Both the position numbers and the translations under genes were made by a program. From positions 62,001 through 126,000 of the forward strand of contig JACPVI010000015.1 of the NCBI GenBank assembly GCA_016191815.1: a stretch of DNA of 64,000 nucleotides, in the 5' to 3' direction. The notes beneath the pieces were generated by a model that saw nothing but the letters and a program-made list of their open reading frames with translations, was not told where the DNA came from and made no database searches. Shown one piece after another: positions 1-64,000 of this stretch (its first letter is position 1; every line of letters begins with the position of its first letter). Source of the DNA: Myxococcales bacterium (lineage in GTDB: Bacteria > Myxococcota > Myxococcia > Myxococcales > Myxococcaceae).

Positions 1-1
1 C

Positions 2-700
2 CCATCCCGCGCCACCCCCTCGCAGAAGCTGTTGCCGGCGCCGCTGGCGGCGGATGCGGGTTACACCCCGTGGACGGACGTGCTCCCTGGCGCGAAGGCG
101 GAGCGGAAGAACACCACCCACGTCTCGGTGATCGACCGGGAGGGAAACGCGGTGGCGCTGACCACCACCGTCAACTACTGGTTCGGGTCCTGCCTAGTGG
201 CGAGGGGGACCGGAGTGTTGCTGAACGACGAGATGGACGATTTCGCCGCTGCGCCGATGACGCCCAACACCTACGGGCTGGTGACCGGCGAGGCCAACGC
301 CATCGCGCCGGGGAAGATTCCGCTCTCCTCGATGTCGCCCACGCTGGTCTTCCGCAAGGACGATCCGAAGAAGGCGATGCTCGCTTTGGGCTCACCGGGG
401 GGCTCCACCATTCCCACCACTGTCATCCAGGTCATCTCCAACGTCCTCGACGGGCAGATGGACGTGGTGCGCGCGGTGGGGGCGGGGCGCATCCATCACC
501 AGTACCTTCCGGACGCCATCCTGGTCGACAAGTTCGGCCTCGAGCCGGCTACGCTGCGCGCGCTGGAGGCCTTGGGCCACGCGGTGACTCGCACCGACGG
601 CTGGGGGGATGCGGAGGCGGTGCTGATCGACCCGGCCACCGGCCTCGCCACCGCCGGATCGGATCCGCGCAACGAGGGCTTCGCCTCGGGACAGGACTAG
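2..700 (+). CDS. ggt: Gamma-glutamyltransferase, C-terminal part (5' end outside window)
   Basis: The reading frame is open from the window edge, so the true start lies upstream. The visible part is the small-subunit region of a gamma-glutamyltranspeptidase, an Ntn-hydrolase that cleaves glutathione-type gamma-glutamyl bonds, normally in the periplasm. The autoprocessing site is visible as TTHVSVIDREGNAVALTTT, where the second Thr of the TTH would become the nucleophile. Downstream are the substrate-pocket region SSMSPTLVF and the glycine-rich GSPGGSTIPTT, both family hallmarks. The stop is followed within 10 bases by the next gene, so the two are probably cotranscribed. Confidence in the family is high; the large subunit cannot be assessed. 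Confidence 0.93.
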   Translation, partial: PSRATPSQKLLPAPLAADAGYTPWTDVLPGAKAERKNTTHVSVIDREGNAVALTTTVNYWFGSCLVARGTGVLLNDEMDDFAAAPMTPNTYGLVTGEANAIAPGKIPLSSMSPTLVFRKDDPKKAMLALGSPGGSTIPTTVIQVISNVLDGQMDVVRAVGAGRIHHQYLPDAILVDKFGLEPATLRALEALGHAVTRTDGWGDAEAVLIDPATGLATAGSDPRNEGFASGQD

Positions 701-709
701 GAGGCCCGC

Positions 710-1120
710 TTGCGCACCGTAAAGACGAGCCACCCCTCTTTTCCGAAGGCGGGAGCCAACGCGCTGCTTTCGGTAGAGCCGCTCCTCCGCTGGCAAGCGC
801 TGTGCGGAGATCAGGGCCACTGGAGGGTCGGACTGTACTCTCCTCCGGAGGCCACCGCGGAGGATTGCCACGAGCTGGAACGCCACGACTGCCCCGAGCT
901 GTTCGTCCTCCTCTCCGGACGGATGAGCCTCTTGCTCTTCGAGGCAGGCGGGCTGCGCGAGCTGGCCCTCGAGCCGGGCCGGCCGGCATTGATCACCGCA
1001 CCGCACAACGGATTCTGCCCCGGAGGCCCCCACACCGGCGTCGCCCTGGTGGTGGAGCGCGACGCCTTCTCCACCGAGTACCGCACTCCCGAGGAGTGGG
1101 CACGCGAGCGCCGCGATTGA
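710..1120 (+). CDS. Small cupin-like protein
   Basis: This is a protein of about 136 residues with no signal peptide. It starts at TTG, preceded at about 5 bases by a good ribosome site (ggagg overlapping the end of ggt). The middle, HDCPELFVLLSGRMSLLLFE followed by LEPGRPALITAPHNGF and a GPHTGVALVVERD segment, has the strand pattern and spaced His/Glu of a single cupin barrel, so a metal- or sugar-binding or isomerase role is possible. The assignment rests on this pattern only. Its stop overlaps the TTG start of the TatD-like gene (TTGA), which implies coupled translation of the two. Confidence 0.6.
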   Translation: MRTVKTSHPSFPKAGANALLSVEPLLRWQALCGDQGHWRVGLYSPPEATAEDCHELERHDCPELFVLLSGRMSLLLFEAGGLRELALEPGRPALITAPHNGFCPGGPHTGVALVVERDAFSTEYRTPEEWARERRD

Positions 1121-1884
1121 GCCTCTTCGACGCGCACCTCCACCCTTGCGGCCTATCCGATCAGGACCTGGAGACGCTCCGCTACTTCGGAGTCACCGGG
1201 GCGCTGGCGGTGGCAGGCCGTTCGGCGCAGGCGACCGCGGGCGCGGTGTTGGAGCACCTGCGCGACACCGCCGGGCCCCAGCTCGGGCGGCTCTCCCGGG
1301 CGGGGATTGGAGCCTACGCGGCGGTCGGCCTGCACCCCTTGGTGGTGCCGCGCCGCGGGCTCGGCGAAATCCTCTCCGCGCTGCCGGGCTTCTTCCGGGG
1401 CGGAAAGGTGGTGGCGATCGGCGAGGTCGGCCTCCACCGGGGAGGCCCCGCCGAAGAAGAAGCCTTCTCCGAGCAGCTCACCCTCGCCCGGAGGCTCAAG
1501 CTGCCGGTGGTGGTGCACACCCCCCGGGCGGACAAGGAGCGCCACACCCGCCGCGCCCTCACCCTCATCCGCACCTCGGGGATTTCTCCGTCGAGCGTGC
1601 TGGTGGACCACGCCGGCCCGCGCACGCTGCGGCCGATCCTCGAGTGCGGGCACTACGCCGGCCTCACCATCCACCCCGACGAGCTCTCCGCCGAGCGCGC
1701 CTCGGCGCTCGTCCGCCGGCATGGAGCCGAGCGGCTGATTCTCGGCTCGGATTTGGGCGAGGGTGCCGGCGACATCGTGGGCGTCGCAAGGACGGTCAGC
1801 CAGCTGCTCCGCGCCGGAATCTCCGCTCGGGTGGTGGCCCGCGTCTCCGACCTCAATGCCCGCAAGCTGCTCAGGGTCGGCTGA
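1117..1884 (+). CDS. TatD-like metal-dependent hydrolase
   Basis: About 255 residues. The start is taken at TTG 1117, which overlaps the previous stop codon and places the metal motif DAHLHP at the N-terminus as in TatD/amidohydrolase TIM barrels. Other expected ligand motifs are present in order: GEVGLH, VVVHTPR, LVDHAGP and LGSDLGEG. TatD relatives are metal-dependent phosphohydrolases or nucleases, but sequence alone does not fix the substrate. The frame is open far upstream (to about position 70), but that part runs across ggt and the cupin gene out of phase and is a shadow. It sits last in a ggt-cupin-TatD run, with no obvious shared pathway. Confidence 0.82.
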   Translation: MSLFDAHLHPCGLSDQDLETLRYFGVTGALAVAGRSAQATAGAVLEHLRDTAGPQLGRLSRAGIGAYAAVGLHPLVVPRRGLGEILSALPGFFRGGKVVAIGEVGLHRGGPAEEEAFSEQLTLARRLKLPVVVHTPRADKERHTRRALTLIRTSGISPSSVLVDHAGPRTLRPILECGHYAGLTIHPDELSAERASALVRRHGAERLILGSDLGEGAGDIVGVARTVSQLLRAGISARVVARVSDLNARKLLRVG

Positions 1885-2009
1885 AAGTAGGTGCCTGTAG
1901 ACTGCCGTGCCACCTCCCTTCCTGGCGCCAAGGGGAGGAACTGAGCGAAGATCTTCTGGCCTAGTGCGCCCGGCCGGGTGCGCGCCGTCGGTCGCGCGGA
2001 GGGAACCTC

Positions 2010-5000
2010 GTGAGCTTTCGACTGACCGGATTCGCCCTGGCTGCGGCGCTCCTTGGAGGCGAGGCGGCCGCGCAGAAAATGGTGGTGCTTCCAGCGACGG
2101 CAGATGCGTGGATCACCAGCGGCACCGCCAGCTACGGCGACACCCTCGCCTGGGAGGCGACCAAGAGCTACGGCTCGATGTCCGAGGTGCAGGTGAGCAA
2201 CTGGCCCGGGGTGCGCCAGGTGGGGCTATTCCGCTGGGAGGTGGACTCGCAGGGCCGCACCCCTAGGACGGCGACGGTCTTTCTTTACCTCACCCGCCCT
2301 TCCGCCGCCTCGTTCGAGATCGATGCGATGTCGGCCACCTGGATCGCGAGCGAGGCCACCTGGACGAAGGCGACGTCGGTGAGTAGCTGGCAGGTCGCCG
2401 GCGCCGGCGCCCCTGATCGAGGCTCCGTTCAGTTCACCATTCCGGCCGGGGCCACGGGGTGGGTCTCCGGATCGCACACCGGGATCCAGGGGCTCCTACC
2501 CGGCATCTTCTCGCTCTCGGTGGTGGTCGACGCGCTCTCCGCGTCGGACGACCTCGGCATCGCGAGCGCCGAGCACCCCGTGGCCGCGCGGCGGCCGAGG
2601 CTGGTCATCGACTACACCGACAACACCACCTGGGAGTACCAGCAGGGGATGAAGCCCACCACCGCGTACGCAGGCGCTTCGGATACCACCATCGCCAACG
2701 GCACCACTCCGGCGACCACCCCGATGCCTCCAGGCATCGAGGCCCGCCCGGGGGCGGCGGCGCTGATCCGCTTCGACACCTCCAACCTGCCCGGAGAAAT
2801 CGCCGTCACCAGCGCCAAGCTGAAACTCTCGCTGCAGGGAGTCAGCACCAGCCAGTCGCTCTCCATCCACCAGGTGCTGCCACCCTGGCTGGAGTCCGTC
2901 GTGACCTGGAAGTACGCCGGCAACGGCACCCTCTGGTCAGTTCCGGGACTGTCGGCGGGAGTCGACTACGGGCCCTCGCTGATTGGAATCGCGCTCACCG
3001 GCTCCGGCCCGGTCGCGGTGGCGCTCGGTCAGCCGGGCGCGCTGGCGGTGGAGCGCTGGGCCAAGACTCCCGCTTCCAACCAGGGCTTGGTGCTCCTGAG
3101 CGCTCTTCCCGCGTCGGACAGCGTGTTCGCCTCACGGGAGTGGGGCAACGCGGCTCAACACCCGCAGCTCGAGGTTTCCTACTTCGACTCCAAGCTGCTC
3201 TTCGCGTCGAGCCAGGCCTGGGTGGGAGTGGGAAACTCCGGCGGAGCTTTCGAGCTGGAGCTCGTCCAACCCTCGGGGGCGCCCTTCGTCTCGGCCTGGC
3301 CCGCCTCGCTCACCGTCAGCAGCAGCTCCCCTTCGGGCGCCTTTTCCACCTCCCCGAGTCCCACGGGCAACTGGTGGCCGGCCACCACGGTGGTGGTCCC
3401 CGGAGGCTCGAGCCGGAGCCAGCCCTTCTGGTTCCGCGACCGGAGGACTGGAACCTGGACCATCAATGCCCGCAGCGGGCCAAGCACGATGGCGGGCAGC
3501 AGCACGATCAATACCCACCCCTTCATCCTCAGCGAGGACTTCGAGACCGGGACGCTCCTCGCCACGGCGAACCCCCCGGGCCAGTGGCACGAGCTCGTGC
3601 AGACGTTCGGTAGCGATCAGATCGCTCCCGACCCCAGCGCGGCGCACCGCGGAGCCGGAGGCGTTCACGTCCACAACTTCGGCGTTCCGGGCAGCGCCGG
3701 CCCGCAGGCCCACCTGTTGTACCGGACCGGGCAGATCGACGAGCCCGCCTACCTTCGCGGGTGGGTTCGCGTCAAGGTGTCCAACGGACAAGGGGACGTC
3801 CAGTTGGTGGCGATCGGCTGCGATACCACCACGCCTCCGGCGGACCTGGTCGCGGCGGTGAGCTACGACTTCCAGAACGGAGCGCTGCTCCTCGGAGGGC
3901 AACGCGAGGGAGGCCCCACGGTGAAGACCGTGCCATTCAAGCTGGAGGTGGGCCGGTGGTACCTCTTCGAGGTGGGGATGAGCGACGCGAGCATCAACGG
4001 CTACCGGAGGCTATGGATCGACGCGGCGCTCGTGGCCGAGGAGACCGGGTTTAGCCTCGCCGACCCGGGCTACCGGCCGCGCAAGTTCTACCTGGGTCCC
4101 GCCTGGTCCAAGGTGCGTTCCTTCCAGGGCGTGATCGACTACGACGACGTGCGCGTCGCCGCCGTGCCCCAGCCCAGCCGCCTGTTGCTGGACGTACCGA
4201 CAAAGGCCGCGCCGGGGGACTGCGTCAAGGCCCTCGTCTCCCTCGCCACTTCGCTGCCCGGTCAGCTGGCCGACGCGCCCTTCGTGGTGGACGGGCAGCT
4301 GAGCGTCACCGGAGCGCCGGGAACCTTCTTCAGCGACCCCGCCTGCACCCGGCCGGCCGGCGGGTTCCGAATCCCGGTCGACGGCAGGACGACCGAGGTC
4401 TACTTCAGCCCGTCCGGGAATGGGATCGCCGCCCTCCAGGCCTCCCACGTGGATTTCGTCCCGGGTGCCGCCACCGTGGTCGTGAGGGACACGCTGAACC
4501 TCCAGCCGGCAGCGGCGCGGGTGGCGCCGGGAGGGGTGATCGCCTTCGCCGCTTCCGGGGGCCTTCCGCCGTACACGTGGTCGCTGGAGCAGAACGCCTC
4601 CGGCGCTACCCTGGACCCAGAAGGGCGCTACCACGCCGGTGCCAGCGCGGGGATGGACGTGGTCAAGGCCAAGGACGCCTCGGGGCTCTCCGGCTCCGCC
4701 ACGGTGATGGTGGGCGCAGTGGTGCAGGTGACGGTGTCGATCGAGGGGGGAGAAAGGGCGCGTCCCATCGGAAGCGCCGCCTCCGGCACGGTCACTGTGG
4801 AGAACCGCCTGCCCGTCCCGCAGGCTGGCCTGTCGCTCCGGCTTGCGCCCGAGCAGCTGGCGCTTGAGCCGATCTCCGCCGAGCCGGCCACCGGATGCGG
4901 CGAGCACTGCTACGCCCTGGCCGAACTGGGCCCGGGCGAGAGCCGCGGCTTCCCGTTCGCCGGCCGCCTGGAGGGAGCACCCCAGAGCGAGGCGGCGATG

Positions 5001-5165
5001 ACCGCGGTGCTTGAGTCCTCCGGCGAGGAGCTGTCCGCCTCGCGAGCGCCGTTGGGGAGGCTCTTGCCCCTCACGGCCACCCTGGGCTGCGGCTGCGCCT
5101 CCGCGGGAGCCGCCGCGCTGCCGCTCCTGGCGTTCGTGCTGCTCCTGCGGCGACGCAGGCTATAG
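2010..5165 (+). CDS. Large secreted DNRLRE-type surface protein with MYXO-CTERM tail
   Basis: 1051 residues. The GTG start at 2010 has a purine-rich site (ggaggg) about 6 bases upstream and begins a short signal peptide ending near AAAQK. Two N-terminal repeats (about residues 20-190 and 200-390) carry the pattern of DNRLRE/CBM96-like domains: PATADAWITSG, SYGD, LFRWEVDS, then a VIDYTDN strand. A middle part resembles a concanavalin-like carbohydrate/polysaccharide-binding fold (about 500-720), followed by Ig-like segments. The C-terminus, GCGCASAGAAALPLLAF plus an Arg cluster, fits the MYXO-CTERM signal, in which Cys-containing tails are processed and anchored at the cell surface. Likely an extracellular binding or matrix protein; no catalytic motif seen. 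Confidence 0.85.
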   Translation: MSFRLTGFALAAALLGGEAAAQKMVVLPATADAWITSGTASYGDTLAWEATKSYGSMSEVQVSNWPGVRQVGLFRWEVDSQGRTPRTATVFLYLTRPSAASFEIDAMSATWIASEATWTKATSVSSWQVAGAGAPDRGSVQFTIPAGATGWVSGSHTGIQGLLPGIFSLSVVVDALSASDDLGIASAEHPVAARRPRLVIDYTDNTTWEYQQGMKPTTAYAGASDTTIANGTTPATTPMPPGIEARPGAAALIRFDTSNLPGEIAVTSAKLKLSLQGVSTSQSLSIHQVLPPWLESVVTWKYAGNGTLWSVPGLSAGVDYGPSLIGIALTGSGPVAVALGQPGALAVERWAKTPASNQGLVLLSALPASDSVFASREWGNAAQHPQLEVSYFDSKLLFASSQAWVGVGNSGGAFELELVQPSGAPFVSAWPASLTVSSSSPSGAFSTSPSPTGNWWPATTVVVPGGSSRSQPFWFRDRRTGTWTINARSGPSTMAGSSTINTHPFILSEDFETGTLLATANPPGQWHELVQTFGSDQIAPDPSAAHRGAGGVHVHNFGVPGSAGPQAHLLYRTGQIDEPAYLRGWVRVKVSNGQGDVQLVAIGCDTTTPPADLVAAVSYDFQNGALLLGGQREGGPTVKTVPFKLEVGRWYLFEVGMSDASINGYRRLWIDAALVAEETGFSLADPGYRPRKFYLGPAWSKVRSFQGVIDYDDVRVAAVPQPSRLLLDVPTKAAPGDCVKALVSLATSLPGQLADAPFVVDGQLSVTGAPGTFFSDPACTRPAGGFRIPVDGRTTEVYFSPSGNGIAALQASHVDFVPGAATVVVRDTLNLQPAAARVAPGGVIAFAASGGLPPYTWSLEQNASGATLDPEGRYHAGASAGMDVVKAKDASGLSGSATVMVGAVVQVTVSIEGGERARPIGSAASGTVTVENRLPVPQAGLSLRLAPEQLALEPISAEPATGCGEHCYALAELGPGESRGFPFAGRLEGAPQSEAAMTAVLESSGEELSASRAPLGRLLPLTATLGCGCASAGAAALPLLAFVLLLRRRRL

Positions 5166-5177
5166 TCGGCGCGCCAG

Positions 5178-6662
5178 ATGAGCGGCGCCGATGACTCAGG
5201 AGCTTCCAAGGCCGAGCACACCGTAGTGCTCCACGTCACCCCCGGGGAGACGTTCGACGAGCGGTGGCTGATCGAGTCTCGCGTCGGCCAGGGGGCGATG
5301 GGCTCGGTGTTCCAGGGGAGGGACCTCAAGCTGTCCAAGAAGGTGGCGATCAAGATCCTCTCGCCCGAGCACTGCCGCAAGCCCAAGGTGCTGGCCCGCT
5401 TCGAGCGCGAGGCGCGGCTGATGACCAACCTGCGGCACCCGAACATCGTCCAGCTCCACGGGGTCGGCCGCCGGGGCGCCCTGCCCTACATCGTGATGCA
5501 GTACCTCGAGGGGGTCACCCTGGCCGAGCACCTCAAGCGCAAGGGCGGGAAGCTCTCTCCGGTGGAGACGCTGGGGGTGGTGCGGCAGGTCTGCTCCGGG
5601 CTCTCCTTCATCCACCACCACGGGCTGGTCCACCGCGACATCAAGCCGCAGAACATCTTCATCGGCGACGACGGGCACACCACCATCCTCGACCTCGGGG
5701 TGGTGCGGGACAAGAGCGAGCCGGGGCTCACCAAGCCGGGGGCGATGGTCGGCACGCCCTACTACATGGCCCCGGAGCAGATCCTCGGAACCAGCGAGCT
5801 CGACCGGCGCGCCGACGTGTACGCGCTGGGGGCGGTGATCTTCGAGCTGCTGACCGGCACCCCGCCCTTCGTGGCGCCGAGCAACTTCGAGGTGCTCTAC
5901 GCGCACCGCACTCTCCCGCCCCCGGACGCCTCGGTGCTCTCGGCCTTCGTGCCCAAACCGGTGGCCCTGGTGATCAACCGAGCCCTGGCGAAGCAGCCCG
6001 AGGAGCGGCAGCAGAACGTGCACGAGCTGTTGGCGGACCTCGAGGTGGCCTACGGGCTCGACCGGGAGCGGACCAGTCCGGGGACGGCCTTCTCCTTCGA
6101 AGAGGCCGAGAGCGCGCCGCGGCGGAAGAAGGCACGCGGGAAGCCCGCCCGGAAGCCCACCCAGCCGGAGGCGCCTGCGTTGAAGGAAATCTCCTCGGAC
6201 GACGAGCCCACCGGCTCGGTGGCCCAAGAGAAGGTGGAGGAGAAGCTCGAAGAGGCCTCCTTCGCCGACTCCGCCGATGTCGAGCTGATCGACTCCGGGG
6301 CCGCCGACACCGGAGACGATTCGCCCACCCAGGCCGAGACGGTGTCCGCCGACGAGACGGACATCCGGGAGAAACGCCTGTCCGCCTCCGGCACCCGGGA
6401 AGACTCCGCCCGCACCGACCCTGCCGCGCCCGCGGGGCGCGGGGAGCTGCGGGTGGTGACCACGGTGAAGGGCCTCACCACCGGGGCACAGGTGACCATC
6501 GACCGCGAAAAGAAGGGCACCGCCCCGGTGTCGGTGGCCCTGCCGGTGGGGCGCCACTCCGTCCGCATCGAGCGAACCGGGTACAAGCCGGTGGACCGCG
6601 AAGTCGAAGTGAAGACGAAGCGCGTCACCCTGCTCAGGGTCGAGCTGGAGTCCCGCGGCTGA
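5178..6662 (+). CDS. Serine/threonine protein kinase with PEGA-like C-terminus
   Basis: 494 residues, cytoplasmic, with no membrane segment. The kinase domain covers about residues 28-300: Gly loop GQGAMGS (about 36), VAIK lysine, catalytic loop HRDIKPQN (about 151), DLG in place of DFG, and activation segment GTPYYMAPEQ. A charged, low-complexity linker (about 310-415) leads to a PEGA-like domain (about 420-494) with GAQVTIDREKKGTAPVSV and GRHSVRIERTGYKPV. A TATAGT box at 5161, fused with the stop of the upstream gene, lies 11 bases before the ATG, suggesting its own promoter and a very short leader. The target is unknown. Confidence 0.95.
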   Translation: MSGADDSGASKAEHTVVLHVTPGETFDERWLIESRVGQGAMGSVFQGRDLKLSKKVAIKILSPEHCRKPKVLARFEREARLMTNLRHPNIVQLHGVGRRGALPYIVMQYLEGVTLAEHLKRKGGKLSPVETLGVVRQVCSGLSFIHHHGLVHRDIKPQNIFIGDDGHTTILDLGVVRDKSEPGLTKPGAMVGTPYYMAPEQILGTSELDRRADVYALGAVIFELLTGTPPFVAPSNFEVLYAHRTLPPPDASVLSAFVPKPVALVINRALAKQPEERQQNVHELLADLEVAYGLDRERTSPGTAFSFEEAESAPRRKKARGKPARKPTQPEAPALKEISSDDEPTGSVAQEKVEEKLEEASFADSADVELIDSGAADTGDDSPTQAETVSADETDIREKRLSASGTREDSARTDPAAPAGRGELRVVTTVKGLTTGAQVTIDREKKGTAPVSVALPVGRHSVRIERTGYKPVDREVEVKTKRVTLLRVELESRG

Positions 6663-6698
6663 CGCGTCGGATCTCCGACCGAGCCCTGCGCCTCCAAC

Positions 6699-6749
6699 GA
6701 TTCTGGGCGTACTTTGCCTCGGAGTCCGAGGCCAGCTACGCCCAGAATC
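6699..6749. other. Long two-tier hairpin in intergenic region
   Basis: Perfect 13-bp outer arms (gattctgggcgta at 6699-6711 and its complement at 6737-6749) enclose a 4x4 internal loop and a second 7-bp stem (GCCTCGG/CCGAGGC, 6716-6732) with a 3-base loop. It lies 37 bases after the kinase stop. There is no T-run on the + strand, so it is not a classic intrinsic terminator. It could be an RNA structure that stabilises the mRNA end, a Rho-related end or a repeat element. The remaining 6750-6909 shows nothing else I can support. Confidence 0.6.
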
Positions 6750-6909
6750 CTTAGAGGCGGGAGCGAGCTGACGCAGCAGCGCCAACCGGTGTCCTCCTTC
6801 CGAGGCCTCGGTCCGGCCGGGCTCCCACCGCTCGGCCGACGGGAACTCGGGCGCGTTCCCGGCTGTCTTCCCAAGAAAACCGGCTCGCGGAACGAATGGC
6901 TCGACCCAG

Positions 6910-9672
6910 ATGAAAGCCCCCCCCCGCGACTGCTGCCCGACCGACCTCGCCCTGGAGAAGTACCTGCTCGCCGAAGGTGAGCCGGGCTCGCTGGAGCAGG
7001 TCCGCCGGCACCTTGGACAGTGCGGAAGGTGCCACGGCCACCTGGCCGAGATGGAATCGGACGGGGCGCGCTTCCGCCGGTCTCACCACGCCGTTCCCGC
7101 GAGGTGGCTGTTCACCCGCGCGGAGCGCAACAACGCGAGGAAGCTCATGCTGGCCACTGCTCTCCCGGTGATCGCGCTCGCCTTGGGCGCCGCCCCCGCA
7201 TATCGACAGCTCGTGGGCCCCAAGCCGTCCGCCGCGGCGGAGGAGCGATCCGCGCCGCCGGCCCCAGAATCGCGCCCTGGGTTGCTCGAGGTGCGGGAGG
7301 AGCCGCGCCCGGCCGCGCTGCGGCAGCTCTCGCTGCGCGGACAGCCCATCGAGCTGGGGCAGGGAACGCTCGAGGCCGCCGAGGCCTCGGGGCCGGCGCG
7401 CCCCTTCGTGCTCGAGCACACCGCGGTGGACATCGAGGTTTCGGGCTTCGTCCAGCGAGCGACGGTGCGGCAGGTGTTCCAAAACCCGTTCGCCTCGCCG
7501 GTGGAGGCGGTCTACGCCTTCCCGCTCCCGGACGACGCCGCAGTGGACGAGCTGGAGCTAAAGGTGGGCGGGAGAGTCATTCGCGGGGAGATTGAAAGGC
7601 GCGAGGAGGCCCGCCGCCGCTACGAGGAGGCGAAGAGCCGGGGCCAGCGCGCGGCGCTCCTCGACCAGGAGCGTCCAAACCTCTTCACCCAGTCGGTGGC
7701 GAACATCCTTCCCGGCGAGGCGGTGGAGGTGCGCGTCCGCTACGCCGCGCGGCTGCGCTACGACGACGGAATCTTCGAGCTCAACTTCCCGATGACGGTG
7801 GGGCCTCGCTACGTGCCGGGCGTGCCGCTCGCGGGCGAGATGCAGGGGAAAGGCACCTCGCCCGACACCGACCGAGTGCTGGATGGCTCCCGCATCACTC
7901 CTCCGTTCGCCCGCACCGGCCGCGACGTAGAGGTGCGGGTTCGCCTCGAGGCGGGGCTCTGCATCGAGAGCCTGTGGAGCGTCTCCCACCGGCTGTGGGC
8001 CGAGCGCACCTCTCCCTCGAGCGCCAAGCTCAGCCTGGACGCGTCGGACCGCATCCCGAACAAGGACCTCATCGTTCGCTGGACGGTGGCCGGGCCCTCG
8101 CTGCGGGCGGCGGCGATGACCACCGGAACCGGCGGAACCGGCACCTTCGCGCTGCTCCTCCAGCCGGAGGCAAAGGACTCCCAGCCAGCGCCCGTCCCCC
8201 GGGAGATGGTCTTCGTCATCGACACCAGTTGTTCGATGAGCGGCGCTCCGCTGGCCGCGGCGAAGCGGGTGATGTCGCTGGCGCTCGAGCGGCTGAACCC
8301 CGACGACACCTTCATGCTGATCGACTTCGCGGACGGCGCTTCGGCGTTCCATGACTCGCCGCTCCCCAATTCGGCGTCCTACGTGGAGCGGGCCCAGTCC
8401 TACCTCGAGGCGCTGCCGGCCTCGGGCGGCACCAACCAGCTCGCCGGGATTCGGGCTGCCCTCGGGCGACCTGCGGACCCGCGGCGGCTCCGCACGGTGC
8501 TCTTCCTCACCGACGGCTTCATCGGCAACGAGGTCGAGGTCCTCGGCGAAGCCGGGCGGCTGCTCGGAAGCGCGCGCCTCTTCGCGCTCGGCATGGGCAC
8601 CTCGGTGAACCACTACCTGCTCAGCCGGCTGGCGGACTCGGGGCGGGGCTTCTATCAATATCTCCGCCCCGACGAGGATCCGGAGCCGGCGATCGAGCGC
8701 TTCGTCCGCCGCATCGAGAGGCCGCTGCTGACCGACGTGTCGATCGACTTCGGCGGGCTGGCGGTCGTGCAGCTCCTCCCGGCGAAGCTGCCAGACCTCT
8801 TCGATGCGCAGCCTTTGGTGCTGCTGGGCCGGTACCAGCGACCCGGCCGCGGCACGGTGACGCTCCGCGGAAGCCGGGCCGGCTCGCCAGTGGAGCTGAA
8901 AATAAACCTGAGCCTGCTCGAGCGCGAGGAGCGCCACACCGTGCTGGGCACCCTCTGGGCCCGCGCACGCATCGACGCCCTCGAGCGGCAGATGCACCAG
9001 GGCGAGCGCGGGGACCTCATCCGCGAGATCACCACCTTGGGTCTCGAGCACCGGCTGGTGACCGCCTACACCTCGTTCGTCGCCGTGGACGCGACATCGG
9101 CCGTCGCCCGCGGGACTCCTACCCTCCACTCGACGGAGGCGGCCGAGCTTCCGCAGCTCACCGGCGCAGCGGAGCCCGGCCCGGCAAAGCGGGCCAGCTC
9201 GACCTCCAAGCCTGTCAGGAGACCACCGCTCTCTCGAGGTTGGGCGGACGGACACGGGGACGTTTCGGGCGACGGCCGGGGCCACGCGATGGGCAAGCAA
9301 GGCGGAACCTACTTGCTGCCACCCAAGGAGGACGTCGTGCCGGAACTGGCTCCCCGCGGCGCGCCGATGGTGATGGGGTCGCTCTCCGGCGAGGTGATCC
9401 GCTCGGTGGTCCGGCGGCACGTCTCCGACATCCGGGCCGCCTACCAGAAGCGCTTGACCGAGCGGCCCGGGCTCTCGGGCAAGCTGGTGGTGGAGTTCGT
9501 CATCCAGGCCGACGGCGCCGTGCGCGACGCGCGCGTGAAGAGCTCGACGGTCGGCGACCCCGACTTCGAGCAGGCGGTCCTGAGGCTCGTCCGCAAGTGG
9601 CGCTTCTCGCCTGCGCCGGGTGGCGGGGAGATCGCCGTCTCCTACCCATTCGTGTTCTCGCCTGGACCCTGA
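6910..9672 (+). CDS. Anti-sigma zinc finger / VIT / VWA / TonB-C fusion protein
   Basis: 920 residues in an unusual order. Residues about 8-50 look like a zinc-binding anti-sigma (ZAS/zf-HC2) domain with HLGQCGRCHGHL. One membrane segment follows at about 78-98. A VIT domain (about 160-290, with VEAVYAFPLPDDAAVDE) leads to a VWA domain whose MIDAS site reads DTSCSMS (about 437). The extreme C-terminus (about 826-920, from GEVIRSVVRRHVSDIRAAYQK to VRKWRFSP) matches the AgmX/TonB-type C-terminal domain. It probably spans the inner membrane with the zinc finger inside and the VIT/VWA/TonB-C parts in the periplasm. The ECF sigma gene begins one base after its stop, so it is the likely cognate anti-sigma factor. 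Confidence 0.88.
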   Translation: MKAPPRDCCPTDLALEKYLLAEGEPGSLEQVRRHLGQCGRCHGHLAEMESDGARFRRSHHAVPARWLFTRAERNNARKLMLATALPVIALALGAAPAYRQLVGPKPSAAAEERSAPPAPESRPGLLEVREEPRPAALRQLSLRGQPIELGQGTLEAAEASGPARPFVLEHTAVDIEVSGFVQRATVRQVFQNPFASPVEAVYAFPLPDDAAVDELELKVGGRVIRGEIERREEARRRYEEAKSRGQRAALLDQERPNLFTQSVANILPGEAVEVRVRYAARLRYDDGIFELNFPMTVGPRYVPGVPLAGEMQGKGTSPDTDRVLDGSRITPPFARTGRDVEVRVRLEAGLCIESLWSVSHRLWAERTSPSSAKLSLDASDRIPNKDLIVRWTVAGPSLRAAAMTTGTGGTGTFALLLQPEAKDSQPAPVPREMVFVIDTSCSMSGAPLAAAKRVMSLALERLNPDDTFMLIDFADGASAFHDSPLPNSASYVERAQSYLEALPASGGTNQLAGIRAALGRPADPRRLRTVLFLTDGFIGNEVEVLGEAGRLLGSARLFALGMGTSVNHYLLSRLADSGRGFYQYLRPDEDPEPAIERFVRRIERPLLTDVSIDFGGLAVVQLLPAKLPDLFDAQPLVLLGRYQRPGRGTVTLRGSRAGSPVELKINLSLLEREERHTVLGTLWARARIDALERQMHQGERGDLIREITTLGLEHRLVTAYTSFVAVDATSAVARGTPTLHSTEAAELPQLTGAAEPGPAKRASSTSKPVRRPPLSRGWADGHGDVSGDGRGHAMGKQGGTYLLPPKEDVVPELAPRGAPMVMGSLSGEVIRSVVRRHVSDIRAAYQKRLTERPGLSGKLVVEFVIQADGAVRDARVKSSTVGDPDFEQAVLRLVRKWRFSPAPGGGEIAVSYPFVFSPGP

Positions 9673-9673
9673 C

Positions 9674-10192
9674 GTGCGGCTGGACGCAGGAGAGCTCTTC
9701 GAGCGGTACCACGGCGTCGTCTTCCGGCGGTGCCTGGCCCTGCTCCGAAACGAGGAGGACGCCGCGGAGGCAGTCCAAGAAGTCTTCTGCGTGGCGGTGA
9801 GGGGGCTCGGGCGCTTCAGGCTGCGCTCGGCGCCGCTCACGTGGCTGTATGCCATCGCCACCCGGCGGTGCCTCCAGCAGCTCAGAAATCGCTCCTCCCG
9901 GATGCTGAAGGAGGCGCTATTCCTCTCCGAGCCGAGCAGCACCAGCCCCGATCCTTCCGCGCGCGCGGATCTGGACCGGCTGCTCTCCGGCCTCTCGCCG
10001 GAAGAGCTGGCGCTCTTCGCCTACGCCTTCCGCGACGGCTTCACCCAGGAGGAGCTGGCAGAGCTGTTGCGCGTGTCGCGAAAGACGGTGGGCAAGCGGC
10101 TCAAGGCGCTGAACGCCAGGCTCGGCCGATGGACCGCCGGAGCGGCGCCCCGAGAAGCCGCGCTCCGGGCCGCGGAGGAGGTCGCCGGCTGA
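9674..10192 (+). CDS. ECF-type RNA polymerase sigma factor
   Basis: About 172 residues from the GTG at 9674, chosen because it follows the previous stop by one base and gives a normal ECF N-terminus (AGELFERYHGVVFRRCLALL). Region 2 includes NEEDAAEAVQEVFCVAVRGL and APLTWLYAIATRRCLQQLR. Region 4 near residues 115-150 (SPEELALFAYAFRDGFTQEE, then a helix-turn-helix ELLRVSRKTVGKRLKAL) would bind the -35 element. An upstream ATG at 9620 lies inside the preceding gene and is less likely. Its regulator is probably the zinc-finger domain of the preceding gene; the reverse order (anti-sigma first) is less usual. Confidence 0.9.
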   Translation: MRLDAGELFERYHGVVFRRCLALLRNEEDAAEAVQEVFCVAVRGLGRFRLRSAPLTWLYAIATRRCLQQLRNRSSRMLKEALFLSEPSSTSPDPSARADLDRLLSGLSPEELALFAYAFRDGFTQEELAELLRVSRKTVGKRLKALNARLGRWTAGAAPREAALRAAEEVAG

Positions 10193-10331
10193 TCCGCCGT
10201 ATGCCTGCCGACACTCCGCGCTGACAAATTCGGCCCCCGCTGGGCGCATATCAAGGCCGCGGTCAGTTGGCCCATTGGTGCGACCTTCCTGCGCAGCAGG
10301 CCGCGGCCGGGCCGACCGCGGCTTGAGACTT

Positions 10332-10350
10332 GGATATACTGTGGATATCC
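10332..10350. promoter_or_regulatory. Inverted repeat, probable operator/promoter of the VapBC pair
   Basis: GGATAT at 10332 and ATATCC at 10345 form an inverted repeat in an otherwise GC-rich 170-base gap, ending 10 bases before the antitoxin ATG. A TTGAGA at 10323 and an AT-rich stretch are consistent with an overlapping sigma-70-type promoter. Autoregulation by ribbon-helix-helix antitoxins at such palindromes is common; here it is inferred. Confidence 0.5.
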
Positions 10351-10360
10351 TTCGGCCGCG

Positions 10361-10618
10361 ATGAGGAAAAAGGTGCTGGTATCCATCACCGCGCGCGATC
10401 TCGCTCGCATCGACGCGGCCGCCCGGCGCGCAGGTCAGAGTCGCAGCGCCTACATTTGCCGGGCCGCTCTCAAGGAAGCGGAGCGGCCGGCTCCCCGCCC
10501 GATGGACGATCCACGCTTCCGCCAGTTGTACGGGCGCCTCGAGGAATTGCGCAAGCGCATCGCTCCCATGGGCACGGCCCAAGTTCTGGCCGCTCGCGAC
10601 CGGGGCCGGCGCTCTTGA
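10361..10618 (+). CDS. Ribbon-helix-helix antitoxin (VapB-type)
   Basis: 85 residues. The N-terminal KKVLVSITARDLARIDAAAR followed by SRSAYICRAALKEA is a CopG/MetJ-like ribbon-helix-helix: one strand, then two helices. The C-terminal half (RFRQLYGRLEELRKRIAPMG) would wrap the toxin. The stop overlaps the TTG start of the PIN-domain gene (TTGA), the standard antitoxin-toxin arrangement. No strong Shine-Dalgarno precedes the ATG. Confidence 0.85.
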   Translation: MRKKVLVSITARDLARIDAAARRAGQSRSAYICRAALKEAERPAPRPMDDPRFRQLYGRLEELRKRIAPMGTAQVLAARDRGRRS

Positions 10619-11049
10619 GGTCCTTGGTCGTAGACGCTTCCGTCGCCTTCAAGTGGCTGGCTCCCGGAGCAGGCGAGGTGGGAGAGCGCGCGGCGCGAGC
10701 CATCCTTGACGCCCTCTACCAGGGCGAGTGCCACCTCCATGTCCCCGACCTTCTATTCTACGAAGTGGGCAACATCTTGATCTGCGGGAGGGCGCGGCCG
10801 CCCATTTCCGTCGTCGAAGGAGCGCTCGACGTGCTCATCCGGCTGCCGCTCACCGTCGAACGGCCGACCCCGGTCTCGGCCCAGAGGGCTGCCAAGCTTG
10901 CCCGGAAGCTCGGTTTGACTTTCCATGACGCCTCTTACCTGGCGCTTGCCCACTCCCTGGATTGTGAGCTCGTCACCGCCGATGCCCGGCTGAAGAGGGC
11001 GGCGCGCGGAAGTCGGGTTCTTCTTCTCGATACCTACGACCGCAGCTGA
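10615..11049 (+). CDS. vapC: PIN-domain ribonuclease toxin (VapC family)
   Basis: About 144 residues from a TTG that overlaps the antitoxin stop. The acidic catalytic positions of PIN nucleases are all visible: VVDASVAFKWL (first Asp), LFYEVGNIL (Glu), LTFHDASYLALA (Asp) and VTADARL (last Asp). VapC proteins cut tRNA or rRNA and are held inactive by the partner antitoxin. The module looks intact. An in-frame upstream extension from 10330 runs through the antitoxin and is not coding. Confidence 0.9.
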   Translation: MRSLVVDASVAFKWLAPGAGEVGERAARAILDALYQGECHLHVPDLLFYEVGNILICGRARPPISVVEGALDVLIRLPLTVERPTPVSAQRAAKLARKLGLTFHDASYLALAHSLDCELVTADARLKRAARGSRVLLLDTYDRS

Positions 11050-11072
11050 CCTGCCGCCCCTCCTCCCGCTTC

Positions 11073-11819
11073 TCAACCTCCCGCCGCCAGCGCCATCAGC
11101 GCCAGGTACTCGCGGATCGCGACGAACGAGTCCCGCTGGGCGCCCGCGTTGGGCAGAAAGTCCACCAAGCCGTACCGCTTGCCGGTCCAGGTGAGGAAAT
11201 CGGCCGGGTACGGATGAACCTCGAGCCCCACCTTGCGGAAGGCGCTCAACGCCCGGGTGAGGTGGAAGGCCGAGGTGACCACCACCGGCGAGCGGAAGCC
11301 CCGCTCCTTGCAAAGCCGCGCCGACTCGCGCGCGTTCTCCAAGGTGTCGCGGCTTTGGTCTTCGGCCAAGACGCCCTCCGCCGGGGCCCCAAGGTCCTCG
11401 AGCAGCCGCTTGGCGATCGGCGCCTCGGCGGCCATGGTCTCGAATACCCTCCCTCCCGAGACGATGAGCGGCACTTTCAGGCGGCGCTGCAGGCGAAAGC
11501 CGGTCACCGCCCGGTAGAGCGTCGCGTAGGACGGCGCTCCGGTGCCGCTCAGGTCCTGGACACCGGTGCGCACCCCTCCGCCGAGGACGATCACCACGTC
11601 GCCCTCGGGAACCGGGATTCCCTCGTACGGGGCCTCCAGCCCCCGCAATAGCGAGTCCGCCACCGGGGGAACGGCCAGAGCCCAACTCGCCAGGGCGATG
11701 CCGAGCGCCGCGGCTCCCGGCCAGCGCGGTTTGCGCCGAAGGAGCAAGACGCCCAGGCCCAGGAGCAGAGCCACGAATACGCCGGGAGGCGTGAAGAGCG
11801 AAACCGCCAGGTGCCTCAT
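11073..11819 (-). CDS. YdcF/ElyC-like DUF218 membrane protein
   Basis: About 248 residues. The ATG at 11819 is preferred over a GTG six bases upstream because ggaagg lies at a proper distance from it. Two N-terminal membrane segments (about 5-25 and 35-55) precede a DUF218 fold: DVVIVLGGGVRTG, then LIVSGGR, a conserved DTLENARESA and VVTSAFHLTRA. Relatives include SanA and ElyC, which affect envelope integrity and lipid-carrier use in peptidoglycan synthesis; the chemical role here is not established. It ends near the VapC stop (convergent). Confidence 0.87.
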   Translation of the reverse strand: MRHLAVSLFTPPGVFVALLLGLGVLLLRRKPRWPGAAALGIALASWALAVPPVADSLLRGLEAPYEGIPVPEGDVVIVLGGGVRTGVQDLSGTGAPSYATLYRAVTGFRLQRRLKVPLIVSGGRVFETMAAEAPIAKRLLEDLGAPAEGVLAEDQSRDTLENARESARLCKERGFRSPVVVTSAFHLTRALSAFRKVGLEVHPYPADFLTWTGKRYGLVDFLPNAGAQRDSFVAIREYLALMALAAGG

Positions 11820-11829
11820 GGGCACCTTC

Positions 11830-13587
11830 CTATCCCGGCTTGACCTTTCGTGGCCTGGGAATGGCGTACTCGTCGAGCCGGGTGAGCATCGTCCGCCGCG
11901 AGATGCCGAGCAGCCGCGCCGCCAGGGTCTGGTTGCCCCCGCAGCGCTCGAGCGCCTCGAGGATGCGCTTCCGCTCCGCCTCGAACGCCGGCCCGGCCTT
12001 GCCCGGGGGCACCACCGGCGTCGGCTCTCCCAGGAGCGGCGGACGCGAGAGCAGCTCGCCCGAGAGCTTCTCCACCGGGAGCAGCTCCACTCCGATCTCC
12101 CCCTCGCCGGCCAAGAGCACCGCCCGCTCGATGACGTTGCGCAGCTCGCGGATGTTGCCCGGCCAGCTGTAGCTGTTGAGCATCGCCACCGCGTCGGGGG
12201 TCAGCTCTGGCTCCTTCCGCCTCCCCATCTGGCGGGCGAACTGCGAGACGAACGAGCGCACCAAAGGCTCGATCTCCCCCACCCGCTCCCTGAGCGGAGG
12301 AATGACCAGCACGATACCGTTGAGCCGGAAGAAGAGGTCCTGCCGGAAGGTGCCCTTCTTCACCTCCGCCTCGAGGTCCCGGTTGGTCGCGGAGACGAAG
12401 CGCACGTCGATGGGCCGGGTGCGCACGTCGCCGACCCTCATCACCTCGCGCTGCTCGATCACCCTGAGCAGCTTCACCTGGATGGAGATCGGCAGCTCGC
12501 CCACCTCGTCGAGAAGCACCGTGCCGCCCTGGGCGCTCTCCAACAGCCCCGGCTTCGACTTGATCGCCCCGGTGAAGGCGCCCTTCTCGTGGCCGAACAG
12601 CTCGGACTCCAGCAGGCTCTCCGAGAGCGCCGCGCAGTTGAGCCTGAGCAACGGCCGGTCCGCCCGCGGAGAGGCCCGGTGGATGCCCTCGGCGAAGACC
12701 TCCTTCCCCACCCCGGTCTCCCCGGCGAGGATGACGCTGATGGCGCTCTGGGCGATCCGCTCGATGAGCTGGTGCAGCTTCACCATCTGCGGATCCTCGA
12801 CGATGACCCGGCGCTCCTCGGCTCCTCGCGCCGGCTCCCCGCGGACTTCCGCGCAGGCCTTCTCGAAGAGCGCGTCCGGGTCTCTGCCGTCCCGGCTCCA
12901 GCAAGCCACCCCCAGCGAGGCCGGCGCCCCGCGGGCGTTGAGCTCGAGCTGGAGCCGCTCGGCGAAGCGATCCACCGCCTCCGGGGCGCGGTCCAACAGG
13001 AGCACCTCGTACTCCCCCGGCCCGTAGGAGGCGACCACGTCCGCGGAGCCGATCGCGCCGGCCAGCACCTCTTGAACCACCGCCGCGGAGGAGCCTCCCT
13101 GCAAGCGAATCCGCATCACTGCAAAGCGCCCCGAGGAGTCCACCGCCCGCGAGCACTCCTCCTCCAAGCGCCCCTCGAAATAGCCGTGCGTCCAGAGCCG
13201 CCGCGGGCGCTTGGCCGCCGCCGCCGGGCTGGCCCGCTGGACGATGACCGTCACCGAGCCGAGCTCGATGGCGTCCCCCGAACCGATGGGCACCGCCTCG
13301 CCCTGCTTGATCGTGTCGCCGCGGACCTTGGTGCCGTTCGAGCTGCCGAGATCTTCGATGGTCAGCGTCGGGCCCACGCGGATCAGCGCGTGTCGCCGGG
13401 AGATCGCCGGCACGTCGACCTGGATGTCGGAGTCAGAGGATCTGCCGATCACCACCTCTCCCTCATTCGGCAGCGGGTGGGTGGAGAGCGTCTCCTGCGA
13501 GAAGACGAGCAGCCGGTATGGCTGCCTGCCGGCTCGTCCGTGGTCGGACGACTCTTCATCGATGAGCGTCTGGACCGGGTTGTCCAT
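11830..13587 (-). CDS. FHA-domain sigma-54-dependent transcriptional activator
   Basis: 585 residues. The FHA domain spans about 45-105 (VVIGRSSDSDIQ, SRRHALI, LGSSNGTKV) and should read phosphothreonine signals. Residues about 150-260 look like a degenerate GGDEF/cyclase-like domain (YGPGEYEVLLLDRAPEAVDR) without a GGDEF motif. The AAA+ domain has Walker A GETGVGKE (about 284), the sigma-54 contact GAFTGA (about 336), Walker B GGTVLLDEVGE and an arginine-finger region FRLNGIVLVIPPLRER. A Fis-type helix-turn-helix is at the end. This FHA-sigma54 architecture is well known in Myxococcus, where Ser/Thr kinases feed such regulators. The next gene on this strand (YdcF-like) is separated by only 10 bases. 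Confidence 0.94.
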   Translation of the reverse strand: MDNPVQTLIDEESSDHGRAGRQPYRLLVFSQETLSTHPLPNEGEVVIGRSSDSDIQVDVPAISRRHALIRVGPTLTIEDLGSSNGTKVRGDTIKQGEAVPIGSGDAIELGSVTVIVQRASPAAAAKRPRRLWTHGYFEGRLEEECSRAVDSSGRFAVMRIRLQGGSSAAVVQEVLAGAIGSADVVASYGPGEYEVLLLDRAPEAVDRFAERLQLELNARGAPASLGVACWSRDGRDPDALFEKACAEVRGEPARGAEERRVIVEDPQMVKLHQLIERIAQSAISVILAGETGVGKEVFAEGIHRASPRADRPLLRLNCAALSESLLESELFGHEKGAFTGAIKSKPGLLESAQGGTVLLDEVGELPISIQVKLLRVIEQREVMRVGDVRTRPIDVRFVSATNRDLEAEVKKGTFRQDLFFRLNGIVLVIPPLRERVGEIEPLVRSFVSQFARQMGRRKEPELTPDAVAMLNSYSWPGNIRELRNVIERAVLLAGEGEIGVELLPVEKLSGELLSRPPLLGEPTPVVPPGKAGPAFEAERKRILEALERCGGNQTLAARLLGISRRTMLTRLDEYAIPRPRKVKPG

Positions 13588-14144
13588 TCGGGCCTGAATC
13601 TACGCGAAGCGCGGCCGCTCGGGGGCTCTCAGGCGCAACCGATTGCGCTTGGGGCGCAGCCACGGCTGCGCTTGGCGCCTCGCCACGGCCGACCGACCTC
13701 CGCAAGTCCGCGACTCTCGGCTTGAAGCAGCGCTGGCCCGTTCCGTGAAGAGGGGAAAGGGCGTCGCCTCAGGGTAGGGTGGGCTACCCGCCGGGCGGGC
13801 CTTCTTTTCGATCCCCTGGGAGGAGGCCCGCCCGCTTCTTTTCAGGCTCTCCTACGCCGCTCCGTCTCGGCGACCAGTTCCCTGGAGAGACCGAGCCTGG
13901 TCCGGGGGCGCTCCGACTTTTCGGAAGACAGCTCGGGCTCGAACCACTGTCCGGCAAAAACATGGAGGCGCATCAGATCCTCGGTGCGGGCCTGGCGATC
14001 ATCGCGCGTCCATGTGCCGGTCAGACCCATGAGTGGCGGGTGAGAATACAAACCACCCTGGGAAGCCGCAACCCGGTACCGCTTTGCGACAATTCGCCCT
14101 TGCCGCTCCTGCACGTCCGCTGGGGCGTCCCTACCCTCACCCCG
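13588..14144. other. 557-base intergenic region with several stem-loops
   Basis: No convincing protein gene. It separates the minus-strand FHA-sigma54 start from the plus-strand lipoprotein start and so should carry promoters for both. Near 13631-13680 two imperfect copies of a hairpin unit occur (GCGCAACCGATTGCGCTTGG and GCGCAGCC-AC-GGCTGCGCTTGG). A further strong inverted repeat with a pyrimidine-rich tail follows at 13792-13843. Together they resemble a small structured RNA ending in a terminator. A frame open from 13779 into the lipoprotein has no family signature before the ATG at 14145. Confidence 0.45.
13792..13843 (+). terminator. Orphan intrinsic-terminator-like hairpin
   Basis: CGGGCGGGCCT (13792-13802) pairs with AGGCCCGCCCG (13824-13834) and is followed by cttcttttc. 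No plus-strand gene ends upstream, because the closest gene is the minus-strand FHA-sigma54 start, so this would terminate an unannotated plus-strand transcript. Confidence 0.4.
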
Positions 14145-14828
14145 ATGAAGGAATGGGGCTGGGTCGGCGTGGTGGCGCTCCTCTGTTCCGGGTGCGCGAC
14201 GGTAAAGGTGACGCAGCGAAACGGCTGCTGGGTCCGCCAGACGGAGACGTTCCCCAAGACCATCCGTGAGGACATCGGACCATGCGTCCGCCAGCCGCCC
14301 GCCTGGTCGGCCGACCGGGTGACGCGGCTGGTGCAGGAATGCATCGCCGAGGCGGACTACCGCTGGCAGGCCGGGGCGCTGGCCGCCTGGCAAAGCGGGT
14401 TGCCTCTCCCCCGGCGCGAATCGGAGGAGGCGCAGCTCAAGGAATGCTTGGAGCGCCCAGCCATCGTGGCGGTGGCGGAGAACGAGGCGTTGAAAAAGCA
14501 GCTCGGCGAGCTATCCGCCGAAAGAGAACACCTCCGCCGGGTGGCGCAGGAAGACCGCGAGCACTGGAAGGCCTCGCAGGAGCGGATGGCCGAGGCGCTG
14601 GGCGAGGCGGCCAAGAAACCCGCGCCGTCCGCATTCGCGACCGCGAACAGCACGGGCACCGCCACCAGCGAGAGCGACAGAGCCGGGGGACTCCAGCGCG
14701 CCCAGGCCGCCGAGGCGGAGCCGAAGAAGCGCCTCGCGCCAAAGCGGAGCTGCGAGCCGGGAAGAAGCGCAAGCGGCGCCGGCCTCCCCCGGTGCGATCC
14801 GCCCTCGCGGCTGGGGAACGAGAAGTAG
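14145..14828 (+). CDS. Lipoprotein of unknown function with coiled-coil
   Basis: About 227 residues from the ATG at 14145. The N-terminus WVGVVALLCSGCATV is a lipoprotein signal with Cys 17 as the lipidation site. The body has paired Cys (NGCWVRQTE, IGPCVRQPP, LVQECIAEADYRW, LKECLERP) and a helix-rich segment (about 110-160, ENEALKKQLGELSAEREHLR) likely to form a coiled coil. The tail is low-complexity. Another reading frame over the last 150 bases encodes a Lys/Arg-rich tail, so a late frameshift is possible but cannot be shown. No catalytic motif seen. Confidence 0.72.
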   Translation: MKEWGWVGVVALLCSGCATVKVTQRNGCWVRQTETFPKTIREDIGPCVRQPPAWSADRVTRLVQECIAEADYRWQAGALAAWQSGLPLPRRESEEAQLKECLERPAIVAVAENEALKKQLGELSAEREHLRRVAQEDREHWKASQERMAEALGEAAKKPAPSAFATANSTGTATSESDRAGGLQRAQAAEAEPKKRLAPKRSCEPGRSASGAGLPRCDPPSRLGNEK

Positions 14829-14897
14829 TCCCTCGACCTTTGCTTGCGCTAGGGTCAGCCCCGCGCGGCACATCGCCGCGGACCCACGGGAGGGGAC

Positions 14898-15764
14898 ATG
14901 AACCTGAGACATTCGCCGGTGCTTCTCGCAGTCGCGGGCCTGGCATTCGGCTGCGGCCGCCGGGGGCTCGAGGACACCGATGAGATCGCCCAGAACGCGG
15001 GCGAGGTGCTGGCCAGCCTCGACGAGGTGAGCCAGAGCGGGGCGATTGCCCAGCGGATGTTCCCCCGGGAGCCGAGCCTGCTGCGGCCGAGAGCGATCGA
15101 GCGGGCCCTTGGCTGGGTGCTTCCCGAGGCTTTGGCCGCCACTTCCTGCTGGACGGTGCCGTTCAGCGCGTGCGCCAGCGGCACGAGGACGCGGGACTTC
15201 AACTCCTGCTCGATCGGCCCCGCCACCCTCACCGGCACGGTGAAGCTGACCTTCTCGGACACTGCCGGCTGCAAGGTGGAGACCGCGGGCGCCGCGGTGA
15301 CCCGCACCCCGGACTTCACTCTCACCGGCCCCCGCGGAGCCAGCTACAAGGTGACCGCTCCCGGCGGCGGCCAGACCGTGACCAAGGCCGCCTCCGGCTA
15401 CACCTACAAGGTGGGCGGCATCCAGCGGGTGGGCACCAGCTCGGGCGGCGCCACGCTGTTCGACTTCACCACCAAGACGCTGGAGGACATCACCATCACG
15501 GGCACGAGCCGGGCGGAGCGGGTGCTGAACGGCGGGAAGCTCGAGGTGACGAACAGCAAGCGCAACTACACGGTGGTGCTGGCGCCCGAGAACCTGAAAT
15601 GGAGCGCCACCTGCTCCTGCCCGGTTTCCGGCAAGCTCACCGGGAGCGTCACCTCGGGCGGCTCCGGCACGGTGACGATCGAGGTCACCGGCTGCGGCAC
15701 CGCCAAGCTGACCGTGCAAGGGGAGACCTCGGACGTCACCCTGGAGCGCTGCTCTTCGCTCTAG
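14898..15764 (+). CDS. Predicted lipoprotein, unknown function
   Basis: 288 residues. The signal VLLAVAGLAFGCGRRG gives a lipidation Cys at about residue 19. The mature part starts with a helical stretch (EIAQNAGEVLASLDEVSQSG) and continues with a strand-rich region with Thr/Gly-rich repeats (TLTGTVKLTFSD, GKLTGSVTSGGSGTVTIEV) and four or more Cys that could pair. It ends close to, and convergent with, the oxidoreductase gene (7 bases). The family is not recognised; probably an outer-membrane or surface lipoprotein. Confidence 0.75.
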   Translation: MNLRHSPVLLAVAGLAFGCGRRGLEDTDEIAQNAGEVLASLDEVSQSGAIAQRMFPREPSLLRPRAIERALGWVLPEALAATSCWTVPFSACASGTRTRDFNSCSIGPATLTGTVKLTFSDTAGCKVETAGAAVTRTPDFTLTGPRGASYKVTAPGGGQTVTKAASGYTYKVGGIQRVGTSSGGATLFDFTTKTLEDITITGTSRAERVLNGGKLEVTNSKRNYTVVLAPENLKWSATCSCPVSGKLTGSVTSGGSGTVTIEVTGCGTAKLTVQGETSDVTLERCSSL

Positions 15765-15771
15765 CCGCGCG

Positions 15772-16731
15772 CTACCAGTGGATGCGGAGCGCCAGCTTGC
15801 CCAGGTGGTGCTCCTCGACTTCCCGGTGCGCCCGCGCGACTTCGTCGAGCCGGTACACCTTCCACAGCTCGACGTGGAAGGGCTGGTCTCCGATGAGCTG
15901 GTTGAGGCGGTCGAACGCCTCGGCGCTGGGGGTGCCGTCGTAGGCGAGCAGCTTGACCCCCTTCGGCGCCTTCGGCTCGGGCTCGACTCCATTGGGATAG
16001 GCGACTCGGCCGCCCTTCTTCAGCCCCTTCAACGCCTCGTCCACCCCTTCGCCCCCGGCGAGCACCAGGGCGGCATCGAGCCCGTCGGGCGCGAAGGTGC
16101 GCGCCGCACCCGCGATCTCCCCGGCCCGGCCGTCCACGGCGGCGTCGGCGCCGAGCCTCTTCACCAGCTCCACCCCGTCCGGCCGCGAGGCGACCGCGAG
16201 CACTCGCGCTCCCATGCGCTTGGCCAGCTGGACCGCCATGTGTCCGATGCCGCCGCTCCCGCCGACGATCATCAGTGACTGCCCGCGGCGAAGGCGCAGC
16301 TGATCTTCCAGCCCCCGCAGCCCGGTGATGCCATCTGCTCCCAGGGCCCCTGCCTCCCTTGCGTCGATCCGCTTGGGGATCCGCGCCGCACAGTCCTCGT
16401 GGAGCTTCACGTATTCGCCGTAGAAGCCGCCCTCCATCTGGAAGCCGTAGGCGTGGTCACCCACTCGGAGGCGGCGCACCTTGGGGCCGACCGCCACCAC
16501 CACGCCCGCCCCGTCGTTGCCCATCACGTAAGGGAAGCGGGTGGAGCCGTCGTCGAATCCGCCCTCCCGAACCCACGGGTCCCAGACGCCGATCCCCGCC
16601 GTGTCCACCCGGAGGAGAACCTCGTGCGCACCAGGCAGGGGGACTGGCAGCGTGGCGACGTGGAGGACGTCTGGACCGCCGAAGCGATCGATCGCAGCGG
16701 CCTTCATCTGGCTTGGAATGGAAGGTTCCAT
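15772..16731 (-). CDS. Zinc-less medium-chain NAD(P)H oxidoreductase (quinone reductase-like)
   Basis: About 319 residues. The start is ambiguous: ATGs at 16752, 16731 and 16707 are in frame, and the domain begins at KAAAIDRFGGPDVL. It has a GroES-like N-terminal half (HEVLLRVDTAGIGVWDPWVR, YVMGNDGAGVVVAVGPKVRR) and a Rossmann half (SLMIVGGSGGIGHMAVQLAK). The catalytic zinc Cys/His ligands of true alcohol dehydrogenases are absent, fitting quinone/enone reductases that use NADPH. It is divergent from the PrpD gene across a 180-base gap containing an inverted repeat (GGCTCCTCG at 16789, complement at 16806). Confidence 0.85.
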   Translation of the reverse strand: MEPSIPSQMKAAAIDRFGGPDVLHVATLPVPLPGAHEVLLRVDTAGIGVWDPWVREGGFDDGSTRFPYVMGNDGAGVVVAVGPKVRRLRVGDHAYGFQMEGGFYGEYVKLHEDCAARIPKRIDAREAGALGADGITGLRGLEDQLRLRRGQSLMIVGGSGGIGHMAVQLAKRMGARVLAVASRPDGVELVKRLGADAAVDGRAGEIAGAARTFAPDGLDAALVLAGGEGVDEALKGLKKGGRVAYPNGVEPEPKAPKGVKLLAYDGTPSAEAFDRLNQLIGDQPFHVELWKVYRLDEVARAHREVEEHHLGKLALRIHW

Positions 16732-16911
16732 GGCGCCCGTAACGTTGGGCATCCGGCAATCGAGGGTCCAGCCGCCGAGCAACGGGCCGGCTCCTCGGCC
16801 GCGAGCGAGGAGCCCGGGCGGGCCGGCCGGTGGCCCAAACCTGCCCAGGACAAGCCGTGCCTACCCTGGTGGGAGACGCGCCGACCGCACGGGGCGACCG
16901 GAGGAAGAGCC

Positions 16912-18270
16912 GTGACCGATGCCGAGCAACTCGCCGCCTTCGTCGACCGCGCCGCTTACGAGGACCTCCCGGGGCCGGCGCGCGAAGCGCTGAAGATTCG
17001 CGCGCTGGACGCCCTGGGTTGCGCGATTGGCGCGCTGGGCGCCGACCCGATGACGAAAGTGCGTGCTCACATCGACGAGCTCGGGGGCGCCCCACGCAGC
17101 TCCCTCATCGGCGGAGGAAGGACGGCGCCCGACCGGGCAGCGCTCTACAACGGCGCGCTCGTGCGCTACCTCGACTTCAACGACTCCTACCTGGCGGTGG
17201 GAGAGACATGCCACCCCAGCGACAACCTCGCACCCGTGCTGGCGGCCTGCGAGGACGCGGGACGCGACGGCCGCCAGTTCCTCACTGCGCTCGCCGTCTC
17301 GTACCAAGTGCAGTGCCGGCTCTCCGACGAGGCCCCGGTGCGAGCGAAGGGCTTCGACCACACCACCCAGGGCTCGTACGCGGTGGCGGCCGGCGTCGCC
17401 AAGGCGCTCGGGTTGGACCCTCCGCGCATCGCCCATGCGCTCGCAATCAGCGGAGCGGCCCTCAACGCGCTCAGGGTGACGCGCACCGGCGCGCTGTCGA
17501 ACTGGAAGGGGCTCGCCTTTCCGAACACCGCATTCGCAGCCACCCACGCCGCCTACCTCGCCGCTCGTGGGGTCACCGGGCCACTGGAAGTCTTCGAGGG
17601 TGCCAAGGGCTTCATGGAGTCGATCGCCGGCCGGTTCTCCATCGACTGGTCGAAGGAAGGGCTGGACCGCGTCTGCCGTACCGTCGTGAAGCGGTACGAC
17701 GCGGAAGTTCATGCGCAGTCGGCGGTGGAGGGAGTCCTCGAGCTCCAGCGTTCAGCGGGATTCGCCGCCCGTGAGGTCGAACGGGTGGAGCTCGACGTGT
17801 TCGACGTCGCCTACCACATCATCGGAGGCGGCGAGGAGGGCGAAAAGCAACTGGTACGCACCAAGGAAGAGGCGGACCACAGTCTTCCCTACATCGTCGC
17901 GGTCGCGCTGCTCGACGGCGAGGTGATGCCCCAGCAGTACCGGCCGGACAGGATTGGGCGGAGGGACGTTCAAGACCTGCTCAGAAAAGTCACGGTGCGA
18001 CCGGAGCCCGCCCTGAGCCGGCGATTCCCCGCGCAGTTGCCGTGCCGGATCACGGTGCACCTCTCCGACGGAAGGACCTTGAGGTGGGAGCAGGCGGACT
18101 TCGAGGGCTTCCACACTCGGCCGATCTCCTGGACGGCCGCCCTGCGGAAGTTCCAGCAGTTGGCGGAGCGCCGGGTGGATGCCTCCCTCCAGCGGGCGAT
18201 TAGCGCCACGGTAGGGGACCTCGAGCAAATCCCGGTGGCGCAGCTCGCCGCCCTGCTCGCGAAAGTCTAG
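16912..18270 (+). CDS. MmgE/PrpD family protein
   Basis: About 452 residues from a GTG at 16912, which has ggaggaag about 5 bases upstream. The family includes 2-methylcitrate dehydratase, cis-aconitate decarboxylase and other enzymes acting on tricarboxylates. Visible landmarks: LKIRALDALGCAIGAL, LVRYLDFNDSYL, a CHPSDNLAPVLAA segment, HALAISGAALNALRVTRTG, SNWKGLAFPNTAFAATHAA, KRYDAEVHAQSAVEGVL and DHSLPYIVAVALLDG. No other methylcitrate-cycle gene is nearby, so the substrate may be something else. It heads a same-strand run with the ComA-like, YgeW-like and YgeY-like genes (gaps of 93, 40 and 16 bases). Confidence 0.9.
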   Translation: MTDAEQLAAFVDRAAYEDLPGPAREALKIRALDALGCAIGALGADPMTKVRAHIDELGGAPRSSLIGGGRTAPDRAALYNGALVRYLDFNDSYLAVGETCHPSDNLAPVLAACEDAGRDGRQFLTALAVSYQVQCRLSDEAPVRAKGFDHTTQGSYAVAAGVAKALGLDPPRIAHALAISGAALNALRVTRTGALSNWKGLAFPNTAFAATHAAYLAARGVTGPLEVFEGAKGFMESIAGRFSIDWSKEGLDRVCRTVVKRYDAEVHAQSAVEGVLELQRSAGFAAREVERVELDVFDVAYHIIGGGEEGEKQLVRTKEEADHSLPYIVAVALLDGEVMPQQYRPDRIGRRDVQDLLRKVTVRPEPALSRRFPAQLPCRITVHLSDGRTLRWEQADFEGFHTRPISWTAALRKFQQLAERRVDASLQRAISATVGDLEQIPVAQLAALLAKV

Positions 18271-18363
18271 GCCCACTGCGATGGGGCGCCGCACTCTTCG
18301 CATTGGCTCTGGAGGTGGCAAGCGGACCGCTTCGTCCCCACCCTCGGGGCAGGAGCGGATGGC

Positions 18364-19191
18364 ATGAACGACGGCAGAGCCTTTGACTTCATCCGGCGCA
18401 ACGAACGGGAGCAGAAGCCTCGGACCCAAGGGCTGACCGAGATCCGCGGCCCTTACTACACACCAGTTGGGCGGCGGTACCTGGAAGACTTGTTCGAGGT
18501 GGCCGCCTCCTACGTGGACTCGTTCAAGTTCGCCGGCGGCTCCTTTGCGCTGATGCCGCGCCGCCTGGTGCGGGCGCTGATCGACCTGTGCCACCGCAGC
18601 GACGTGCTGGTCTCGACAGGCGGCTGGATCGAATACGTCCTCACTCAAGGGGGCTCCGCGGTGGACCGCTACCTCGCGGAGTGCCGCGACCTCGGCTTCG
18701 ATATCGTCGAGATCTCCAGCGGCTTCATCTCGGTGCCCGACGGCGATCTCGTGCGGTTGACCGAGAAGGTCCGGAAGATGGGACTCAGGGCCAAGCCGGA
18801 GGTCGGCATCCAGTTCGGCGCTGGCGGAGCGACTGCGGCGCGGGAGCTGGAAGCGGAGGGGACCCGCGACGTGGGCTCCGTCGTGGCCCTCGCCCGGCGG
18901 CATCTTGATGCGGGCGCGTACATCTTGATGATCGAATCCGAGGGAATCACCGAGAGCGTGAAGGCTTGGCGCACCGACGCCATCGCTCGCCTCGCGCGCG
19001 AGCTGGGGCTCGACCGGCTCATGTTCGAGGCGGCCGACCCCGAGGTGTTCTCGTGGTACGTCAAGAACTTCGGGCCGGAGGTCAACCTCTTCGTCGACCA
19101 CAGCCAGATCATCCAGCTCGAGTGCCTGAGAGAGGGCATCTGGGGCACCAAGAGCCTGTGGGGCCGCGTCGTCACCTATCGAAACGTCTGA
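18364..19191 (+). CDS. Phosphosulfolactate synthase-like protein (ComA family)
   Basis: 275 residues, an (alpha/beta)8 protein. Characteristic segments are VDSFKFAGGSFALMPRR, VLVSTGGWIEYV, GFDIVEISSGFISVPD, LRAKPEVGIQFGAGGATA, AYILMIESEGITE and NLFVDHSQIIQLECLREGIW. In methanogens ComA adds sulfite to phosphoenolpyruvate, the first step to coenzyme M. Bacterial and plant (HSA32) homologues exist, with roles not always known. No other coenzyme M or sulfolactate genes are visible here, and the setting between PrpD and a YgeW-like enzyme suggests another PEP- or enolate-based reaction. The family call is strong; the function is open. Confidence 0.9.
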   Translation: MNDGRAFDFIRRNEREQKPRTQGLTEIRGPYYTPVGRRYLEDLFEVAASYVDSFKFAGGSFALMPRRLVRALIDLCHRSDVLVSTGGWIEYVLTQGGSAVDRYLAECRDLGFDIVEISSGFISVPDGDLVRLTEKVRKMGLRAKPEVGIQFGAGGATAARELEAEGTRDVGSVVALARRHLDAGAYILMIESEGITESVKAWRTDAIARLARELGLDRLMFEAADPEVFSWYVKNFGPEVNLFVDHSQIIQLECLREGIWGTKSLWGRVVTYRNV

Positions 19192-19231
19192 GTGTTAGTG
19201 TCGCCGGGTGTCTTTCCCCAGGGAGATTCTC

Positions 19232-20362
19232 ATGGCCAAGGCCAAGCCCAACGGCGCCCTCGACAAGAAGACCCTCAGCGGCCTCTACGGCAAGAGCCTG
19301 CTTTGCACCCAGGACTGGTCGCTGAAAGACCTCGACGCGCTCGTTTCAGTCGCCCAGCGGCTCGAGCGCCAAGACCGCAGAGGCAGGAGCTGCGCCTTCC
19401 TGCACAACGAGCTCGCCTACGCGATGTTCTTCGACAACTCCACTCGCACCAAGTCGGCCTGGGCCGGCGCCGCCGCCCGCCTCGGCATGCAGCCGATCAT
19501 CGTCGACGGCTCGTCGACCCAGGTTTCGCACGGCGAGACGGCCTCCGAGACCGGCGCGATGCTGGGCATGAATTCGCACGCCCTCGGCGTAAGGCACGAC
19601 CTCATCCTCGGCGAGGGCAACTCGTTCATGCGGGAGGTGAAGCGCGGCATCGATGAGTACCTCGCCGCCACCGACGACAAGCGCAAGGTGCCCGTCGTCA
19701 ACCTGCAGTGCGACATCGACCACCCCACTCAGACGCTCGCCGACCTGCTCTGGCTCAAGGAGCGCTTCCCCGACGGCCTCGCCGGCAAGAAGCTCGCCGT
19801 CTCCTGGGCCTACTCGCCCTCCTACGCCAAGCCGCTCTCCGTCCCCCAGGGCCTCTTGATGCTGCTCACCCGCTTCGGCGCCCAGGTGACGCTGGCGTAC
19901 CCGAAGGGCTACCGGCTGATGGACGACTGCCTCAAGCACGCCAAGGAGAACGCGCTCGCCTCGGGTGGCTCCTTCGACGTCACCGACAACATGGACGCTG
20001 CCTTCGACGGCGCCCACGCGGTCTACCCGAAGTCATGGGGCCCCTACGACCTGATGCTCGAGCGCGTCGCGGCCAACCGGGCCAAGGACAGCGCCAAGAT
20101 GAAGGAGATCGAGCAGCGGGCCCTGGCCCGGAACGCCCAGTTCACGGACTGGATCTGCGACGAGCGGCGCATGGCGAAGACGCACCAGGGCAACGCGCTC
20201 TACATGCACTGCCTGCCCGCCGACATCGGTGCCGAGGTCTCGCCCGGGGTGATGAAGAAGTCGGTGATCGACGTGGCCCGCGAGGCGAACAAGAAGGTGT
20301 ACGTGATCATGGCCCTGCTCGCGGTGGCAAAGGTCGACGACCTCGCCGACAAACTGTCCTAG
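19232..20362 (+). CDS. ygeW: YgeW-type carbamoyltransferase
   Basis: About 376 residues from the ATG at 19232 (agggaga about 6 bases upstream). It belongs to the aspartate/ornithine carbamoyltransferase fold. The carbamoyl-phosphate motif reads FFDNSTRTKSAW (FxxxSTRT class), and LQCDIDHPTQTLADLLWL and MHCLPADIGAEVSPGV are the second-domain signatures. The insert YSPSYAKPLSVPQG and the overall length fit the YgeW/knotted subgroup rather than OTC. In E. coli, ygeW lies with ygeX, ygeY and ygfK in an anaerobic purine/diaminopropionate-related cluster. Here it is followed after 16 bases by a YgeY-like gene, supporting that link. Confidence 0.92.
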   Translation: MAKAKPNGALDKKTLSGLYGKSLLCTQDWSLKDLDALVSVAQRLERQDRRGRSCAFLHNELAYAMFFDNSTRTKSAWAGAAARLGMQPIIVDGSSTQVSHGETASETGAMLGMNSHALGVRHDLILGEGNSFMREVKRGIDEYLAATDDKRKVPVVNLQCDIDHPTQTLADLLWLKERFPDGLAGKKLAVSWAYSPSYAKPLSVPQGLLMLLTRFGAQVTLAYPKGYRLMDDCLKHAKENALASGGSFDVTDNMDAAFDGAHAVYPKSWGPYDLMLERVAANRAKDSAKMKEIEQRALARNAQFTDWICDERRMAKTHQGNALYMHCLPADIGAEVSPGVMKKSVIDVAREANKKVYVIMALLAVAKVDDLADKLS

Positions 20363-20378
20363 TGCTCGAGAAGACGAC

Positions 20379-21920
20379 ATGCCCAGCCTCGACGAACAGG
20401 TCGCGCAGCTCGCTCTGAGGTACCGGCCCCTCGCCGCCGAGATGCTTCGCGAGGTGGTGCGCATCCCCGCCGACTACGTCGACAAGCCCGCCGACCAGGG
20501 AGGGGATCCGCTGTGCGGGCTCTCCAACCACGAGCGGCCCCGGCTGGAGTACCTCAGGAAGAAGATCGTGGACCTCGGCGCCGTGCGCCGGCCCCAGGAC
20601 GCCTTCTTCGACGACTATGGCAACCTCGTCTGGGTGGTGCAGGACCCCGACGACGGCGTCCTCACCAGGGACAAGCGAGTCATCTACTGGGACGGCCACT
20701 CGGACACGGTGCGGGCGCTTCGACCGCAGTGGCGCGAGAAGACCGGCGGCGGCATAGACGCCTACGACGGCCTCCTCGACGCAGCGAAGATGAACCGCGA
20801 ATTCCTCAAGCGCGAGCTGGGCCACCTGCCTCCGGAGAACGAGTGGGAGCACCTGCTCTTCGGCCGCGGTTCGGCGGACCAGCTTGGGGGAGTCGTCGCC
20901 GAGGTGGTGGCGGCGAAGATCCTTCTCGAGCTCGCACCGCAGGGAGCGCTCAGGGGCGCCATTGTTCGCGCCTACGCCACCGCCGCCGAGGAGGACAACG
21001 ACGGCGGCGGCCCTCTCTTCCTGATGCGCCAGGCGCTCCCCGGCGCGCCGCCCGAGGTGGTGCCCGACGTGGTCATCCTCACCGAAGGCACCGGCGACTC
21101 GAAGAAGGGCGCGCTCGGCATCTACCGCGGCCAGCGCGGGCGTATGCAGATCGAGGTCACCGTCACCGGGCGCTCCTGCCACGGCTCGATGCCCTGGGAA
21201 GGCCTCAACCCGCTGGAGCACGGCGGCGCCATCGTCTCGGAGGCCGCCCGCCGCTACGACTCGCGCGATGGTTTCCTCGACCACCCCTTCCTCGGCCATG
21301 GCACCCGGACCGCCTCCTGGGCCCAGCTCGAGACGCCGTCGGATTGCGCCGTGCCCGAGAAGTTCACCTTCCGTTTCGATCGCCGGCTTACCGTCGGCGA
21401 GACGGCGGAGAACGCGGTGGCCGCCATCTTGGCGCTCGACGCGGTAGGGGCCGCGCGCGCCGCAGGGCTGAAGGTGGAGATCTCGGTGCCCCGCTACGAC
21501 CTGCCCACCTGGAAGGGCTACGTCCTGGGCAATCCGCAAGTCTACCTGGGCTGGGTCACGCCCGAGGAGCATCTGGCCATTCGCTCCGCCGTGGACACCT
21601 ACCGGGGGGTCGTCACCCCCAACGTCGGGAATACCCCCAACGCCGGGGGCAGTCTCCGGGCCGAGCCAAGGGTAGAGCGGTGGATCTTCTCCACCGACGG
21701 CGTGGGCTTCCTGGTGCCGGCAGAGGACTCCAGCATCGGCGTTACCCCGAAGAAGGCCTGGGTCCGCTCGGGCGCTCACAAGCACCCTGCGATGTTCGGC
21801 ATCGGCCCCGGCATCGAGCAGAACACCCACAAGATTGGCGAGTGCGTGGACCTGCGGGAGTTGCAGCACGCCATCGCCTTCCTCGCGCGCTACCCGAGCG
21901 TGTTCGCCGCGAAGGGCTGA
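20379..21920 (+). CDS. ygeY: YgeY-type M20 family hydrolase
   Basis: 513 residues. It has an M20 metallopeptidase fold: YWDGHSDTV (first metal His/Asp), LFGRGSADQLGGVVAEVVAA (bridging Asp region), ATAAEEDNDGGGP (catalytic and metal Glu), VILTEGTGDSKKGALGIYRG and the C-terminal GVGFLVPAEDSSIGV near a last His. The dimerisation domain contains CHGSMPWEGLNPLEHGG. The YgeY subgroup is annotated as selenium-metabolism-linked because its genes co-occur with selenium-dependent molybdenum hydroxylases, and a deacylase or amidohydrolase role on a ureido compound is likely. No SelD or hydroxylase gene is visible in this window. Confidence 0.9.
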   Translation: MPSLDEQVAQLALRYRPLAAEMLREVVRIPADYVDKPADQGGDPLCGLSNHERPRLEYLRKKIVDLGAVRRPQDAFFDDYGNLVWVVQDPDDGVLTRDKRVIYWDGHSDTVRALRPQWREKTGGGIDAYDGLLDAAKMNREFLKRELGHLPPENEWEHLLFGRGSADQLGGVVAEVVAAKILLELAPQGALRGAIVRAYATAAEEDNDGGGPLFLMRQALPGAPPEVVPDVVILTEGTGDSKKGALGIYRGQRGRMQIEVTVTGRSCHGSMPWEGLNPLEHGGAIVSEAARRYDSRDGFLDHPFLGHGTRTASWAQLETPSDCAVPEKFTFRFDRRLTVGETAENAVAAILALDAVGAARAAGLKVEISVPRYDLPTWKGYVLGNPQVYLGWVTPEEHLAIRSAVDTYRGVVTPNVGNTPNAGGSLRAEPRVERWIFSTDGVGFLVPAEDSSIGVTPKKAWVRSGAHKHPAMFGIGPGIEQNTHKIGECVDLRELQHAIAFLARYPSVFAAKG

Positions 21921-22073
21921 ACCCCGCTCGCGGGGAGAGGCCGATCCCTGCGAGGCTGAGGCAGCGCGAGGGCGCGGCGGAGTCCGGAGGCCCGCGCCAG
22001 GCACGGCTCGGCCGGCCCGAGCGCGGTTGGGAAAAACCCGTTCCGAGCAGCTCTGCGATAGAAGATCGGCCCG

Positions 22074-22724
22074 ATGAGACTGGTGGGAGTGCTGGCGCTG
22101 GTGGTCCTCGTTGGCTGTGTTCCTCCTGTGGAGTGCGGGGCGGGCCAGGTGTGCCCAGACGGCGGCCAGCCTTGCACCGGCGGGGGCTGCGACGGCGGTC
22201 AGCCCAAGTGCCCGGGGAAGCCGGTGCAGGGCGCTCCGCCGAATCTCCTGGACAACCCCGAGTTCGAATGCGGCTCCCCGCCCGAGGGCTGGGACGCGAA
22301 GGGGGGCGGGCAGCTCGATTCGGACAGCTTCGGGAGGAACGGCACTCGAGCCGCGCGGCTGAGCGCGCCCACCGGCGGGGCGGCGGCCAGCCTCTGGCAC
22401 ACCGCTCCAGCGGTGACGGCGCCCGGAACCAGGACCTTCTGCGCCCGGGCGTGGATGCGCGGCACCGCGGCCAACGGACGGCTCACCATCCGGAAGGTGG
22501 TGAAGGGCTCGCCGGTGGTGAACGACGAGACCTTCTCTTCGCCGCTGGGTGCGGACTGGGTGTTGGTGCCGCCGGCGGGCTACGGGCCGATGAAGGTGAC
22601 CGGGGCGGGAGAGGACTACTTCCTCCTCCGAATCTGGATTCCCGACGCGCAACCAGGGAACACCCTCGTCGCCGACGACGCGGAGTTGTGGGAAAGCGCG
22701 GACGGCGGCTGCCGCGAGCGGTAG
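22074..22724 (+). CDS. Lipoprotein with carbohydrate-binding-like domain
   Basis: 216 residues. The signal LVGVLALVVLVGCVPP gives a lipidation Cys at residue 15, followed by a Cys/Gly-rich linker (CPDGGQPCTGGGCDGG). Residues about 60-210, starting NLLDNPEFECGSPPEGW and containing GTRAARLSA and FCARAWMRGTAANGRLTI, have the jelly-roll pattern of CBM-like galactose-binding domains. A GATAGAAG sequence at 22057 is the likely -10 box, with no strong Shine-Dalgarno. A terminator-like hairpin with TTTT follows at 22771-22798. Confidence 0.75.
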   Translation: MRLVGVLALVVLVGCVPPVECGAGQVCPDGGQPCTGGGCDGGQPKCPGKPVQGAPPNLLDNPEFECGSPPEGWDAKGGGQLDSDSFGRNGTRAARLSAPTGGAAASLWHTAPAVTAPGTRTFCARAWMRGTAANGRLTIRKVVKGSPVVNDETFSSPLGADWVLVPPAGYGPMKVTGAGEDYFLLRIWIPDAQPGNTLVADDAELWESADGGCRER

Positions 22725-22757
22725 CGGCCCCTTGGCTCAAAGCAGGAGCTGAGCTCG

Positions 22758-22798
22758 CCCCCTCACCCTGCCCTCTCCGCGTCGGGGAGAGGTTTTCT
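22758..22798. repeat. Dispersed CCCTCACCC...GGGGAGAGG repeat, copy 1
   Basis: CCTCTCC (22772-22778) and GGAGAGG (22786-22792) form a hairpin followed by TTTT on the plus strand, so it can serve as terminator for the upstream lipoprotein gene. The same unit occurs at 48863-48906. On the minus strand it encodes the last residues and stop codon of the YgfK-like gene (KPLPDAERAG). Confidence 0.7.
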
Positions 22799-24850
22799 CG
22801 GAGGCGGGGCGGCGGGCAGGTGCGCGGCGTTCACCGGGGAGCAGGCGCCGCTCGCGAGGGCGCCCATCAACAGGCCACAGAGGGCCATCGCACGGTCGAG
22901 CCTCACCGCATGGCCATCGGGCGTTCCCGGCCGGATCTCCCTCACCTCGCGATGGGCAAAGTCCGGGACGGAGAGCGCAACCACCACCCTGCCGTCGTCG
23001 AAGCGGGCCAGCGCCCGCGAGGTGTCCAGCTCGAGCGAGAGGCGCTGGCCCTGGTGGCGACCGACGATGCGAGCCAAGCCGCCCTCGCGCTCCACCGCGA
23101 AGCCGTCGAGCTGAGCCGCTTCCTCCATCCGGGCGCGTGAGGAGAAGAACCGGGGCTTCACCACGTAGGGGCCGCCCTCCTCCGGGCAGAAGAGGTCGCA
23201 GTTTCCGCACTCGTTGCAGAAATCCGCGTAGTTCGCGAGCTGGAGGGCCTCGTTCAGCTTGAAGGGGCGCTCGTGCTCCTCCTCCGCGCGGCCGCCGCGC
23301 ACCACCAAGTCCGGCAGCCGTGCCTCGCGCAGCTCGGGCGGGAGCAGGAGGACGAAGTTTGCGTCGTTGGGGCAGACCTGCACGCACTTGTCGCAAGTGA
23401 GACAGTCGAACCACCAAAGGCGCGTCCCCAGCCTGCGCGGGGAGCCGGAGTTCTGCGCCGCCGAGTAGCGCGGGTCCTCCAGCGCACGCTGGGCAAAAGC
23501 GGCGTGATTCTCCATCGAGGCCTGGTGCAGGAGCGAAGGCAATTGCTCCGGCGGCAGCGCGCCCACCCGCTCCGTCCGTCCGCTCTCGGCGAGGATGAAG
23601 TCGGCCACGCTCGCCACCCCGTCCTCGCGCATGCGGGTGGCGAGGTTGTCCAGGTAGCGGTGCAGCCTCCCGTAGCCTCCGGGCCGGAGCAGGTCGGTGC
23701 ACACGGTGACCGGCACGAAGCCGGCCGCCACGCAGTCGGGGAAGTTCTTGGCGTCCACTCCGGCCGAGAAGCTGATCGGCAGCGGCTCGCCCGAAGATTC
23801 ACGGAACCTCCGGCACAGCTCGAGGGTGATGACGTGGAGCGGCTGCCCGGAGAGGTACATCACCTTCTCCGAGCCAGGGAAGAAGGAGCGGTGGTTCTCC
23901 ACCACGAGGGTGTTGGAGAGCTTGGCCCCGAAGCTGAGCCCCAGAGCGCGGGCGCGGGATGCCAGCCGCTCTGAGAGCGCGAGCGCCTGCTCCAGCTTCA
24001 GGTCCGCCTCGAAGGCTTGGCGGTGGGGGCGGATGTCGAGGTAGCCCAGCCGCTCATGGAGGATGTGGAGGACTTCCTCGTACCCGAGCAGGGTGGGGTT
24101 CAGCTTCGCCACCACGTGGACGCCCACGTCCTCGAGGAGGTGCTCGCAAATTCTCTCTACCTCCTCGGCTGGACAGCCGTGGAAGGTGGAGAGCGTGATG
24201 CAATCGGAGATGCGGTTGGGCACCTGCTCCCGCTCGGGGCGCCAGGGGAGCAGGTCCTTCGGCCAGCGCTCGAAGAGAGCATCGATGCGAGAGCGGGCGT
24301 CGAGCAGCCCGTCGATGAATTCCCGCACCCGGCCGGAGCGGATGCCGGAGAGGTCGTACCCCACCGACATGTCGAACAGGAGGTCGCCAGCGGGGCCGGA
24401 GAGGCCCAGGCCCATGTCCGCGTGGCGGAGAGCGTGGATCAGCACCCACGCCTTCACGTACTCGTCGAGCGACTGCGGCAGCCTCAGCTCCTGCGACCAC
24501 TCCACGTTGAAGCCCACGTTGCGCGCGTCGATGCAGGGGCGGGGAATGGTCAGACGGTCGTTCAGCTGGACCGTCTTGAGCTCCATCACCCGGCCGCCAG
24601 CGAGGTAGGAGAGGACGAGGTTCTGGGCGAGCTGGGAGTGAGGGCCCGCCGCGGGACCCGCCGCGGTGGCGGCCCGCTCGCGGTGGAATCGGACCGAGAG
24701 GTCCAATCCCGCCTTGGCGCGGTGGAAGAAGCGCGAGGGAAGGTCGAAGCAGGCGCCCTTGGACAGCTCGTGGGCCATGCGGCGCAGGAGCAGCTCGAAG
24801 GGCTGCGGAACCAGCTCGGCCAAATCGCTCTCCGGAGCGCTTTCTACCAC
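22763..24850 (-). CDS. YgfK-like iron-sulfur protein lacking the flavin domain
   Basis: About 695 residues. The N-terminal part matches YgfK (putative selenate reductase subunit): GPAAGPHSQLAQNLVLSYL, VMELKTVQLNDRL, PCIDARNVGFNVEWS, TLSTFHGCPAEEVERI and VVAKLNPTLLGYEEV. Two cysteine clusters follow: CLTCDKCVQVCPND (about 480) and CNECGNCDLFCPEE (about 544). E. coli YgfK, about 1030 residues, carries a FAD/NAD(P)-binding domain between the catalytic-like part and the last cluster. Here that region of roughly 330 residues is absent, so electrons may come from a separate partner. The GTG at 24850 is the first possible start and is uncertain. The last ten codons derive from a dispersed repeat. 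Confidence 0.85.
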   Translation of the reverse strand: MVESAPESDLAELVPQPFELLLRRMAHELSKGACFDLPSRFFHRAKAGLDLSVRFHRERAATAAGPAAGPHSQLAQNLVLSYLAGGRVMELKTVQLNDRLTIPRPCIDARNVGFNVEWSQELRLPQSLDEYVKAWVLIHALRHADMGLGLSGPAGDLLFDMSVGYDLSGIRSGRVREFIDGLLDARSRIDALFERWPKDLLPWRPEREQVPNRISDCITLSTFHGCPAEEVERICEHLLEDVGVHVVAKLNPTLLGYEEVLHILHERLGYLDIRPHRQAFEADLKLEQALALSERLASRARALGLSFGAKLSNTLVVENHRSFFPGSEKVMYLSGQPLHVITLELCRRFRESSGEPLPISFSAGVDAKNFPDCVAAGFVPVTVCTDLLRPGGYGRLHRYLDNLATRMREDGVASVADFILAESGRTERVGALPPEQLPSLLHQASMENHAAFAQRALEDPRYSAAQNSGSPRRLGTRLWWFDCLTCDKCVQVCPNDANFVLLLPPELREARLPDLVVRGGRAEEEHERPFKLNEALQLANYADFCNECGNCDLFCPEEGGPYVVKPRFFSSRARMEEAAQLDGFAVEREGGLARIVGRHQGQRLSLELDTSRALARFDDGRVVVALSVPDFAHREVREIRPGTPDGHAVRLDRAMALCGLLMGALASGACSPVNAAHLPAAPPPRKPLPDAERAG

Positions 24851-24860
24851 TCCGCCGCGG

Positions 24861-25133
24861 TCAGTGGGCCTTGGCGGGAGGCCCGAAGGAGAGGCGGATC
24901 TTCCCCGGGGCGGAGGGATCCAGCTCGATGTGGACCTCCACTCCGCGGGCGCGGTAGGCCTGGAGGGAAGGCTCGGCGGCGTCGAGCAAGTCCTGGTAGT
25001 GCTCGCCCAGCTCGACGGGGACGAGGAAGCACATCTCGTCTCCGTCGGGGTGCCCGGCGTTGCGGATGGTGCACTGCTGGTACCTGGCCCAGCGCCCGTT
25101 CTCCATCTTCACCAGCTCGCCGTCGTAGGCCAT
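24861..25133 (-). CDS. Conserved-looking small protein of unknown function
   Basis: 90 residues, cytoplasmic. It begins MAYDGELVKMENGRWARYQQ, with cggaga upstream of the ATG, and contains GDEMCFLVPVELGEHYQDLL and GVEVHIELDPSAPGKIRL. It lies 10 bases upstream of the YgfK-like gene on the same strand, so the two are probably cotranscribed. I do not recognise the family. Confidence 0.65.
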   Translation of the reverse strand: MAYDGELVKMENGRWARYQQCTIRNAGHPDGDEMCFLVPVELGEHYQDLLDAAEPSLQAYRARGVEVHIELDPSAPGKIRLSFGPPAKAH

Positions 25134-25245
25134 GGCGTTCTCCGAATCCGAATCTAGTCTCCCCCGTTCGAGCGGGAAGCGCGGCTGATGAAAACCAATC
25201 AGGGCCGGGTGGCGCGAGGGGGCGGCATCCCCTACATTCCGCTGG

Positions 25246-25458
25246 ATGAAGTTTCCGGCCTTCCTCAGGCGCGAGAGCTCGCAGGCGGCGATGCGGGAGC
25301 GGCAGGGTCAGTTCGAGAAGCTGGTGGCGGACAGTCTGAGAGCGCTCTCGCAAGCCTTCTCCAAGCTGGCGGACGCGGTGGACGCGCAGCGTCTGTCGCG
25401 GGCGGGCTACGAGAAGCAGGAGAAGTTCCTGGAGCGGATGGACCAGAAGGCCAAATGA
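25246..25458 (+). CDS. Small helical protein, unknown function
   Basis: 70 residues, rich in Ala, Gln, Lys and Arg and predicted all-helical (RQGQFEKLVADSLRALSQAF). Its stop overlaps the ATG of the amidohydrolase (ATGA), which supports real translation and coupling to that gene. No known domain. Confidence 0.55.
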   Translation: MKFPAFLRRESSQAAMRERQGQFEKLVADSLRALSQAFSKLADAVDAQRLSRAGYEKQEKFLERMDQKAK

Positions 25459-26390
25459 GCGCCCCAAAGGACGCCCCTTTGGCGGGCGGGCGCTGGTACG
25501 AGCGGGCGAAGCTGCCGCTCCCGTCGCTGGGCGATCCGGAAGGCGACCGCCTGCCGGCGCTGCCGGAGGTGATCGACGCTCACGTCCACCTTTTTCCCGA
25601 CCCGCTCTTCGAGGCGATGCGGAAGTGGTTCGGGGAGAACGCCTGGCCGATCCGCTACCGGCTCAGCTCGGAGCGGGCGATCGAGTTTCTGCTCTCGCGT
25701 GGGGTGAGCCACCTGGTGGGGCTGTGCTACGCGCACCGGCCGGGGGTGGCGCGGGCGCTCAATGCGCACATGGCTGGCCTGTGCCGGAACCAACCACAAA
25801 TAACTGGCCTGGCCACGGTGCTGCCGGGAGAAGAGGGGGCGGGAGAAATCCTGCGCGAGGCGTTCGCGATGGGGCTCCGTGGGGTGAAGCTGCACTGCCA
25901 CGTGCAATGCCTCTCGCCAGACGCGCCGGAGATGCACGAGGTGTACGGCGCCTGCGAGGAGGCCGGCCTGCCGCTGGTGATTCACGCCGGGAGGGAGCCG
26001 GCGTTGCCGCGCTACCGCTGCGACCCCTACCAGCTGTGCTCGGCGGACCGAATCGAGCGAGTGCTCGGAGACCACCCGCGGTTGAGGGTGTGCGTGCCGC
26101 ACTTCGGGGCGGACGAGTTTTCGGAATACGGGCGGCTGCTCGAGCGGCACGACAACCTGTACCTGGACACCACGATGACGGCCTCGGGCTACTTTCCGGT
26201 GGAGACGCCGGGCTGGCTCTTCCGCCTGAGGCCGGAGCGAGTGCTGTACGGCTCGGACTTTCCCAATCTCCCGTTCGCCTGGGACCGGGAGCTAAGGGCC
26301 ATCGCGGGGCTTGGGCTAGACGACCAGGCCCTGGCGCGGATTCTCGGGGGGACCGCCCGCGAGCTGTTTCGACCCTCGACGCTCGACTAG
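25455..26390 (+). CDS. Amidohydrolase (Amidohydro_2 / TIM-barrel metal-dependent hydrolase)
   Basis: About 311 residues from an ATG overlapping the preceding stop. The metal-site motifs occur in order: VIDAHVHLFPD, GVKLHCHVQCLSPD, LVIHAGREPALP, VCVPHFGADEF and VLYGSDFPNLPFAW. Such enzymes hydrolyse or decarboxylate small organic acids or amides; the substrate is not evident. Its TAG stop shares a CTAG with the stop of the convergent Cys-rich lipoprotein gene. Confidence 0.87.
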   Translation: MSAPKDAPLAGGRWYERAKLPLPSLGDPEGDRLPALPEVIDAHVHLFPDPLFEAMRKWFGENAWPIRYRLSSERAIEFLLSRGVSHLVGLCYAHRPGVARALNAHMAGLCRNQPQITGLATVLPGEEGAGEILREAFAMGLRGVKLHCHVQCLSPDAPEMHEVYGACEEAGLPLVIHAGREPALPRYRCDPYQLCSADRIERVLGDHPRLRVCVPHFGADEFSEYGRLLERHDNLYLDTTMTASGYFPVETPGWLFRLRPERVLYGSDFPNLPFAWDRELRAIAGLGLDDQALARILGGTARELFRPSTLD

Positions 26391-28072
26391 AAGCACCGCG
26401 GCGGGCTGCTGGTGTCGCAGCAGTAGCCGCTGGCGTTGCAGGTGTAGCCCGAGGGACAGGCGTTGCCCGGGTTCAAGCAGCTCGGCCAGCACATACCGGT
26501 CGGGTAGAGGCCTCCGTCCGCAAGGTACAGCGCGCTGCAGTTGTAGGTGGACCGGCAGGTGCTCTGTCCGCCGAGCGGCGCGGTGCAGGAGGAGAAGCAG
26601 TACGCGGTGCCCGAGCCGAACCCGATGCAGATCCCGTTCGTCCCGCACTTGGTGTCGTCGGTGCAGGGCGCCGAGCAGGAGCCGCCGGTGAAGCCGCTTT
26701 GGCCGCCATCGGGCAGCGTGGCCTCGATGCAGAAGCCATCCAGCGGCGGGTTCTGGCACTGAGTATCGCCCGCGCACGGCTGGCCGGTCTTGTTGGAGAT
26801 GCCCGCGTCCAGCTGCGGCGGCGGGTAGATCCAGCAAACCCCGTCCGGAGGCGGAGGGTTGCCCGAGAGCCCGTAGCAGGCGTAGCCGGTCCGGCACTGC
26901 GGCGAGCTGGTGGAGTTAGGCGGCTGGCACTTGTTGACGCACAGCGGGCTGGGCTCGTCGTAGGTGGCGCCGAAGTTCATGCACATCGCGTCGGTGGGGC
27001 AGTCGGCATTGGTCTGGCAGGTCTTGGTGCAGTAGCCGCCCGAGTAGGTGCCAGCCCCGGTCTGGGTGCTCTGCCGGCACTGCGCGCCCGTCCCGAGGCC
27101 GGCGCAGTCCGAGGCGAACGAGCAAGCCTTGCCGGTCAAGCTCGACCCCGCATCGGCACTGCCGCCTTGACACTGCTGCGCCTGGCAGCTCTGCCCCGCC
27201 GACGTGTTGCAGGTCTGGCACTGCGCCCCGCCGGTGCCGCAATTGGTGTTCGAGGTGCCCAACAGGCAGAGGGCGTTCGCGCCAAAGCCAGAACAGCAGC
27301 CGGTGCTGCAAGGGTTGGTGGTGCCCGGCCCGCATCCCTGTGTTCCGACGCAGGTGCCGTTGACGCAAGAGTTGCCCGGGGTGCAGCCGATGCACACCGA
27401 GCCGCCCGAGCCGCACTGGCTGGCGGTCTGCTGGTTGTAGGGAACGCACAGCCCACCCGAGCAGCAGCCGGTGGCGCAGTTGGTGGAGTTGCAGCTCCCC
27501 GGAACTTGGCAGGTGCCGAACGAGGTGCAGACCTCGCTCCCCGAGCACACCACGCAGGCCACCCCGCCCTTCCCACAGGCCAAGTTGCTGTTGGAGGTGT
27601 CGCAAATCCCGTTGCGGCAGCAGCCGGTGCAGTTCGACGGACCGCAGGTACCCCCGTCGCCGGTGTTGCCGCCATCGGTCGGAGTGCCCTTGCACTGGCC
27701 GTTCTCGCAGGTCTGGCCGGGCTGACACTCCACGCAGGCGTTCCCTCCCGAGCCGCAGGCGGTGGTGAGGTTTCCAGCCTGGCAGCCGCCGGAGCCGCAG
27801 CAGCCGGTGCAGGTGGCCGGAGCGCAGGCGGTGTTGTTGGCAAACGTGCAGATGCCGAGCTGGCAGACCTGGTTGGGGGCGCAGGCGCTGCAGGCGGACC
27901 CGCGCGCGCCGCACTCCGCGTTGTTGGCCCCTGGCCGACAGCTGCCCTGCGCGTCGCAGCAACCGTTGCAGTTCGACGGATTACAGCGCGGCTTCTGCGT
28001 GCCGCAGGACGGAGCGAGGGCAATCAGGCATCCCGCCGCAAACCCGGCGAGCACCCAGCGAAGCTTGATCAT
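26387..28072 (-). CDS. Cysteine-rich repeat lipoprotein
   Basis: About 561 residues. The start ATG at 28072 opens a lipoprotein signal (GFAAGCLIALAPSCGTQK). Residues about 28-300 hold at least five units with a common plan: C-x4-C-x-GCC, then GxC, CGxxGxxC, CxxGxxC and GxC (for example CAPATCTGCCGSGGCQAG and CGPSNCTGCCRNGICDTS). The second half has a different Cys spacing (CQTNADCPTDAMC; CAGDTQCQNPPLDGFC). The many Cys pairs imply disulfides in the periplasm or outside. Similar proteins are frequent in myxobacteria, with no known function. An in-frame extension upstream to 28621 is antisense to the response regulator and is rejected. Confidence 0.85.
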   Translation of the reverse strand: MIKLRWVLAGFAAGCLIALAPSCGTQKPRCNPSNCNGCCDAQGSCRPGANNAECGARGSACSACAPNQVCQLGICTFANNTACAPATCTGCCGSGGCQAGNLTTACGSGGNACVECQPGQTCENGQCKGTPTDGGNTGDGGTCGPSNCTGCCRNGICDTSNSNLACGKGGVACVVCSGSEVCTSFGTCQVPGSCNSTNCATGCCSGGLCVPYNQQTASQCGSGGSVCIGCTPGNSCVNGTCVGTQGCGPGTTNPCSTGCCSGFGANALCLLGTSNTNCGTGGAQCQTCNTSAGQSCQAQQCQGGSADAGSSLTGKACSFASDCAGLGTGAQCRQSTQTGAGTYSGGYCTKTCQTNADCPTDAMCMNFGATYDEPSPLCVNKCQPPNSTSSPQCRTGYACYGLSGNPPPPDGVCWIYPPPQLDAGISNKTGQPCAGDTQCQNPPLDGFCIEATLPDGGQSGFTGGSCSAPCTDDTKCGTNGICIGFGSGTAYCFSSCTAPLGGQSTCRSTYNCSALYLADGGLYPTGMCWPSCLNPGNACPSGYTCNASGYCCDTSSPPRCF

Positions 28073-28246
28073 CGTTACCACCTGCCTGTAGCGGCCGACC
28101 CTCCGCTTGGGCAGGCTTCTAACCCAACGGTCGAATGGATGACAACCGAGCCTCGGCATTCGCAACGGGCTTCCCCGCAGCCGGGGCCGGCAGCATGTTA
28201 TTCGGAAGCGCCCTGCCAGGCAGGCGGGCAGGCGTGGGAGAAGGCG

Positions 28247-28624
28247 ATGCAGCCAGTACTCGTGGTGGACGACGACGCCAGCCACCGGACACTTCTCTGC
28301 GACCTCTTGCAGGAGATGGGCTACTCGACCATCGAGGCTGGCAACGGAAAAGAGGCGCTGGAGCTCTTGGAGCGGGAGCTGCCGCTGGCGGTGCTTCTGG
28401 ACCTGCGGATGCCGGTGATGAGCGGCTGGAGCCTGCTCAAGGCGTTGCGGAAGATGCCCCGGGCGCGCGAGCTGCCGGTGATCATCATCTCCGCCTACGG
28501 CTTCGAGTGGGAGGCCGAGCTGGTGGGTGCCTCGGGGTACGTCTCCAAGCCGGTGGACCTGGACAAGGTGCGGGAGACGGTGCTGCAGATCCTCGGTCCT
28601 CCGGCGGTCCAGCTGGTGCACTGA
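28247..28624 (+). CDS. Single-domain response regulator
   Basis: 125 residues, a receiver domain only. The acidic pocket is DDD 8-10, the phosphoacceptor is Asp 52 in VLLDLRMPVMSGW, the switch Ser is at 82 (IIISAYG), and the conserved Lys is 101 (SKPVD). No output domain, so it should act by protein contact. The histidine kinase gene begins 54 bases downstream, a likely partner. A gggag-aagg ribosome site precedes the ATG. Confidence 0.93.
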   Translation: MQPVLVVDDDASHRTLLCDLLQEMGYSTIEAGNGKEALELLERELPLAVLLDLRMPVMSGWSLLKALRKMPRARELPVIIISAYGFEWEAELVGASGYVSKPVDLDKVRETVLQILGPPAVQLVH

Positions 28625-28678
28625 CCGGCGGGGCGCGGCCCTCGCCCATCGAAGCGCGCGCTTGGTAGAAAGGGGCCT

Positions 28679-29518
28679 ATGCCCTCCGCGGTGGACGATG
28701 CCCTCTCGTTGCTTTCGGCCGAGCGGCCACCTCCAAAGGAGGTGATCAACGCGCTCGCGGCTCGCCTGTCGGCAGCAGAGCGGAAGCTCTTCCAGTCAGC
28801 CCTCGAGGCGCGCGCGCGGGCAGAAACGCTGCAGCGGCGGGTGCTCGATTCTGCGCGTCTGGCGGAAGCGGCGCTTGGCTCCGCCTCCTTCATCCACGAG
28901 CTCCGGCACCACCTCGCGCCGCTGTTGGGCTTTTCGGAGCTGCTCCGCGACGGTCCCCACTCGGCCCGCGCCGCCGAGTGGGCGGGCGAGATCGCCCACC
29001 TCTCGCTCAGGCTGGCCGAGTTGGTCCGCCGCCACGGAGAGCTGCTCCACCGGAAGGACGGTCCCGAGGAGCCGGTGGATCTGGCCCAACTCGCCCAGGA
29101 AGCGTCGCGCTACTTCGAGCGGCTGCCGCCGGGCGTCTGCCTCCAGCTCTCGGTGTCCGAGGGCCTTCCGCCGGCCTCTTGCCGGAGAACGGGCCTGCTC
29201 CACGCGCTGCTCAATTTATTGTCGAATGCGAGGGACGCGCACGCGGAGCAGCCGGGAGTGATCTCGGTGAGAGCGTGCCTGCGCGGCGAGCGGCTGGAGC
29301 TGTCGGTGGCGGACCAGGGCTGTGGCATCGCGCCTGAGGCGCGTGCGCGACTATTCGAGCCGCTCTTCACCACCAAGGGAGAGTCCGGCACCGGCCTCGG
29401 CCTGTACCTCTCGCGGGCGCTGGTGGCTCCGGGAGAGCTGCTGCTGCTCGAGGCGAGCGAAGCGCCGAAGGGCGCGGTGACTTGTTTCGCGATTCGCTTG
29501 AGGCGCGCGGCCCTCTAG
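28679..29518 (+). CDS. Soluble sensor histidine kinase
   Basis: 279 residues without membrane segments. An N-terminal helix-rich part (about 1-65) leads to the H box FIHELRHHLAPLLGFSELL (phosphoacceptor His about 74). The ATPase domain has an N box (LLSNARDAHAEQ), G1 (DQGCGIAPEA), F (FEPLFTTKG) and G2 (SGTGLGLYLS). No sensory domain is recognisable, so input probably comes from a partner. It is paired with the preceding receiver. Its stop codon shares CTAG with the stop of the convergent GNAT gene. Confidence 0.92.
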   Translation: MPSAVDDALSLLSAERPPPKEVINALAARLSAAERKLFQSALEARARAETLQRRVLDSARLAEAALGSASFIHELRHHLAPLLGFSELLRDGPHSARAAEWAGEIAHLSLRLAELVRRHGELLHRKDGPEEPVDLAQLAQEASRYFERLPPGVCLQLSVSEGLPPASCRRTGLLHALLNLLSNARDAHAEQPGVISVRACLRGERLELSVADQGCGIAPEARARLFEPLFTTKGESGTGLGLYLSRALVAPGELLLLEASEAPKGAVTCFAIRLRRAAL

Positions 29519-30039
29519 GGGTTCCGGGCGCAGGGGGCATCGTCCTCGTCGGAGTCCAGCCACTGACCAGCCTGGATTCCCGAGAGGTCCAGGGCCAGCG
29601 GCAAAAGCTGCGACTGGCCGAAGCCGGCTCGGGTGAAGAAGCGGAGCAGCCTCCAGTCTTCCACCGGCACCAAGGTCTGGATGCGCTCCACCCCCAGCGC
29701 GCGGACGTGGTTGGCGTACGCCCGGAGCAGCCGCCAGGCCACTCCGCTCCCCTGGAAGAGCGGCGAGACGCCGATGGTGTCGATGGTGGCCACCTGGGCG
29801 GTGGCGCCAAACTCTCCCACCAGCACGTCCCCCAGGATGAAGCCCACCACCTGCCGATCGCTCTCGGCGACCAGCGAGGTCGTCACCCGCCCCGGCGCCA
29901 GCGCCAGGCCGAGCCTCCGGCGGAGGATCTCGTTCCGCGGCCGGCCGCTGATCTGCCCGTCGATTCGCACCACCGCGTCGACGTCTCTGGCCTCCATCTG
30001 TCGGATTTCCACGGGCAACCTTCCCTGGCGATGCTCCAT
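29515..30039 (-). CDS. GNAT-family N-acetyltransferase
   Basis: About 174 residues from the ATG at 30039, preceded by ggagag. The fold begins VEIRQMEARDVDAVVRID, the acetyl-CoA loop appears as GVSPLFQGSGVAWRLLRAY, and RFFTRAGFGQSQL is the last core strand. The acceptor is unknown. The frame stays open upstream to 31164, but that part is antisense or out of phase with the neighbouring gene and is discarded. Only 11 bases separate it from the upstream membrane protein on the same strand, so they likely share a transcript. Confidence 0.87.
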   Translation of the reverse strand: MEHRQGRLPVEIRQMEARDVDAVVRIDGQISGRPRNEILRRRLGLALAPGRVTTSLVAESDRQVVGFILGDVLVGEFGATAQVATIDTIGVSPLFQGSGVAWRLLRAYANHVRALGVERIQTLVPVEDWRLLRFFTRAGFGQSQLLPLALDLSGIQAGQWLDSDEDDAPCARNP

Positions 30040-30050
30040 CGCTCTCCTCG

Positions 30051-30857
30051 CTACTTGCCGGGGAACCCCGCCCGCTCGAAGGCCTTGCCCAGCTCCTCGC
30101 CGCTCCCGAGCAGGAAGATGTCCAAGGCGGGGTTGGCCTCCTTTTCGATCTGCACCTTGTACTTGTCGAGCAGCGCCGCGTTGGCCTCGTGCACCGCGAG
30201 GTCCGCCGACGGAGCGTCCCCCGCCGGGAGCGACTCGAGCTGCTGCTCCATCGCTTCGATCTGCTTCTCGATGAGCTCCCGCTCCTGGTCGCTGAGCGAT
30301 TCGTCCTCCATCCGCTGCTCCAGCTCGGCCACCTGCTTCTCCAGGGCCTCGCGCTGGCCCCTCTGCATCTGGGCCATGCCCTTGCCGATGTGCGAGGTGT
30401 AGATGGCGGCAGTGATGGAGTGGTATTCGGTCGGCGACATCTTCTGGGCGTCCAGTTGCTCGATGTGGGCCGCCCGCACCTGCCGGAACAGCTCGCCCAC
30501 CATCCCCATCGCCTCCAGCCCGGCGCTCAGGCTCTTCTTGTCCCTGTTGCGCTTTTCGAAGTCCTTCGACTTCTCCTCGAAGCTCTTGAACACCGGCGCC
30601 ACCCCCGCCCGGATGGCCAGGTAGTCCGTCAGCCGATCGTCGTCGATCTTCAGCGGCTGGCCCTTCGGCGGGGGGGTGAAGGGGTACTTCTTGTCCAGCG
30701 CCTTGAGCTCGCTTTGCTGCTCCTCCATCTGCTCGCCGGCCTCCACCATCCCCTTCACCTTGCCCTTGGCCCACATTCCCAGGCCGACCGTCGCCACCAC
30801 CACCAGCAGGATGAGCGCGCCGCAACCGATGCCCAAGCCGATGAGGACTTTCTTCAT
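30051..30857 (-). CDS. Membrane-anchored coiled-coil protein, unknown function
   Basis: About 268 residues from the ATG at 30857. One N-terminal membrane helix (VLIGLGIGCGALILLVVVAT) anchors an exported domain. It contains a proline-rich PFTPPPKGQPLKIDDDRL, a helical middle and a long charged coiled coil (about 175-225, EKQVAELEQRMEDESLSDQE). No enzyme motif. An upstream extension to 31046 has no support. The GNAT gene follows directly. Confidence 0.75.
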   Translation of the reverse strand: MKKVLIGLGIGCGALILLVVVATVGLGMWAKGKVKGMVEAGEQMEEQQSELKALDKKYPFTPPPKGQPLKIDDDRLTDYLAIRAGVAPVFKSFEEKSKDFEKRNRDKKSLSAGLEAMGMVGELFRQVRAAHIEQLDAQKMSPTEYHSITAAIYTSHIGKGMAQMQRGQREALEKQVAELEQRMEDESLSDQERELIEKQIEAMEQQLESLPAGDAPSADLAVHEANAALLDKYKVQIEKEANPALDIFLLGSGEELGKAFERAGFPGK

Positions 30858-31106
30858 GTGCGAATACCCCCAGGGGAGGCGGCACTCTCCCGCAGCGCGA
30901 AGTACGGCGCAACCGCCAACGCTCGCCCGTGTGCTTGCTGGTGGGCATGAGAAGAACTGCCCTCGTCGCCGCGCGGGCGGCGCTCCTCTCATCGGCGCTT
31001 GCGAAGGCCGCCGAGGAGACCACCGCAGCCGCGAGCGCAGGTCCACGCACAGCGGCTATCCTCGCTCCCCGCGCGAAAGAGGTCGAGCGCGCGATAGAAT
31101 TGCCCC

Positions 31107-32282
31107 GTGCGCACCAACCCGGCTGCGATTCTGTTCCTCTGGGCACTCGCGGCTTGCGACGCACCCTCAGCCAAAGACGTCGCTGCCTGCGAGCGCATCC
31201 GTTGCAGCTACGGCCGCTGCGAGGTGAGGGACGGAGTACCGGTGTGCCGCTGCCCGGCGGAGGTCCGCGCCGCTGGCCTGGAGTGCTGGGTCAGCGCCTC
31301 CTACGAGGACGACCACGGCGACGGCTTCGACACCGCGACCTGGATCGCGCCGGATGGCACCTGGGTGGAAGGTGCGCTCACCGTCAGACCCGCGGGTACC
31401 GACGATGATTGGTTCGTGTCCCGCGGCTCGGCTGATCGCGTGTACCGCGCGTGGTTCGCCGAGCAGGATCGGGGGTGCTGCCGTTTCCAGGTCGTCGACT
31501 CGAGCGGGGTCGGCATCGCGGCGGCGGCAGTCCGCGGGGAGCTGCGTTTCCCGGCGGGGCGAGATGGCCTGTTTGCGTTTCGGGTCAGCCCTCCGATCCC
31601 CTCGTCGACGGGGCGGTACCAACTGAGGCTGCTGGATGGTCCGCTCGATGACCACGGGGACTCCGAAGCGACGGCGACCCCGATGGTGGCCGGCGTTCCG
31701 CTCAGCGGCAGCATAGAGCTGCCGGGCGACCGAGATGTGCTTGCCTTCGACGCGCTCAAGGACGGGATCTACCGGCTCGCGCTGTCGAACCGCAATTCCT
31801 GCCCCCTCCAAATCAGGCCGGGCGAGCCAACGGTCACTGCGATCGACGTCAGCCTCGCCGGGATGGCCCCCGCGCTGTTGGACTTCGAGCCCTCGGCGGA
31901 CGTGCGGATGTTTTTCGAGCTCACCGGGACCGGAGCGTGCACGGTGGAGTTGAGCTCGCTGGGCTTCGATGACCACGGCGACACGCAAGCGGAGGCGACC
32001 GTCTTGGCCACGCCGTCCGTTTCGGGGCGATTCGAGCTTCCCGACGACGTCGACGTGTTCCAACTCACGCTGAATGGCGGGCAGACCTATTCCTTCTCCG
32101 CCGCCGCGGGGGTTTTTGTCGTCGACGTCCTGATTCGAATCGCGGACGGCGGCGGGCAGGCGGTCGCCAAGGGTACCGGGAGCATCTACCTCACGCCCGC
32201 ATCGACGGGGCGCTACTTCGTACAGGTTCAGGAAGCCGGGCCCATCTGGGGAAGCACCCCGTATACCCTCACCTACCAATGA
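31107..32282 (+). CDS. Exported protein with EGF-like start and three DDHGD domains
   Basis: 391 residues. The N-terminal signal ends near WALAACDAPS and may be a lipobox (LAAC). A short EGF-like Cys cluster (CERIRCSYGRCEV, CRCP) precedes three strand-rich domains, each opening with DDHGD (EDDHGDGFDTATWI, DDHGDSEATATPM, DDHGDTQAEATVL). These resemble bacterial pre-peptidase C-terminal (PPC) domains, which sit on secreted enzymes and bind matrix. No catalytic domain is attached. TAGAAT at 31095-31100 lies six bases before the GTG, implying a leaderless mRNA. Confidence 0.8.
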   Translation: MRTNPAAILFLWALAACDAPSAKDVAACERIRCSYGRCEVRDGVPVCRCPAEVRAAGLECWVSASYEDDHGDGFDTATWIAPDGTWVEGALTVRPAGTDDDWFVSRGSADRVYRAWFAEQDRGCCRFQVVDSSGVGIAAAAVRGELRFPAGRDGLFAFRVSPPIPSSTGRYQLRLLDGPLDDHGDSEATATPMVAGVPLSGSIELPGDRDVLAFDALKDGIYRLALSNRNSCPLQIRPGEPTVTAIDVSLAGMAPALLDFEPSADVRMFFELTGTGACTVELSSLGFDDHGDTQAEATVLATPSVSGRFELPDDVDVFQLTLNGGQTYSFSAAAGVFVVDVLIRIADGGGQAVAKGTGSIYLTPASTGRYFVQVQEAGPIWGSTPYTLTYQ

Positions 32283-32358
32283 GCCGCCTCGCGGCAGATC
32301 GCCTGCCCCTTCGCACCCCGTCTTTCCGTCGACCATGCGCCGCCGGACGGGCGGCAGC

Positions 32359-33837
32359 TCAAGCCGTCAGCCGCGGCGGCGGCTCCACCGCGCGCTTGCG
32401 GTCGGGCATCCCGAGCAGCCGCTTGAAGAGGCGGACCACCGCGAACACGACGTAGGCCCGCAGGAACGGAACTGCCGCCTTCGGCACGAAGTAGGGGTTC
32501 TTCGTGCGGCCCACCCCGGCGATGAGGTGGGTCATCTCCGAGACCGAGACCGGGCAGCCGTGAAGGCGGAGGACCTGCTCGTTGCGGCCGCGGGAGAGAA
32601 TCCAGAACATCCGGACCATCTTCCGGAAGATGCTCTCCGACTTGGCCCGGTGAGGGTCCTTCTCCTTCCGGTCGACATAGGTGGAGTCGATGCGCACCGC
32701 GCGGCCGCAGATCTTCCCCTCCCACCGCGCGCAGTCGCCGACGAAGACCACCTTCTGCCCGTCCTGCGGTTCGATGGGACCCTTGTAGCCGCCGAACACC
32801 AACGTGAAGCGCTTCATCTTCTCGTCCGCGTCCGGCTGCATCTTCCGGACGATGTCGATCGCCTCCTCGATCGCCCCGGGGCACCCCCCCCAGCAGTAAT
32901 CGAAGTGCATCTCCTCCGGCGGCGGCCCCGCGTGGGCGGTGATGCGCGTCCCCCGGAAGAAGTCCTCCACCCGGATCAGGCCCGCCTTCAGGCCCTTGGC
33001 GGCGGCCTTGCCCTCCTCGAGGCTCACGTCCCCATCGAGCGAAATCTCCGACAGCTCGATCGGCCCGATGCCCTTGGCGTGCGCGGCGCGGATGTGGCCA
33101 ATCTCCTTCGGGTCCAACCCCAACAGGTGGCAGCACACCGCGTCCACCGCCACCGGGTTGTTCCCCATGATGATCAGCCCCGGGGGAAAGGGGGCGGGCG
33201 TGAGCATCCGCCCCTCTCCCGCCACGATCCCGTCCACGGCGATGAAGCGCTGGCGGACGATCTCCTGGAGGTCGGCGATCTTCTCGTCGAGCCGGTGGTC
33301 GTGGTCGATGAGGCGGTGCTCGTCTTGCTGGATGCCGATGAAGTTCTTCAGCGCCAGGGTGAGGGTCGTCCACGGGTGCGTCTTGAACTTCGGCAGGTTG
33401 ACCAGGTAGTCGCAGCGGGCCACCGGCTCCGGGGTGTAGAAGTAGTCGCGCAGGCGCGGAGTGCGGCCGAGCTTCACCTCCACCTGCGGCTCCTCGTCGA
33501 AGAAGTACGCCTTGGCCTGGTGCTTCTTGAGCACCGGGTGCCACCCCGCATTGTTGAACGTGAGCCGGGTGGGCATTCCGATGCCGCACCGCTCACCCAC
33601 CGCCAGCTCGGCCATCTGTGGGGCCACGTCGCGCAGCGCGCCCAGCACCCCGTCCAAAAACTCGGCCCGGGTATAGGCGTGGGCGAAGTACTCGGGGTGG
33701 GCGATCACCCCGTTGGGCTTCACCAGCACCTTGCCTTGGGGCAGGTCCCCCACCGCCTGAATGCCCTCACGGACGATTCCCCGGATGCGGTCGGGCTCGT
33801 AGCTGGCGCAGCGTCTCAGGATGACGATGGGGCGCAC
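32359..33837 (-). CDS. DUF362 domain-containing protein
   Basis: 492 residues. Recognised by VLVKPNGVIAHPEYFAHAYT, YLVNLPKFKTHPWTTLTLAL, KNFIGIQQDEHRLIDHD, FIAVDGIVAGEGR and GNNPVAVDAVCCHLLGLDP. DUF362 proteins often have ferredoxin clusters; here none is visible, only isolated Cys such as FDYCWGGCPGA. The C-terminus contains a hydrophobic segment (AVPFLRAYVVFAVVRLF). The biochemical role is unknown. It is divergent from the beta-propeller/SCO operon across about 200 bases. Confidence 0.85.
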   Translation of the reverse strand: MRPIVILRRCASYEPDRIRGIVREGIQAVGDLPQGKVLVKPNGVIAHPEYFAHAYTRAEFLDGVLGALRDVAPQMAELAVGERCGIGMPTRLTFNNAGWHPVLKKHQAKAYFFDEEPQVEVKLGRTPRLRDYFYTPEPVARCDYLVNLPKFKTHPWTTLTLALKNFIGIQQDEHRLIDHDHRLDEKIADLQEIVRQRFIAVDGIVAGEGRMLTPAPFPPGLIIMGNNPVAVDAVCCHLLGLDPKEIGHIRAAHAKGIGPIELSEISLDGDVSLEEGKAAAKGLKAGLIRVEDFFRGTRITAHAGPPPEEMHFDYCWGGCPGAIEEAIDIVRKMQPDADEKMKRFTLVFGGYKGPIEPQDGQKVVFVGDCARWEGKICGRAVRIDSTYVDRKEKDPHRAKSESIFRKMVRMFWILSRGRNEQVLRLHGCPVSVSEMTHLIAGVGRTKNPYFVPKAAVPFLRAYVVFAVVRLFKRLLGMPDRKRAVEPPPRLTA

Positions 33838-34040
33838 GGCCCCAGAGTAGGTCCGGCGTGTGCCCCGGTAAAGCCGCCTCCCGGCGGGCGGCTTTGGGGT
33901 GACGGTCGGCCGGGCCGGCGGGAGTGTAGTCCAGCGCCGCCGGTGCGGTTTGCGACAGCGCCTCTTCCCCCCGGTCCATTTGTCCGAACGCGCCGCGATG
34001 AATACGTCTGCGGTCCTGGGAAGAACCCAGCGAACGTCGC

Positions 34041-35960
34041 ATGAAGAAGGCCCTGCTCATCGCGCTCCTCGCCATCGCCGCCGGAGTCGCCGCGTGGCGG
34101 CTTTTGCTCTGCAAAGGGGCGCCGGCGGCGGCGCCAGCCGAGCCTCAACCCGTCTCTGAAACCGCGCGGGTCATCCGCGAGGGCCTCTCGATCGACTTGG
34201 AGCTTCGGCCGCTCAGCGGGCGGCGCGCCCGTGAGATGGGCGAGGCGACCGTCTCTTTCAAGGTGACCGACGCCTCCAGCGGGGAGCCGGTGCGCGGCCT
34301 GCGCCCGATGGGCTGGCTGTGGCGCCGCGAGGGGAACGCCGCCCCTGACGAACAGGAATGCCGCCGGAAGATGAAGACCTTCCTCGGCGGTTTCCTCTCG
34401 GCCCAGGCCGAGGTGGACTTGAACTCCTTCCTCCTGCTGGCGCTGAACCACGACAACACCATCTCCATCATCAATCCGCAGATCGCCTTTTCCCGCACCA
34501 AGCTGCTCGGCCTGGTGACGCTCTCCGGCCGCGCCGCGGACTGGGCCCAGGACGGCGACCGGCTGTACGTGACGATTCCAGCCAGGGGGACGCTCTCGGT
34601 CGTGGACCTGCCCCGGGTGCGGGTGGCGGCCAACGTGGAGGTGGGGCGGGAAGCCTCGCGGGTACTGCTCTCCCCAGACGGACGGACCGCGTTCGTCGGC
34701 GCCGACGGCGAAGGCGCGGTGGCGCTGGTGGACACCCAGGCCCTCGGGCGAGTGGCCCTCCTGCCGACCGCCGAAGGGCGCCAGCATTTCTCCCTCTCCG
34801 GCGACGGGAGGTGGCTCTGGGCGGCGAGCTCGGGCGGCGAGCGGGTACAGCTCTTCGACGTGGAGCGGCGCGAGGCGGCGGCAGAGGTGAAGGTCGGCAC
34901 GGGCGCGAGCGCCATCGCCTCCAGCGACTCGGCGGGAGCGGTCTATCTCGCCCGGCCGGAAGCCGGAGAGCTGGTGATGGTGAGCGCGGCCCGGCGGCAG
35001 CTCGCGAAGCGGCTTCGCCTGGAGCCAGGAGTCTCCGGCGTCTGGTTCGAGCCCGGCGGCCGGTGGGCGTTTGCCTCCAACCCCAAGGACGGCTCGGTGT
35101 CCGTCATCGACTCCGCGGTGGGCGAGCGGGCCTTTCGGCTGGAAGGGTTCCAGTCGCCCGACTTCATCTCGTTCAGCGCCGCTTTCGCCTACGTGCGGTT
35201 GGCAAAGAGCGGCGAGATGGCGCTCATCGGGCTCGCCGAGCTGGAGAAGGGTCTTGCGCCTCCCGTCTTCCGGGTCGCGCTGGCCCAGAAGGCGCCTTCC
35301 CTGGCCAAAGGCGTCGGGCTCTCTTCGCCGTTTGCGCGGACTTGGGCGGCCAGCGAGATGGTGGTCGCCGCCCCGGCCGACCAGACCCTCTACTACTACC
35401 GGGAGGGGATGATGGCCCCGGTCGGCTCGTTTCTGAACTACGGGCGCGATCCGCTCGCCGCGCTGGTGCTCGACCGCTCGCTCAGGGAGCGCGAGCCCGG
35501 CGTCTACCGCACCACCGTGCGGCTCCCGGAGTCCGGGCTGCACGAGGTGGGGTTGCTCATCGACAAGCCACGGGTGGCCACCTGCCTCGAGCTGAGGGTC
35601 GCCGCCGCGGAGCCGAAGGCGGCGCCTGTCGCGCGCGTCGAGCTGACGCCGCTGTTCGACCCGTCGGTGCCACTGGCGGAGAACGCCCCCGCTTCGCTCC
35701 GCTTCCGCATGGTGGAGGCCACTTCGCGAAGGGCGCTTCGGCCCTCCGAGGTCGCGGTGCTGGTGTTCAGGCCGCCGGGCACCTGGCAGTGGAGGCCCGC
35801 TCCGCGCGCGCTCGAGGACGGCTCGCTGGAGATCGAGTTCCCCGCCCCGGGGAAGGGGCAGCTGCGGCTGCTCCTCGCGGCGCCCTCCTTGGGCGCGCCG
35901 TTCGGCTCGCTGCCGCTCCTCAAGCTCGCGGTCGGCGGGGGAAAGGCGGAGGCGCGATGA
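34041..35960 (+). CDS. Membrane-anchored YVTN-type beta-propeller protein
   Basis: 639 residues. One N-terminal membrane helix (LLIALLAIAAGVAAW) precedes a small strand domain (about 45-120, with a Cys in DEQECRRKMKTF). Propeller blades then follow (about 130-420): LLALNHDNTISIINPQI, VTIPARGTLSVVDL, VLLSPDGRTAFVGADG, FSLSGDGRWLWAASS and FASNPKDGSVSVID. The repeats resemble YVTN/cytochrome d1-type propellers, but there is no haem motif. The C-terminal third (about 430-630) has two Ig-like parts. Its stop overlaps the first SCO gene (ATGA). It is the first gene of a four-gene coupled operon with copper and cytochrome proteins, suggesting an electron-transfer or metal-delivery complex in the periplasm. 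Confidence 0.8.
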   Translation: MKKALLIALLAIAAGVAAWRLLLCKGAPAAAPAEPQPVSETARVIREGLSIDLELRPLSGRRAREMGEATVSFKVTDASSGEPVRGLRPMGWLWRREGNAAPDEQECRRKMKTFLGGFLSAQAEVDLNSFLLLALNHDNTISIINPQIAFSRTKLLGLVTLSGRAADWAQDGDRLYVTIPARGTLSVVDLPRVRVAANVEVGREASRVLLSPDGRTAFVGADGEGAVALVDTQALGRVALLPTAEGRQHFSLSGDGRWLWAASSGGERVQLFDVERREAAAEVKVGTGASAIASSDSAGAVYLARPEAGELVMVSAARRQLAKRLRLEPGVSGVWFEPGGRWAFASNPKDGSVSVIDSAVGERAFRLEGFQSPDFISFSAAFAYVRLAKSGEMALIGLAELEKGLAPPVFRVALAQKAPSLAKGVGLSSPFARTWAASEMVVAAPADQTLYYYREGMMAPVGSFLNYGRDPLAALVLDRSLREREPGVYRTTVRLPESGLHEVGLLIDKPRVATCLELRVAAAEPKAAPVARVELTPLFDPSVPLAENAPASLRFRMVEATSRRALRPSEVAVLVFRPPGTWQWRPAPRALEDGSLEIEFPAPGKGQLRLLLAAPSLGAPFGSLPLLKLAVGGGKAEAR

Positions 35961-36529
35961 GGAAACCGGCGCTCGCAGGGGCAGTGCAGCTCTTTGCCTG
36001 GACATTCGCCGCCTGGGCGGCGAACCCGCGGCCGCAGGAGGTGGAGCCGCCCGAGGTGCCCGACGTCCGCTTGCTGGATCAAGAAGGGCGGACGGTTCGC
36101 TTCAAGGACGAACTGCGGCGCGGGCGGGTAGTGGCGGTCAACTTCGTCTACACCACCTGCTCGACGAGCTGCGGGCCGATGACCGCCATCTTCTCGGCGC
36201 TGCAGCGGGAGCTGGGAGCCTCGCTCGGCCGCGAGGTACGGCTGGTCTCGGTGTCCATCGACCCGCGCACGGACACGCCCGAAAGGCTCCGGCGCTTCGC
36301 CAAGAAGTTCGATCGGAGGGAAGGCTGGACCTTCTTCACCGGACCGCCCGATCGCCTCGCCCGGCTGTTCTCCACGCTCGGCGCGCCCACCGACAAGGCC
36401 AACCACACGCCGATGGTGCTGATCGGCAACGAGCGGGCCCGCCGCTGGGTCCGACTCTACGGACTGGTGCCTCCCTCGCGGCTGGCGGAGGAAATCCGCC
36501 GCCTGCTCGACTCTCCCAAGGAGGAGTGA
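35957..36529 (+). CDS. SCO1/SenC-family copper protein, first copy
   Basis: 190 residues with an N-terminal export signal (LAGAVQLFAWTFAAWAA). A thioredoxin-like fold with the copper-binding Cys pair CSTSC (about 68-72) and the distant His in KANHTPM (about 149), both required for copper binding in SCO proteins. It begins at an ATG overlapping the propeller stop and ends overlapping the second SCO gene. SCO proteins deliver copper to cytochrome oxidase CuA or act as thiol reductases; no oxidase subunit lies nearby. Confidence 0.92.
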   Translation: MRKPALAGAVQLFAWTFAAWAANPRPQEVEPPEVPDVRLLDQEGRTVRFKDELRRGRVVAVNFVYTTCSTSCGPMTAIFSALQRELGASLGREVRLVSVSIDPRTDTPERLRRFAKKFDRREGWTFFTGPPDRLARLFSTLGAPTDKANHTPMVLIGNERARRWVRLYGLVPPSRLAEEIRRLLDSPKEE

Positions 36530-37182
36530 TGACGCTGCGCGCTTGCATCGGTCCGGAGGTCGCCTCTGCTCCGCTCGTCGATCGGACCGGGAGCCTCCGC
36601 GCCTGGTCGCTCCAGGCAATGGCGCTGGTTGTTCTCTTCGCGACCCAGGCCGCCGCCGGTGGCCCGACGGGCCTTCCCTCCGCCGGGGAGGAGGCCGCCC
36701 GCAGCTACTTCACCGACCTCGAGCTGGTGGACCAGGACGGCCGCACCTATCGCTTCTACAGTGACCTCTTGCGCGGCAACGTGGTGCTGATCAGCTTCGG
36801 CTTCACCGCCTGCAAGGGAGCTTGCCCACCCATCACCGCGAAGCTCGCTCGAGTGCAGAAGCTCCTGGGAGAGAGGGTGGGGAAGGACGTGCGGATACTG
36901 ACTCTTACCGTGGATCCGGTGGCAGACACTCCGCCGATGCTGAAGCGGTACGCCGACAAGGTGGGCGCGGGCCCTGGCTGGCTCTTCCTCACTGGAGCCC
37001 CGAACAACGTGTCCGCGGTGCTGAGGAAGCTGGGGGATCGCTCCGGCCAGCCCGAGCAGCACTCCACCGCCATCATCATCGGCGACGCCTCCGCGGGGAG
37101 CTGGCTCAAGCTGCCTTCCCTCGAGGCCGCCGACCGGATCGCCTGGGCGGTGGAGCACATCAACGACCCGCCGCGGCGATGA
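36529..37182 (+). CDS. SCO1/SenC-family copper protein, second copy
   Basis: About 217 residues. The ATG at 36529 is chosen because caaggagg lies at normal spacing; the GTG three bases earlier sits too close to it. Signal or anchor helix at about 25-45 (SLQAMALVVLFATQAAAG). The metal Cys pair is CKGAC (about 95-99) and the partner His is in EQHSTAI (about 178). It differs clearly from the first copy, so it is an old duplicate rather than a recent one. Its stop overlaps the start of the cytochrome fusion gene. Confidence 0.92.
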   Translation: MTLRACIGPEVASAPLVDRTGSLRAWSLQAMALVVLFATQAAAGGPTGLPSAGEEAARSYFTDLELVDQDGRTYRFYSDLLRGNVVLISFGFTACKGACPPITAKLARVQKLLGERVGKDVRILTLTVDPVADTPPMLKRYADKVGAGPGWLFLTGAPNNVSAVLRKLGDRSGQPEQHSTAIIIGDASAGSWLKLPSLEAADRIAWAVEHINDPPRR

Positions 37183-38711
37183 GACCCGCGAGCGGCACAA
37201 AAGGTGCCCAGGTTCTGCCCTGCTCGGCCGCGCTGCTTGCCGCGGTCGCCCTCTTCGCCTGCTCGTCTCGCGAGTCTCTTCCGCCCGGAGACGCGGCGCG
37301 GGGCAAGGCGCTCTTCACCCGTGGCCTCACTCGAGACGGCTCTCCGGTCCGCGCAACGCTCGGGGACGGTGTCTCGGAGCTGGCCGGCGAAGCCGCCGCC
37401 TGTGCGAGCTGCCATGGACCTTCGGGCGCGGGCACCTTCGAGGGAGGAATCCTTGCGCCAGACATCTCCGGCGCTCGACTGCGGCGCGAGGTGGGCCCGC
37501 GCTGGCCGGGAGACCCGCTGGCCCGCCCGGCCTACGGCGAAGCTTCGCTCGTGCGCGCCGTCGCCGGCGGGGTGGGTCCGACTGGCCGCATCTTCGGCCC
37601 GGCGATGCCGCGCTACGCGCTGGGCGCGAAGGACCTGGCTCACCTGCTGGCCTATCTGCGCATCCTGGGCACCGAGACGGATCCAGGGGTCTCGGCGGGG
37701 GCACTCCGCCTGGGAGCGAGACTACCCTTGTCCGGGCCCTGGGCTGGCGTCGGGGAAGACGTGCGGGCGGTCCTCTCGGCGCAGTTCGAGGCAGTGAACC
37801 GGCGGGGAGGAATCTACGGGAGGCGCCTGGAGCTGGCACTCGAGGACGCCACTGCCCGCGCCCCCCCTGCCGCGCCACTCTCCGCCCGGGCCCTGGCGGA
37901 GGTGGCCAGCATCTGGAGGGGCCCGCCCGGCGATGACGACCAGCTTCCCGCGGTGGGGGTGATCGATCTCCAGCCTCGCGAGCGGCCGGCAGTCAACGCC
38001 TTCCTGCTGCAGCCGGGTGCGGAGCTGGAGGCGCGCATCGCGGTGCAGCACGCGCTGGCGAGGCTCACTCCCGCCGCCCCCTTGGTGGTCGTCGGCGAGC
38101 AGGGAGGCTGGGCCCGCGGCGCGAGGGCGGAGGCGGACCGGCGCGGAGTGGGCCGGGGGCCGGTTCGTGCGCTGCTCGAGGTGGCCGATGCTCGAGCCGC
38201 GGCGGCCTACCGGCCCGGCGCCATCCTCTTCCAGGGCGAGGCGGCGGCGCTGGGGGAGCTGTTGGAAGCCCTGGGCGAGGGCACGCCGGCCCAGGTGCTC
38301 GCGCCGTGCAGCGTCGCGGCGCGCCTCCCGCCGGCGCAGCGCGCGCCGGCCTCGAAGACGGTGTTGTTCGTTTGCCCGGCGCTGCTCGGCGACCAGTCTG
38401 GGCGGGGGTTGGCGCCGTTTTCGGCCTTCCTCGAACGAAGCGGCCTCGCGCCGAGGAACCTGGCCTTCCAAGCCAACGCCTACGCCGCGGCGACGGTGGT
38501 GATGGAAGCGCTGAAGCGCGCCGGAGAGGGGGTGAGCCGGGCGGGCCTGGTGCGGGCGCTCGAGTCTCTGCGCGACTTCGAGACGGGAGCTTCGCCGCCA
38601 GTCAGCTTCGGACCGGAGCGGCGGGTGGGCGTGGCTGGGGCCTACCTCGCTCGCCTGGAGACGGACGGCCGCCTCACGCCGGTGACCGGCTGGCTCGAGC
38701 TCTCGCCATAG
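37179..38711 (+). CDS. Cytochrome c fused to a LivJ-type substrate-binding protein
   Basis: 510 residues. The N-terminal signal LLAAVALFACSSR could be a lipobox (LFAC). A monohaem cytochrome c domain (about 35-170) has the CASCH haem site (75-79) and a likely axial Met in FGPAMPRYAL. From about residue 175 the protein becomes a periplasmic binding protein of the branched-chain amino acid type (LRLGARLPLSGPWAGVGEDV, AQFEAVNRRGGIYGRRLELA, YAAATVVMEALKRAG). No ABC permease or ATPase is adjacent, so it may sense or bind a ligand in an electron-transfer context. It is the last gene of the operon. Confidence 0.88.
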   Translation: MRPASGTKGAQVLPCSAALLAAVALFACSSRESLPPGDAARGKALFTRGLTRDGSPVRATLGDGVSELAGEAAACASCHGPSGAGTFEGGILAPDISGARLRREVGPRWPGDPLARPAYGEASLVRAVAGGVGPTGRIFGPAMPRYALGAKDLAHLLAYLRILGTETDPGVSAGALRLGARLPLSGPWAGVGEDVRAVLSAQFEAVNRRGGIYGRRLELALEDATARAPPAAPLSARALAEVASIWRGPPGDDDQLPAVGVIDLQPRERPAVNAFLLQPGAELEARIAVQHALARLTPAAPLVVVGEQGGWARGARAEADRRGVGRGPVRALLEVADARAAAAYRPGAILFQGEAAALGELLEALGEGTPAQVLAPCSVAARLPPAQRAPASKTVLFVCPALLGDQSGRGLAPFSAFLERSGLAPRNLAFQANAYAAATVVMEALKRAGEGVSRAGLVRALESLRDFETGASPPVSFGPERRVGVAGAYLARLETDGRLTPVTGWLELSP

Positions 38712-38802
38712 CGGTTGTGCGCACCGCCGGGTTTGGGTGTGATGCGGGGGCAGGCTCCCGCTTGGCGTGGGCGCCTCGAGGTACACGCCGGTTCGTTCCT
38801 CC

Positions 38803-39232
38803 ATGCTGGCACCTCGAGAACTGTCCGGCTGGCGCGCGCTGGCGATGGGACCGCGAGCAGGTCGCTTCGCGCTCGTTCTCTCCCTCATCGTCTCCGCGCC
38901 GTCCCTCGTCTGCGGCCTCTTCATGGACGACTACCTCCAGCAACTGCTCGTGGAGGGAGCAACCACCCTCCCGGGCAGCCGGCTGCATCTCTTCGCCTTC
39001 GCGCAGCTCCGCCTTGCCCGTGCCGCTCGGAGCGACCGTGCAGCTCGACGGGTTCACCGTCGAGGTCGTGGCGCTGGACGCGGGTTTGCCCAGCCGGCTG
39101 CGCCTTCGGTTCCACGAGGATCCGGAGGGCGGCGCGTTCACCTTCGCCCAGTGGCGCGAAGGCAAGCTGAGGCCACTGACGCTCCCCGCCGTGGGAGTGC
39201 AGCTCACGCTCGAGGAAGCCCCGCTGTTCTGA
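38803..39232 (+). pseudogene. Remnant of a multi-pass membrane protein gene (internal deletion)
   Basis: Frame +1 from the ATG at 38803 reads like the start of a large membrane protein: a hydrophobic helix (FALVLSLIVSAPSLVCG) then LFMDDYLQQLLVEGATTL, similar to the first loop of GT-C-type membrane proteins. After about 39000 sense coding continues in frame +2 (LGATVQLDGFTVEVVALDAG to a stop at 39232), which looks like a soluble C-terminal tail of a different part of a gene. The likely explanation is loss of the whole middle plus a frame change at the junction. Nothing here could make a full membrane protein. Confidence 0.5.
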
Positions 39233-39300
39233 CGCCGGCTGGGCCGGCCGCTTTGCGGCTACGCAGGCGTGAACAAGCCCCGGCTATAGTCCCGCGCCCG

Positions 39301-40623
39301 ATGCGCAAGCTCCTGCTCGTTCTGTTCGCTCTCACCCGCTGCGTCGACGCTCAGCCCGGGACCCATGACGCCGGCCCGGACGCATTCACCGGCGGCTCGC
39401 CCGACGGGGGCAAGAGCGACGCCGGCACCGCGAACGACGCGGGATTCACCGATGGCGGGGACGCCGACGCGGGAGCCACGGACGCCAAGACGACCGACGG
39501 TGGAACGTCCGACGGCGGCGTGGCTGCCACGGTGCTCCGCGTGCACTACCCGGCGGGCGCGAAGACGATCTCGGTGCGCGGCTCGGGGGCGGGCCTGAGC
39601 TGGTCCCAGGGGACGCCGCTGACCCCGGGCGCCGACGACGTGTGGACGATCTCGTTCGACAAGCTCGCCGCGCCGATCGAGTGGAAGCCGATCCTCGACA
39701 ATCAGACCTGGTCGCGCGGGCCCAACTACCACCTCGCGCCGGGCCAGTCGCTCGAGGTGTACCCGCACTTCAATACCACCAGCGGGACGGTGACCAAGCT
39801 GTTCACCAACTTCGTCTCCGCTTACCTCGCCAACAACCGCGACGTCTGGGTCTACCTGCCGCCCACCTACCTGGAGAACACTCGCGCGCGGCTGCCGGTG
39901 CTCTACATGCATGATGGCCAGAACCTCTTCGATTCCTCGCTCGCGTTCGGGGGCAACGAGTGGAAGGTCGACGAGGCGTTCAACGCCGCCGCCGAAAGCG
40001 GCACCTGCGACTCGGACGCGACGAAGAGTTGCCAGAACGACGGTGACTGCCCGGGCAGCGCCTGCCACACCTTCGCGCCGGCGATCGTGATCGGCGTCGG
40101 CAACACGCAGGCGCGGATCGACGAGTACACGCCGACCAGCGATCCGTCGTACGGGGGAGGGATGGGGAACGACTATCTCAAGATGCTGGTCACCGAGCTG
40201 AAGCCAGCGGTGGATCTGGCGCTGCGCACCCAGACGGATCGCGAGCACACGCTGATGATGGGCTCGTCGCTGGGCGGGCTGATCAGCTCGTACGCCGGGA
40301 TTCACGAGCCGGCGGTGTGGGGCCGGATCGGCGCGATGTCTCCCTCCACCTGGTGGGATGGCACGTACATCATCGGCGCGGTGCTCGACTCGAAGGACGC
40401 GCCGGAGAGGGCCGCCCGCGTGTACGTGGACTGCGGCGATTCGGGCACGGCAAACGACGACGTCGCGAACACCACGGTCCTCGCGCAGGCGTACCGGAAC
40501 ATCGGCTACGCCGACGGGACCGAGCTCAAGTTCATCGTCGCGCCCGGGCACCAGCACAGCGAAACGTACTGGGCGCAGCGCTTCCCCGGCGCGATGCGGT
40601 TCCTGCTCGGCCCGCGACCGTAG
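39301..40623 (+). CDS. Secreted esterase, D-family (enterochelin esterase-like)
   Basis: 440 residues. A signal peptide (LLLVLFALTRCVDAQ) with a possible lipidation Cys is followed by an Asp/Gly/Thr-rich linker (about 20-75). A CBM48-like Ig domain (about 78-150) precedes an alpha/beta-hydrolase of the esterase D/Fes type (about 165-440). The nucleophile is Ser in GSSLGGLISS, with PVLYMHDGQNLF before it and a candidate catalytic His near the end in APGHQHSETYW. A CDSDATKSCQNDGDC insert is Cys-rich. TATAGT at 39285-39290 gives a promoter with a very short leader. Substrate unknown: siderophore, feruloyl or acetyl esters are options. Confidence 0.88.
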   Translation: MRKLLLVLFALTRCVDAQPGTHDAGPDAFTGGSPDGGKSDAGTANDAGFTDGGDADAGATDAKTTDGGTSDGGVAATVLRVHYPAGAKTISVRGSGAGLSWSQGTPLTPGADDVWTISFDKLAAPIEWKPILDNQTWSRGPNYHLAPGQSLEVYPHFNTTSGTVTKLFTNFVSAYLANNRDVWVYLPPTYLENTRARLPVLYMHDGQNLFDSSLAFGGNEWKVDEAFNAAAESGTCDSDATKSCQNDGDCPGSACHTFAPAIVIGVGNTQARIDEYTPTSDPSYGGGMGNDYLKMLVTELKPAVDLALRTQTDREHTLMMGSSLGGLISSYAGIHEPAVWGRIGAMSPSTWWDGTYIIGAVLDSKDAPERAARVYVDCGDSGTANDDVANTTVLAQAYRNIGYADGTELKFIVAPGHQHSETYWAQRFPGAMRFLLGPRP

Positions 40624-40634
40624 GAGAACCGCGC

Positions 40635-41250
40635 GTGTTCCCAGCCGCTCCACGCCTTTGTGTCCTCGTGGCCGCGGTGACCCCGTTGCTGGCGTGCACC
40701 TCCATCAAGCCGCTGCCGAAGGGCGCAGCGCTCGCGGCGCCCTCCGCCTTCGATGGAACCAACGCGGGAGACGCCCGGGGGGCTCTACGACAGGGGACGC
40801 ACCGCGGCTTCGTTGCTGTTGCGCGACGGATCCGGCGAGGCCTTGGAGGCCGTCTGTCGGGTCCTCGAACAGACGGAGGTTCAGAAACGGGCGGAGCCTC
40901 TCAACGTGCTCCGAGAGCAGCTTCCCGGCAAGGCGCATCCCGAGAAGGTGGGGACTGTGGCGCGGTGCAAAGGGGTGTTGTGCAGCAGTGCTTCGGAGCG
41001 CGCGCGCATCGCCGCCGGCCTCGTGGCGCTGGGCGAGCGCCGCTACGAAGCCTGGGCAGCACGCGCGGTCGCTCTCTCCGAGGATGGTCAATTCACCTTC
41101 TCTACGCGCGCGACTTGCAGCGCCTCGTCACTGGCTCTGGATTCGCTACGCGCGAAGGATTACCCGGACAACCTCTTGCCGTGGATTCGCAAAGCGCACG
41201 CGATGGACGCCGAATCGGTGAAGCTCACCACGCTCGCGGCGCTGCGCTGA
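40635..41250 (+). pseudogene. Lipoprotein gene with apparent frameshift
   Basis: GTG 40635 opens a good lipoprotein signal in frame (VLVAAVTPLLACTSIK), but that frame soon loses coding character. About 50 codons on, frame +1 carries a helical, HEAT-like protein (LLLRDGSGEALEAVCRVLEQ to the stop at 41250). The switch lies at or next to a run of six G at about 40777-40782; one extra base would explain it. Alternatively the true start is the ATG at 40753 and the signal is a relic. Either a recent mutation, a sequencing error or programmed slippage. Confidence 0.6.
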
Positions 41251-41429
41251 GAGTCGGTCCCCGAGCGCGGTCGCCCCCCGACAAGCTCGGCCGTCCCAGG
41301 CCTTGAAGTGTTGGCCGGGGTCTCGCGCAGGCCCGGGCGGTGCTGGTGAGCCGAAACCTGCTCTTGGTCGCCGCCTGGTTGCGGCTCTTCGGTTGTGCGG
41401 CTCGCCAGCTTTGGGTGAGATGAGCCCGG

Positions 41430-42239
41430 ATGCTCAGCCCGGAAGGCGGGGCGCTCGCGGTCCGGGCGCGCGGCCTGGTCAAGCGCTTCGAGGCCGTCAC
41501 CGCCCTGGATGGGCTGGACCTCTCCATCGAGCGAGGCGCCTTCTTCGCCCTGCTCGGTCCCAACGGCGCCGGAAAGTCGACCACCATCTCCATCCTCACC
41601 GGCGTCTACGCCGCGGACGCGGGCTCGGTGGAGGTCCTGGGCCTCGATGCGAGCCGGGAAGGCCTGAAGGTAAAAGCGCGCATCGGAGTGGTGCCGGAGG
41701 AGCTCTCGCTTTTCGAGCGGCTCACCGGCCGGCAGTACCTCTCCTTCTGCGGGAGGATGTACGGGCTCGACGGCGCGGAAGCGGCGGCGCGCGGCGCCGA
41801 GCTCTTGGAACTGACCGGGCTCTCACACAAGGCGGGCGCGCTGGTGGCGGAATACTCGAAGGGGATGCGCAGGCGCTTGGCCCTGGCTGCGGCGCTCGTG
41901 CACGCGCCGGACTTGCTGCTGCTCGATGAGCCCTTCGAGGGCGTGGACGTGCTCGCGGCCGGGGTGATCCGCGAGCTGCTGCGCGAGCTGTCCGCTCGGG
42001 GCGTGACGGTGCTCCTCACCACCCACGTGCTGGAGATCGCCGACCGGCTGGCGACCCACGCTGGGATCATTTGCGCGGGGAAGATGGCCGACCAGGGAGC
42101 GGTCCCGGAGCTGAAGGCACGGCACCGCTGCGACTCGCTGGAGCAGGTGTTCGAGAGGCTGGTGGGCGTCCCGGCCTCGAAGAACGCGCGGCTGTCCTAC
42201 TACGCGCCGGCCGTGCCGCCGCGGCGGGAGTCGGCGTGA
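41430..42239 (+). CDS. ABC transporter ATP-binding protein
   Basis: 269 residues. Walker A GPNGAGKSTT (about 43), the signature in a degenerate form EYSKGMRRRLALAAAL, Walker B LLLLDEPFEGVD and the switch His in LLTTHVLEIADRL. The subfamily resembles ABC-2 exporters (CcmA/NatA type). Its stop overlaps the GTG start of the permease. The first ATG at 41420 is out of frame; 41430 fits. The substrate is unknown. Confidence 0.93.
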   Translation: MLSPEGGALAVRARGLVKRFEAVTALDGLDLSIERGAFFALLGPNGAGKSTTISILTGVYAADAGSVEVLGLDASREGLKVKARIGVVPEELSLFERLTGRQYLSFCGRMYGLDGAEAAARGAELLELTGLSHKAGALVAEYSKGMRRRLALAAALVHAPDLLLLDEPFEGVDVLAAGVIRELLRELSARGVTVLLTTHVLEIADRLATHAGIICAGKMADQGAVPELKARHRCDSLEQVFERLVGVPASKNARLSYYAPAVPPRRESA

Positions 42240-43885
42240 GGGCGCACAGTCCGCCGGGCTTCCTCGGGCACCTGTGGCTGTTGTGGAGGCTGCGGCTTTC
42301 CATCGGCCTCAATCGCGGCAAGGCGCGGAGCCGCGCGCTGGCCATCGCCGCCTTCACCGCCAGCAGCGCTCCCGCGCTCTTGCTCGGGCTCGCCTTCTAC
42401 CGGCTGCTCACCTTCGGCCCGGTGGCGCGCTCGCCGGTGTGGCCGGAGTTCCTCCTCAACCTGTTGTGCTTCGTCACCACCTGCGTGTGGTGCGCCTGGC
42501 CGGTGCTGTCGGCCGGGGTGGACGACCACAGCGAGCTTTCGCGCTACGCCGCCTTTCCCATCTCCGGTTTCAGGCTGATGGTCTCCTCGACGTTGGCCAG
42601 CCTGTTCGAGCCGAGGGCGATCGTGTTCTACGGGCCGATCACCGGCGCGGCGCTTGGGTACATGCGGATTCACCCGCCCACCTCCAAGGTGTTGGCGGGC
42701 GTGCTCTTCGCGGCGTTCGTGCTCTTCAACGCCGCGCTCAGCCGGGTCGGGCTCCACGCAGTGCTCAACGTGCTCAGGCAGAAGCGCAGCGCGGAGCTGA
42801 TCGGCGGTTTCTTCGTGGTGCTGATCATCGGCTGCTCGTTCATCCCGCCCATCGACACCTCCTGGCTCTTGTCCGCCGCGGGAGGGGTGGCCGCGCTCTC
42901 CGAGCGCATCCTCCAGGACGCCGCCCTCGCCCTCTCCCGGGTGCCGCCCGGCTACTTCGGCGATGGGCTGCGGGCGCTCGGCGCGGGAGAGTCCGGGTTC
43001 GCGGTCGGGGCGGCGCTCATCCTTTTGCAGCTCTCCGCCTTGGCGCTGGGAGTGGCCTACTGGCTGCTCTTGCGCTTCCAGCGGAAGGCGGGGAGCTCCC
43101 CGGCTTCCTCGCCGGCACGGGAGAAGGACCCCTTCGCATGGACCGGGAGCTTGTTTCGCACGCTCTTGGCTCGGGAGGCCTTGGACCTCTGGCACAACCC
43201 GAGGGCTCGCCTGCTCGCGTCGGTTCCCTTTCTCCTGACCATCCTGCTCAAGCTGCTCTCGGGGCGGGACCTGTTCGTCTTCTTCCTCGGAGCCACCGCC
43301 GATGCCTGGCTGATGGGCGGGCTGTGCCTGTACGGGGCGGTGGTGATCGCCTCCACCTTCTCGCAGAACGCCTTCGCCTACGACGGGCAGGGGCTGGCGC
43401 TGATGCTCGCCGCGCCGGTGGACCTGTCGTGGGTGCTCAAGGCGAAGAACGCGGTCCATGCGCTGGCGGCCTTGGCGCTCTCCTCTGCGGTGGGCGGCTT
43501 CTATCTGGTGTACTTCCGGCGGGGAGGGCCGCTCGAGCTGGCGTGCGCTTTGGCGGCGGTGGCGGGGGTGCTCCCGGTGCTCCTGTCAGCGGGGAACTTT
43601 CTATCCTTGTATTTCCCGGTGAAGTTCCACGCGGACCTGAGAAGGCGAGACCGGCTTCCCTTCGCCGCCGCGATGCTCGGGGTGGCGGCCGCTGGGCTGG
43701 GCAGCGCTCCTTTCGCCTGGGCGCTCAGGATGAGGACCGCGGACGGCCCGTCCTGGTCGACGGTCGGCCTTCTGGTCCTTTGGGCAGCGGCGAGCTGGGT
43801 CGGCTACTTGGCGCTGCTTCCGCTGGCGTTGCGCTCGCTCCGGGCCCGGGCGGAGAAGGTCCTCCAGGCGATCACCCGCGAGTGA
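42236..43885 (+). CDS. ABC-2-type export permease
   Basis: About 549 residues from a GTG overlapping the ATPase stop. It contains roughly 12 hydrophobic segments, for example ALAIAAFTASSAPALLLGLA, a pair at about 95-140, and LFVFFLGATADAWLMGG. Loop arginines and a soluble part at about 290-320 separate two halves. It is larger than most ABC-2 permeases and may contain two membrane domains in one chain. It forms a two-gene exporter with the upstream ATPase. Confidence 0.85.
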   Translation: MRAHSPPGFLGHLWLLWRLRLSIGLNRGKARSRALAIAAFTASSAPALLLGLAFYRLLTFGPVARSPVWPEFLLNLLCFVTTCVWCAWPVLSAGVDDHSELSRYAAFPISGFRLMVSSTLASLFEPRAIVFYGPITGAALGYMRIHPPTSKVLAGVLFAAFVLFNAALSRVGLHAVLNVLRQKRSAELIGGFFVVLIIGCSFIPPIDTSWLLSAAGGVAALSERILQDAALALSRVPPGYFGDGLRALGAGESGFAVGAALILLQLSALALGVAYWLLLRFQRKAGSSPASSPAREKDPFAWTGSLFRTLLAREALDLWHNPRARLLASVPFLLTILLKLLSGRDLFVFFLGATADAWLMGGLCLYGAVVIASTFSQNAFAYDGQGLALMLAAPVDLSWVLKAKNAVHALAALALSSAVGGFYLVYFRRGGPLELACALAAVAGVLPVLLSAGNFLSLYFPVKFHADLRRRDRLPFAAAMLGVAAAGLGSAPFAWALRMRTADGPSWSTVGLLVLWAAASWVGYLALLPLALRSLRARAEKVLQAITRE

Positions 43886-43958
43886 GCGCCGCGCGGCGCG
43901 CCGGGGTGCCCGATAGCCTGCCGCGGCCCACGCTCCAGCACCCCCGGGCGGGTCGAGC

Positions 43959-44294
43959 CTAGGGCTCTCCGTACATTTCGGAGATGAGCCGCCGTACGCG
44001 GCCCGCCACCGCTGCGCTCAACTGGTCGACCTTCTTGCCGAGCCGCTGCTTGCTCACCGCCCTGATCTGATCGACGGCGACCTCCGCCTGCCGCCCTGCA
44101 CACCGGCACTGCACGCGACTTCTCCAACGCGGATGGAGCTTGGTCGTCAGTGGACAAACCACCACCGTGTCGAGGTACCAGTTCATTTCGTCATGGCTGA
44201 CCACGACGACCGGACGAGTCTTGGCGATCTCGCCACCTCGAGTCGGATCGAGGTCGGCGACATGGACTCCGAAGCGCTCGACGGCGCGGCTCAC
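43959..44294 (-). CDS. mazF: MazF-type endoribonuclease toxin
   Basis: 111 residues. The PemK/MazF fold is shown by VHVADLDPTRGGEIAKTRPV, then DTVVVCPLTTKL and a VAVDQIRAVSKQRLGK segment. These toxins cut mRNA at short sequences. The start GTG overlaps the antitoxin stop (GTGA). All core positions are present, so it should be active. Confidence 0.92.
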   Translation of the reverse strand: MSRAVERFGVHVADLDPTRGGEIAKTRPVVVVSHDEMNWYLDTVVVCPLTTKLHPRWRSRVQCRCAGRQAEVAVDQIRAVSKQRLGKKVDQLSAAVAGRVRRLISEMYGEP

Positions 44295-44554
44295 GCATCT
44301 GCCTCGAGCCCATCCGAGAGCGTCGCGTCGAGGTCGCTCCAGTCCTCGCGCTCACCAGCCATCTTCTTGTACGTCTCCGCCCACGATAAACGGCTCTCGC
44401 GTTTGCCTTTCAGAAGGAGCCCTTCCTCGCGCAGCTCGACCAGAACCTTATCCCTCAGGGAATACCGATCGAGCAGTGTCTTCGGCAACCGCACCCCCCG
44501 GGAGTTGCCAATCGCGACAACCTTCAGCTCGATCTGCTTGCCGGCATTCTTCAT
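44291..44554 (-). CDS. mazE: MazE/AbrB-type antitoxin
   Basis: About 87 residues from the ATG at 44554. The swapped-hairpin DNA-binding domain reads LKVVAIGNSRGVRLPKTLLD, and the acidic tail WSDLDATLSDGLEADA would cover the toxin. A TAATTATAC stretch sits just before the ATG with no Shine-Dalgarno, so the message may be leaderless. The frame is open further upstream, but without signatures. Confidence 0.9.
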   Translation of the reverse strand: MKNAGKQIELKVVAIGNSRGVRLPKTLLDRYSLRDKVLVELREEGLLLKGKRESRLSWAETYKKMAGEREDWSDLDATLSDGLEADA

Positions 44555-44699
44555 CGTATAATTACTGTAGCCACGGGTGGCCCGGTCTTCAACTCGCCGG
44601 CTCCGACGGCGGGGGCGCTGTGGCAGACCCCTGACGGACCCCAGGCCCCTGCAAACCGCAGCTTCCCACCGGTGCAAGACGGTGGCTAACCTTCGCTTC

Positions 44700-44906
44700 G
44701 TGAAACGCCCCGGTGCAGCCACTCCAGCCCCGCCGACCCTCTCGGGCGACCGCCTCAGCAAGTGCGCCGAGCAGTCCCGACAGGCCGAACTGGAGCGCAT
44801 CCGTGCCATGCCGCCGCTCGCTCGAATGGCCGCAGCCCTGGCGCTCGGCAGAAGGCGCCGCGTCCTGGGAGCCCTGGCTCCGAAGCCGCCAGAGCGGCGA
44901 CCATGA
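44700..44906 (+). CDS. Small helical protein, possible antitoxin-like partner
   Basis: About 68 residues from a GTG. CAEQSRQAELERIRAM, PLARMAAALALGRRRRVL and a Pro/Arg tail give a helical, basic protein. In myxobacteria-like genomes such small proteins with an AM(T/P)PLERM-like core often lie just before a nucleotidyltransferase gene. The stop overlaps the next ATG (ATGA). Existence as a gene is uncertain. Confidence 0.4.
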   Translation: MKRPGAATPAPPTLSGDRLSKCAEQSRQAELERIRAMPPLARMAAALALGRRRRVLGALAPKPPERRP

Positions 44907-44974
44907 GCGGCGCGACCACCAGCTTCGAGGCGACCTTGCGGGTGGCAGAGCACGAAATGGCCCGCGGGGGTTGA
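44903..44974 (+). pseudogene. Truncated start of a nucleotidyltransferase-like gene
   Basis: The 23-codon reading frame (TSFEATLRVAEHEMARGG then stop) looks like the first helix of AbiEii/MNT-type nucleotidyltransferases, which normally continue with a GG(x)AV segment. Here it ends at once, and the STT3-like gene begins four bases later. It is best explained as a deleted toxin gene whose upstream partner survives. Evidence is limited to this short similarity. Confidence 0.3.
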
Positions 44975-44978
44975 GCAG

Positions 44979-47225
44979 GTGGCCGCCGCATCCATGGGGA
45001 GCGCGCGGGGGGCCGCCCGGTGGCTCTTTCCCATCGCGCTGCTGGCAATCTCCGCCGGCGTGCGTCTGGCGAGCTGGCCCCAGGTCTTCACCCCCGAGGG
45101 GGTGCGCCTGCTCGGTGACTTCGACTGCTACTACCACGCGCTCCGGGCACGGCGGATCGCCGAGAGCTACCCGAAAGTTCCCTGGCGCGACGAGCAACTG
45201 AACCACCCGAATGGGGCGGACATCCTCTGGCCGCCGCTCTTCGACCAACTGATCGCCACCGGCGCCGTGCTCGCAAGCGACCGATCGCTCCAGGGAGTCG
45301 AACGCTCCGCCGCGCTTCTCCCGCCGTTCCTCGGAGCGGCCACGGTGCTGCTCCTCCTCGCGCTCGGCGGCTCGGTGCTGGGCGGGCGAGCGGCGCTGCC
45401 AGCGCTGCTCCTGGCGCTATTGCCAGCCCACATCGACTACAGCCTGCTGGGAAGAGCGGACCATCATGTCCTGGAGCTGTTGCTCTGCAGCTTGGTGGTC
45501 TTCGGCCTCGCTGCCGCCCTGCGCTCCCCTTCGGGGAGGCGACGCTGGCTGGTCCTCGCCCTGTCGGGGCTTTCGGCCGCGCTCGGCTTCTGGAACTGGA
45601 TGGGCAGCGGCCTCTACGTCGCCCTCCCTTCGGCCTGGGTGGCTGCATGGCACTTCCTGGCGCCTCCGGGTGAGGAATCCGCGGAGCGGGCGGCCTCGGG
45701 GCTGCTCGCCTCCACCGCCATCGGCGCGGCGGTGCTCGCGGTCTCCATCGCGTTCTTCGGCCCCGACGGCGCGCTCGGGAGCACCAGCCTCTCCGGCATC
45801 AGCTCGTTCCAGGTCGCCTCCCTCGCGGCGACCGCTGCCTTCGCGGGGCTGGTCCTGGCCGCCCGCCGCCGTTTCCCGTCGGCTGGCCCTGCCTCACGCG
45901 CGCTTCATCTGTTGCTGGCCGGCTTGCTCCCGCTGCTGGGGCTGCTGGCGGTGCCGGGAATTCGCGAGAGTGTCTTCCGCGCGCTGGCCCAGCTTGGCGC
46001 CGGCCACGCAGCGCAGGACGACATCCCCGAGCTGTACCCGCTCTTCCTCTCGGGATTCGATCCGCTGGCCGATGACGCCCGGCGCGCAGCCGGCCTGTAC
46101 GGGCTCGGACTCGTCGCCATGGTAGCGGCGCTGCCCGCCTTCTTCGCCGCTTGGCGGAAGCGGCCAGAGGAGCGTCCGTTTCTGCTGCTCCTCCTCGTTT
46201 GGGGGAGCGCGCTCTTGGCGCTCACGCTCGTCCGGAGGAGATTCGGCCTCTACCTCACTGTGCCGATGGTGCTCTGGGCAGGACTCGGGCTTCGCGAGGC
46301 CGCATCCGTGCTCGAGAGGCGGCTCGGCGGGAGGTGGGCCCGGCCGACCGTGCTCGCCGCCGGGGCCGCGCTGTTTCTCTCTCCCGTGGGGGCCGGCCTG
46401 AGGCCAATCACCTCCCAGCGGAGTCCCGCTGAGCCAGGCCTCTTGCAGCTGCTCACCGAGCTCCGCGAAGCTCGTCCTGCTTCGGGCGCAAGCGGGGTGA
46501 TGACGGCGTGGAACTTCGGGCACCCCGTCCTCTACTTCGCCAACAAGCCGGTGGTGGCCAGCAACTTCGGCTCCGAAGGCGGCCAGGGCTCGATGGAGGA
46601 TGCGGCGAAGTTCTGGTTCGCAGAGGACAGCTCCGCGGCAGAGGAGTTGCTCGCCAGACGGCAGGCCGGCTTCGTGCTCCTGCCGAATCCGATCGACGTG
46701 GCCTACGGAATCCATCGATTCGCGCCGGTGGGCACATCTCACGCGGTGCTCATCCGGAAGGACCGGGTGCGTGGCCAGCACGTGTCCTTATCGGACTCGT
46801 TCGACCGGCTCTTGGTCGCCAGGCTGTACTTCTGGGACGGAATGCTCGGCTCCGGCTCGGCGCTGGGAGGGTTCCGGCTCCTCCATGAGACTGCCTCCAG
46901 CCGGCCGCCGCACCCATTCCACGAACGCAGGTTCAAGCTGTTCCAGGTAGTACCGGGGGCGGTGGTAACCGTCCCGAACCGGAGCCCTGGAGCGCCGCTG
47001 GTGGCCACCACCCGAGTGCGGACCAATTTCGGCCGGGTATTGGAATGGAAGGCCTCCGCCGGCCCTGGCGAGAACCTCCGGCTTCCCTACGCCACCGGGC
47101 CCAACGGGCAGGTGCTCGTGCAGCCGTACCTCCTCAGCGACGGAGAACGAATCCGCGTCCTCCATCTGACCGAGGAGCAGGTGCTGCGAGGCCAGAGTGT
47201 GGAGGTGTCGCTTGTCGACCGATAA
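44979..47225 (+). CDS. STT3-like oligosaccharyltransferase (GT-C family)
   Basis: 748 residues with about 11-13 membrane helices and a soluble C-terminal domain (about 490-748). The first external loop has the acidic metal motif GDFDCYYHALRARRIAE (about 46). LLGRADHHVLELLLC (about 158) corresponds to the second acidic/His loop of STT3, and WNFGHPVLYFANKPVV (about 511) replaces the WWDYG substrate-recognition motif. It probably transfers a glycan from a lipid carrier to asparagine of exported proteins. The start may be the GTG at 44979 or the ATG at 44994. Confidence 0.8.
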   Translation: MAAASMGSARGAARWLFPIALLAISAGVRLASWPQVFTPEGVRLLGDFDCYYHALRARRIAESYPKVPWRDEQLNHPNGADILWPPLFDQLIATGAVLASDRSLQGVERSAALLPPFLGAATVLLLLALGGSVLGGRAALPALLLALLPAHIDYSLLGRADHHVLELLLCSLVVFGLAAALRSPSGRRRWLVLALSGLSAALGFWNWMGSGLYVALPSAWVAAWHFLAPPGEESAERAASGLLASTAIGAAVLAVSIAFFGPDGALGSTSLSGISSFQVASLAATAAFAGLVLAARRRFPSAGPASRALHLLLAGLLPLLGLLAVPGIRESVFRALAQLGAGHAAQDDIPELYPLFLSGFDPLADDARRAAGLYGLGLVAMVAALPAFFAAWRKRPEERPFLLLLLVWGSALLALTLVRRRFGLYLTVPMVLWAGLGLREAASVLERRLGGRWARPTVLAAGAALFLSPVGAGLRPITSQRSPAEPGLLQLLTELREARPASGASGVMTAWNFGHPVLYFANKPVVASNFGSEGGQGSMEDAAKFWFAEDSSAAEELLARRQAGFVLLPNPIDVAYGIHRFAPVGTSHAVLIRKDRVRGQHVSLSDSFDRLLVARLYFWDGMLGSGSALGGFRLLHETASSRPPHPFHERRFKLFQVVPGAVVTVPNRSPGAPLVATTRVRTNFGRVLEWKASAGPGENLRLPYATGPNGQVLVQPYLLSDGERIRVLHLTEEQVLRGQSVEVSLVDR

Positions 47226-47586
47226 GACGCGCCGCGCGGCCGCGAGAAGGGCGTTGGCCCTGGAGGAAGAAGCGCTCATGGCCGAGTGCGAGCAGGAATT
47301 CTTCATCGCCGGCGGCCCGGGCGGCCAGCACCGAAACGTGACGGCCAGCGGGGTGCGCCTCACCCACCGGCCCACCGAGCTGTCCGTCACCGCCACCGAG
47401 CGGCGAAGCCAGGCGCAGAACCGGGCCGAGGCCCTGAGCAGGCTCATCGAGGGCCTGACGGAGCTGGCCCGCGAGCCGAAGGTGCGGAAAGCCACTCGTC
47501 CCTCCGCGGCCGCGAAGCGGCGACGCCTGGAGGAGAAGCGCCGGCAAGCGACGAAGAAGGCGCTCCGCCGCAGGCGCGAGGACTGA
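47212..47586 (+). CDS. ArfB-like peptidyl-tRNA hydrolase / release-factor-like protein
   Basis: About 124 residues from the TTG at 47212, which has ggaggtg 4-5 bases upstream, inside the end of the STT3-like gene (14-base overlap). The catalytic GGQ loop is GGPGGQHRNVTASGVRLTH, followed by RRSQAQNRAEAL. There is no codon-recognition domain. The C-terminus is very basic (KRRRLEEKRRQATKKALRRR), like the ArfB tail that enters an empty mRNA channel. It should release peptides from stalled ribosomes. Confidence 0.88.
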   Translation: MSTDKTRRAAARRALALEEEALMAECEQEFFIAGGPGGQHRNVTASGVRLTHRPTELSVTATERRSQAQNRAEALSRLIEGLTELAREPKVRKATRPSAAAKRRRLEEKRRQATKKALRRRRED

Positions 47587-47778
47587 TGACCGTCGCGGTC
47601 GGTTGCAATCATCCCGGGGTCTCGACTGCGCTCGCCCCGAGCGGTGTCGAGGGCCGAGATTCAACCGGCCGGGATCCTGAGCCGCGGCAGGGTCGAGGGC
47701 AGGGTGGGGTCGGGGCGTTCACCTACTTGCTTGGCTCAGGGACGCGATGCGGTTGCGCACTTGACCCGGAGCGCACAT

Positions 47779-47802
47779 GCATGATGGCATGAAAGCATGA
47801 TT
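47779..47802. promoter_or_regulatory. Three tandem 8-bp repeats, probable antitoxin operator
   Basis: GCATGATG, GCATGAAA and GCATGATT lie head to tail, ending 12 bases before the antitoxin ATG in a 228-base gap. The regular 8-bp spacing and location suggest cooperative binding of the antitoxin to its own promoter. The rest of the gap (47587-47778) has only a short GTCGAG-containing inverted repeat near 47620-47652. Confidence 0.55.
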
Positions 47803-47814
47803 TGAGGCTTGCAG

Positions 47815-48096
47815 ATGAACGTCGAGACGGACATCAAGAAGGTCGGCAAGAGCGGGCAGATTTCGCTGGGGAAACAGCACGCCGGCCAGTACTTCCGGGA
47901 GGAGCGCCGCGAGGACGGGACCATCGTCCTCGTGCCGGTGGTGGTCGTTTCGCGGTCGCACTGGACCCTCCGAGACGAGGCGAAGATCCGCAGGGCGCTG
48001 GCCTGGGCCGCGAAGACTCCGCCCGAGGCCTCCGATGTGGACGCCCTCGTAGCGAAGACCCTCAAGCAAACTCCCGGGAAAAGACGTGGCCGGTAG
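47815..48096 (+). CDS. AbrB/SpoVT-like antitoxin
   Basis: 93 residues. The N-terminal VETDIKKVGKSGQISLGKQHAG resembles the swapped-hairpin AbrB DNA-binding fold; the C-terminal half (LRDEAKIRRALAWAAKTPPE) is helical and basic at the end. It overlaps the toxin gene by 11 bases. The upstream tandem repeats are the likely operator. Confidence 0.75.
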   Translation: MNVETDIKKVGKSGQISLGKQHAGQYFREERREDGTIVLVPVVVVSRSHWTLRDEAKIRRALAWAAKTPPEASDVDALVAKTLKQTPGKRRGR

Positions 48097-48391
48097 GGTC
48101 ATCCTCGACCTGAACAGCCCGGTCTTCTTGGACGACTTCCTCTCTCTTGACAAGACCGAGCTCGCCCGGGTGGTGAAGGCGCTGAAGAGGATCCGGTCGA
48201 TGGACTGGGACACCTTCCTCAAGCACCGTGGCTCGAAGTGGGAGGAGATCGGCCACGTCCAGGGACCAAACGGTAAGCCCGCCCACTCGTTCCGGCTGAG
48301 CCAGAGGTACCGGGCGCTGGCCTACCGAGATGGTGACTTCCTACGGGTGCTCTCGCTGCACCTCGACCACGACTCGGCTTACGAGGAATAG
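48086..48391 (+). CDS. RelE/ParE-superfamily toxin
   Basis: 101 residues from a GTG inside the antitoxin 3' end. The pattern ELARVVKALKRIRSMDWDTF, SKWEEIGHVQGPNGKPA and SFRLSQRYRALAYRDGDFLR fits the small alpha/beta RelE fold, where basic and aromatic residues in the last strands act on mRNA in the ribosome or on gyrase (ParE). Which target applies cannot be told here. Confidence 0.75.
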   Translation: MAGRVILDLNSPVFLDDFLSLDKTELARVVKALKRIRSMDWDTFLKHRGSKWEEIGHVQGPNGKPAHSFRLSQRYRALAYRDGDFLRVLSLHLDHDSAYEE

Positions 48392-48457
48392 GTCGGCCGC
48401 CCCTGCATGCAGGTTCGGAGCGCAAGGCGACGCGCGGCCGATGGCTGCGCTGGCGGT

Positions 48458-48805
48458 TCACCGGCCGCCGGGGACTCGCAAGGTCCTGATCGCCGCGGCG
48501 CACTTCTCCCGCGAGCGGGTGCGCTCTCCTTCGCTGTCCCCCTTGAAGGTGACGATCAGCGCGCCGACCGGCGCTTCGGCCGGTCCACCGAAGTACGCCT
48601 CGCAGAGGGGCGTGCCGGCCAGTTGCGCCACCTTGCCGAGCGCGGAGTCGGTGGGAATCGCCCCCTCGAACCGAGTGCCTTCGAGCAGGCCGATACCGGT
48701 CTCGATGGACACCGGCTTGGGATCCTTCTTCGGCTCCTGCTTGCAGGCGACCGCCAGGGCAAGGGCGATCGCGCCTGGCACAAACCGCGGGGAGGAAGTC
48801 TCCAT
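48458..48805 (-). CDS. Small lipoprotein, unknown function
   Basis: 115 residues. The signal VPGAIALALAVACKQEPKKD has its lipidation Cys at about residue 21. The mature part contains GTPLCEAYFGGPAEAP and an IVTFKGDSEGE strand with two further Cys. No family recognised. It lies downstream of aconitase on the same strand. Confidence 0.7.
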   Translation of the reverse strand: METSSPRFVPGAIALALAVACKQEPKKDPKPVSIETGIGLLEGTRFEGAIPTDSALGKVAQLAGTPLCEAYFGGPAEAPVGALIVTFKGDSEGERTRSREKCAAAIRTLRVPGGR

Positions 48806-48868
48806 CTCGGCCCAGAGTGTAGTCCCTCCCGGTTGCTCCGGCGCGAGCGAGAGGAGTGAACGCCCCCC

Positions 48869-51646
<2,778 letters not shown>

Positions 51647-51686
51647 ATCGGACTCCTCGAGAGGTGGCGAGGTATGCCGCACGGAT

Positions 51687-51834
51687 GGTCGAGAGTCGAG
51701 GGTCGAGTGTCGAGTGGGCAGTCCAGCGGCCGTCAAGCGCCCCTGACGCCGGCAGGTCGACCAGAGACGGTCCAGCGCCAGACCTCGCTCGACGTCCCAC
51801 TCGACGCTTGACCCTCGACCCTCGACCCTCGACC
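51687..51834. repeat. Inverted repeat element with internal GGTCGAG heptamers
   Basis: The left arm (51687-51718) and right arm (51796-51834) are imperfect complements. Both are built from tandem 7-bp GGTCGAG/GAGTCGA units and end in GTGGG/CCCAC toward the centre. A 77-base middle lies between them. It fills the gap between the PLD gene stop and the aconitase start, so it could be a MITE-like insertion that also works as a terminator. No target duplication is visible. Confidence 0.65.
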
Positions 51835-51845
51835 ACCCCGTACCG

Positions 51846-53051
51846 CTACAACACCCTCCTGAAGAAATGCGCCACTCTTTCCAGCATTCGGGTCCACCAC
51901 GGGCGCGAGCGCCACCGGGCGAGGTCGATCGGCCGGCTGCAGGCGGCGTCCAGCCGCACCGAACGCTCCAGCTCGCGCCCGATGCGCGGGTCGGCGAAGA
52001 ACACGTTCACCTCGTGGTTGAAGCGAAGGCTCATCCGCTCGAGGTTGAAGGAGCCCACCGTGCCCCACGCCCCGTCCACCACCGCTGTCTTGGCGTGGAG
52101 GACTCCGTGGCCCCACTCGTGGACCTTCACTCCCCAGCTCATCAGCCGCTCGTAGAGCGCCCGGCTGGCGAACTGGATCTCCGGGTGGTCCGACTTGCCC
52201 GCCATCACCAAGAGCACCTCCACCCCACGGCGGGCTGCCTCGCGCAGGGCGGCGAGCATCTTCCGGTCGGGCACGAAGTAGGCGGCGCTGATCAACACCG
52301 ACTTGCGCGCCGCGGCGATCGCCCTGAGGTAGCTGGCGTGGATGGCGCGCCTGGAGGTCAGCACGCACAGCCGCACCTCCCCCCTGGGGCGCGAGGGAGT
52401 CGGCACCATCGGCAGGCGCCCCAGCAGCCGGTCCTTCCACTGCATCCGCCAGCTGGCTTGAAATCGGCGCTCGAGCTGCGCCGCCGCCGGCCCCTCGATG
52501 CGCAGCACATCGTCGCGCCAGCCCGCGCCCTCGCCGATCGGCGCCCAGTGCGAGGCGATGTTGACCCCGCCCACGAAGGCCACCTCCCCGTCCACCACCA
52601 GTAGCTTCCGGTGGTCGCGGCGGATGAGCCTCGAGAGCCTCCCGCGCAGCGAAAACGGCTTGAACGGCCGGATGTCGACTCCTCGCGTCCTGAGCGACTT
52701 GAAGAACGATCGCCCGCTCACCCAGGAGCCGAGCCAGTCGTACAGCACGGTGACACGCACGCCCCGCTCGGCTGCCCCCGCCAAGGCGCGGCCGAACAAC
52801 TCCCCCACCGCGTCGTCGATGAACATGTACGTCTCGAGCCGGATGAAGCGGCGGGCCGACCGAATCGCCTCCAGCATCGACGGGTAGGCCTCCACCCCGT
52901 CGCGCAGCAGCTGGCAACGGTTTCCCGGCCAGAGGGCGTGCTGCGGGTCCAGGTAGCGCCGCGCCAGGGCCAGCCGCTCCGCCTCGGGCGCCACCACTTC
53001 CAACCCGCCCGCCTCCGGCGGGACTTCCCCGGCCGGCCCCGTCTCGCGCAT
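51846..53051 (-). CDS. Cardiolipin synthase-like phospholipase D
   Basis: 401 residues. Two HKD motifs: [20 protein letters not shown] (about residue 148) and [20 protein letters not shown] (about 310), the pair that forms one active site. [16 protein letters not shown] precedes the first domain as in ClsB-type enzymes. No N-terminal membrane helices, so it is probably membrane-associated. It makes cardiolipin or transfers phosphatidyl groups; the exact lipid is not known. The gene upstream on this strand is the FHA protein (63-base gap). Confidence 0.9.
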
Positions 53052-53114
53052 CGCAGCTCAAGGGTTGGCACTGGGCCCTCCCTGCGCAACGGAGCCGTCG
53101 GATGCCTCACACCT

Positions 53115-54599
53115 TCACAACCCGTACTCCGCCCGCTTCTGCTCCGCGCGCCAGGGGCAGGGCTGGTCGTTGGCCGGGAAGTACTCGTGCACGTGCTCCA
53201 AGGTGGCCCGCGCCGCTTCGAACTGCTTCTGGTTGTAGCCGCCCTCGGCCTCGAGCATCAGCTGGGCGCACTTGCGGTCCAGCTCCTGCTGCGCCTCCTT
53301 CACCTTGTCCCGCGCCAGGATGTACAGCTCCGGCTTGGGCTCCGGGTAGGCCTCCAGCATCAGCCAGGTGGTGCGGAAGTCCTTCCACGCTTCGTAGCGG
53401 TTGCCCGCGCCCACGTCCCGCCGCTCGAAGGTGACCACCGCCCGCTCGAAGGTCATCTGCGCGTTGCGCAACAGCTCGTCCAGGGGCAGCTCCGGCAAGA
53501 GGTTGATCTCCACCCAGACGTTCCAGATCCGCCAGGGCTCCGAATGGGGCGGGTTCTTGGTGTTGTCGAAAATCACCTTGTTCCGCTCGCCCTTCTTGAG
53601 GTTGGCGGGGGGGATGATGATCTCGTTCGAGCGCTCGTTGACCGCCAAGGTATCCGGCGGCAGGGCGCCCACGTCGGCGCCGTTGACCGAGACCATCACC
53701 TCGCCCTGGGCGATCTCCTTGGACTGGAAGTGGAGGATGACCACCGCCTTCACCGGTGCGTTGTACTCGAACTCGAGAATCTTCATGTCCGGCCGGTGGT
53801 AGACGACGCCGTCCCCCAGGCCGAAGGACTCCTCGATCGGCTTGCGGGTGAGGATTTGCGGCTCCGGCGGAGGCGCGGGGCGGTCGTCAGACGGCGCCGC
53901 CACCAGGTAGTAGAGGAAGGCCAAGAGGCCGAGCCCCAAAGCGCCCAAGGCGCCCAGCACCAGCTTGCGGGTGAGCTGGCTGGCCTCCGCCCAGAAGATT
54001 CGGAGCGAAGCCATCAGCGCGCCGGACTCGCGCTTGATGCGGGCGCGGTCCGCGGCGGTGAGCTGGACCTTGGGGGCAGCTGCCGCGGCGGGGGCGGGCC
54101 GGGCCACCGCGTTGGTCGGCCCGCTCCGGGGGCGGGAGACCGCCTGCATGGTGCGGGTGCTGCGGCGAGCCAGCTCGCTGAGCTGCGAGGCCTCGACCCC
54201 CTCCGGCGCCAGGGCCACTGGCTTGTTCTTCGGCCGCTTCACGTCCGAGGCGGCCACGATGCGGGTGTCCTGGTTGGCGACCGGGTTGCTGCCGGTGGGC
54301 TCCTCCACCTCCAGGGCGGAGAAGTTGAACACCACCGGGCCCAGCGCGACCGCGTCTCCGTCGGACAGCTCCTTCTTCTTGACGATGCTCCCGTTGACCT
54401 TGGTCCCGTTGGAGCTGCCCATGTCCTCCACGAAGTAGCGCTCGCCCTCGGAGAAGATGCGGGCGTGCTTCCGGGACACTCCGGGGTCGTACAGCACCAC
54501 GTCGCACTCGGAGGTGCGGCCGATCACCACCGAGGACTGGTCGAAGACGAACTCCTTGCCGGCCTCTTTGCCCTCCGCGATGACCAGCTGGAAGCCCAT
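53115..54599 (-). CDS. FHA-domain membrane protein
   Basis: 494 residues. FHA domain (about 20-100): VVIGRTSECDVVLYDPG, SRKHARI, MGSSNGTKVNG. A linker rich in Ala/Pro/Arg leads to a single membrane helix at about 215-235 (LVLGALGALGLGLLAFLYYL). The exported part has a strand domain (about 270-370) and a TPR-like helical end (EAWKDFRTTWLMLEAYPE, NQKQFEAARATLEHVHEYF). A kinase-read signal inside could be linked to envelope functions. It begins 8 bases after the WYL gene on the same strand. Confidence 0.87.
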   Translation of the reverse strand: MGFQLVIAEGKEAGKEFVFDQSSVVIGRTSECDVVLYDPGVSRKHARIFSEGERYFVEDMGSSNGTKVNGSIVKKKELSDGDAVALGPVVFNFSALEVEEPTGSNPVANQDTRIVAASDVKRPKNKPVALAPEGVEASQLSELARRSTRTMQAVSRPRSGPTNAVARPAPAAAAAPKVQLTAADRARIKRESGALMASLRIFWAEASQLTRKLVLGALGALGLGLLAFLYYLVAAPSDDRPAPPPEPQILTRKPIEESFGLGDGVVYHRPDMKILEFEYNAPVKAVVILHFQSKEIAQGEVMVSVNGADVGALPPDTLAVNERSNEIIIPPANLKKGERNKVIFDNTKNPPHSEPWRIWNVWVEINLLPELPLDELLRNAQMTFERAVVTFERRDVGAGNRYEAWKDFRTTWLMLEAYPEPKPELYILARDKVKEAQQELDRKCAQLMLEAEGGYNQKQFEAARATLEHVHEYFPANDQPCPWRAEQKRAEYGL

Positions 54600-54606
54600 G
54601 GGGGAG

Positions 54607-55566
54607 CTAGGACTCTAACGAGGCGCGAGCAAAAGCGGCAACGGCTCGCCGCGCCCACATCGGCTCGACCACCTCCGCGTCCCCCCCGAACGACATCACC
54701 CACTGTACGAGCCACCGCTCCGAGTCGCCTGCCACCTTCACCTCCACTCCGCCATCGGGCAGCAGGCGAGCCTCCTCACCGAAGCGTTCCTTCACGTAGC
54801 GGGCGGCGAGAGGGGAAAAGCGTACCCGGACCTCCCCCTTCCCTCCGACGGGGCTGGGGATGGAGGACGGCTTCCGCGGCGAAGCCTCGAAGCGGCGCTC
54901 GGTGAGGGCGAGCTCGCGGATGCGGTCCAGCCGGAAGAGCCGATCGTCGCCGCGCGAGAGGCAGTGCGCGTACAGGTACCACTGCCCGCGGTGGCTGAAC
55001 AGCTCCAGAGGGCGCACCGTCCTCTCCTCGGCGCGCTGGCCGCCGGCCGGGAGGTAGTCCAGCTCGACCTCCCGGCGCTCCACGATTGCGCGTGAGAGCG
55101 GGCCAAGCTCGCTTGGGGCCTCGAGCGAGAGGTCCAGCTTCTGGCCCATCTCCCGCCACCTCCCCACCGCGCCGGGAGGCACCACTTTCTCCAGCTTGGC
55201 GAGCGCGCTCTGCAGGGCCTGGCTGGCAACCCCGCGCATCAGCTCGGCGGCCGAGGTGAGGGCGGCGGCCTCGGAGGCGGTGAGCCTGGGAGGCGCGTGG
55301 AAGCGCTGGTCCAGGTCGACGTGGACCCGGCCGTTCTCCACGTAGATGTCGATGTAGTCGTCCGGCTGGAAGGGCGGCCGCCCCACCATCGCGAGCAGGT
55401 CCAAGTCCTCCAGAAGCTCATCGGTGGAGAGCCCCTGGGCCCGGGCCAACTCCTCCACGGCGATGCCGGGGTGCTTGGCGACGAAGGGGACGAGGAAGAG
55501 CAGGCGACGAAGCCGCTCGTGCACCGCCGACCTTCCCGCCTCCATTCGCCTGCCGTGCCCGGCCAT
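54607..55566 (-). CDS. WYL-domain transcriptional regulator (PafC-like)
   Basis: 319 residues. An N-terminal helix-turn-helix (LRRLLFLVPFVAKHPGIAVEELARAQGLS) and a WYL domain (about 175-230, REVELDYLPAGG, HRGQWYLYAHCLSR, RLFRLDRIREL). The ATG starts immediately after the stop of the other WYL gene. Tandem PafB/PafC pairs act together in DNA-damage control in actinobacteria; myxobacterial pairs are likely similar, with ligand or ssDNA sensing by WYL. Confidence 0.87.
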   Translation of the reverse strand: MAGHGRRMEAGRSAVHERLRRLLFLVPFVAKHPGIAVEELARAQGLSTDELLEDLDLLAMVGRPPFQPDDYIDIYVENGRVHVDLDQRFHAPPRLTASEAAALTSAAELMRGVASQALQSALAKLEKVVPPGAVGRWREMGQKLDLSLEAPSELGPLSRAIVERREVELDYLPAGGQRAEERTVRPLELFSHRGQWYLYAHCLSRGDDRLFRLDRIRELALTERRFEASPRKPSSIPSPVGGKGEVRVRFSPLAARYVKERFGEEARLLPDGGVEVKVAGDSERWLVQWVMSFGGDAEVVEPMWARRAVAAFARASLES

Positions 55567-56586
55567 CTAGCCGCCTCCCGCCGCAGCCGCCGGCGCCGGC
55601 TGGTGCGCGTCCAGGATGCGCTTGGCCATCTCCCGGTGGCGGAGCACCGCCTGCTCCGGCGAGAGGACTCGGCATTTCGCACCGAGCGAGAGGGCGTACT
55701 TGAGCAGCCCCTCGAGGTCGGTGGCCCGGACGGTGACGGTGGCCGAGCGCAGCCGCCGCGCTACCTCGGCGGTGGGGAAGAGCCGCTCCGCCATCGCCAC
55801 CAGCTCCCCCTCCAGGCCGAGGCGCACCTCCAGGGGCTCGTGGAAGGAGTGCTGCCAGGGGTAGCGGGCCACGTGGTCCTCGAGCCGGAAGTCCTTGGGG
55901 ACTTCGAAATCGGAGCTGCGCGGCCGGGCGGCGTTCACCTCCAGCTCGCGGATGCGGTGGACGTGAAAGGTGCGGACGCCCCCGCGCAGGTGGCAGCGGC
56001 TCACCAAGGACCACAGGCCCCGCCGGAGCGCGAGGCCGTAGGGGTCCACCCGCCTCCGGGTCAGCTCGCCGCTCCTTGGAGAGTAATAGGTGATGTCCAC
56101 CGACTTGCGTGAGGAGGCGGCCGCCCAGAGCAGCTCGAGGCGGGCGGCCAGCTCCGGGGCGTCGTGGCCGGCGCCCAGCTCCATCCGCACCTTGGGGATG
56201 GGCAGCTCGGAACCCGCGAAGAAGCCGATCTTCCTGAGCGCGTGCGCGAGGTCCAGCCGGGCGGGGAAGGCGCCGCTGGCGAGGGCCGCGGAGCCCGCCG
56301 CGTAGAGCACGGCCAGCTCCTCCGGGGTGAGGCCAACCTCGGGCAGGTAGTAGGCCTCGCGGTCCAGCACGTAGCCGTCTTTCCGGTCGTCGTCGCACTG
56401 CACGTAGGTGATGGGAATGCCGAGCTCCAGAAGCTCGGCCTTGTCACGCTCGAACTTCCGCTCGGCGGCGTCCTGCGAGCCGCCGTAGTCTTCGCCGAAC
56501 GCTTCCCGAAGCTCCGCCCAGGAGACGGGCTCCCGCGCGTCCAGCAGCAGCGCCACCAGGTCGAGCAATCGTTCGGTGCGTTCCAT
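55567..56586 (-). CDS. WYL-domain transcriptional regulator (PafB-like)
   Basis: 339 residues. The N-terminal part (ERLLDLVALLLDAREPVSWAE) is a helix-turn-helix, and a WYL core lies in the middle (KSVDITYYSPRSGELTRRR, LRRGLWSLVSRCH, RTFHVHRIREL). A Pro/Ala-rich end follows. The stop touches the start of the downstream WYL gene (TAGATG), so the two should be made in equal amounts. Confidence 0.87.
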   Translation of the reverse strand: MERTERLLDLVALLLDAREPVSWAELREAFGEDYGGSQDAAERKFERDKAELLELGIPITYVQCDDDRKDGYVLDREAYYLPEVGLTPEELAVLYAAGSAALASGAFPARLDLAHALRKIGFFAGSELPIPKVRMELGAGHDAPELAARLELLWAAASSRKSVDITYYSPRSGELTRRRVDPYGLALRRGLWSLVSRCHLRGGVRTFHVHRIRELEVNAARPRSSDFEVPKDFRLEDHVARYPWQHSFHEPLEVRLGLEGELVAMAERLFPTAEVARRLRSATVTVRATDLEGLLKYALSLGAKCRVLSPEQAVLRHREMAKRILDAHQPAPAAAAGGG

Positions 56587-57075
56587 CAGAAAAGACGGAG
56601 TCGGGCCGGTGCAACCGGCGATCCGCGTCCAAGCCCCCGTCGGATCAGCGAGAATGGAGAAGCGGGGCGTCCGGCGTCAAGGACGGCGTCCGCCGTCGCA
56701 GACCGAGGGAGGTGGGAGGCGACCCCACCGGCACCGCCATCACGGGGCGCCTGAGAGGGAATGAGCGGACCCCGGGCGGGGACCAAGATGTCAAAGCGCG
56801 AGTACGCTTCGCCGGCTAAATCACCGGTGAGCCGGTGGCGCACCACCCTCAGGACGAGGCCGGGGAAAGACGCCAGATGGAGCAGGAAACCCCTCATCCG
56901 ACAGGTGCCCGAGCCGCCCGCGCAGCGGTGAGCCTTGCCACAATGTCCCAGCAGCCGGGCGAGCATGCCCTCGGTGTCTTCCTGCGCCGGACGGAACCTC
57001 TGCTAAGCTCACGCGACTCAAGACACGAGGAGGCTGGCCTGGCAGTTGCTTCTTGAGCTGAACGTTCGTGGGCCC
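56587..57075. other. Intergenic region between the WYL operon and a lipoprotein gene
   Basis: 489 bases, divergent promoters for both sides. I see no protein gene with normal features. A GAGGAGG at 57027-57033 and a TAAGCT at about 57003 near the 3' end may belong to the lipoprotein promoter and ribosome site. No strong hairpins noted. Confidence 0.4.
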
Positions 57076-57522
57076 ATGTCCATGTACCGGCTACTTGCCC
57101 TGCTCTCGGTGCTGCTGCTTGGGGCGTGCGCCGCGCCGCAGCGCCCCAGCCCGTCAGAGAAGCTCTACCTGGCGCTGGAGGTCCGCCACGAAGGAAAGCT
57201 GGTGGGCAAGCCGAAACTACTGGGCGAGAGCGGCAAGGTGGTGCGGGTGGAGCGGCGCCAGCCTGGCGCACCCCAGGCCGACTACCGGCTGGTGATCGCC
57301 CCCGCCGTGCAGGGCGAGGCGTTCAAGATCAAGCTCGAGGTGGAAGTCCCCAAGGCGAGCGGACACGGGAACCTCGCCTTGCTCCACGGCGAGGAGCGAA
57401 AGCTGGTGCTGGATGGAGACCTCGAGGTGAAGCTTCTCCTCATGAAGGTCGACTCGCCCGAATTCCGCGCGCTGATGGAGCTGTCCGACCTCACCGTGGC
57501 CAGTGGCCCCACGTCGATCTAG
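57076..57522 (+). CDS. Small lipoprotein, unknown function
   Basis: About 148 residues from the ATG at 57076; a TTG at 57046 would add ten residues. The signal LLALLSVLLLGACAAPQRP gives the lipidation Cys near residue 18. The mature part is strand-rich (LYLALEVRHEGKLVGKPKLL, VEVPKASGHGNLALLHGEE, LVLDGDLEVKLLLMKVDS) and looks like one Ig-like or beta-sandwich domain. It may belong with the following FecR and Ig/barrel genes (36-base gap). Confidence 0.75.
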   Translation: MSMYRLLALLSVLLLGACAAPQRPSPSEKLYLALEVRHEGKLVGKPKLLGESGKVVRVERRQPGAPQADYRLVIAPAVQGEAFKIKLEVEVPKASGHGNLALLHGEERKLVLDGDLEVKLLLMKVDSPEFRALMELSDLTVASGPTSI

Positions 57523-57558
57523 CGGGCGGAGGGCGCCGGCCGGGGCATAATCGAATCC

Positions 57559-58476
57559 GTGCCCAACACGCGCCGCGGCAACCGGACGATCGCCCTCGCG
57601 CTCCTCTCTTGCCTCGGCCCCTCGGCGTTCGCCTGCGATGAGCCGGAGCCGCCTGCTCCTCCGCCGCCAAGGGTAGAGCCCCCGCCCGCACCTCCCCCGG
57701 AGCCGGCCACCTCCTCGGCCACGGTGGTGGTGCGAATCGGCAAGGTGGAGATCCGCCGAAAGCAGCGCGAGAAGTGGGATCCGCTGGAGGTGGGCGACAA
57801 GGTGGCCGAGGAAGACGCGGTGCGCACCTCGGACGACGGCTCGATGGAGCTGTCGGTGGACGAGGTGCGGGTGCGGATCCGCGAGAGGTCCGAGGTCCGG
57901 GTGAAGAAGATTTCCAGAAATCGCCTGCGGGCCCAGGCGCGGGGCCACCTCGAGTCGAGCTTCGAGGTGGGCAAGGGAGAGGTGGAGATCGAAGCCGACG
58001 GCAGCGACGCGGTGGTGCGAAGCCAGGGCGGCCACTTCTCGATGACCGCCGACGGGCACGGAGTGGTGGCGGTGGCGACGGTGAGCGGGGTGGTGAACCT
58101 CTCGGCGGCCGGCCAGGACGTCTCCGTCTCTCAGGGCCAGGTGAGCTACGTGAAGCCCGGGCGCAAGCCGGAGCGTCCCAGGCAGTCGCTCAGGGCGGTG
58201 CTGCTGAACGTGAAGTGGCCGGACCGGCGCGAGACGAACCAGAGGGCGGTGCCCATCGCCGGAAAGGTGGAGGTGGGGAGCCGGGTGGTGGTGCAGGGGC
58301 GGCCGGTGGATCCGGACGCGAACGGCAACTTCAAGCTGCGGGTGCCGCTCAGGCAGGGCAAGCAGCGCCTGGCGGTCACGGTCACCGATCCGCTCGGGCG
58401 CGACGCCAAGGACGGCATCGACATCCTGATGGACGACAAGATCGACTTCCGCAAGGAGAACCGGCTGTGGCAATAG
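57559..58476 (+). CDS. FecR-domain exported protein
   Basis: 305 residues from a GTG. Signal (IALALLSCLGPSAFAC) with a possible lipidation Cys, then a Pro-rich linker (about 30-50). FecR domain at about 55-200: VVRIGKVEIRRKQREKWDPL, EEDAVRTSDDGSMELSVDEV, GKGEVEIEADG, VSQGQVSYVKPG. The last 90 residues form another strand domain (VVVQGRPVDPDANGNFKLRV). In myxobacteria stand-alone FecR proteins often occur in envelope or surface clusters and not as sigma regulators. CATAAT at 57546 sits 7 bases before the start, suggesting a leaderless message. Overlaps the next gene by 10 bases. Confidence 0.88.
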   Translation: MPNTRRGNRTIALALLSCLGPSAFACDEPEPPAPPPPRVEPPPAPPPEPATSSATVVVRIGKVEIRRKQREKWDPLEVGDKVAEEDAVRTSDDGSMELSVDEVRVRIRERSEVRVKKISRNRLRAQARGHLESSFEVGKGEVEIEADGSDAVVRSQGGHFSMTADGHGVVAVATVSGVVNLSAAGQDVSVSQGQVSYVKPGRKPERPRQSLRAVLLNVKWPDRRETNQRAVPIAGKVEVGSRVVVQGRPVDPDANGNFKLRVPLRQGKQRLAVTVTDPLGRDAKDGIDILMDDKIDFRKENRLWQ

Positions 58477-60401
58477 CGCTCGCGCTCTTTGCGCTCGCCG
58501 TGGGGGCGGTGGGCGTGAGCGTGCAGCCGCAGTTCGTAGTCCACGGAGGCTCGGCCCAGCTCGAGGTCCAGGTGTCGGGCGATGACGGCTCGCCCTTGCC
58601 GAATCCGAAGGTCGAGCTGACCACCACCGCGGGGAGCCTGGGGCCACCGGAGCCCACGGGGCCGGGGCGCTTCGTGGCCGCGTTCCATTCGCCCAAGGAG
58701 CGCTACCCCCAGGTGGCGCTGGTCTGCGCGAAGGTGACCGCCGAGGGGAAGACCCAGCTCGCCTGGCTCGCGCTCCCGGTGCACGGGCGCGACGTGCTCA
58801 AGCTCTCCACCAAGGCTGGCGCGACCGCGGTGGTGAGCATCCCCGGAAAGCCGCTCTCCGAGCCGAGGGTGGCCGACGCCAAGGGAAAGGTAGAGATGCC
58901 GGTGGAGGTCCCGCCCGGCCTGAGCTACGGGCGGGTCATCACCACCGACAAGCTGGGAAACCGGAAGGAGAAGCCGGTGGACCTCGAGCCGCCGCCGTTC
59001 CAGCGAGTCGCCGCCGCCTCGCCGGCGGCTTTCGCGAGCTGGGCGGATCCGAGCCCGCTTCCTCTGGAGGTGTACGCCGTGCTCCCTTCCGGCGCTCCGT
59101 TGGGTGGGCCGGCCGCGGCGCTCTCGCTCTCCGCCGACGTGGGCGCGGTAGGCCCGCTGGTGCCTGGGAAGGAGAAGGGCGTCTTTCGCACCACCTACCG
59201 GGCGCCCGAGAAAGTGGGCAGCGGACAGGCGACGCTGAGAGCCGCGCTGCGCGGAGAGCCGCGCGCCGCGGAGCTCAGGCTGTCGCTCTTGCCCGGCCCG
59301 GCCGGGCGAATCGAAATCGTCCCCGATGCTCCGGCCTACGTCGCTGGCCAGCCCGCCCCGATGCGCCTCGAGGTGCGGGCCTTCGACGAGAAGGGAAACG
59401 GCGTCGCCGCGGTGGAGGCGCGAGCCGAGGTGGGCCGGCTCACCGAGCTGGGCGGCGGGGCGCACGGCCTCAACCTCCCCGAGGCCTTCGGAGGGAAGAC
59501 CGCGGTGAAGGTCTTCGCGAGCAGCGGCGGGGCGAAGGCGGAGCTGGAGATTCCGCTCCGGCCTGGGCCTCCGGCATCGGGCAGCCTGGCCATCGAGCCC
59601 GCGCTGGTGCGCGCGGGAGACGAGCCGGCCACGGCTCGGGTCGAGCTCTTGGACCGCTTCGGAAACCCGGTGAGTGAGGCGAGGCTGGTCGTCACCGCCA
59701 CCTCGGGCCGGCCGGGAGAAGTGCGAAGCTTGGGAGGGGGCAAGTACGAGCTTTCCTTTTCCGCGGAAGCGGAGGCGAGCCCCGGCGCCCATCGACTGGA
59801 GGTCCGAAGCAGCGAGGGGCCGGTGGAGCTGTCAGTCCCGGTGGGGGTGCTCCACCATTTGAGGAGCTGGAGCCTCTCGGCCGGAGGGATGGCTGGCGCA
59901 CTGGGAAACTTCAAGGACGTCTGGGGAGCGGGGCCGGCCGCGCAGGTTTCGCTTCGTGCGGCGAAGTCTCAATTCGAGCTTTTCGCGGAGGCCGGAGGGA
60001 CGTTCTATTCGCCCGCCCTCGCTTCGCCGGACCATCCGGATCTCCGCTCCTCGGGGACGCAGCTTACGGTCCGCTACTCGGGCGCCTCCGCCTCGCTGGG
60101 GTTCCGCTACTTCCGGCCACTCAGTGCGCTGGGCGAGCTTCACGGCTCGGCGTCCGCGGGCTGGCAGTGGGTGTTCCCCGCGCTGTCCTTGGAGGAGGCG
60201 GCCGCGGTGACCAATGCGACCAGCTCCGGCCCCACGGCGCGGCTCGCCACCGGATACGCGCTGCGAGTCGGCCCGGGGCGGCTGCTCGCGGAGCTGAGGC
60301 TTTTGTCGGCGTGGGTCCGGGCGGATCCGCGCCGGGGTGGCCTCAACGGCAACCTGGGCGGAGTGGGGTTCGCCGCGGGCTACCTGCTCGAGCTCCGGTA
60401 G
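58467..60401 (+). CDS. Surface protein with invasin-like Ig repeats and C-terminal beta-barrel
   Basis: About 644 residues from the GTG at 58467. After a signal peptide (LALFALAVGAVGVSVQ), several Ig-like repeats of the Big_1/invasin kind are visible (GSAQLEVQVSGDDGSPLPNP, APMRLEVRAFDEKGNGVAAV, ATARVELLDRFGNPVSEARL). The last about 175 residues (from SWSLSAGGMAGALGNF) alternate hydrophobic/polar strands (GPAAQVSLRAAKSQFELFAE, SASLGFRYFRPLSALGEL), as in outer-membrane barrels, ending GYLLELR. Probably a porin-like anchor carrying Ig domains. Translation is coupled to the FecR gene. Confidence 0.8.
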   Translation: MAIALALFALAVGAVGVSVQPQFVVHGGSAQLEVQVSGDDGSPLPNPKVELTTTAGSLGPPEPTGPGRFVAAFHSPKERYPQVALVCAKVTAEGKTQLAWLALPVHGRDVLKLSTKAGATAVVSIPGKPLSEPRVADAKGKVEMPVEVPPGLSYGRVITTDKLGNRKEKPVDLEPPPFQRVAAASPAAFASWADPSPLPLEVYAVLPSGAPLGGPAAALSLSADVGAVGPLVPGKEKGVFRTTYRAPEKVGSGQATLRAALRGEPRAAELRLSLLPGPAGRIEIVPDAPAYVAGQPAPMRLEVRAFDEKGNGVAAVEARAEVGRLTELGGGAHGLNLPEAFGGKTAVKVFASSGGAKAELEIPLRPGPPASGSLAIEPALVRAGDEPATARVELLDRFGNPVSEARLVVTATSGRPGEVRSLGGGKYELSFSAEAEASPGAHRLEVRSSEGPVELSVPVGVLHHLRSWSLSAGGMAGALGNFKDVWGAGPAAQVSLRAAKSQFELFAEAGGTFYSPALASPDHPDLRSSGTQLTVRYSGASASLGFRYFRPLSALGELHGSASAGWQWVFPALSLEEAAAVTNATSSGPTARLATGYALRVGPGRLLAELRLLSAWVRADPRRGGLNGNLGGVGFAAGYLLELR

Positions 60402-60511
60402 GGCCTCCGCTGACAGGGCAGGCCAGAATACGTCGAGGCCTCCGACAAGCGCAGGCGACCGGGACCTTCGCTTCGCGGCGAGCCTGTCGAAGCGCGCCCT
60501 GAGCAACGCCG

Positions 60512-61651
60512 TCAGGGCGGGCGCACCACCAGCGCCAAGTCATCCCGGTGCACCGCCTCGTCCAGATAGCGGTAGCCCAGCACCTGCTCGATTTCCGAGC
60601 TGCGCCTCCCGGCGATCCTTCGCAGCTCGTCGGCCGCATAGGCGGCGAGCCCGCGGGCGAAAACCTGGCCGGAGAGGTCCACCAGGTCCACGGGATCTCC
60701 CTCGGCGAAGCGGCCCTCCACCTGCCGGATGCCTGAAGGCAACAGGCTCTTCTTCGCCTCCACCACCGCGCGCTTCGCCCCATCGTCCACCAAAAGCCGA
60801 CCCTTGGGCCTGAGCGCGTGGACGATCCACGCGGAGCGCGCCTGCCGCCTGGTGCCGGACGGCTCGAAGAGGGTGCCCACCGGCTTGCCCTCCAGCACCT
60901 CGCGCAGGCGCCCCGGCGCCTTCCCGGAGGCGATCACGCAGCGAATCCCCACCTCCGTCGCTCGAGCCGCGGCCCGAACCTTGGTGGCCATCCCGCCCAC
61001 GCCGATGCCGCTCGCGCTGCCTCCGGCCAGCCCCAAGAGCTCCGGGGAGATCATTGCCACCTCGGTGAGAAGCTTCGCCCCCGGGCTCCTCCGAGGGTCC
61101 GAGTCGTACAGGCCCTCCACGTCGGAGAGGAGCACCAAGGCGTCGGCCTCGACCAGCACCGACACCAGCCCCGCCAGGGTGTCGTTGTCGCCGAACTTGA
61201 TCTCGTCCACCGACACCGTGTCGTTCTCGTTGATCACCGGCACCACCCCGGCCTCGAGCAGCCGCTCCAGCGCCCGCCGGGCGTTGAGGTAGCGCCTCCG
61301 CTCCTGCACGTCCCCGTGGGTGAGCAGCACCTGGGCGACCAGCCGGCCGCCCTCGGCGAACGCCTCCTCGTAGGCCTGGACCAGGCGGCTCTGGCCGACC
61401 GCCGCGCAGGCTTGCTTGCCGGCGATGTCCCTGGGGCGCGAGGAGAGCCCGAGCCGCTCCACGCCAAGGGCGATCGCTCCGGAGGACACCACCAAGAGCT
61501 CCCGCCCCCTCGCCGCCCAGAGGAGATCCTGTGCCAGCTCCGCGAAGTGCTTCCGGTCGAAGCGGCCTCGGGCGGCGGTGAGCGCGCCGGTTCCAATCTT
61601 CACCACCAGCCGCTTGGCGGACTCGAGCGCTTGCCTTCCTTTCGAGGTCAT
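60512..61651 (-). CDS. proB: Glutamate 5-kinase
   Basis: 379 residues. First enzyme of proline synthesis, phosphorylating glutamate. The amino-acid-kinase domain is clear: LVVKIGTGALTA, VVSSGAIALGVERLGL, PVINENDTVSVDEIKFGDND, LVLLSDVEGLYDSDP and GVGGMATKVRAAARA. The C-terminal PUA domain is at about 290-370 (GRLLVDDGAKRAVVEAKKSL). proA is not next to it. Divergent from hflX across 67 bases. Confidence 0.97.
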   Translation of the reverse strand: MTSKGRQALESAKRLVVKIGTGALTAARGRFDRKHFAELAQDLLWAARGRELLVVSSGAIALGVERLGLSSRPRDIAGKQACAAVGQSRLVQAYEEAFAEGGRLVAQVLLTHGDVQERRRYLNARRALERLLEAGVVPVINENDTVSVDEIKFGDNDTLAGLVSVLVEADALVLLSDVEGLYDSDPRRSPGAKLLTEVAMISPELLGLAGGSASGIGVGGMATKVRAAARATEVGIRCVIASGKAPGRLREVLEGKPVGTLFEPSGTRRQARSAWIVHALRPKGRLLVDDGAKRAVVEAKKSLLPSGIRQVEGRFAEGDPVDLVDLSGQVFARGLAAYAADELRRIAGRRSSEIEQVLGYRYLDEAVHRDDLALVVRPP

Positions 61652-61718
61652 GCGAGTGCTCGGGGGTGCGCGCCTCCCGCCCGGTTATAGGGGAGGTGGC
61701 TTCGAGTCGAAAGGACGC

Positions 61719-63380
61719 ATGAACGAGCCGTTCGGCAACACCCTGGGCCTCAAGGCGAGCGAGCTGAAGGCGCTCCGCCACACCTACCGCCGGCGGATCT
61801 CGCCGCACGAGATCGTGAGCGCGGACCTCGCCCGGCACCTGAGCGAGCTGTCGCGGCAGATCCACCGCCAGGTGGGAGTGCTGCTCAACCGCAAGGGCGA
61901 GGTGGAACAAGTGATGGTGGGCAACGCCCACAAGCTCGAGCTGCCCGACATCGGCCGGGCCCGCGCCGGCCAGGTGCGCCTGAGGGGCCTGAGGCTGGTG
62001 CACACCCACCTCAAGTCCGAGCAGCTCACCAAGGACGACCTCACCGACCTGGCCTTGCTCCGGCTGGACATGGTGGCCGCGATCGGCGTGCACGACGACG
62101 GGCTCCCCGGGGTGCTCCACTTCGCCCATCTGGTGCCGGAGAACGGCGCGGGGACCTACTGGCGCACCGAGACGCTTCCTTCGGTGCACGAGCGCCAGCC
62201 CGACCTGCTCGAGACGATGTCCGCGCTGGAGGAGGAGCTGTCGCGGCGCGCCTCGGCGCGCAGGGTGGACGGGAGGGAGCGGGCCATCCTGGTGGCGGTG
62301 TGCCTCGACGGCCACCGCGGCCGAGCGGAGGCCTCGCTCACCGAGCTGGCCGAGCTGGCCCGCACCGCCGGGGTGGAGGTTTTGGACCAGATCCTCCAGA
62401 CCAGGCACCAGCCCGACCCCCGCTACCTCATCGGCCGCGGCAAGCTGGAGGAGCTGAATCTGCGCTCGATGCAGTTGATGGCCGACCTCATCGTCTTCGA
62501 CAAGGACCTGGCCCCCTCCCAGGCGCGGCACATCGGCGAGGAGACGAGCCTCAAGGTGCTCGACCGCACCCAGCTCATCCTGGACATCTTCGCCCAGCGC
62601 GCCCAGAGCGCCGACGGCAAGCTCCAGGTGGAGCTGGCGCAGCTTCGCTACCTTTTGCCCCGCCTGTCGCAGAGCGACGATTCGCTCTCGCGGCTGGCGG
62701 GGGGCATCGGCGGGCGCGGCCCCGGGGAGACCAAGCTGGAGATCGACCGCCGGAGAGTGCGCGACCGGATCGCCCACCTGGAATCGCGGATCGAGTCGCT
62801 TTCGCGGGAGCGGCAGGTGCGAAGGGCCCAGCGCTCCCGGAGAGAGCTGCCGGTCATCTCCATCGTCGGGTACACCAACGCGGGCAAGTCCACCCTGCTC
62901 AACGCGCTCACCGACTCCGAGGTCCTGGTGGAGGACAAGCTCTTCGCCACCTTGGATCCCACCAGCCGGCGGCTCCGCTTCCCCGAGGAGCGAGAGGTGA
63001 TCATCACCGACACGGTGGGCTTCATCCGCGACCTGCCGAAAGACCTGATCAACGCCTTCCGGGCGACCCTGGAGGAGCTGGCCGACGCCTCCCTGCTCTT
63101 GCATGTGGTGGACGCTTCGGATGCGCGGCACGAGGCGCAGGTCCAGGCGGTGGAGGCGATCCTCGCCTCGCTGGAGCTCTCCGAAAAGCCCAGGCTCCTG
63201 GTGTGGAACAAGGTCGATCTGTTGCCCGAGGATGGCGTGGCGGCGCTGCTCCGCTCCCGGGGAGGCGTCGCCATCAGCGCTGCGAGCAGGCAAGGGCTCG
63301 AGGAGCTGCTGAGGAAGGCGGGAAGGGCGCTCTTCTGCCAGGCGGGGGCGCCGGAGGGGGCCCTGGCGCTAGGGCAGTAG
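61719..63380 (+). CDS. hflX: GTPase HflX, long form
   Basis: About 553 residues from the ATG at 61719 (aagga upstream). An extra N-terminal domain (about 1-175) precedes the standard HflX unit: VEVLDQILQTRHQPDPRYLI, GRGKLEELNLRSM, GGIGGRGPGETKLEIDRRR. The G domain has G1 GYTNAGKST (about 384), G3 DTVGFIRDLP (about 430) and G4 NKVDLL. HflX splits stalled or stress-hibernating ribosomes. The frame is open far upstream, but that part is antisense to proB. Confidence 0.96.
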   Translation: MNEPFGNTLGLKASELKALRHTYRRRISPHEIVSADLARHLSELSRQIHRQVGVLLNRKGEVEQVMVGNAHKLELPDIGRARAGQVRLRGLRLVHTHLKSEQLTKDDLTDLALLRLDMVAAIGVHDDGLPGVLHFAHLVPENGAGTYWRTETLPSVHERQPDLLETMSALEEELSRRASARRVDGRERAILVAVCLDGHRGRAEASLTELAELARTAGVEVLDQILQTRHQPDPRYLIGRGKLEELNLRSMQLMADLIVFDKDLAPSQARHIGEETSLKVLDRTQLILDIFAQRAQSADGKLQVELAQLRYLLPRLSQSDDSLSRLAGGIGGRGPGETKLEIDRRRVRDRIAHLESRIESLSRERQVRRAQRSRRELPVISIVGYTNAGKSTLLNALTDSEVLVEDKLFATLDPTSRRLRFPEEREVIITDTVGFIRDLPKDLINAFRATLEELADASLLLHVVDASDARHEAQVQAVEAILASLELSEKPRLLVWNKVDLLPEDGVAALLRSRGGVAISAASRQGLEELLRKAGRALFCQAGAPEGALALGQ

Positions 63381-63424
63381 CGGTTCTTGCTGGCATGGGG
63401 GCACGCCTTTAACATCGAGCTGCC

Positions 63425-63865
63425 TTGAGCTGTGCTCTAGAGAGCGTCGCGGCGGCACTGGCGCAGATTCCCCTGCCCGGTAGCCAGCCCGGGTACGGCA
63501 AGCCCGAGGGCGACACCACCACCAGCTATGTCGACCTGATCGACAGCAACAGCCACATCATCTACCCGGTGGTGGCGATCGTGGCGCTGGCCTTGCTGGT
63601 GGCCGGCATCCTCTACGCCTGGAAGTCGCAGGACATGGATGGCCTGCAGAAGGCCGAGTTCAAGAAGGAGATCCTCCACGAGCTTCGCAAGCAGATGGGA
63701 GGCGCGAGCGCCGAGGCCTTGGGCCGTGCGGTGGGGCTCGAGCCCTTCAAGCTGGTGAAGCTCCTCGAGGAGCTGCAGCACGACGGGGTGTTGGTCTGCC
63801 ACACCAACACCCAGCGGCTCACGGTGTGGCAGATCAAGGGCGTCGGACCGGCCCACCACCGCTAG
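63425..63865 (+). CDS. Single-pass membrane protein with winged-helix-like end
   Basis: 146 residues, TTG start. A short external N-terminus leads to one membrane helix (IIYPVVAIVALALLVAGILY). The cytoplasmic part (from LQKAEFKKEILHELRKQMGG through LKLLEELQHDGVLVCH and LTVWQIKGV) has a small winged-helix/HTH-like pattern. Unknown function. A TAACAT sequence at about 63410 may be the promoter. Confidence 0.7.
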   Translation: MSCALESVAAALAQIPLPGSQPGYGKPEGDTTTSYVDLIDSNSHIIYPVVAIVALALLVAGILYAWKSQDMDGLQKAEFKKEILHELRKQMGGASAEALGRAVGLEPFKLVKLLEELQHDGVLVCHTNTQRLTVWQIKGVGPAHHR

Positions 63866-63869
63866 CGCG

Positions 63870-64000
63870 ATGCACCCCAAGCGAGTCGTGGCCGTCGGGG
63901 TGCTGTGGATCGCGACGGTGCACGCGGCGCTGCTCCTGCTCGAGGTGAGCCCGGCCCGCAACGGCGGCGCCTGGGACACCTTCTGGGATCCGGATTGCTA
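63870..64000 (+). CDS. Start of a GT-C-type membrane protein (3' end outside window)
   Basis: Only 43 codons are visible. An N-terminal membrane helix (VVAVGVLWIATVHAALLLLE) is followed by an external loop with DTFWDPDCY. The acidic pair in DPDCY resembles the metal motif of STT3/PMT-type transferases and the DFDCYYH of the STT3-like gene at 44979. Truncated by the window edge. Confidence 0.55.
   Translation, partial: MHPKRVVAVGVLWIATVHAALLLLEVSPARNGGAWDTFWDPDC

Follow-up and report, generated by a model that had tools for sequence, protein, structure and literature searches.

The putative mnxG operon of Pseudomonas putida GB-1 consists, in this order, of mnxG, a 40-residue YVTN propeller gene, two SCO1/SenC genes, a gene for an ABC-type substrate-binding protein (ABC-SBP) with a cytochrome c domain, and a gene for SurA (PMC11409713, Table 4; PMC8218464, Fig. 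2c). GB-1 and two Pseudomonas isolates have this order in common (PMC11409713; PMC8218464), and genes for the maturation of c-type cytochromes affect Mn oxidation in Pseudomonas (PMC11409713). In the literature that we found, the oxidase alone has been studied and the genes that follow mnxG are given no role. A protein of the myxobacterium Stigmatella aurantiaca has previously been listed with the annotation MnxG (PMC3600357), so that MnxG-like oxidases are not new to myxobacteria. For Bacillus subtilis, a joint action of CtaK (YtkA) and Sco in supplying a copper site has been proposed (PMC13344008).

The operon and its surroundings

In the stretch of 64,000 nucleotides analyzed here (hereafter the window), four open reading frames of the plus strand, denoted P1 to P4, are arranged in tandem at positions 34041-38711 and represent the same four kinds of genes, in identical order, as those that follow mnxG in GB-1.

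33838..34040, no strand: divergent intergenic region of 203 bp, the presumed promoter of the operon
34041..35960, plus strand: P1, 639 aa, membrane-anchored beta-propeller protein with YtkA/FixH-like domains, orthologue of the YVTN propeller gene following mnxG
35957..36529, plus strand: P2 (SCO-a), 190 aa, putative copper site CSTSC (36158-36172) with a His at +82
36529..37182, plus strand: P3 (SCO-b), 217 aa, putative copper site CKGAC (36811-36825) with a His at +83
37179..38711, plus strand: P4, 510 aa, lipoprotein-like fusion of a class I cytochrome c (CASCH, 37401-37415; axial Met143) and a LivJ-family type I periplasmic binding domain

Unlike the GB-1 operon, this set does not have mnxG directly upstream (the oxidase gene is on another contig), and no SurA-like gene was found after P4 in the window. 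Given that mnxG is not directly upstream, we refer to the set as an accessory module rather than an mnxG operon. The operon is quite probably the accessory module of a giant multicopper oxidase of the MnxG type, a putative Mn(II) oxidase, that is detached from the oxidase gene in this genome.

The initial annotation, made from the sequence alone, described this locus as a coupled row of a beta-propeller, two SCO proteins and a cytochrome c-binding protein fusion, and Pfam agrees (Cytochrom_D1-type propeller in P1, SCO1-SenC in P2 and P3, Cytochrom_C and Peripla_BP_6 in P4). The overlapping junctions (ATGA, TGATG and ATGA) are present as described, N-terminal signal or anchor sequences can be recognized by eye in all four proteins, which accords with the claimed export, and the two Cys pairs and one heme site are accounted for by CSTSC, CKGAC and the single CASCH. 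The absence of an adjoining oxidase subunit also holds, in that a tblastn search detects no MnxG-like match in the window; the partner oxidase is encoded elsewhere in the genome, outside the view of that annotation.

The genes next to the operon encode a DUF362 protein, an esterase and an ABC transporter. The DUF362 gene (32359-33837, minus strand; E 7e-41) is divergent from the operon, and between it and P1 there is a GC-rich hairpin, AAAGCCGCC-TCCCGGCG-GGCGGCTTT (33870-33895), that might have a regulatory role. No sigma-54 or sigma-70 consensus was detected in the 203-bp intergenic region, a promoter scan returned nothing, and terminator-like sites are no more common than in shuffled sequences. 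Several known systems were considered and rejected. An ABC uptake system does not fit an operon that has neither permease nor ATPase. The similarity of P1 to the propeller of the PQQ-ABC/ped cluster, TIGR03866, is weak (3.7e-15; 55.8 bits, far under the cut-off of 287.3), and the operon includes no PQQ dehydrogenase or ABC permease. The scores for hydrazine synthase beta and L-NosZ are likewise far under the respective cut-offs.

The P1 propeller protein

The predicted model of P1 (pLDDT 92) comprises four segments.

34152..34343, plus strand: P1 residues 38-101, N-terminal half of a YtkA/FixH-like Ig domain
34425..35474, plus strand: P1 residues 129-478, propeller, in fold nearest to the d1 domain of cytochrome cd1 nitrite reductase
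35475..35612, plus strand: P1 residues 479-524, C-terminal half of the interrupted YtkA-like domain, containing Cys515
35628..35936, plus strand: P1 residues 530-632, another Ig domain, which resembles YtkA in many homologues and is not detected by Pfam in the window's copy

The structure model together with the Pfam tests indicates that the propeller seems to be inserted in a YtkA/FixH-like domain, because the flanking segments match YtkA once they are joined. Specifically, residues 38-101 joined with 478-524 match PF13115 with an E-value of 4e-4 (21.4 bits against a cut-off of 25.9) and FixH with 7e-4, both under the curated cut-offs; the unjoined P1 sequence is under the cut-off as well, and several homologues exceed it. 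The joined halves match PF13115 in four of five P1 homologues, the window's copy included, and YtkA is found in 34 of 57 homologues. Two cysteines, Cys107 and Cys515, are invariant in 57 sequences. The propeller aligns with cytochrome cd1 with a VIA-align Z of 33.4 (rmsd 3.1 over 336-337 residues), a score that many unrelated propellers nearly reach. P1 contains no CxxCH motif, and the GHHE motif of its relatives reads RQHF in the window's copy. Three relatives, two of which are MnxG-linked, show 43%, 32% and 34% identity to P1.

The SCO proteins and the cytochrome c fusion

Both P2 and P3 match solved SCO structures. Two SCO classes recur among the relatives, SCO-a with CTTVC-like and SCO-b with CxDAC/CxGAC-like motifs, and in both classes CxxxC and the His are kept in every copy with a complete domain. 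In P4 (pLDDT 88 for the predicted model, with a LivJ-type binding domain), C75, C78, H79 and M143 are invariant in 43 sequences.

These features bear on the possibility that the set is chiefly an electron-transfer path, in which P1 or P4 would relay electrons from the oxidase substrate into the respiratory chain, with the SCO proteins working as thiol reductases instead of copper donors. P4, a single-heme cytochrome of class I, has an invariant CxxCH and Met, the propeller fold of P1 is cd1-like, and Mn oxidation in Pseudomonas needs c-type cytochrome maturation (PMC11409713), all of which are compatible with such a path. However, metallation is favored by the full putative copper sites of the two SCO proteins and by the YtkA domain, and the GHHE motif of P1 relatives is replaced by RQHF here. 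Furthermore, multicopper oxidases deliver electrons to O2 directly. We consider this explanation doubtful, at about one chance in four. Copper loading is, by a modest preference, the main task that we assign to the module.

Linkage to mnxG across genomes

Relatives identified with P4 and read in context provided the first indication of the partner: in two genomes, G028 and G003, the set is located directly behind a very large multicopper oxidase. This oxidase is MnxG-like, with an E-value of 2.3e-282 for the NCBIfam profile NF041487, below the equivalog cut-off, and of 4.2e-136 for MnxG of PDB entry 9bxa. When public genomes were scanned in a patterned search with P4, no relative emerged; the scan with a P1 alignment succeeded and yielded 80 loci from Myxococcota, Alpha-, Beta- and Gammaproteobacteria, Acidobacteria, Nitrospira and others. 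Where upstream sequence is available, a MnxG-like gene ends just before P1 in 76 of 78 loci and follows P1 in one more; in the remaining locus, an acidobacterial contig (L100), no MnxG was seen. The P1 relative of this contig (L100 6237-8387) is preceded by 6.2 kb without a multicopper oxidase, and its gene is cut off by the end of the contig.

Of the 65 loci that extend far enough downstream, 59 have P1 followed by two SCO genes and P4, a recurrence of the same order beyond chance, the exceptions being one locus with a single SCO gene (L049) and five Pseudomonas loci that have mnxG and P1 only (L074, L085, L096, L104 and L107). Given that these five loci keep mnxG and P1 alone, P1 is the tightest companion of MnxG. 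A SurA-like gene at the end of the operon is present in 37 of the 80 public loci and was not found in most loci of the window's phylum.

Among 195 genomes of this phylum, P1 is found in 34, MnxG in 33, and both in 33, the single P1-only match being weak and partial. Nearly all P1 copies in the phylum are MnxG-linked; the two that lack an adjoining MnxG gene are the window's copy and one of two copies in G028. The latter belongs to a second accessory operon (L024 9298-14194, at about 8.99 Mb of G028:C1; also L040) that encodes P1, a fused SCO-SCO protein and P4, with no mnxG beside it. The closest relatives of this operon, in G126 and G127, both have mnxG; the G028 operon is an independent case of loss or detachment. 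Another genome, G103, carries three complete mnxG/P1-P4 operons (L182, L183 and L184) from different branches of the family tree.

The proposal of the initial annotation that these genes form a copper-delivery or redox module for a non-standard oxidase thus fits, the partner being a MnxG-like giant multicopper oxidase; the set itself is already published as a putative mnxG operon (PMC11409713). The accompanying expectation that no well-known oxidase would consistently adjoin the four genes turned out to be wrong, since the search for the gene set shows that the relatives are consistently MnxG-adjacent. The gene set and its partner are therefore already known, and what is unusual here is the separation from the oxidase gene. 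That the module serves a MnxG-like oxidase can be stated with high confidence.

In many relatives from the phylum, a histidine kinase/response regulator pair is encoded convergently, directly after P4 (L023 6920-8997, L044 14664-16756, L192 and others); no close match to this pair was found in the window or in the mnxG region of contig C66. Such pairs and the well-predicted, LivJ-like fold of the periplasmic binding protein (PBP) domain would suit the suggestion that this part of P4 recognizes a small molecule and controls the oxidase or a signaling path. The window, however, offers neither a transporter nor a kinase as a partner, and the invariant positions of P4 belong to the heme domain and the PBP framework, not to one obvious pocket. 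Small-molecule sensing, which had also been put forward in the initial annotation, thus lacks support, and we regard it as improbable.

The partner oxidase in the same genome

The genome that contains the window (G000) encodes a MnxG-like oxidase of its own at G000:C66:33228-37952, on a 52-kb contig, without P1-P4 beside the gene. P1 is confined to the window in this genome, apart from a weak match to an unrelated propeller. The oxidase is about 60% identical to a P1-linked relative, matches MnxG of PDB entry 9bxa over its length (1.9e-135), and has the copper-ligand motifs HxxHxHxH, HCHxxxHxxxxM, HIH and HDH intact. Thus, it resembles MnxG in its full-length match and in the motifs of multicopper oxidases; its score against NF041487 (433.8 bits for the best piece) is under the equivalog cut-off of 3100 bits, as are those of all copies in the phylum. 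A search of the genome with Pfam Cu-oxidase_3 gave no match, a false negative, given that the oxidase was immediately recovered with the full MnxG query. We infer Mn(II) as the likely substrate, although no oxidase of this phylum reaches the curated MnxG cut-off; for that reason, the substrate may also differ from Mn(II).

Contamination as the source of contig C66 was considered and rejected. The tetranucleotide signature of its flanks compares with the window's genome at 0.76-0.88, a range about equal to that within this genome, versus 0.60-0.76 for other organisms. In quick trees of P1 and of MnxG, which agree in general, G000 falls in the same clade, with G103b as its nearest neighbor, although it is long-branched in the P1 tree; the window's P1 nests within a MnxG-linked clade. 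Because the two trees place G000 alike, the simplest reading is that an ancestral mnxG operon was probably split in this lineage. One observation counts against a tie between the module and mnxG: no promoter motif is common to the upstream regions of the operon and of mnxG in this genome, the longest common word being of 8 letters, at the level of shuffled sequences.

The fact that the operon and the oxidase gene are unlinked in G000, along with the second mnxG-less copy in G028, might suggest that the operon is an orphan remnant, or is re-used to load copper into another enzyme such as a cytochrome oxidase, and no longer serves MnxG. This appears unlikely. All P1-P4 reading frames are intact with their motifs kept, MnxG is also intact and co-retained, the P1 and MnxG trees are congruent, and the cox-type genes of this genome adjoin a separate SCO gene. 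A role in cox assembly was rejected on the latter ground.

Proposed mechanism and implications

Given that YtkA proteins assist copper loading by SCO in Bacillus, the accessory module is best described as a candidate copper-loading and redox helper that would act in trans on MnxG. The exported MnxG would take up several copper ions, either in the periplasm or on the outer surface. P2 and P3, with their CxxxC and His, could bind copper and pass it on, or could keep MnxG and each other reduced, and P1 might be a docking and copper-relay partner of the SCO proteins and MnxG, in the way that CtaK (YtkA) is paired with Sco in Bacillus. Hence P1-P3 resemble the B. subtilis system in the combination of a YtkA-like domain with SCO proteins and differ from it in that a propeller seems to interrupt the YtkA domain, that there are two SCO proteins and that the presumed client is a multicopper oxidase. 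By analogy with that system, P1, P2 and P3 most likely load copper into the exported MnxG. We infer that P4 is a redox link, either a reductant for the SCO thiols or for copper, or an electron acceptor or donor of the oxidase, with the PBP domain possibly a docking or allosteric part.

No experiments on P1-P4 or on the GB-1 orthologues were found in the literature. The five Pseudomonas loci without SCO and P4 imply that loading by SCO is not always encoded in cis, and the other, cox-linked SCO of this genome makes redundancy possible. It is also conceivable, if somewhat against the odds, that P1-P4 are a self-contained machine, dedicated to loading giant multicopper oxidases with copper in trans and built on a new chaperone platform (a propeller in a YtkA domain), that is separable from its client and persists independently.

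Bacteria that oxidize Mn(II) influence the cycling of metals and carbon. Given their near-obligate linkage to MnxG across phyla, P1-P4 are prime candidates for filling and wiring a giant copper enzyme. The split arrangement in the window's genome and the mnxG-less copy in G028 provide natural cases in which the helper and the oxidase may be regulated, and can be tested, apart from one another.
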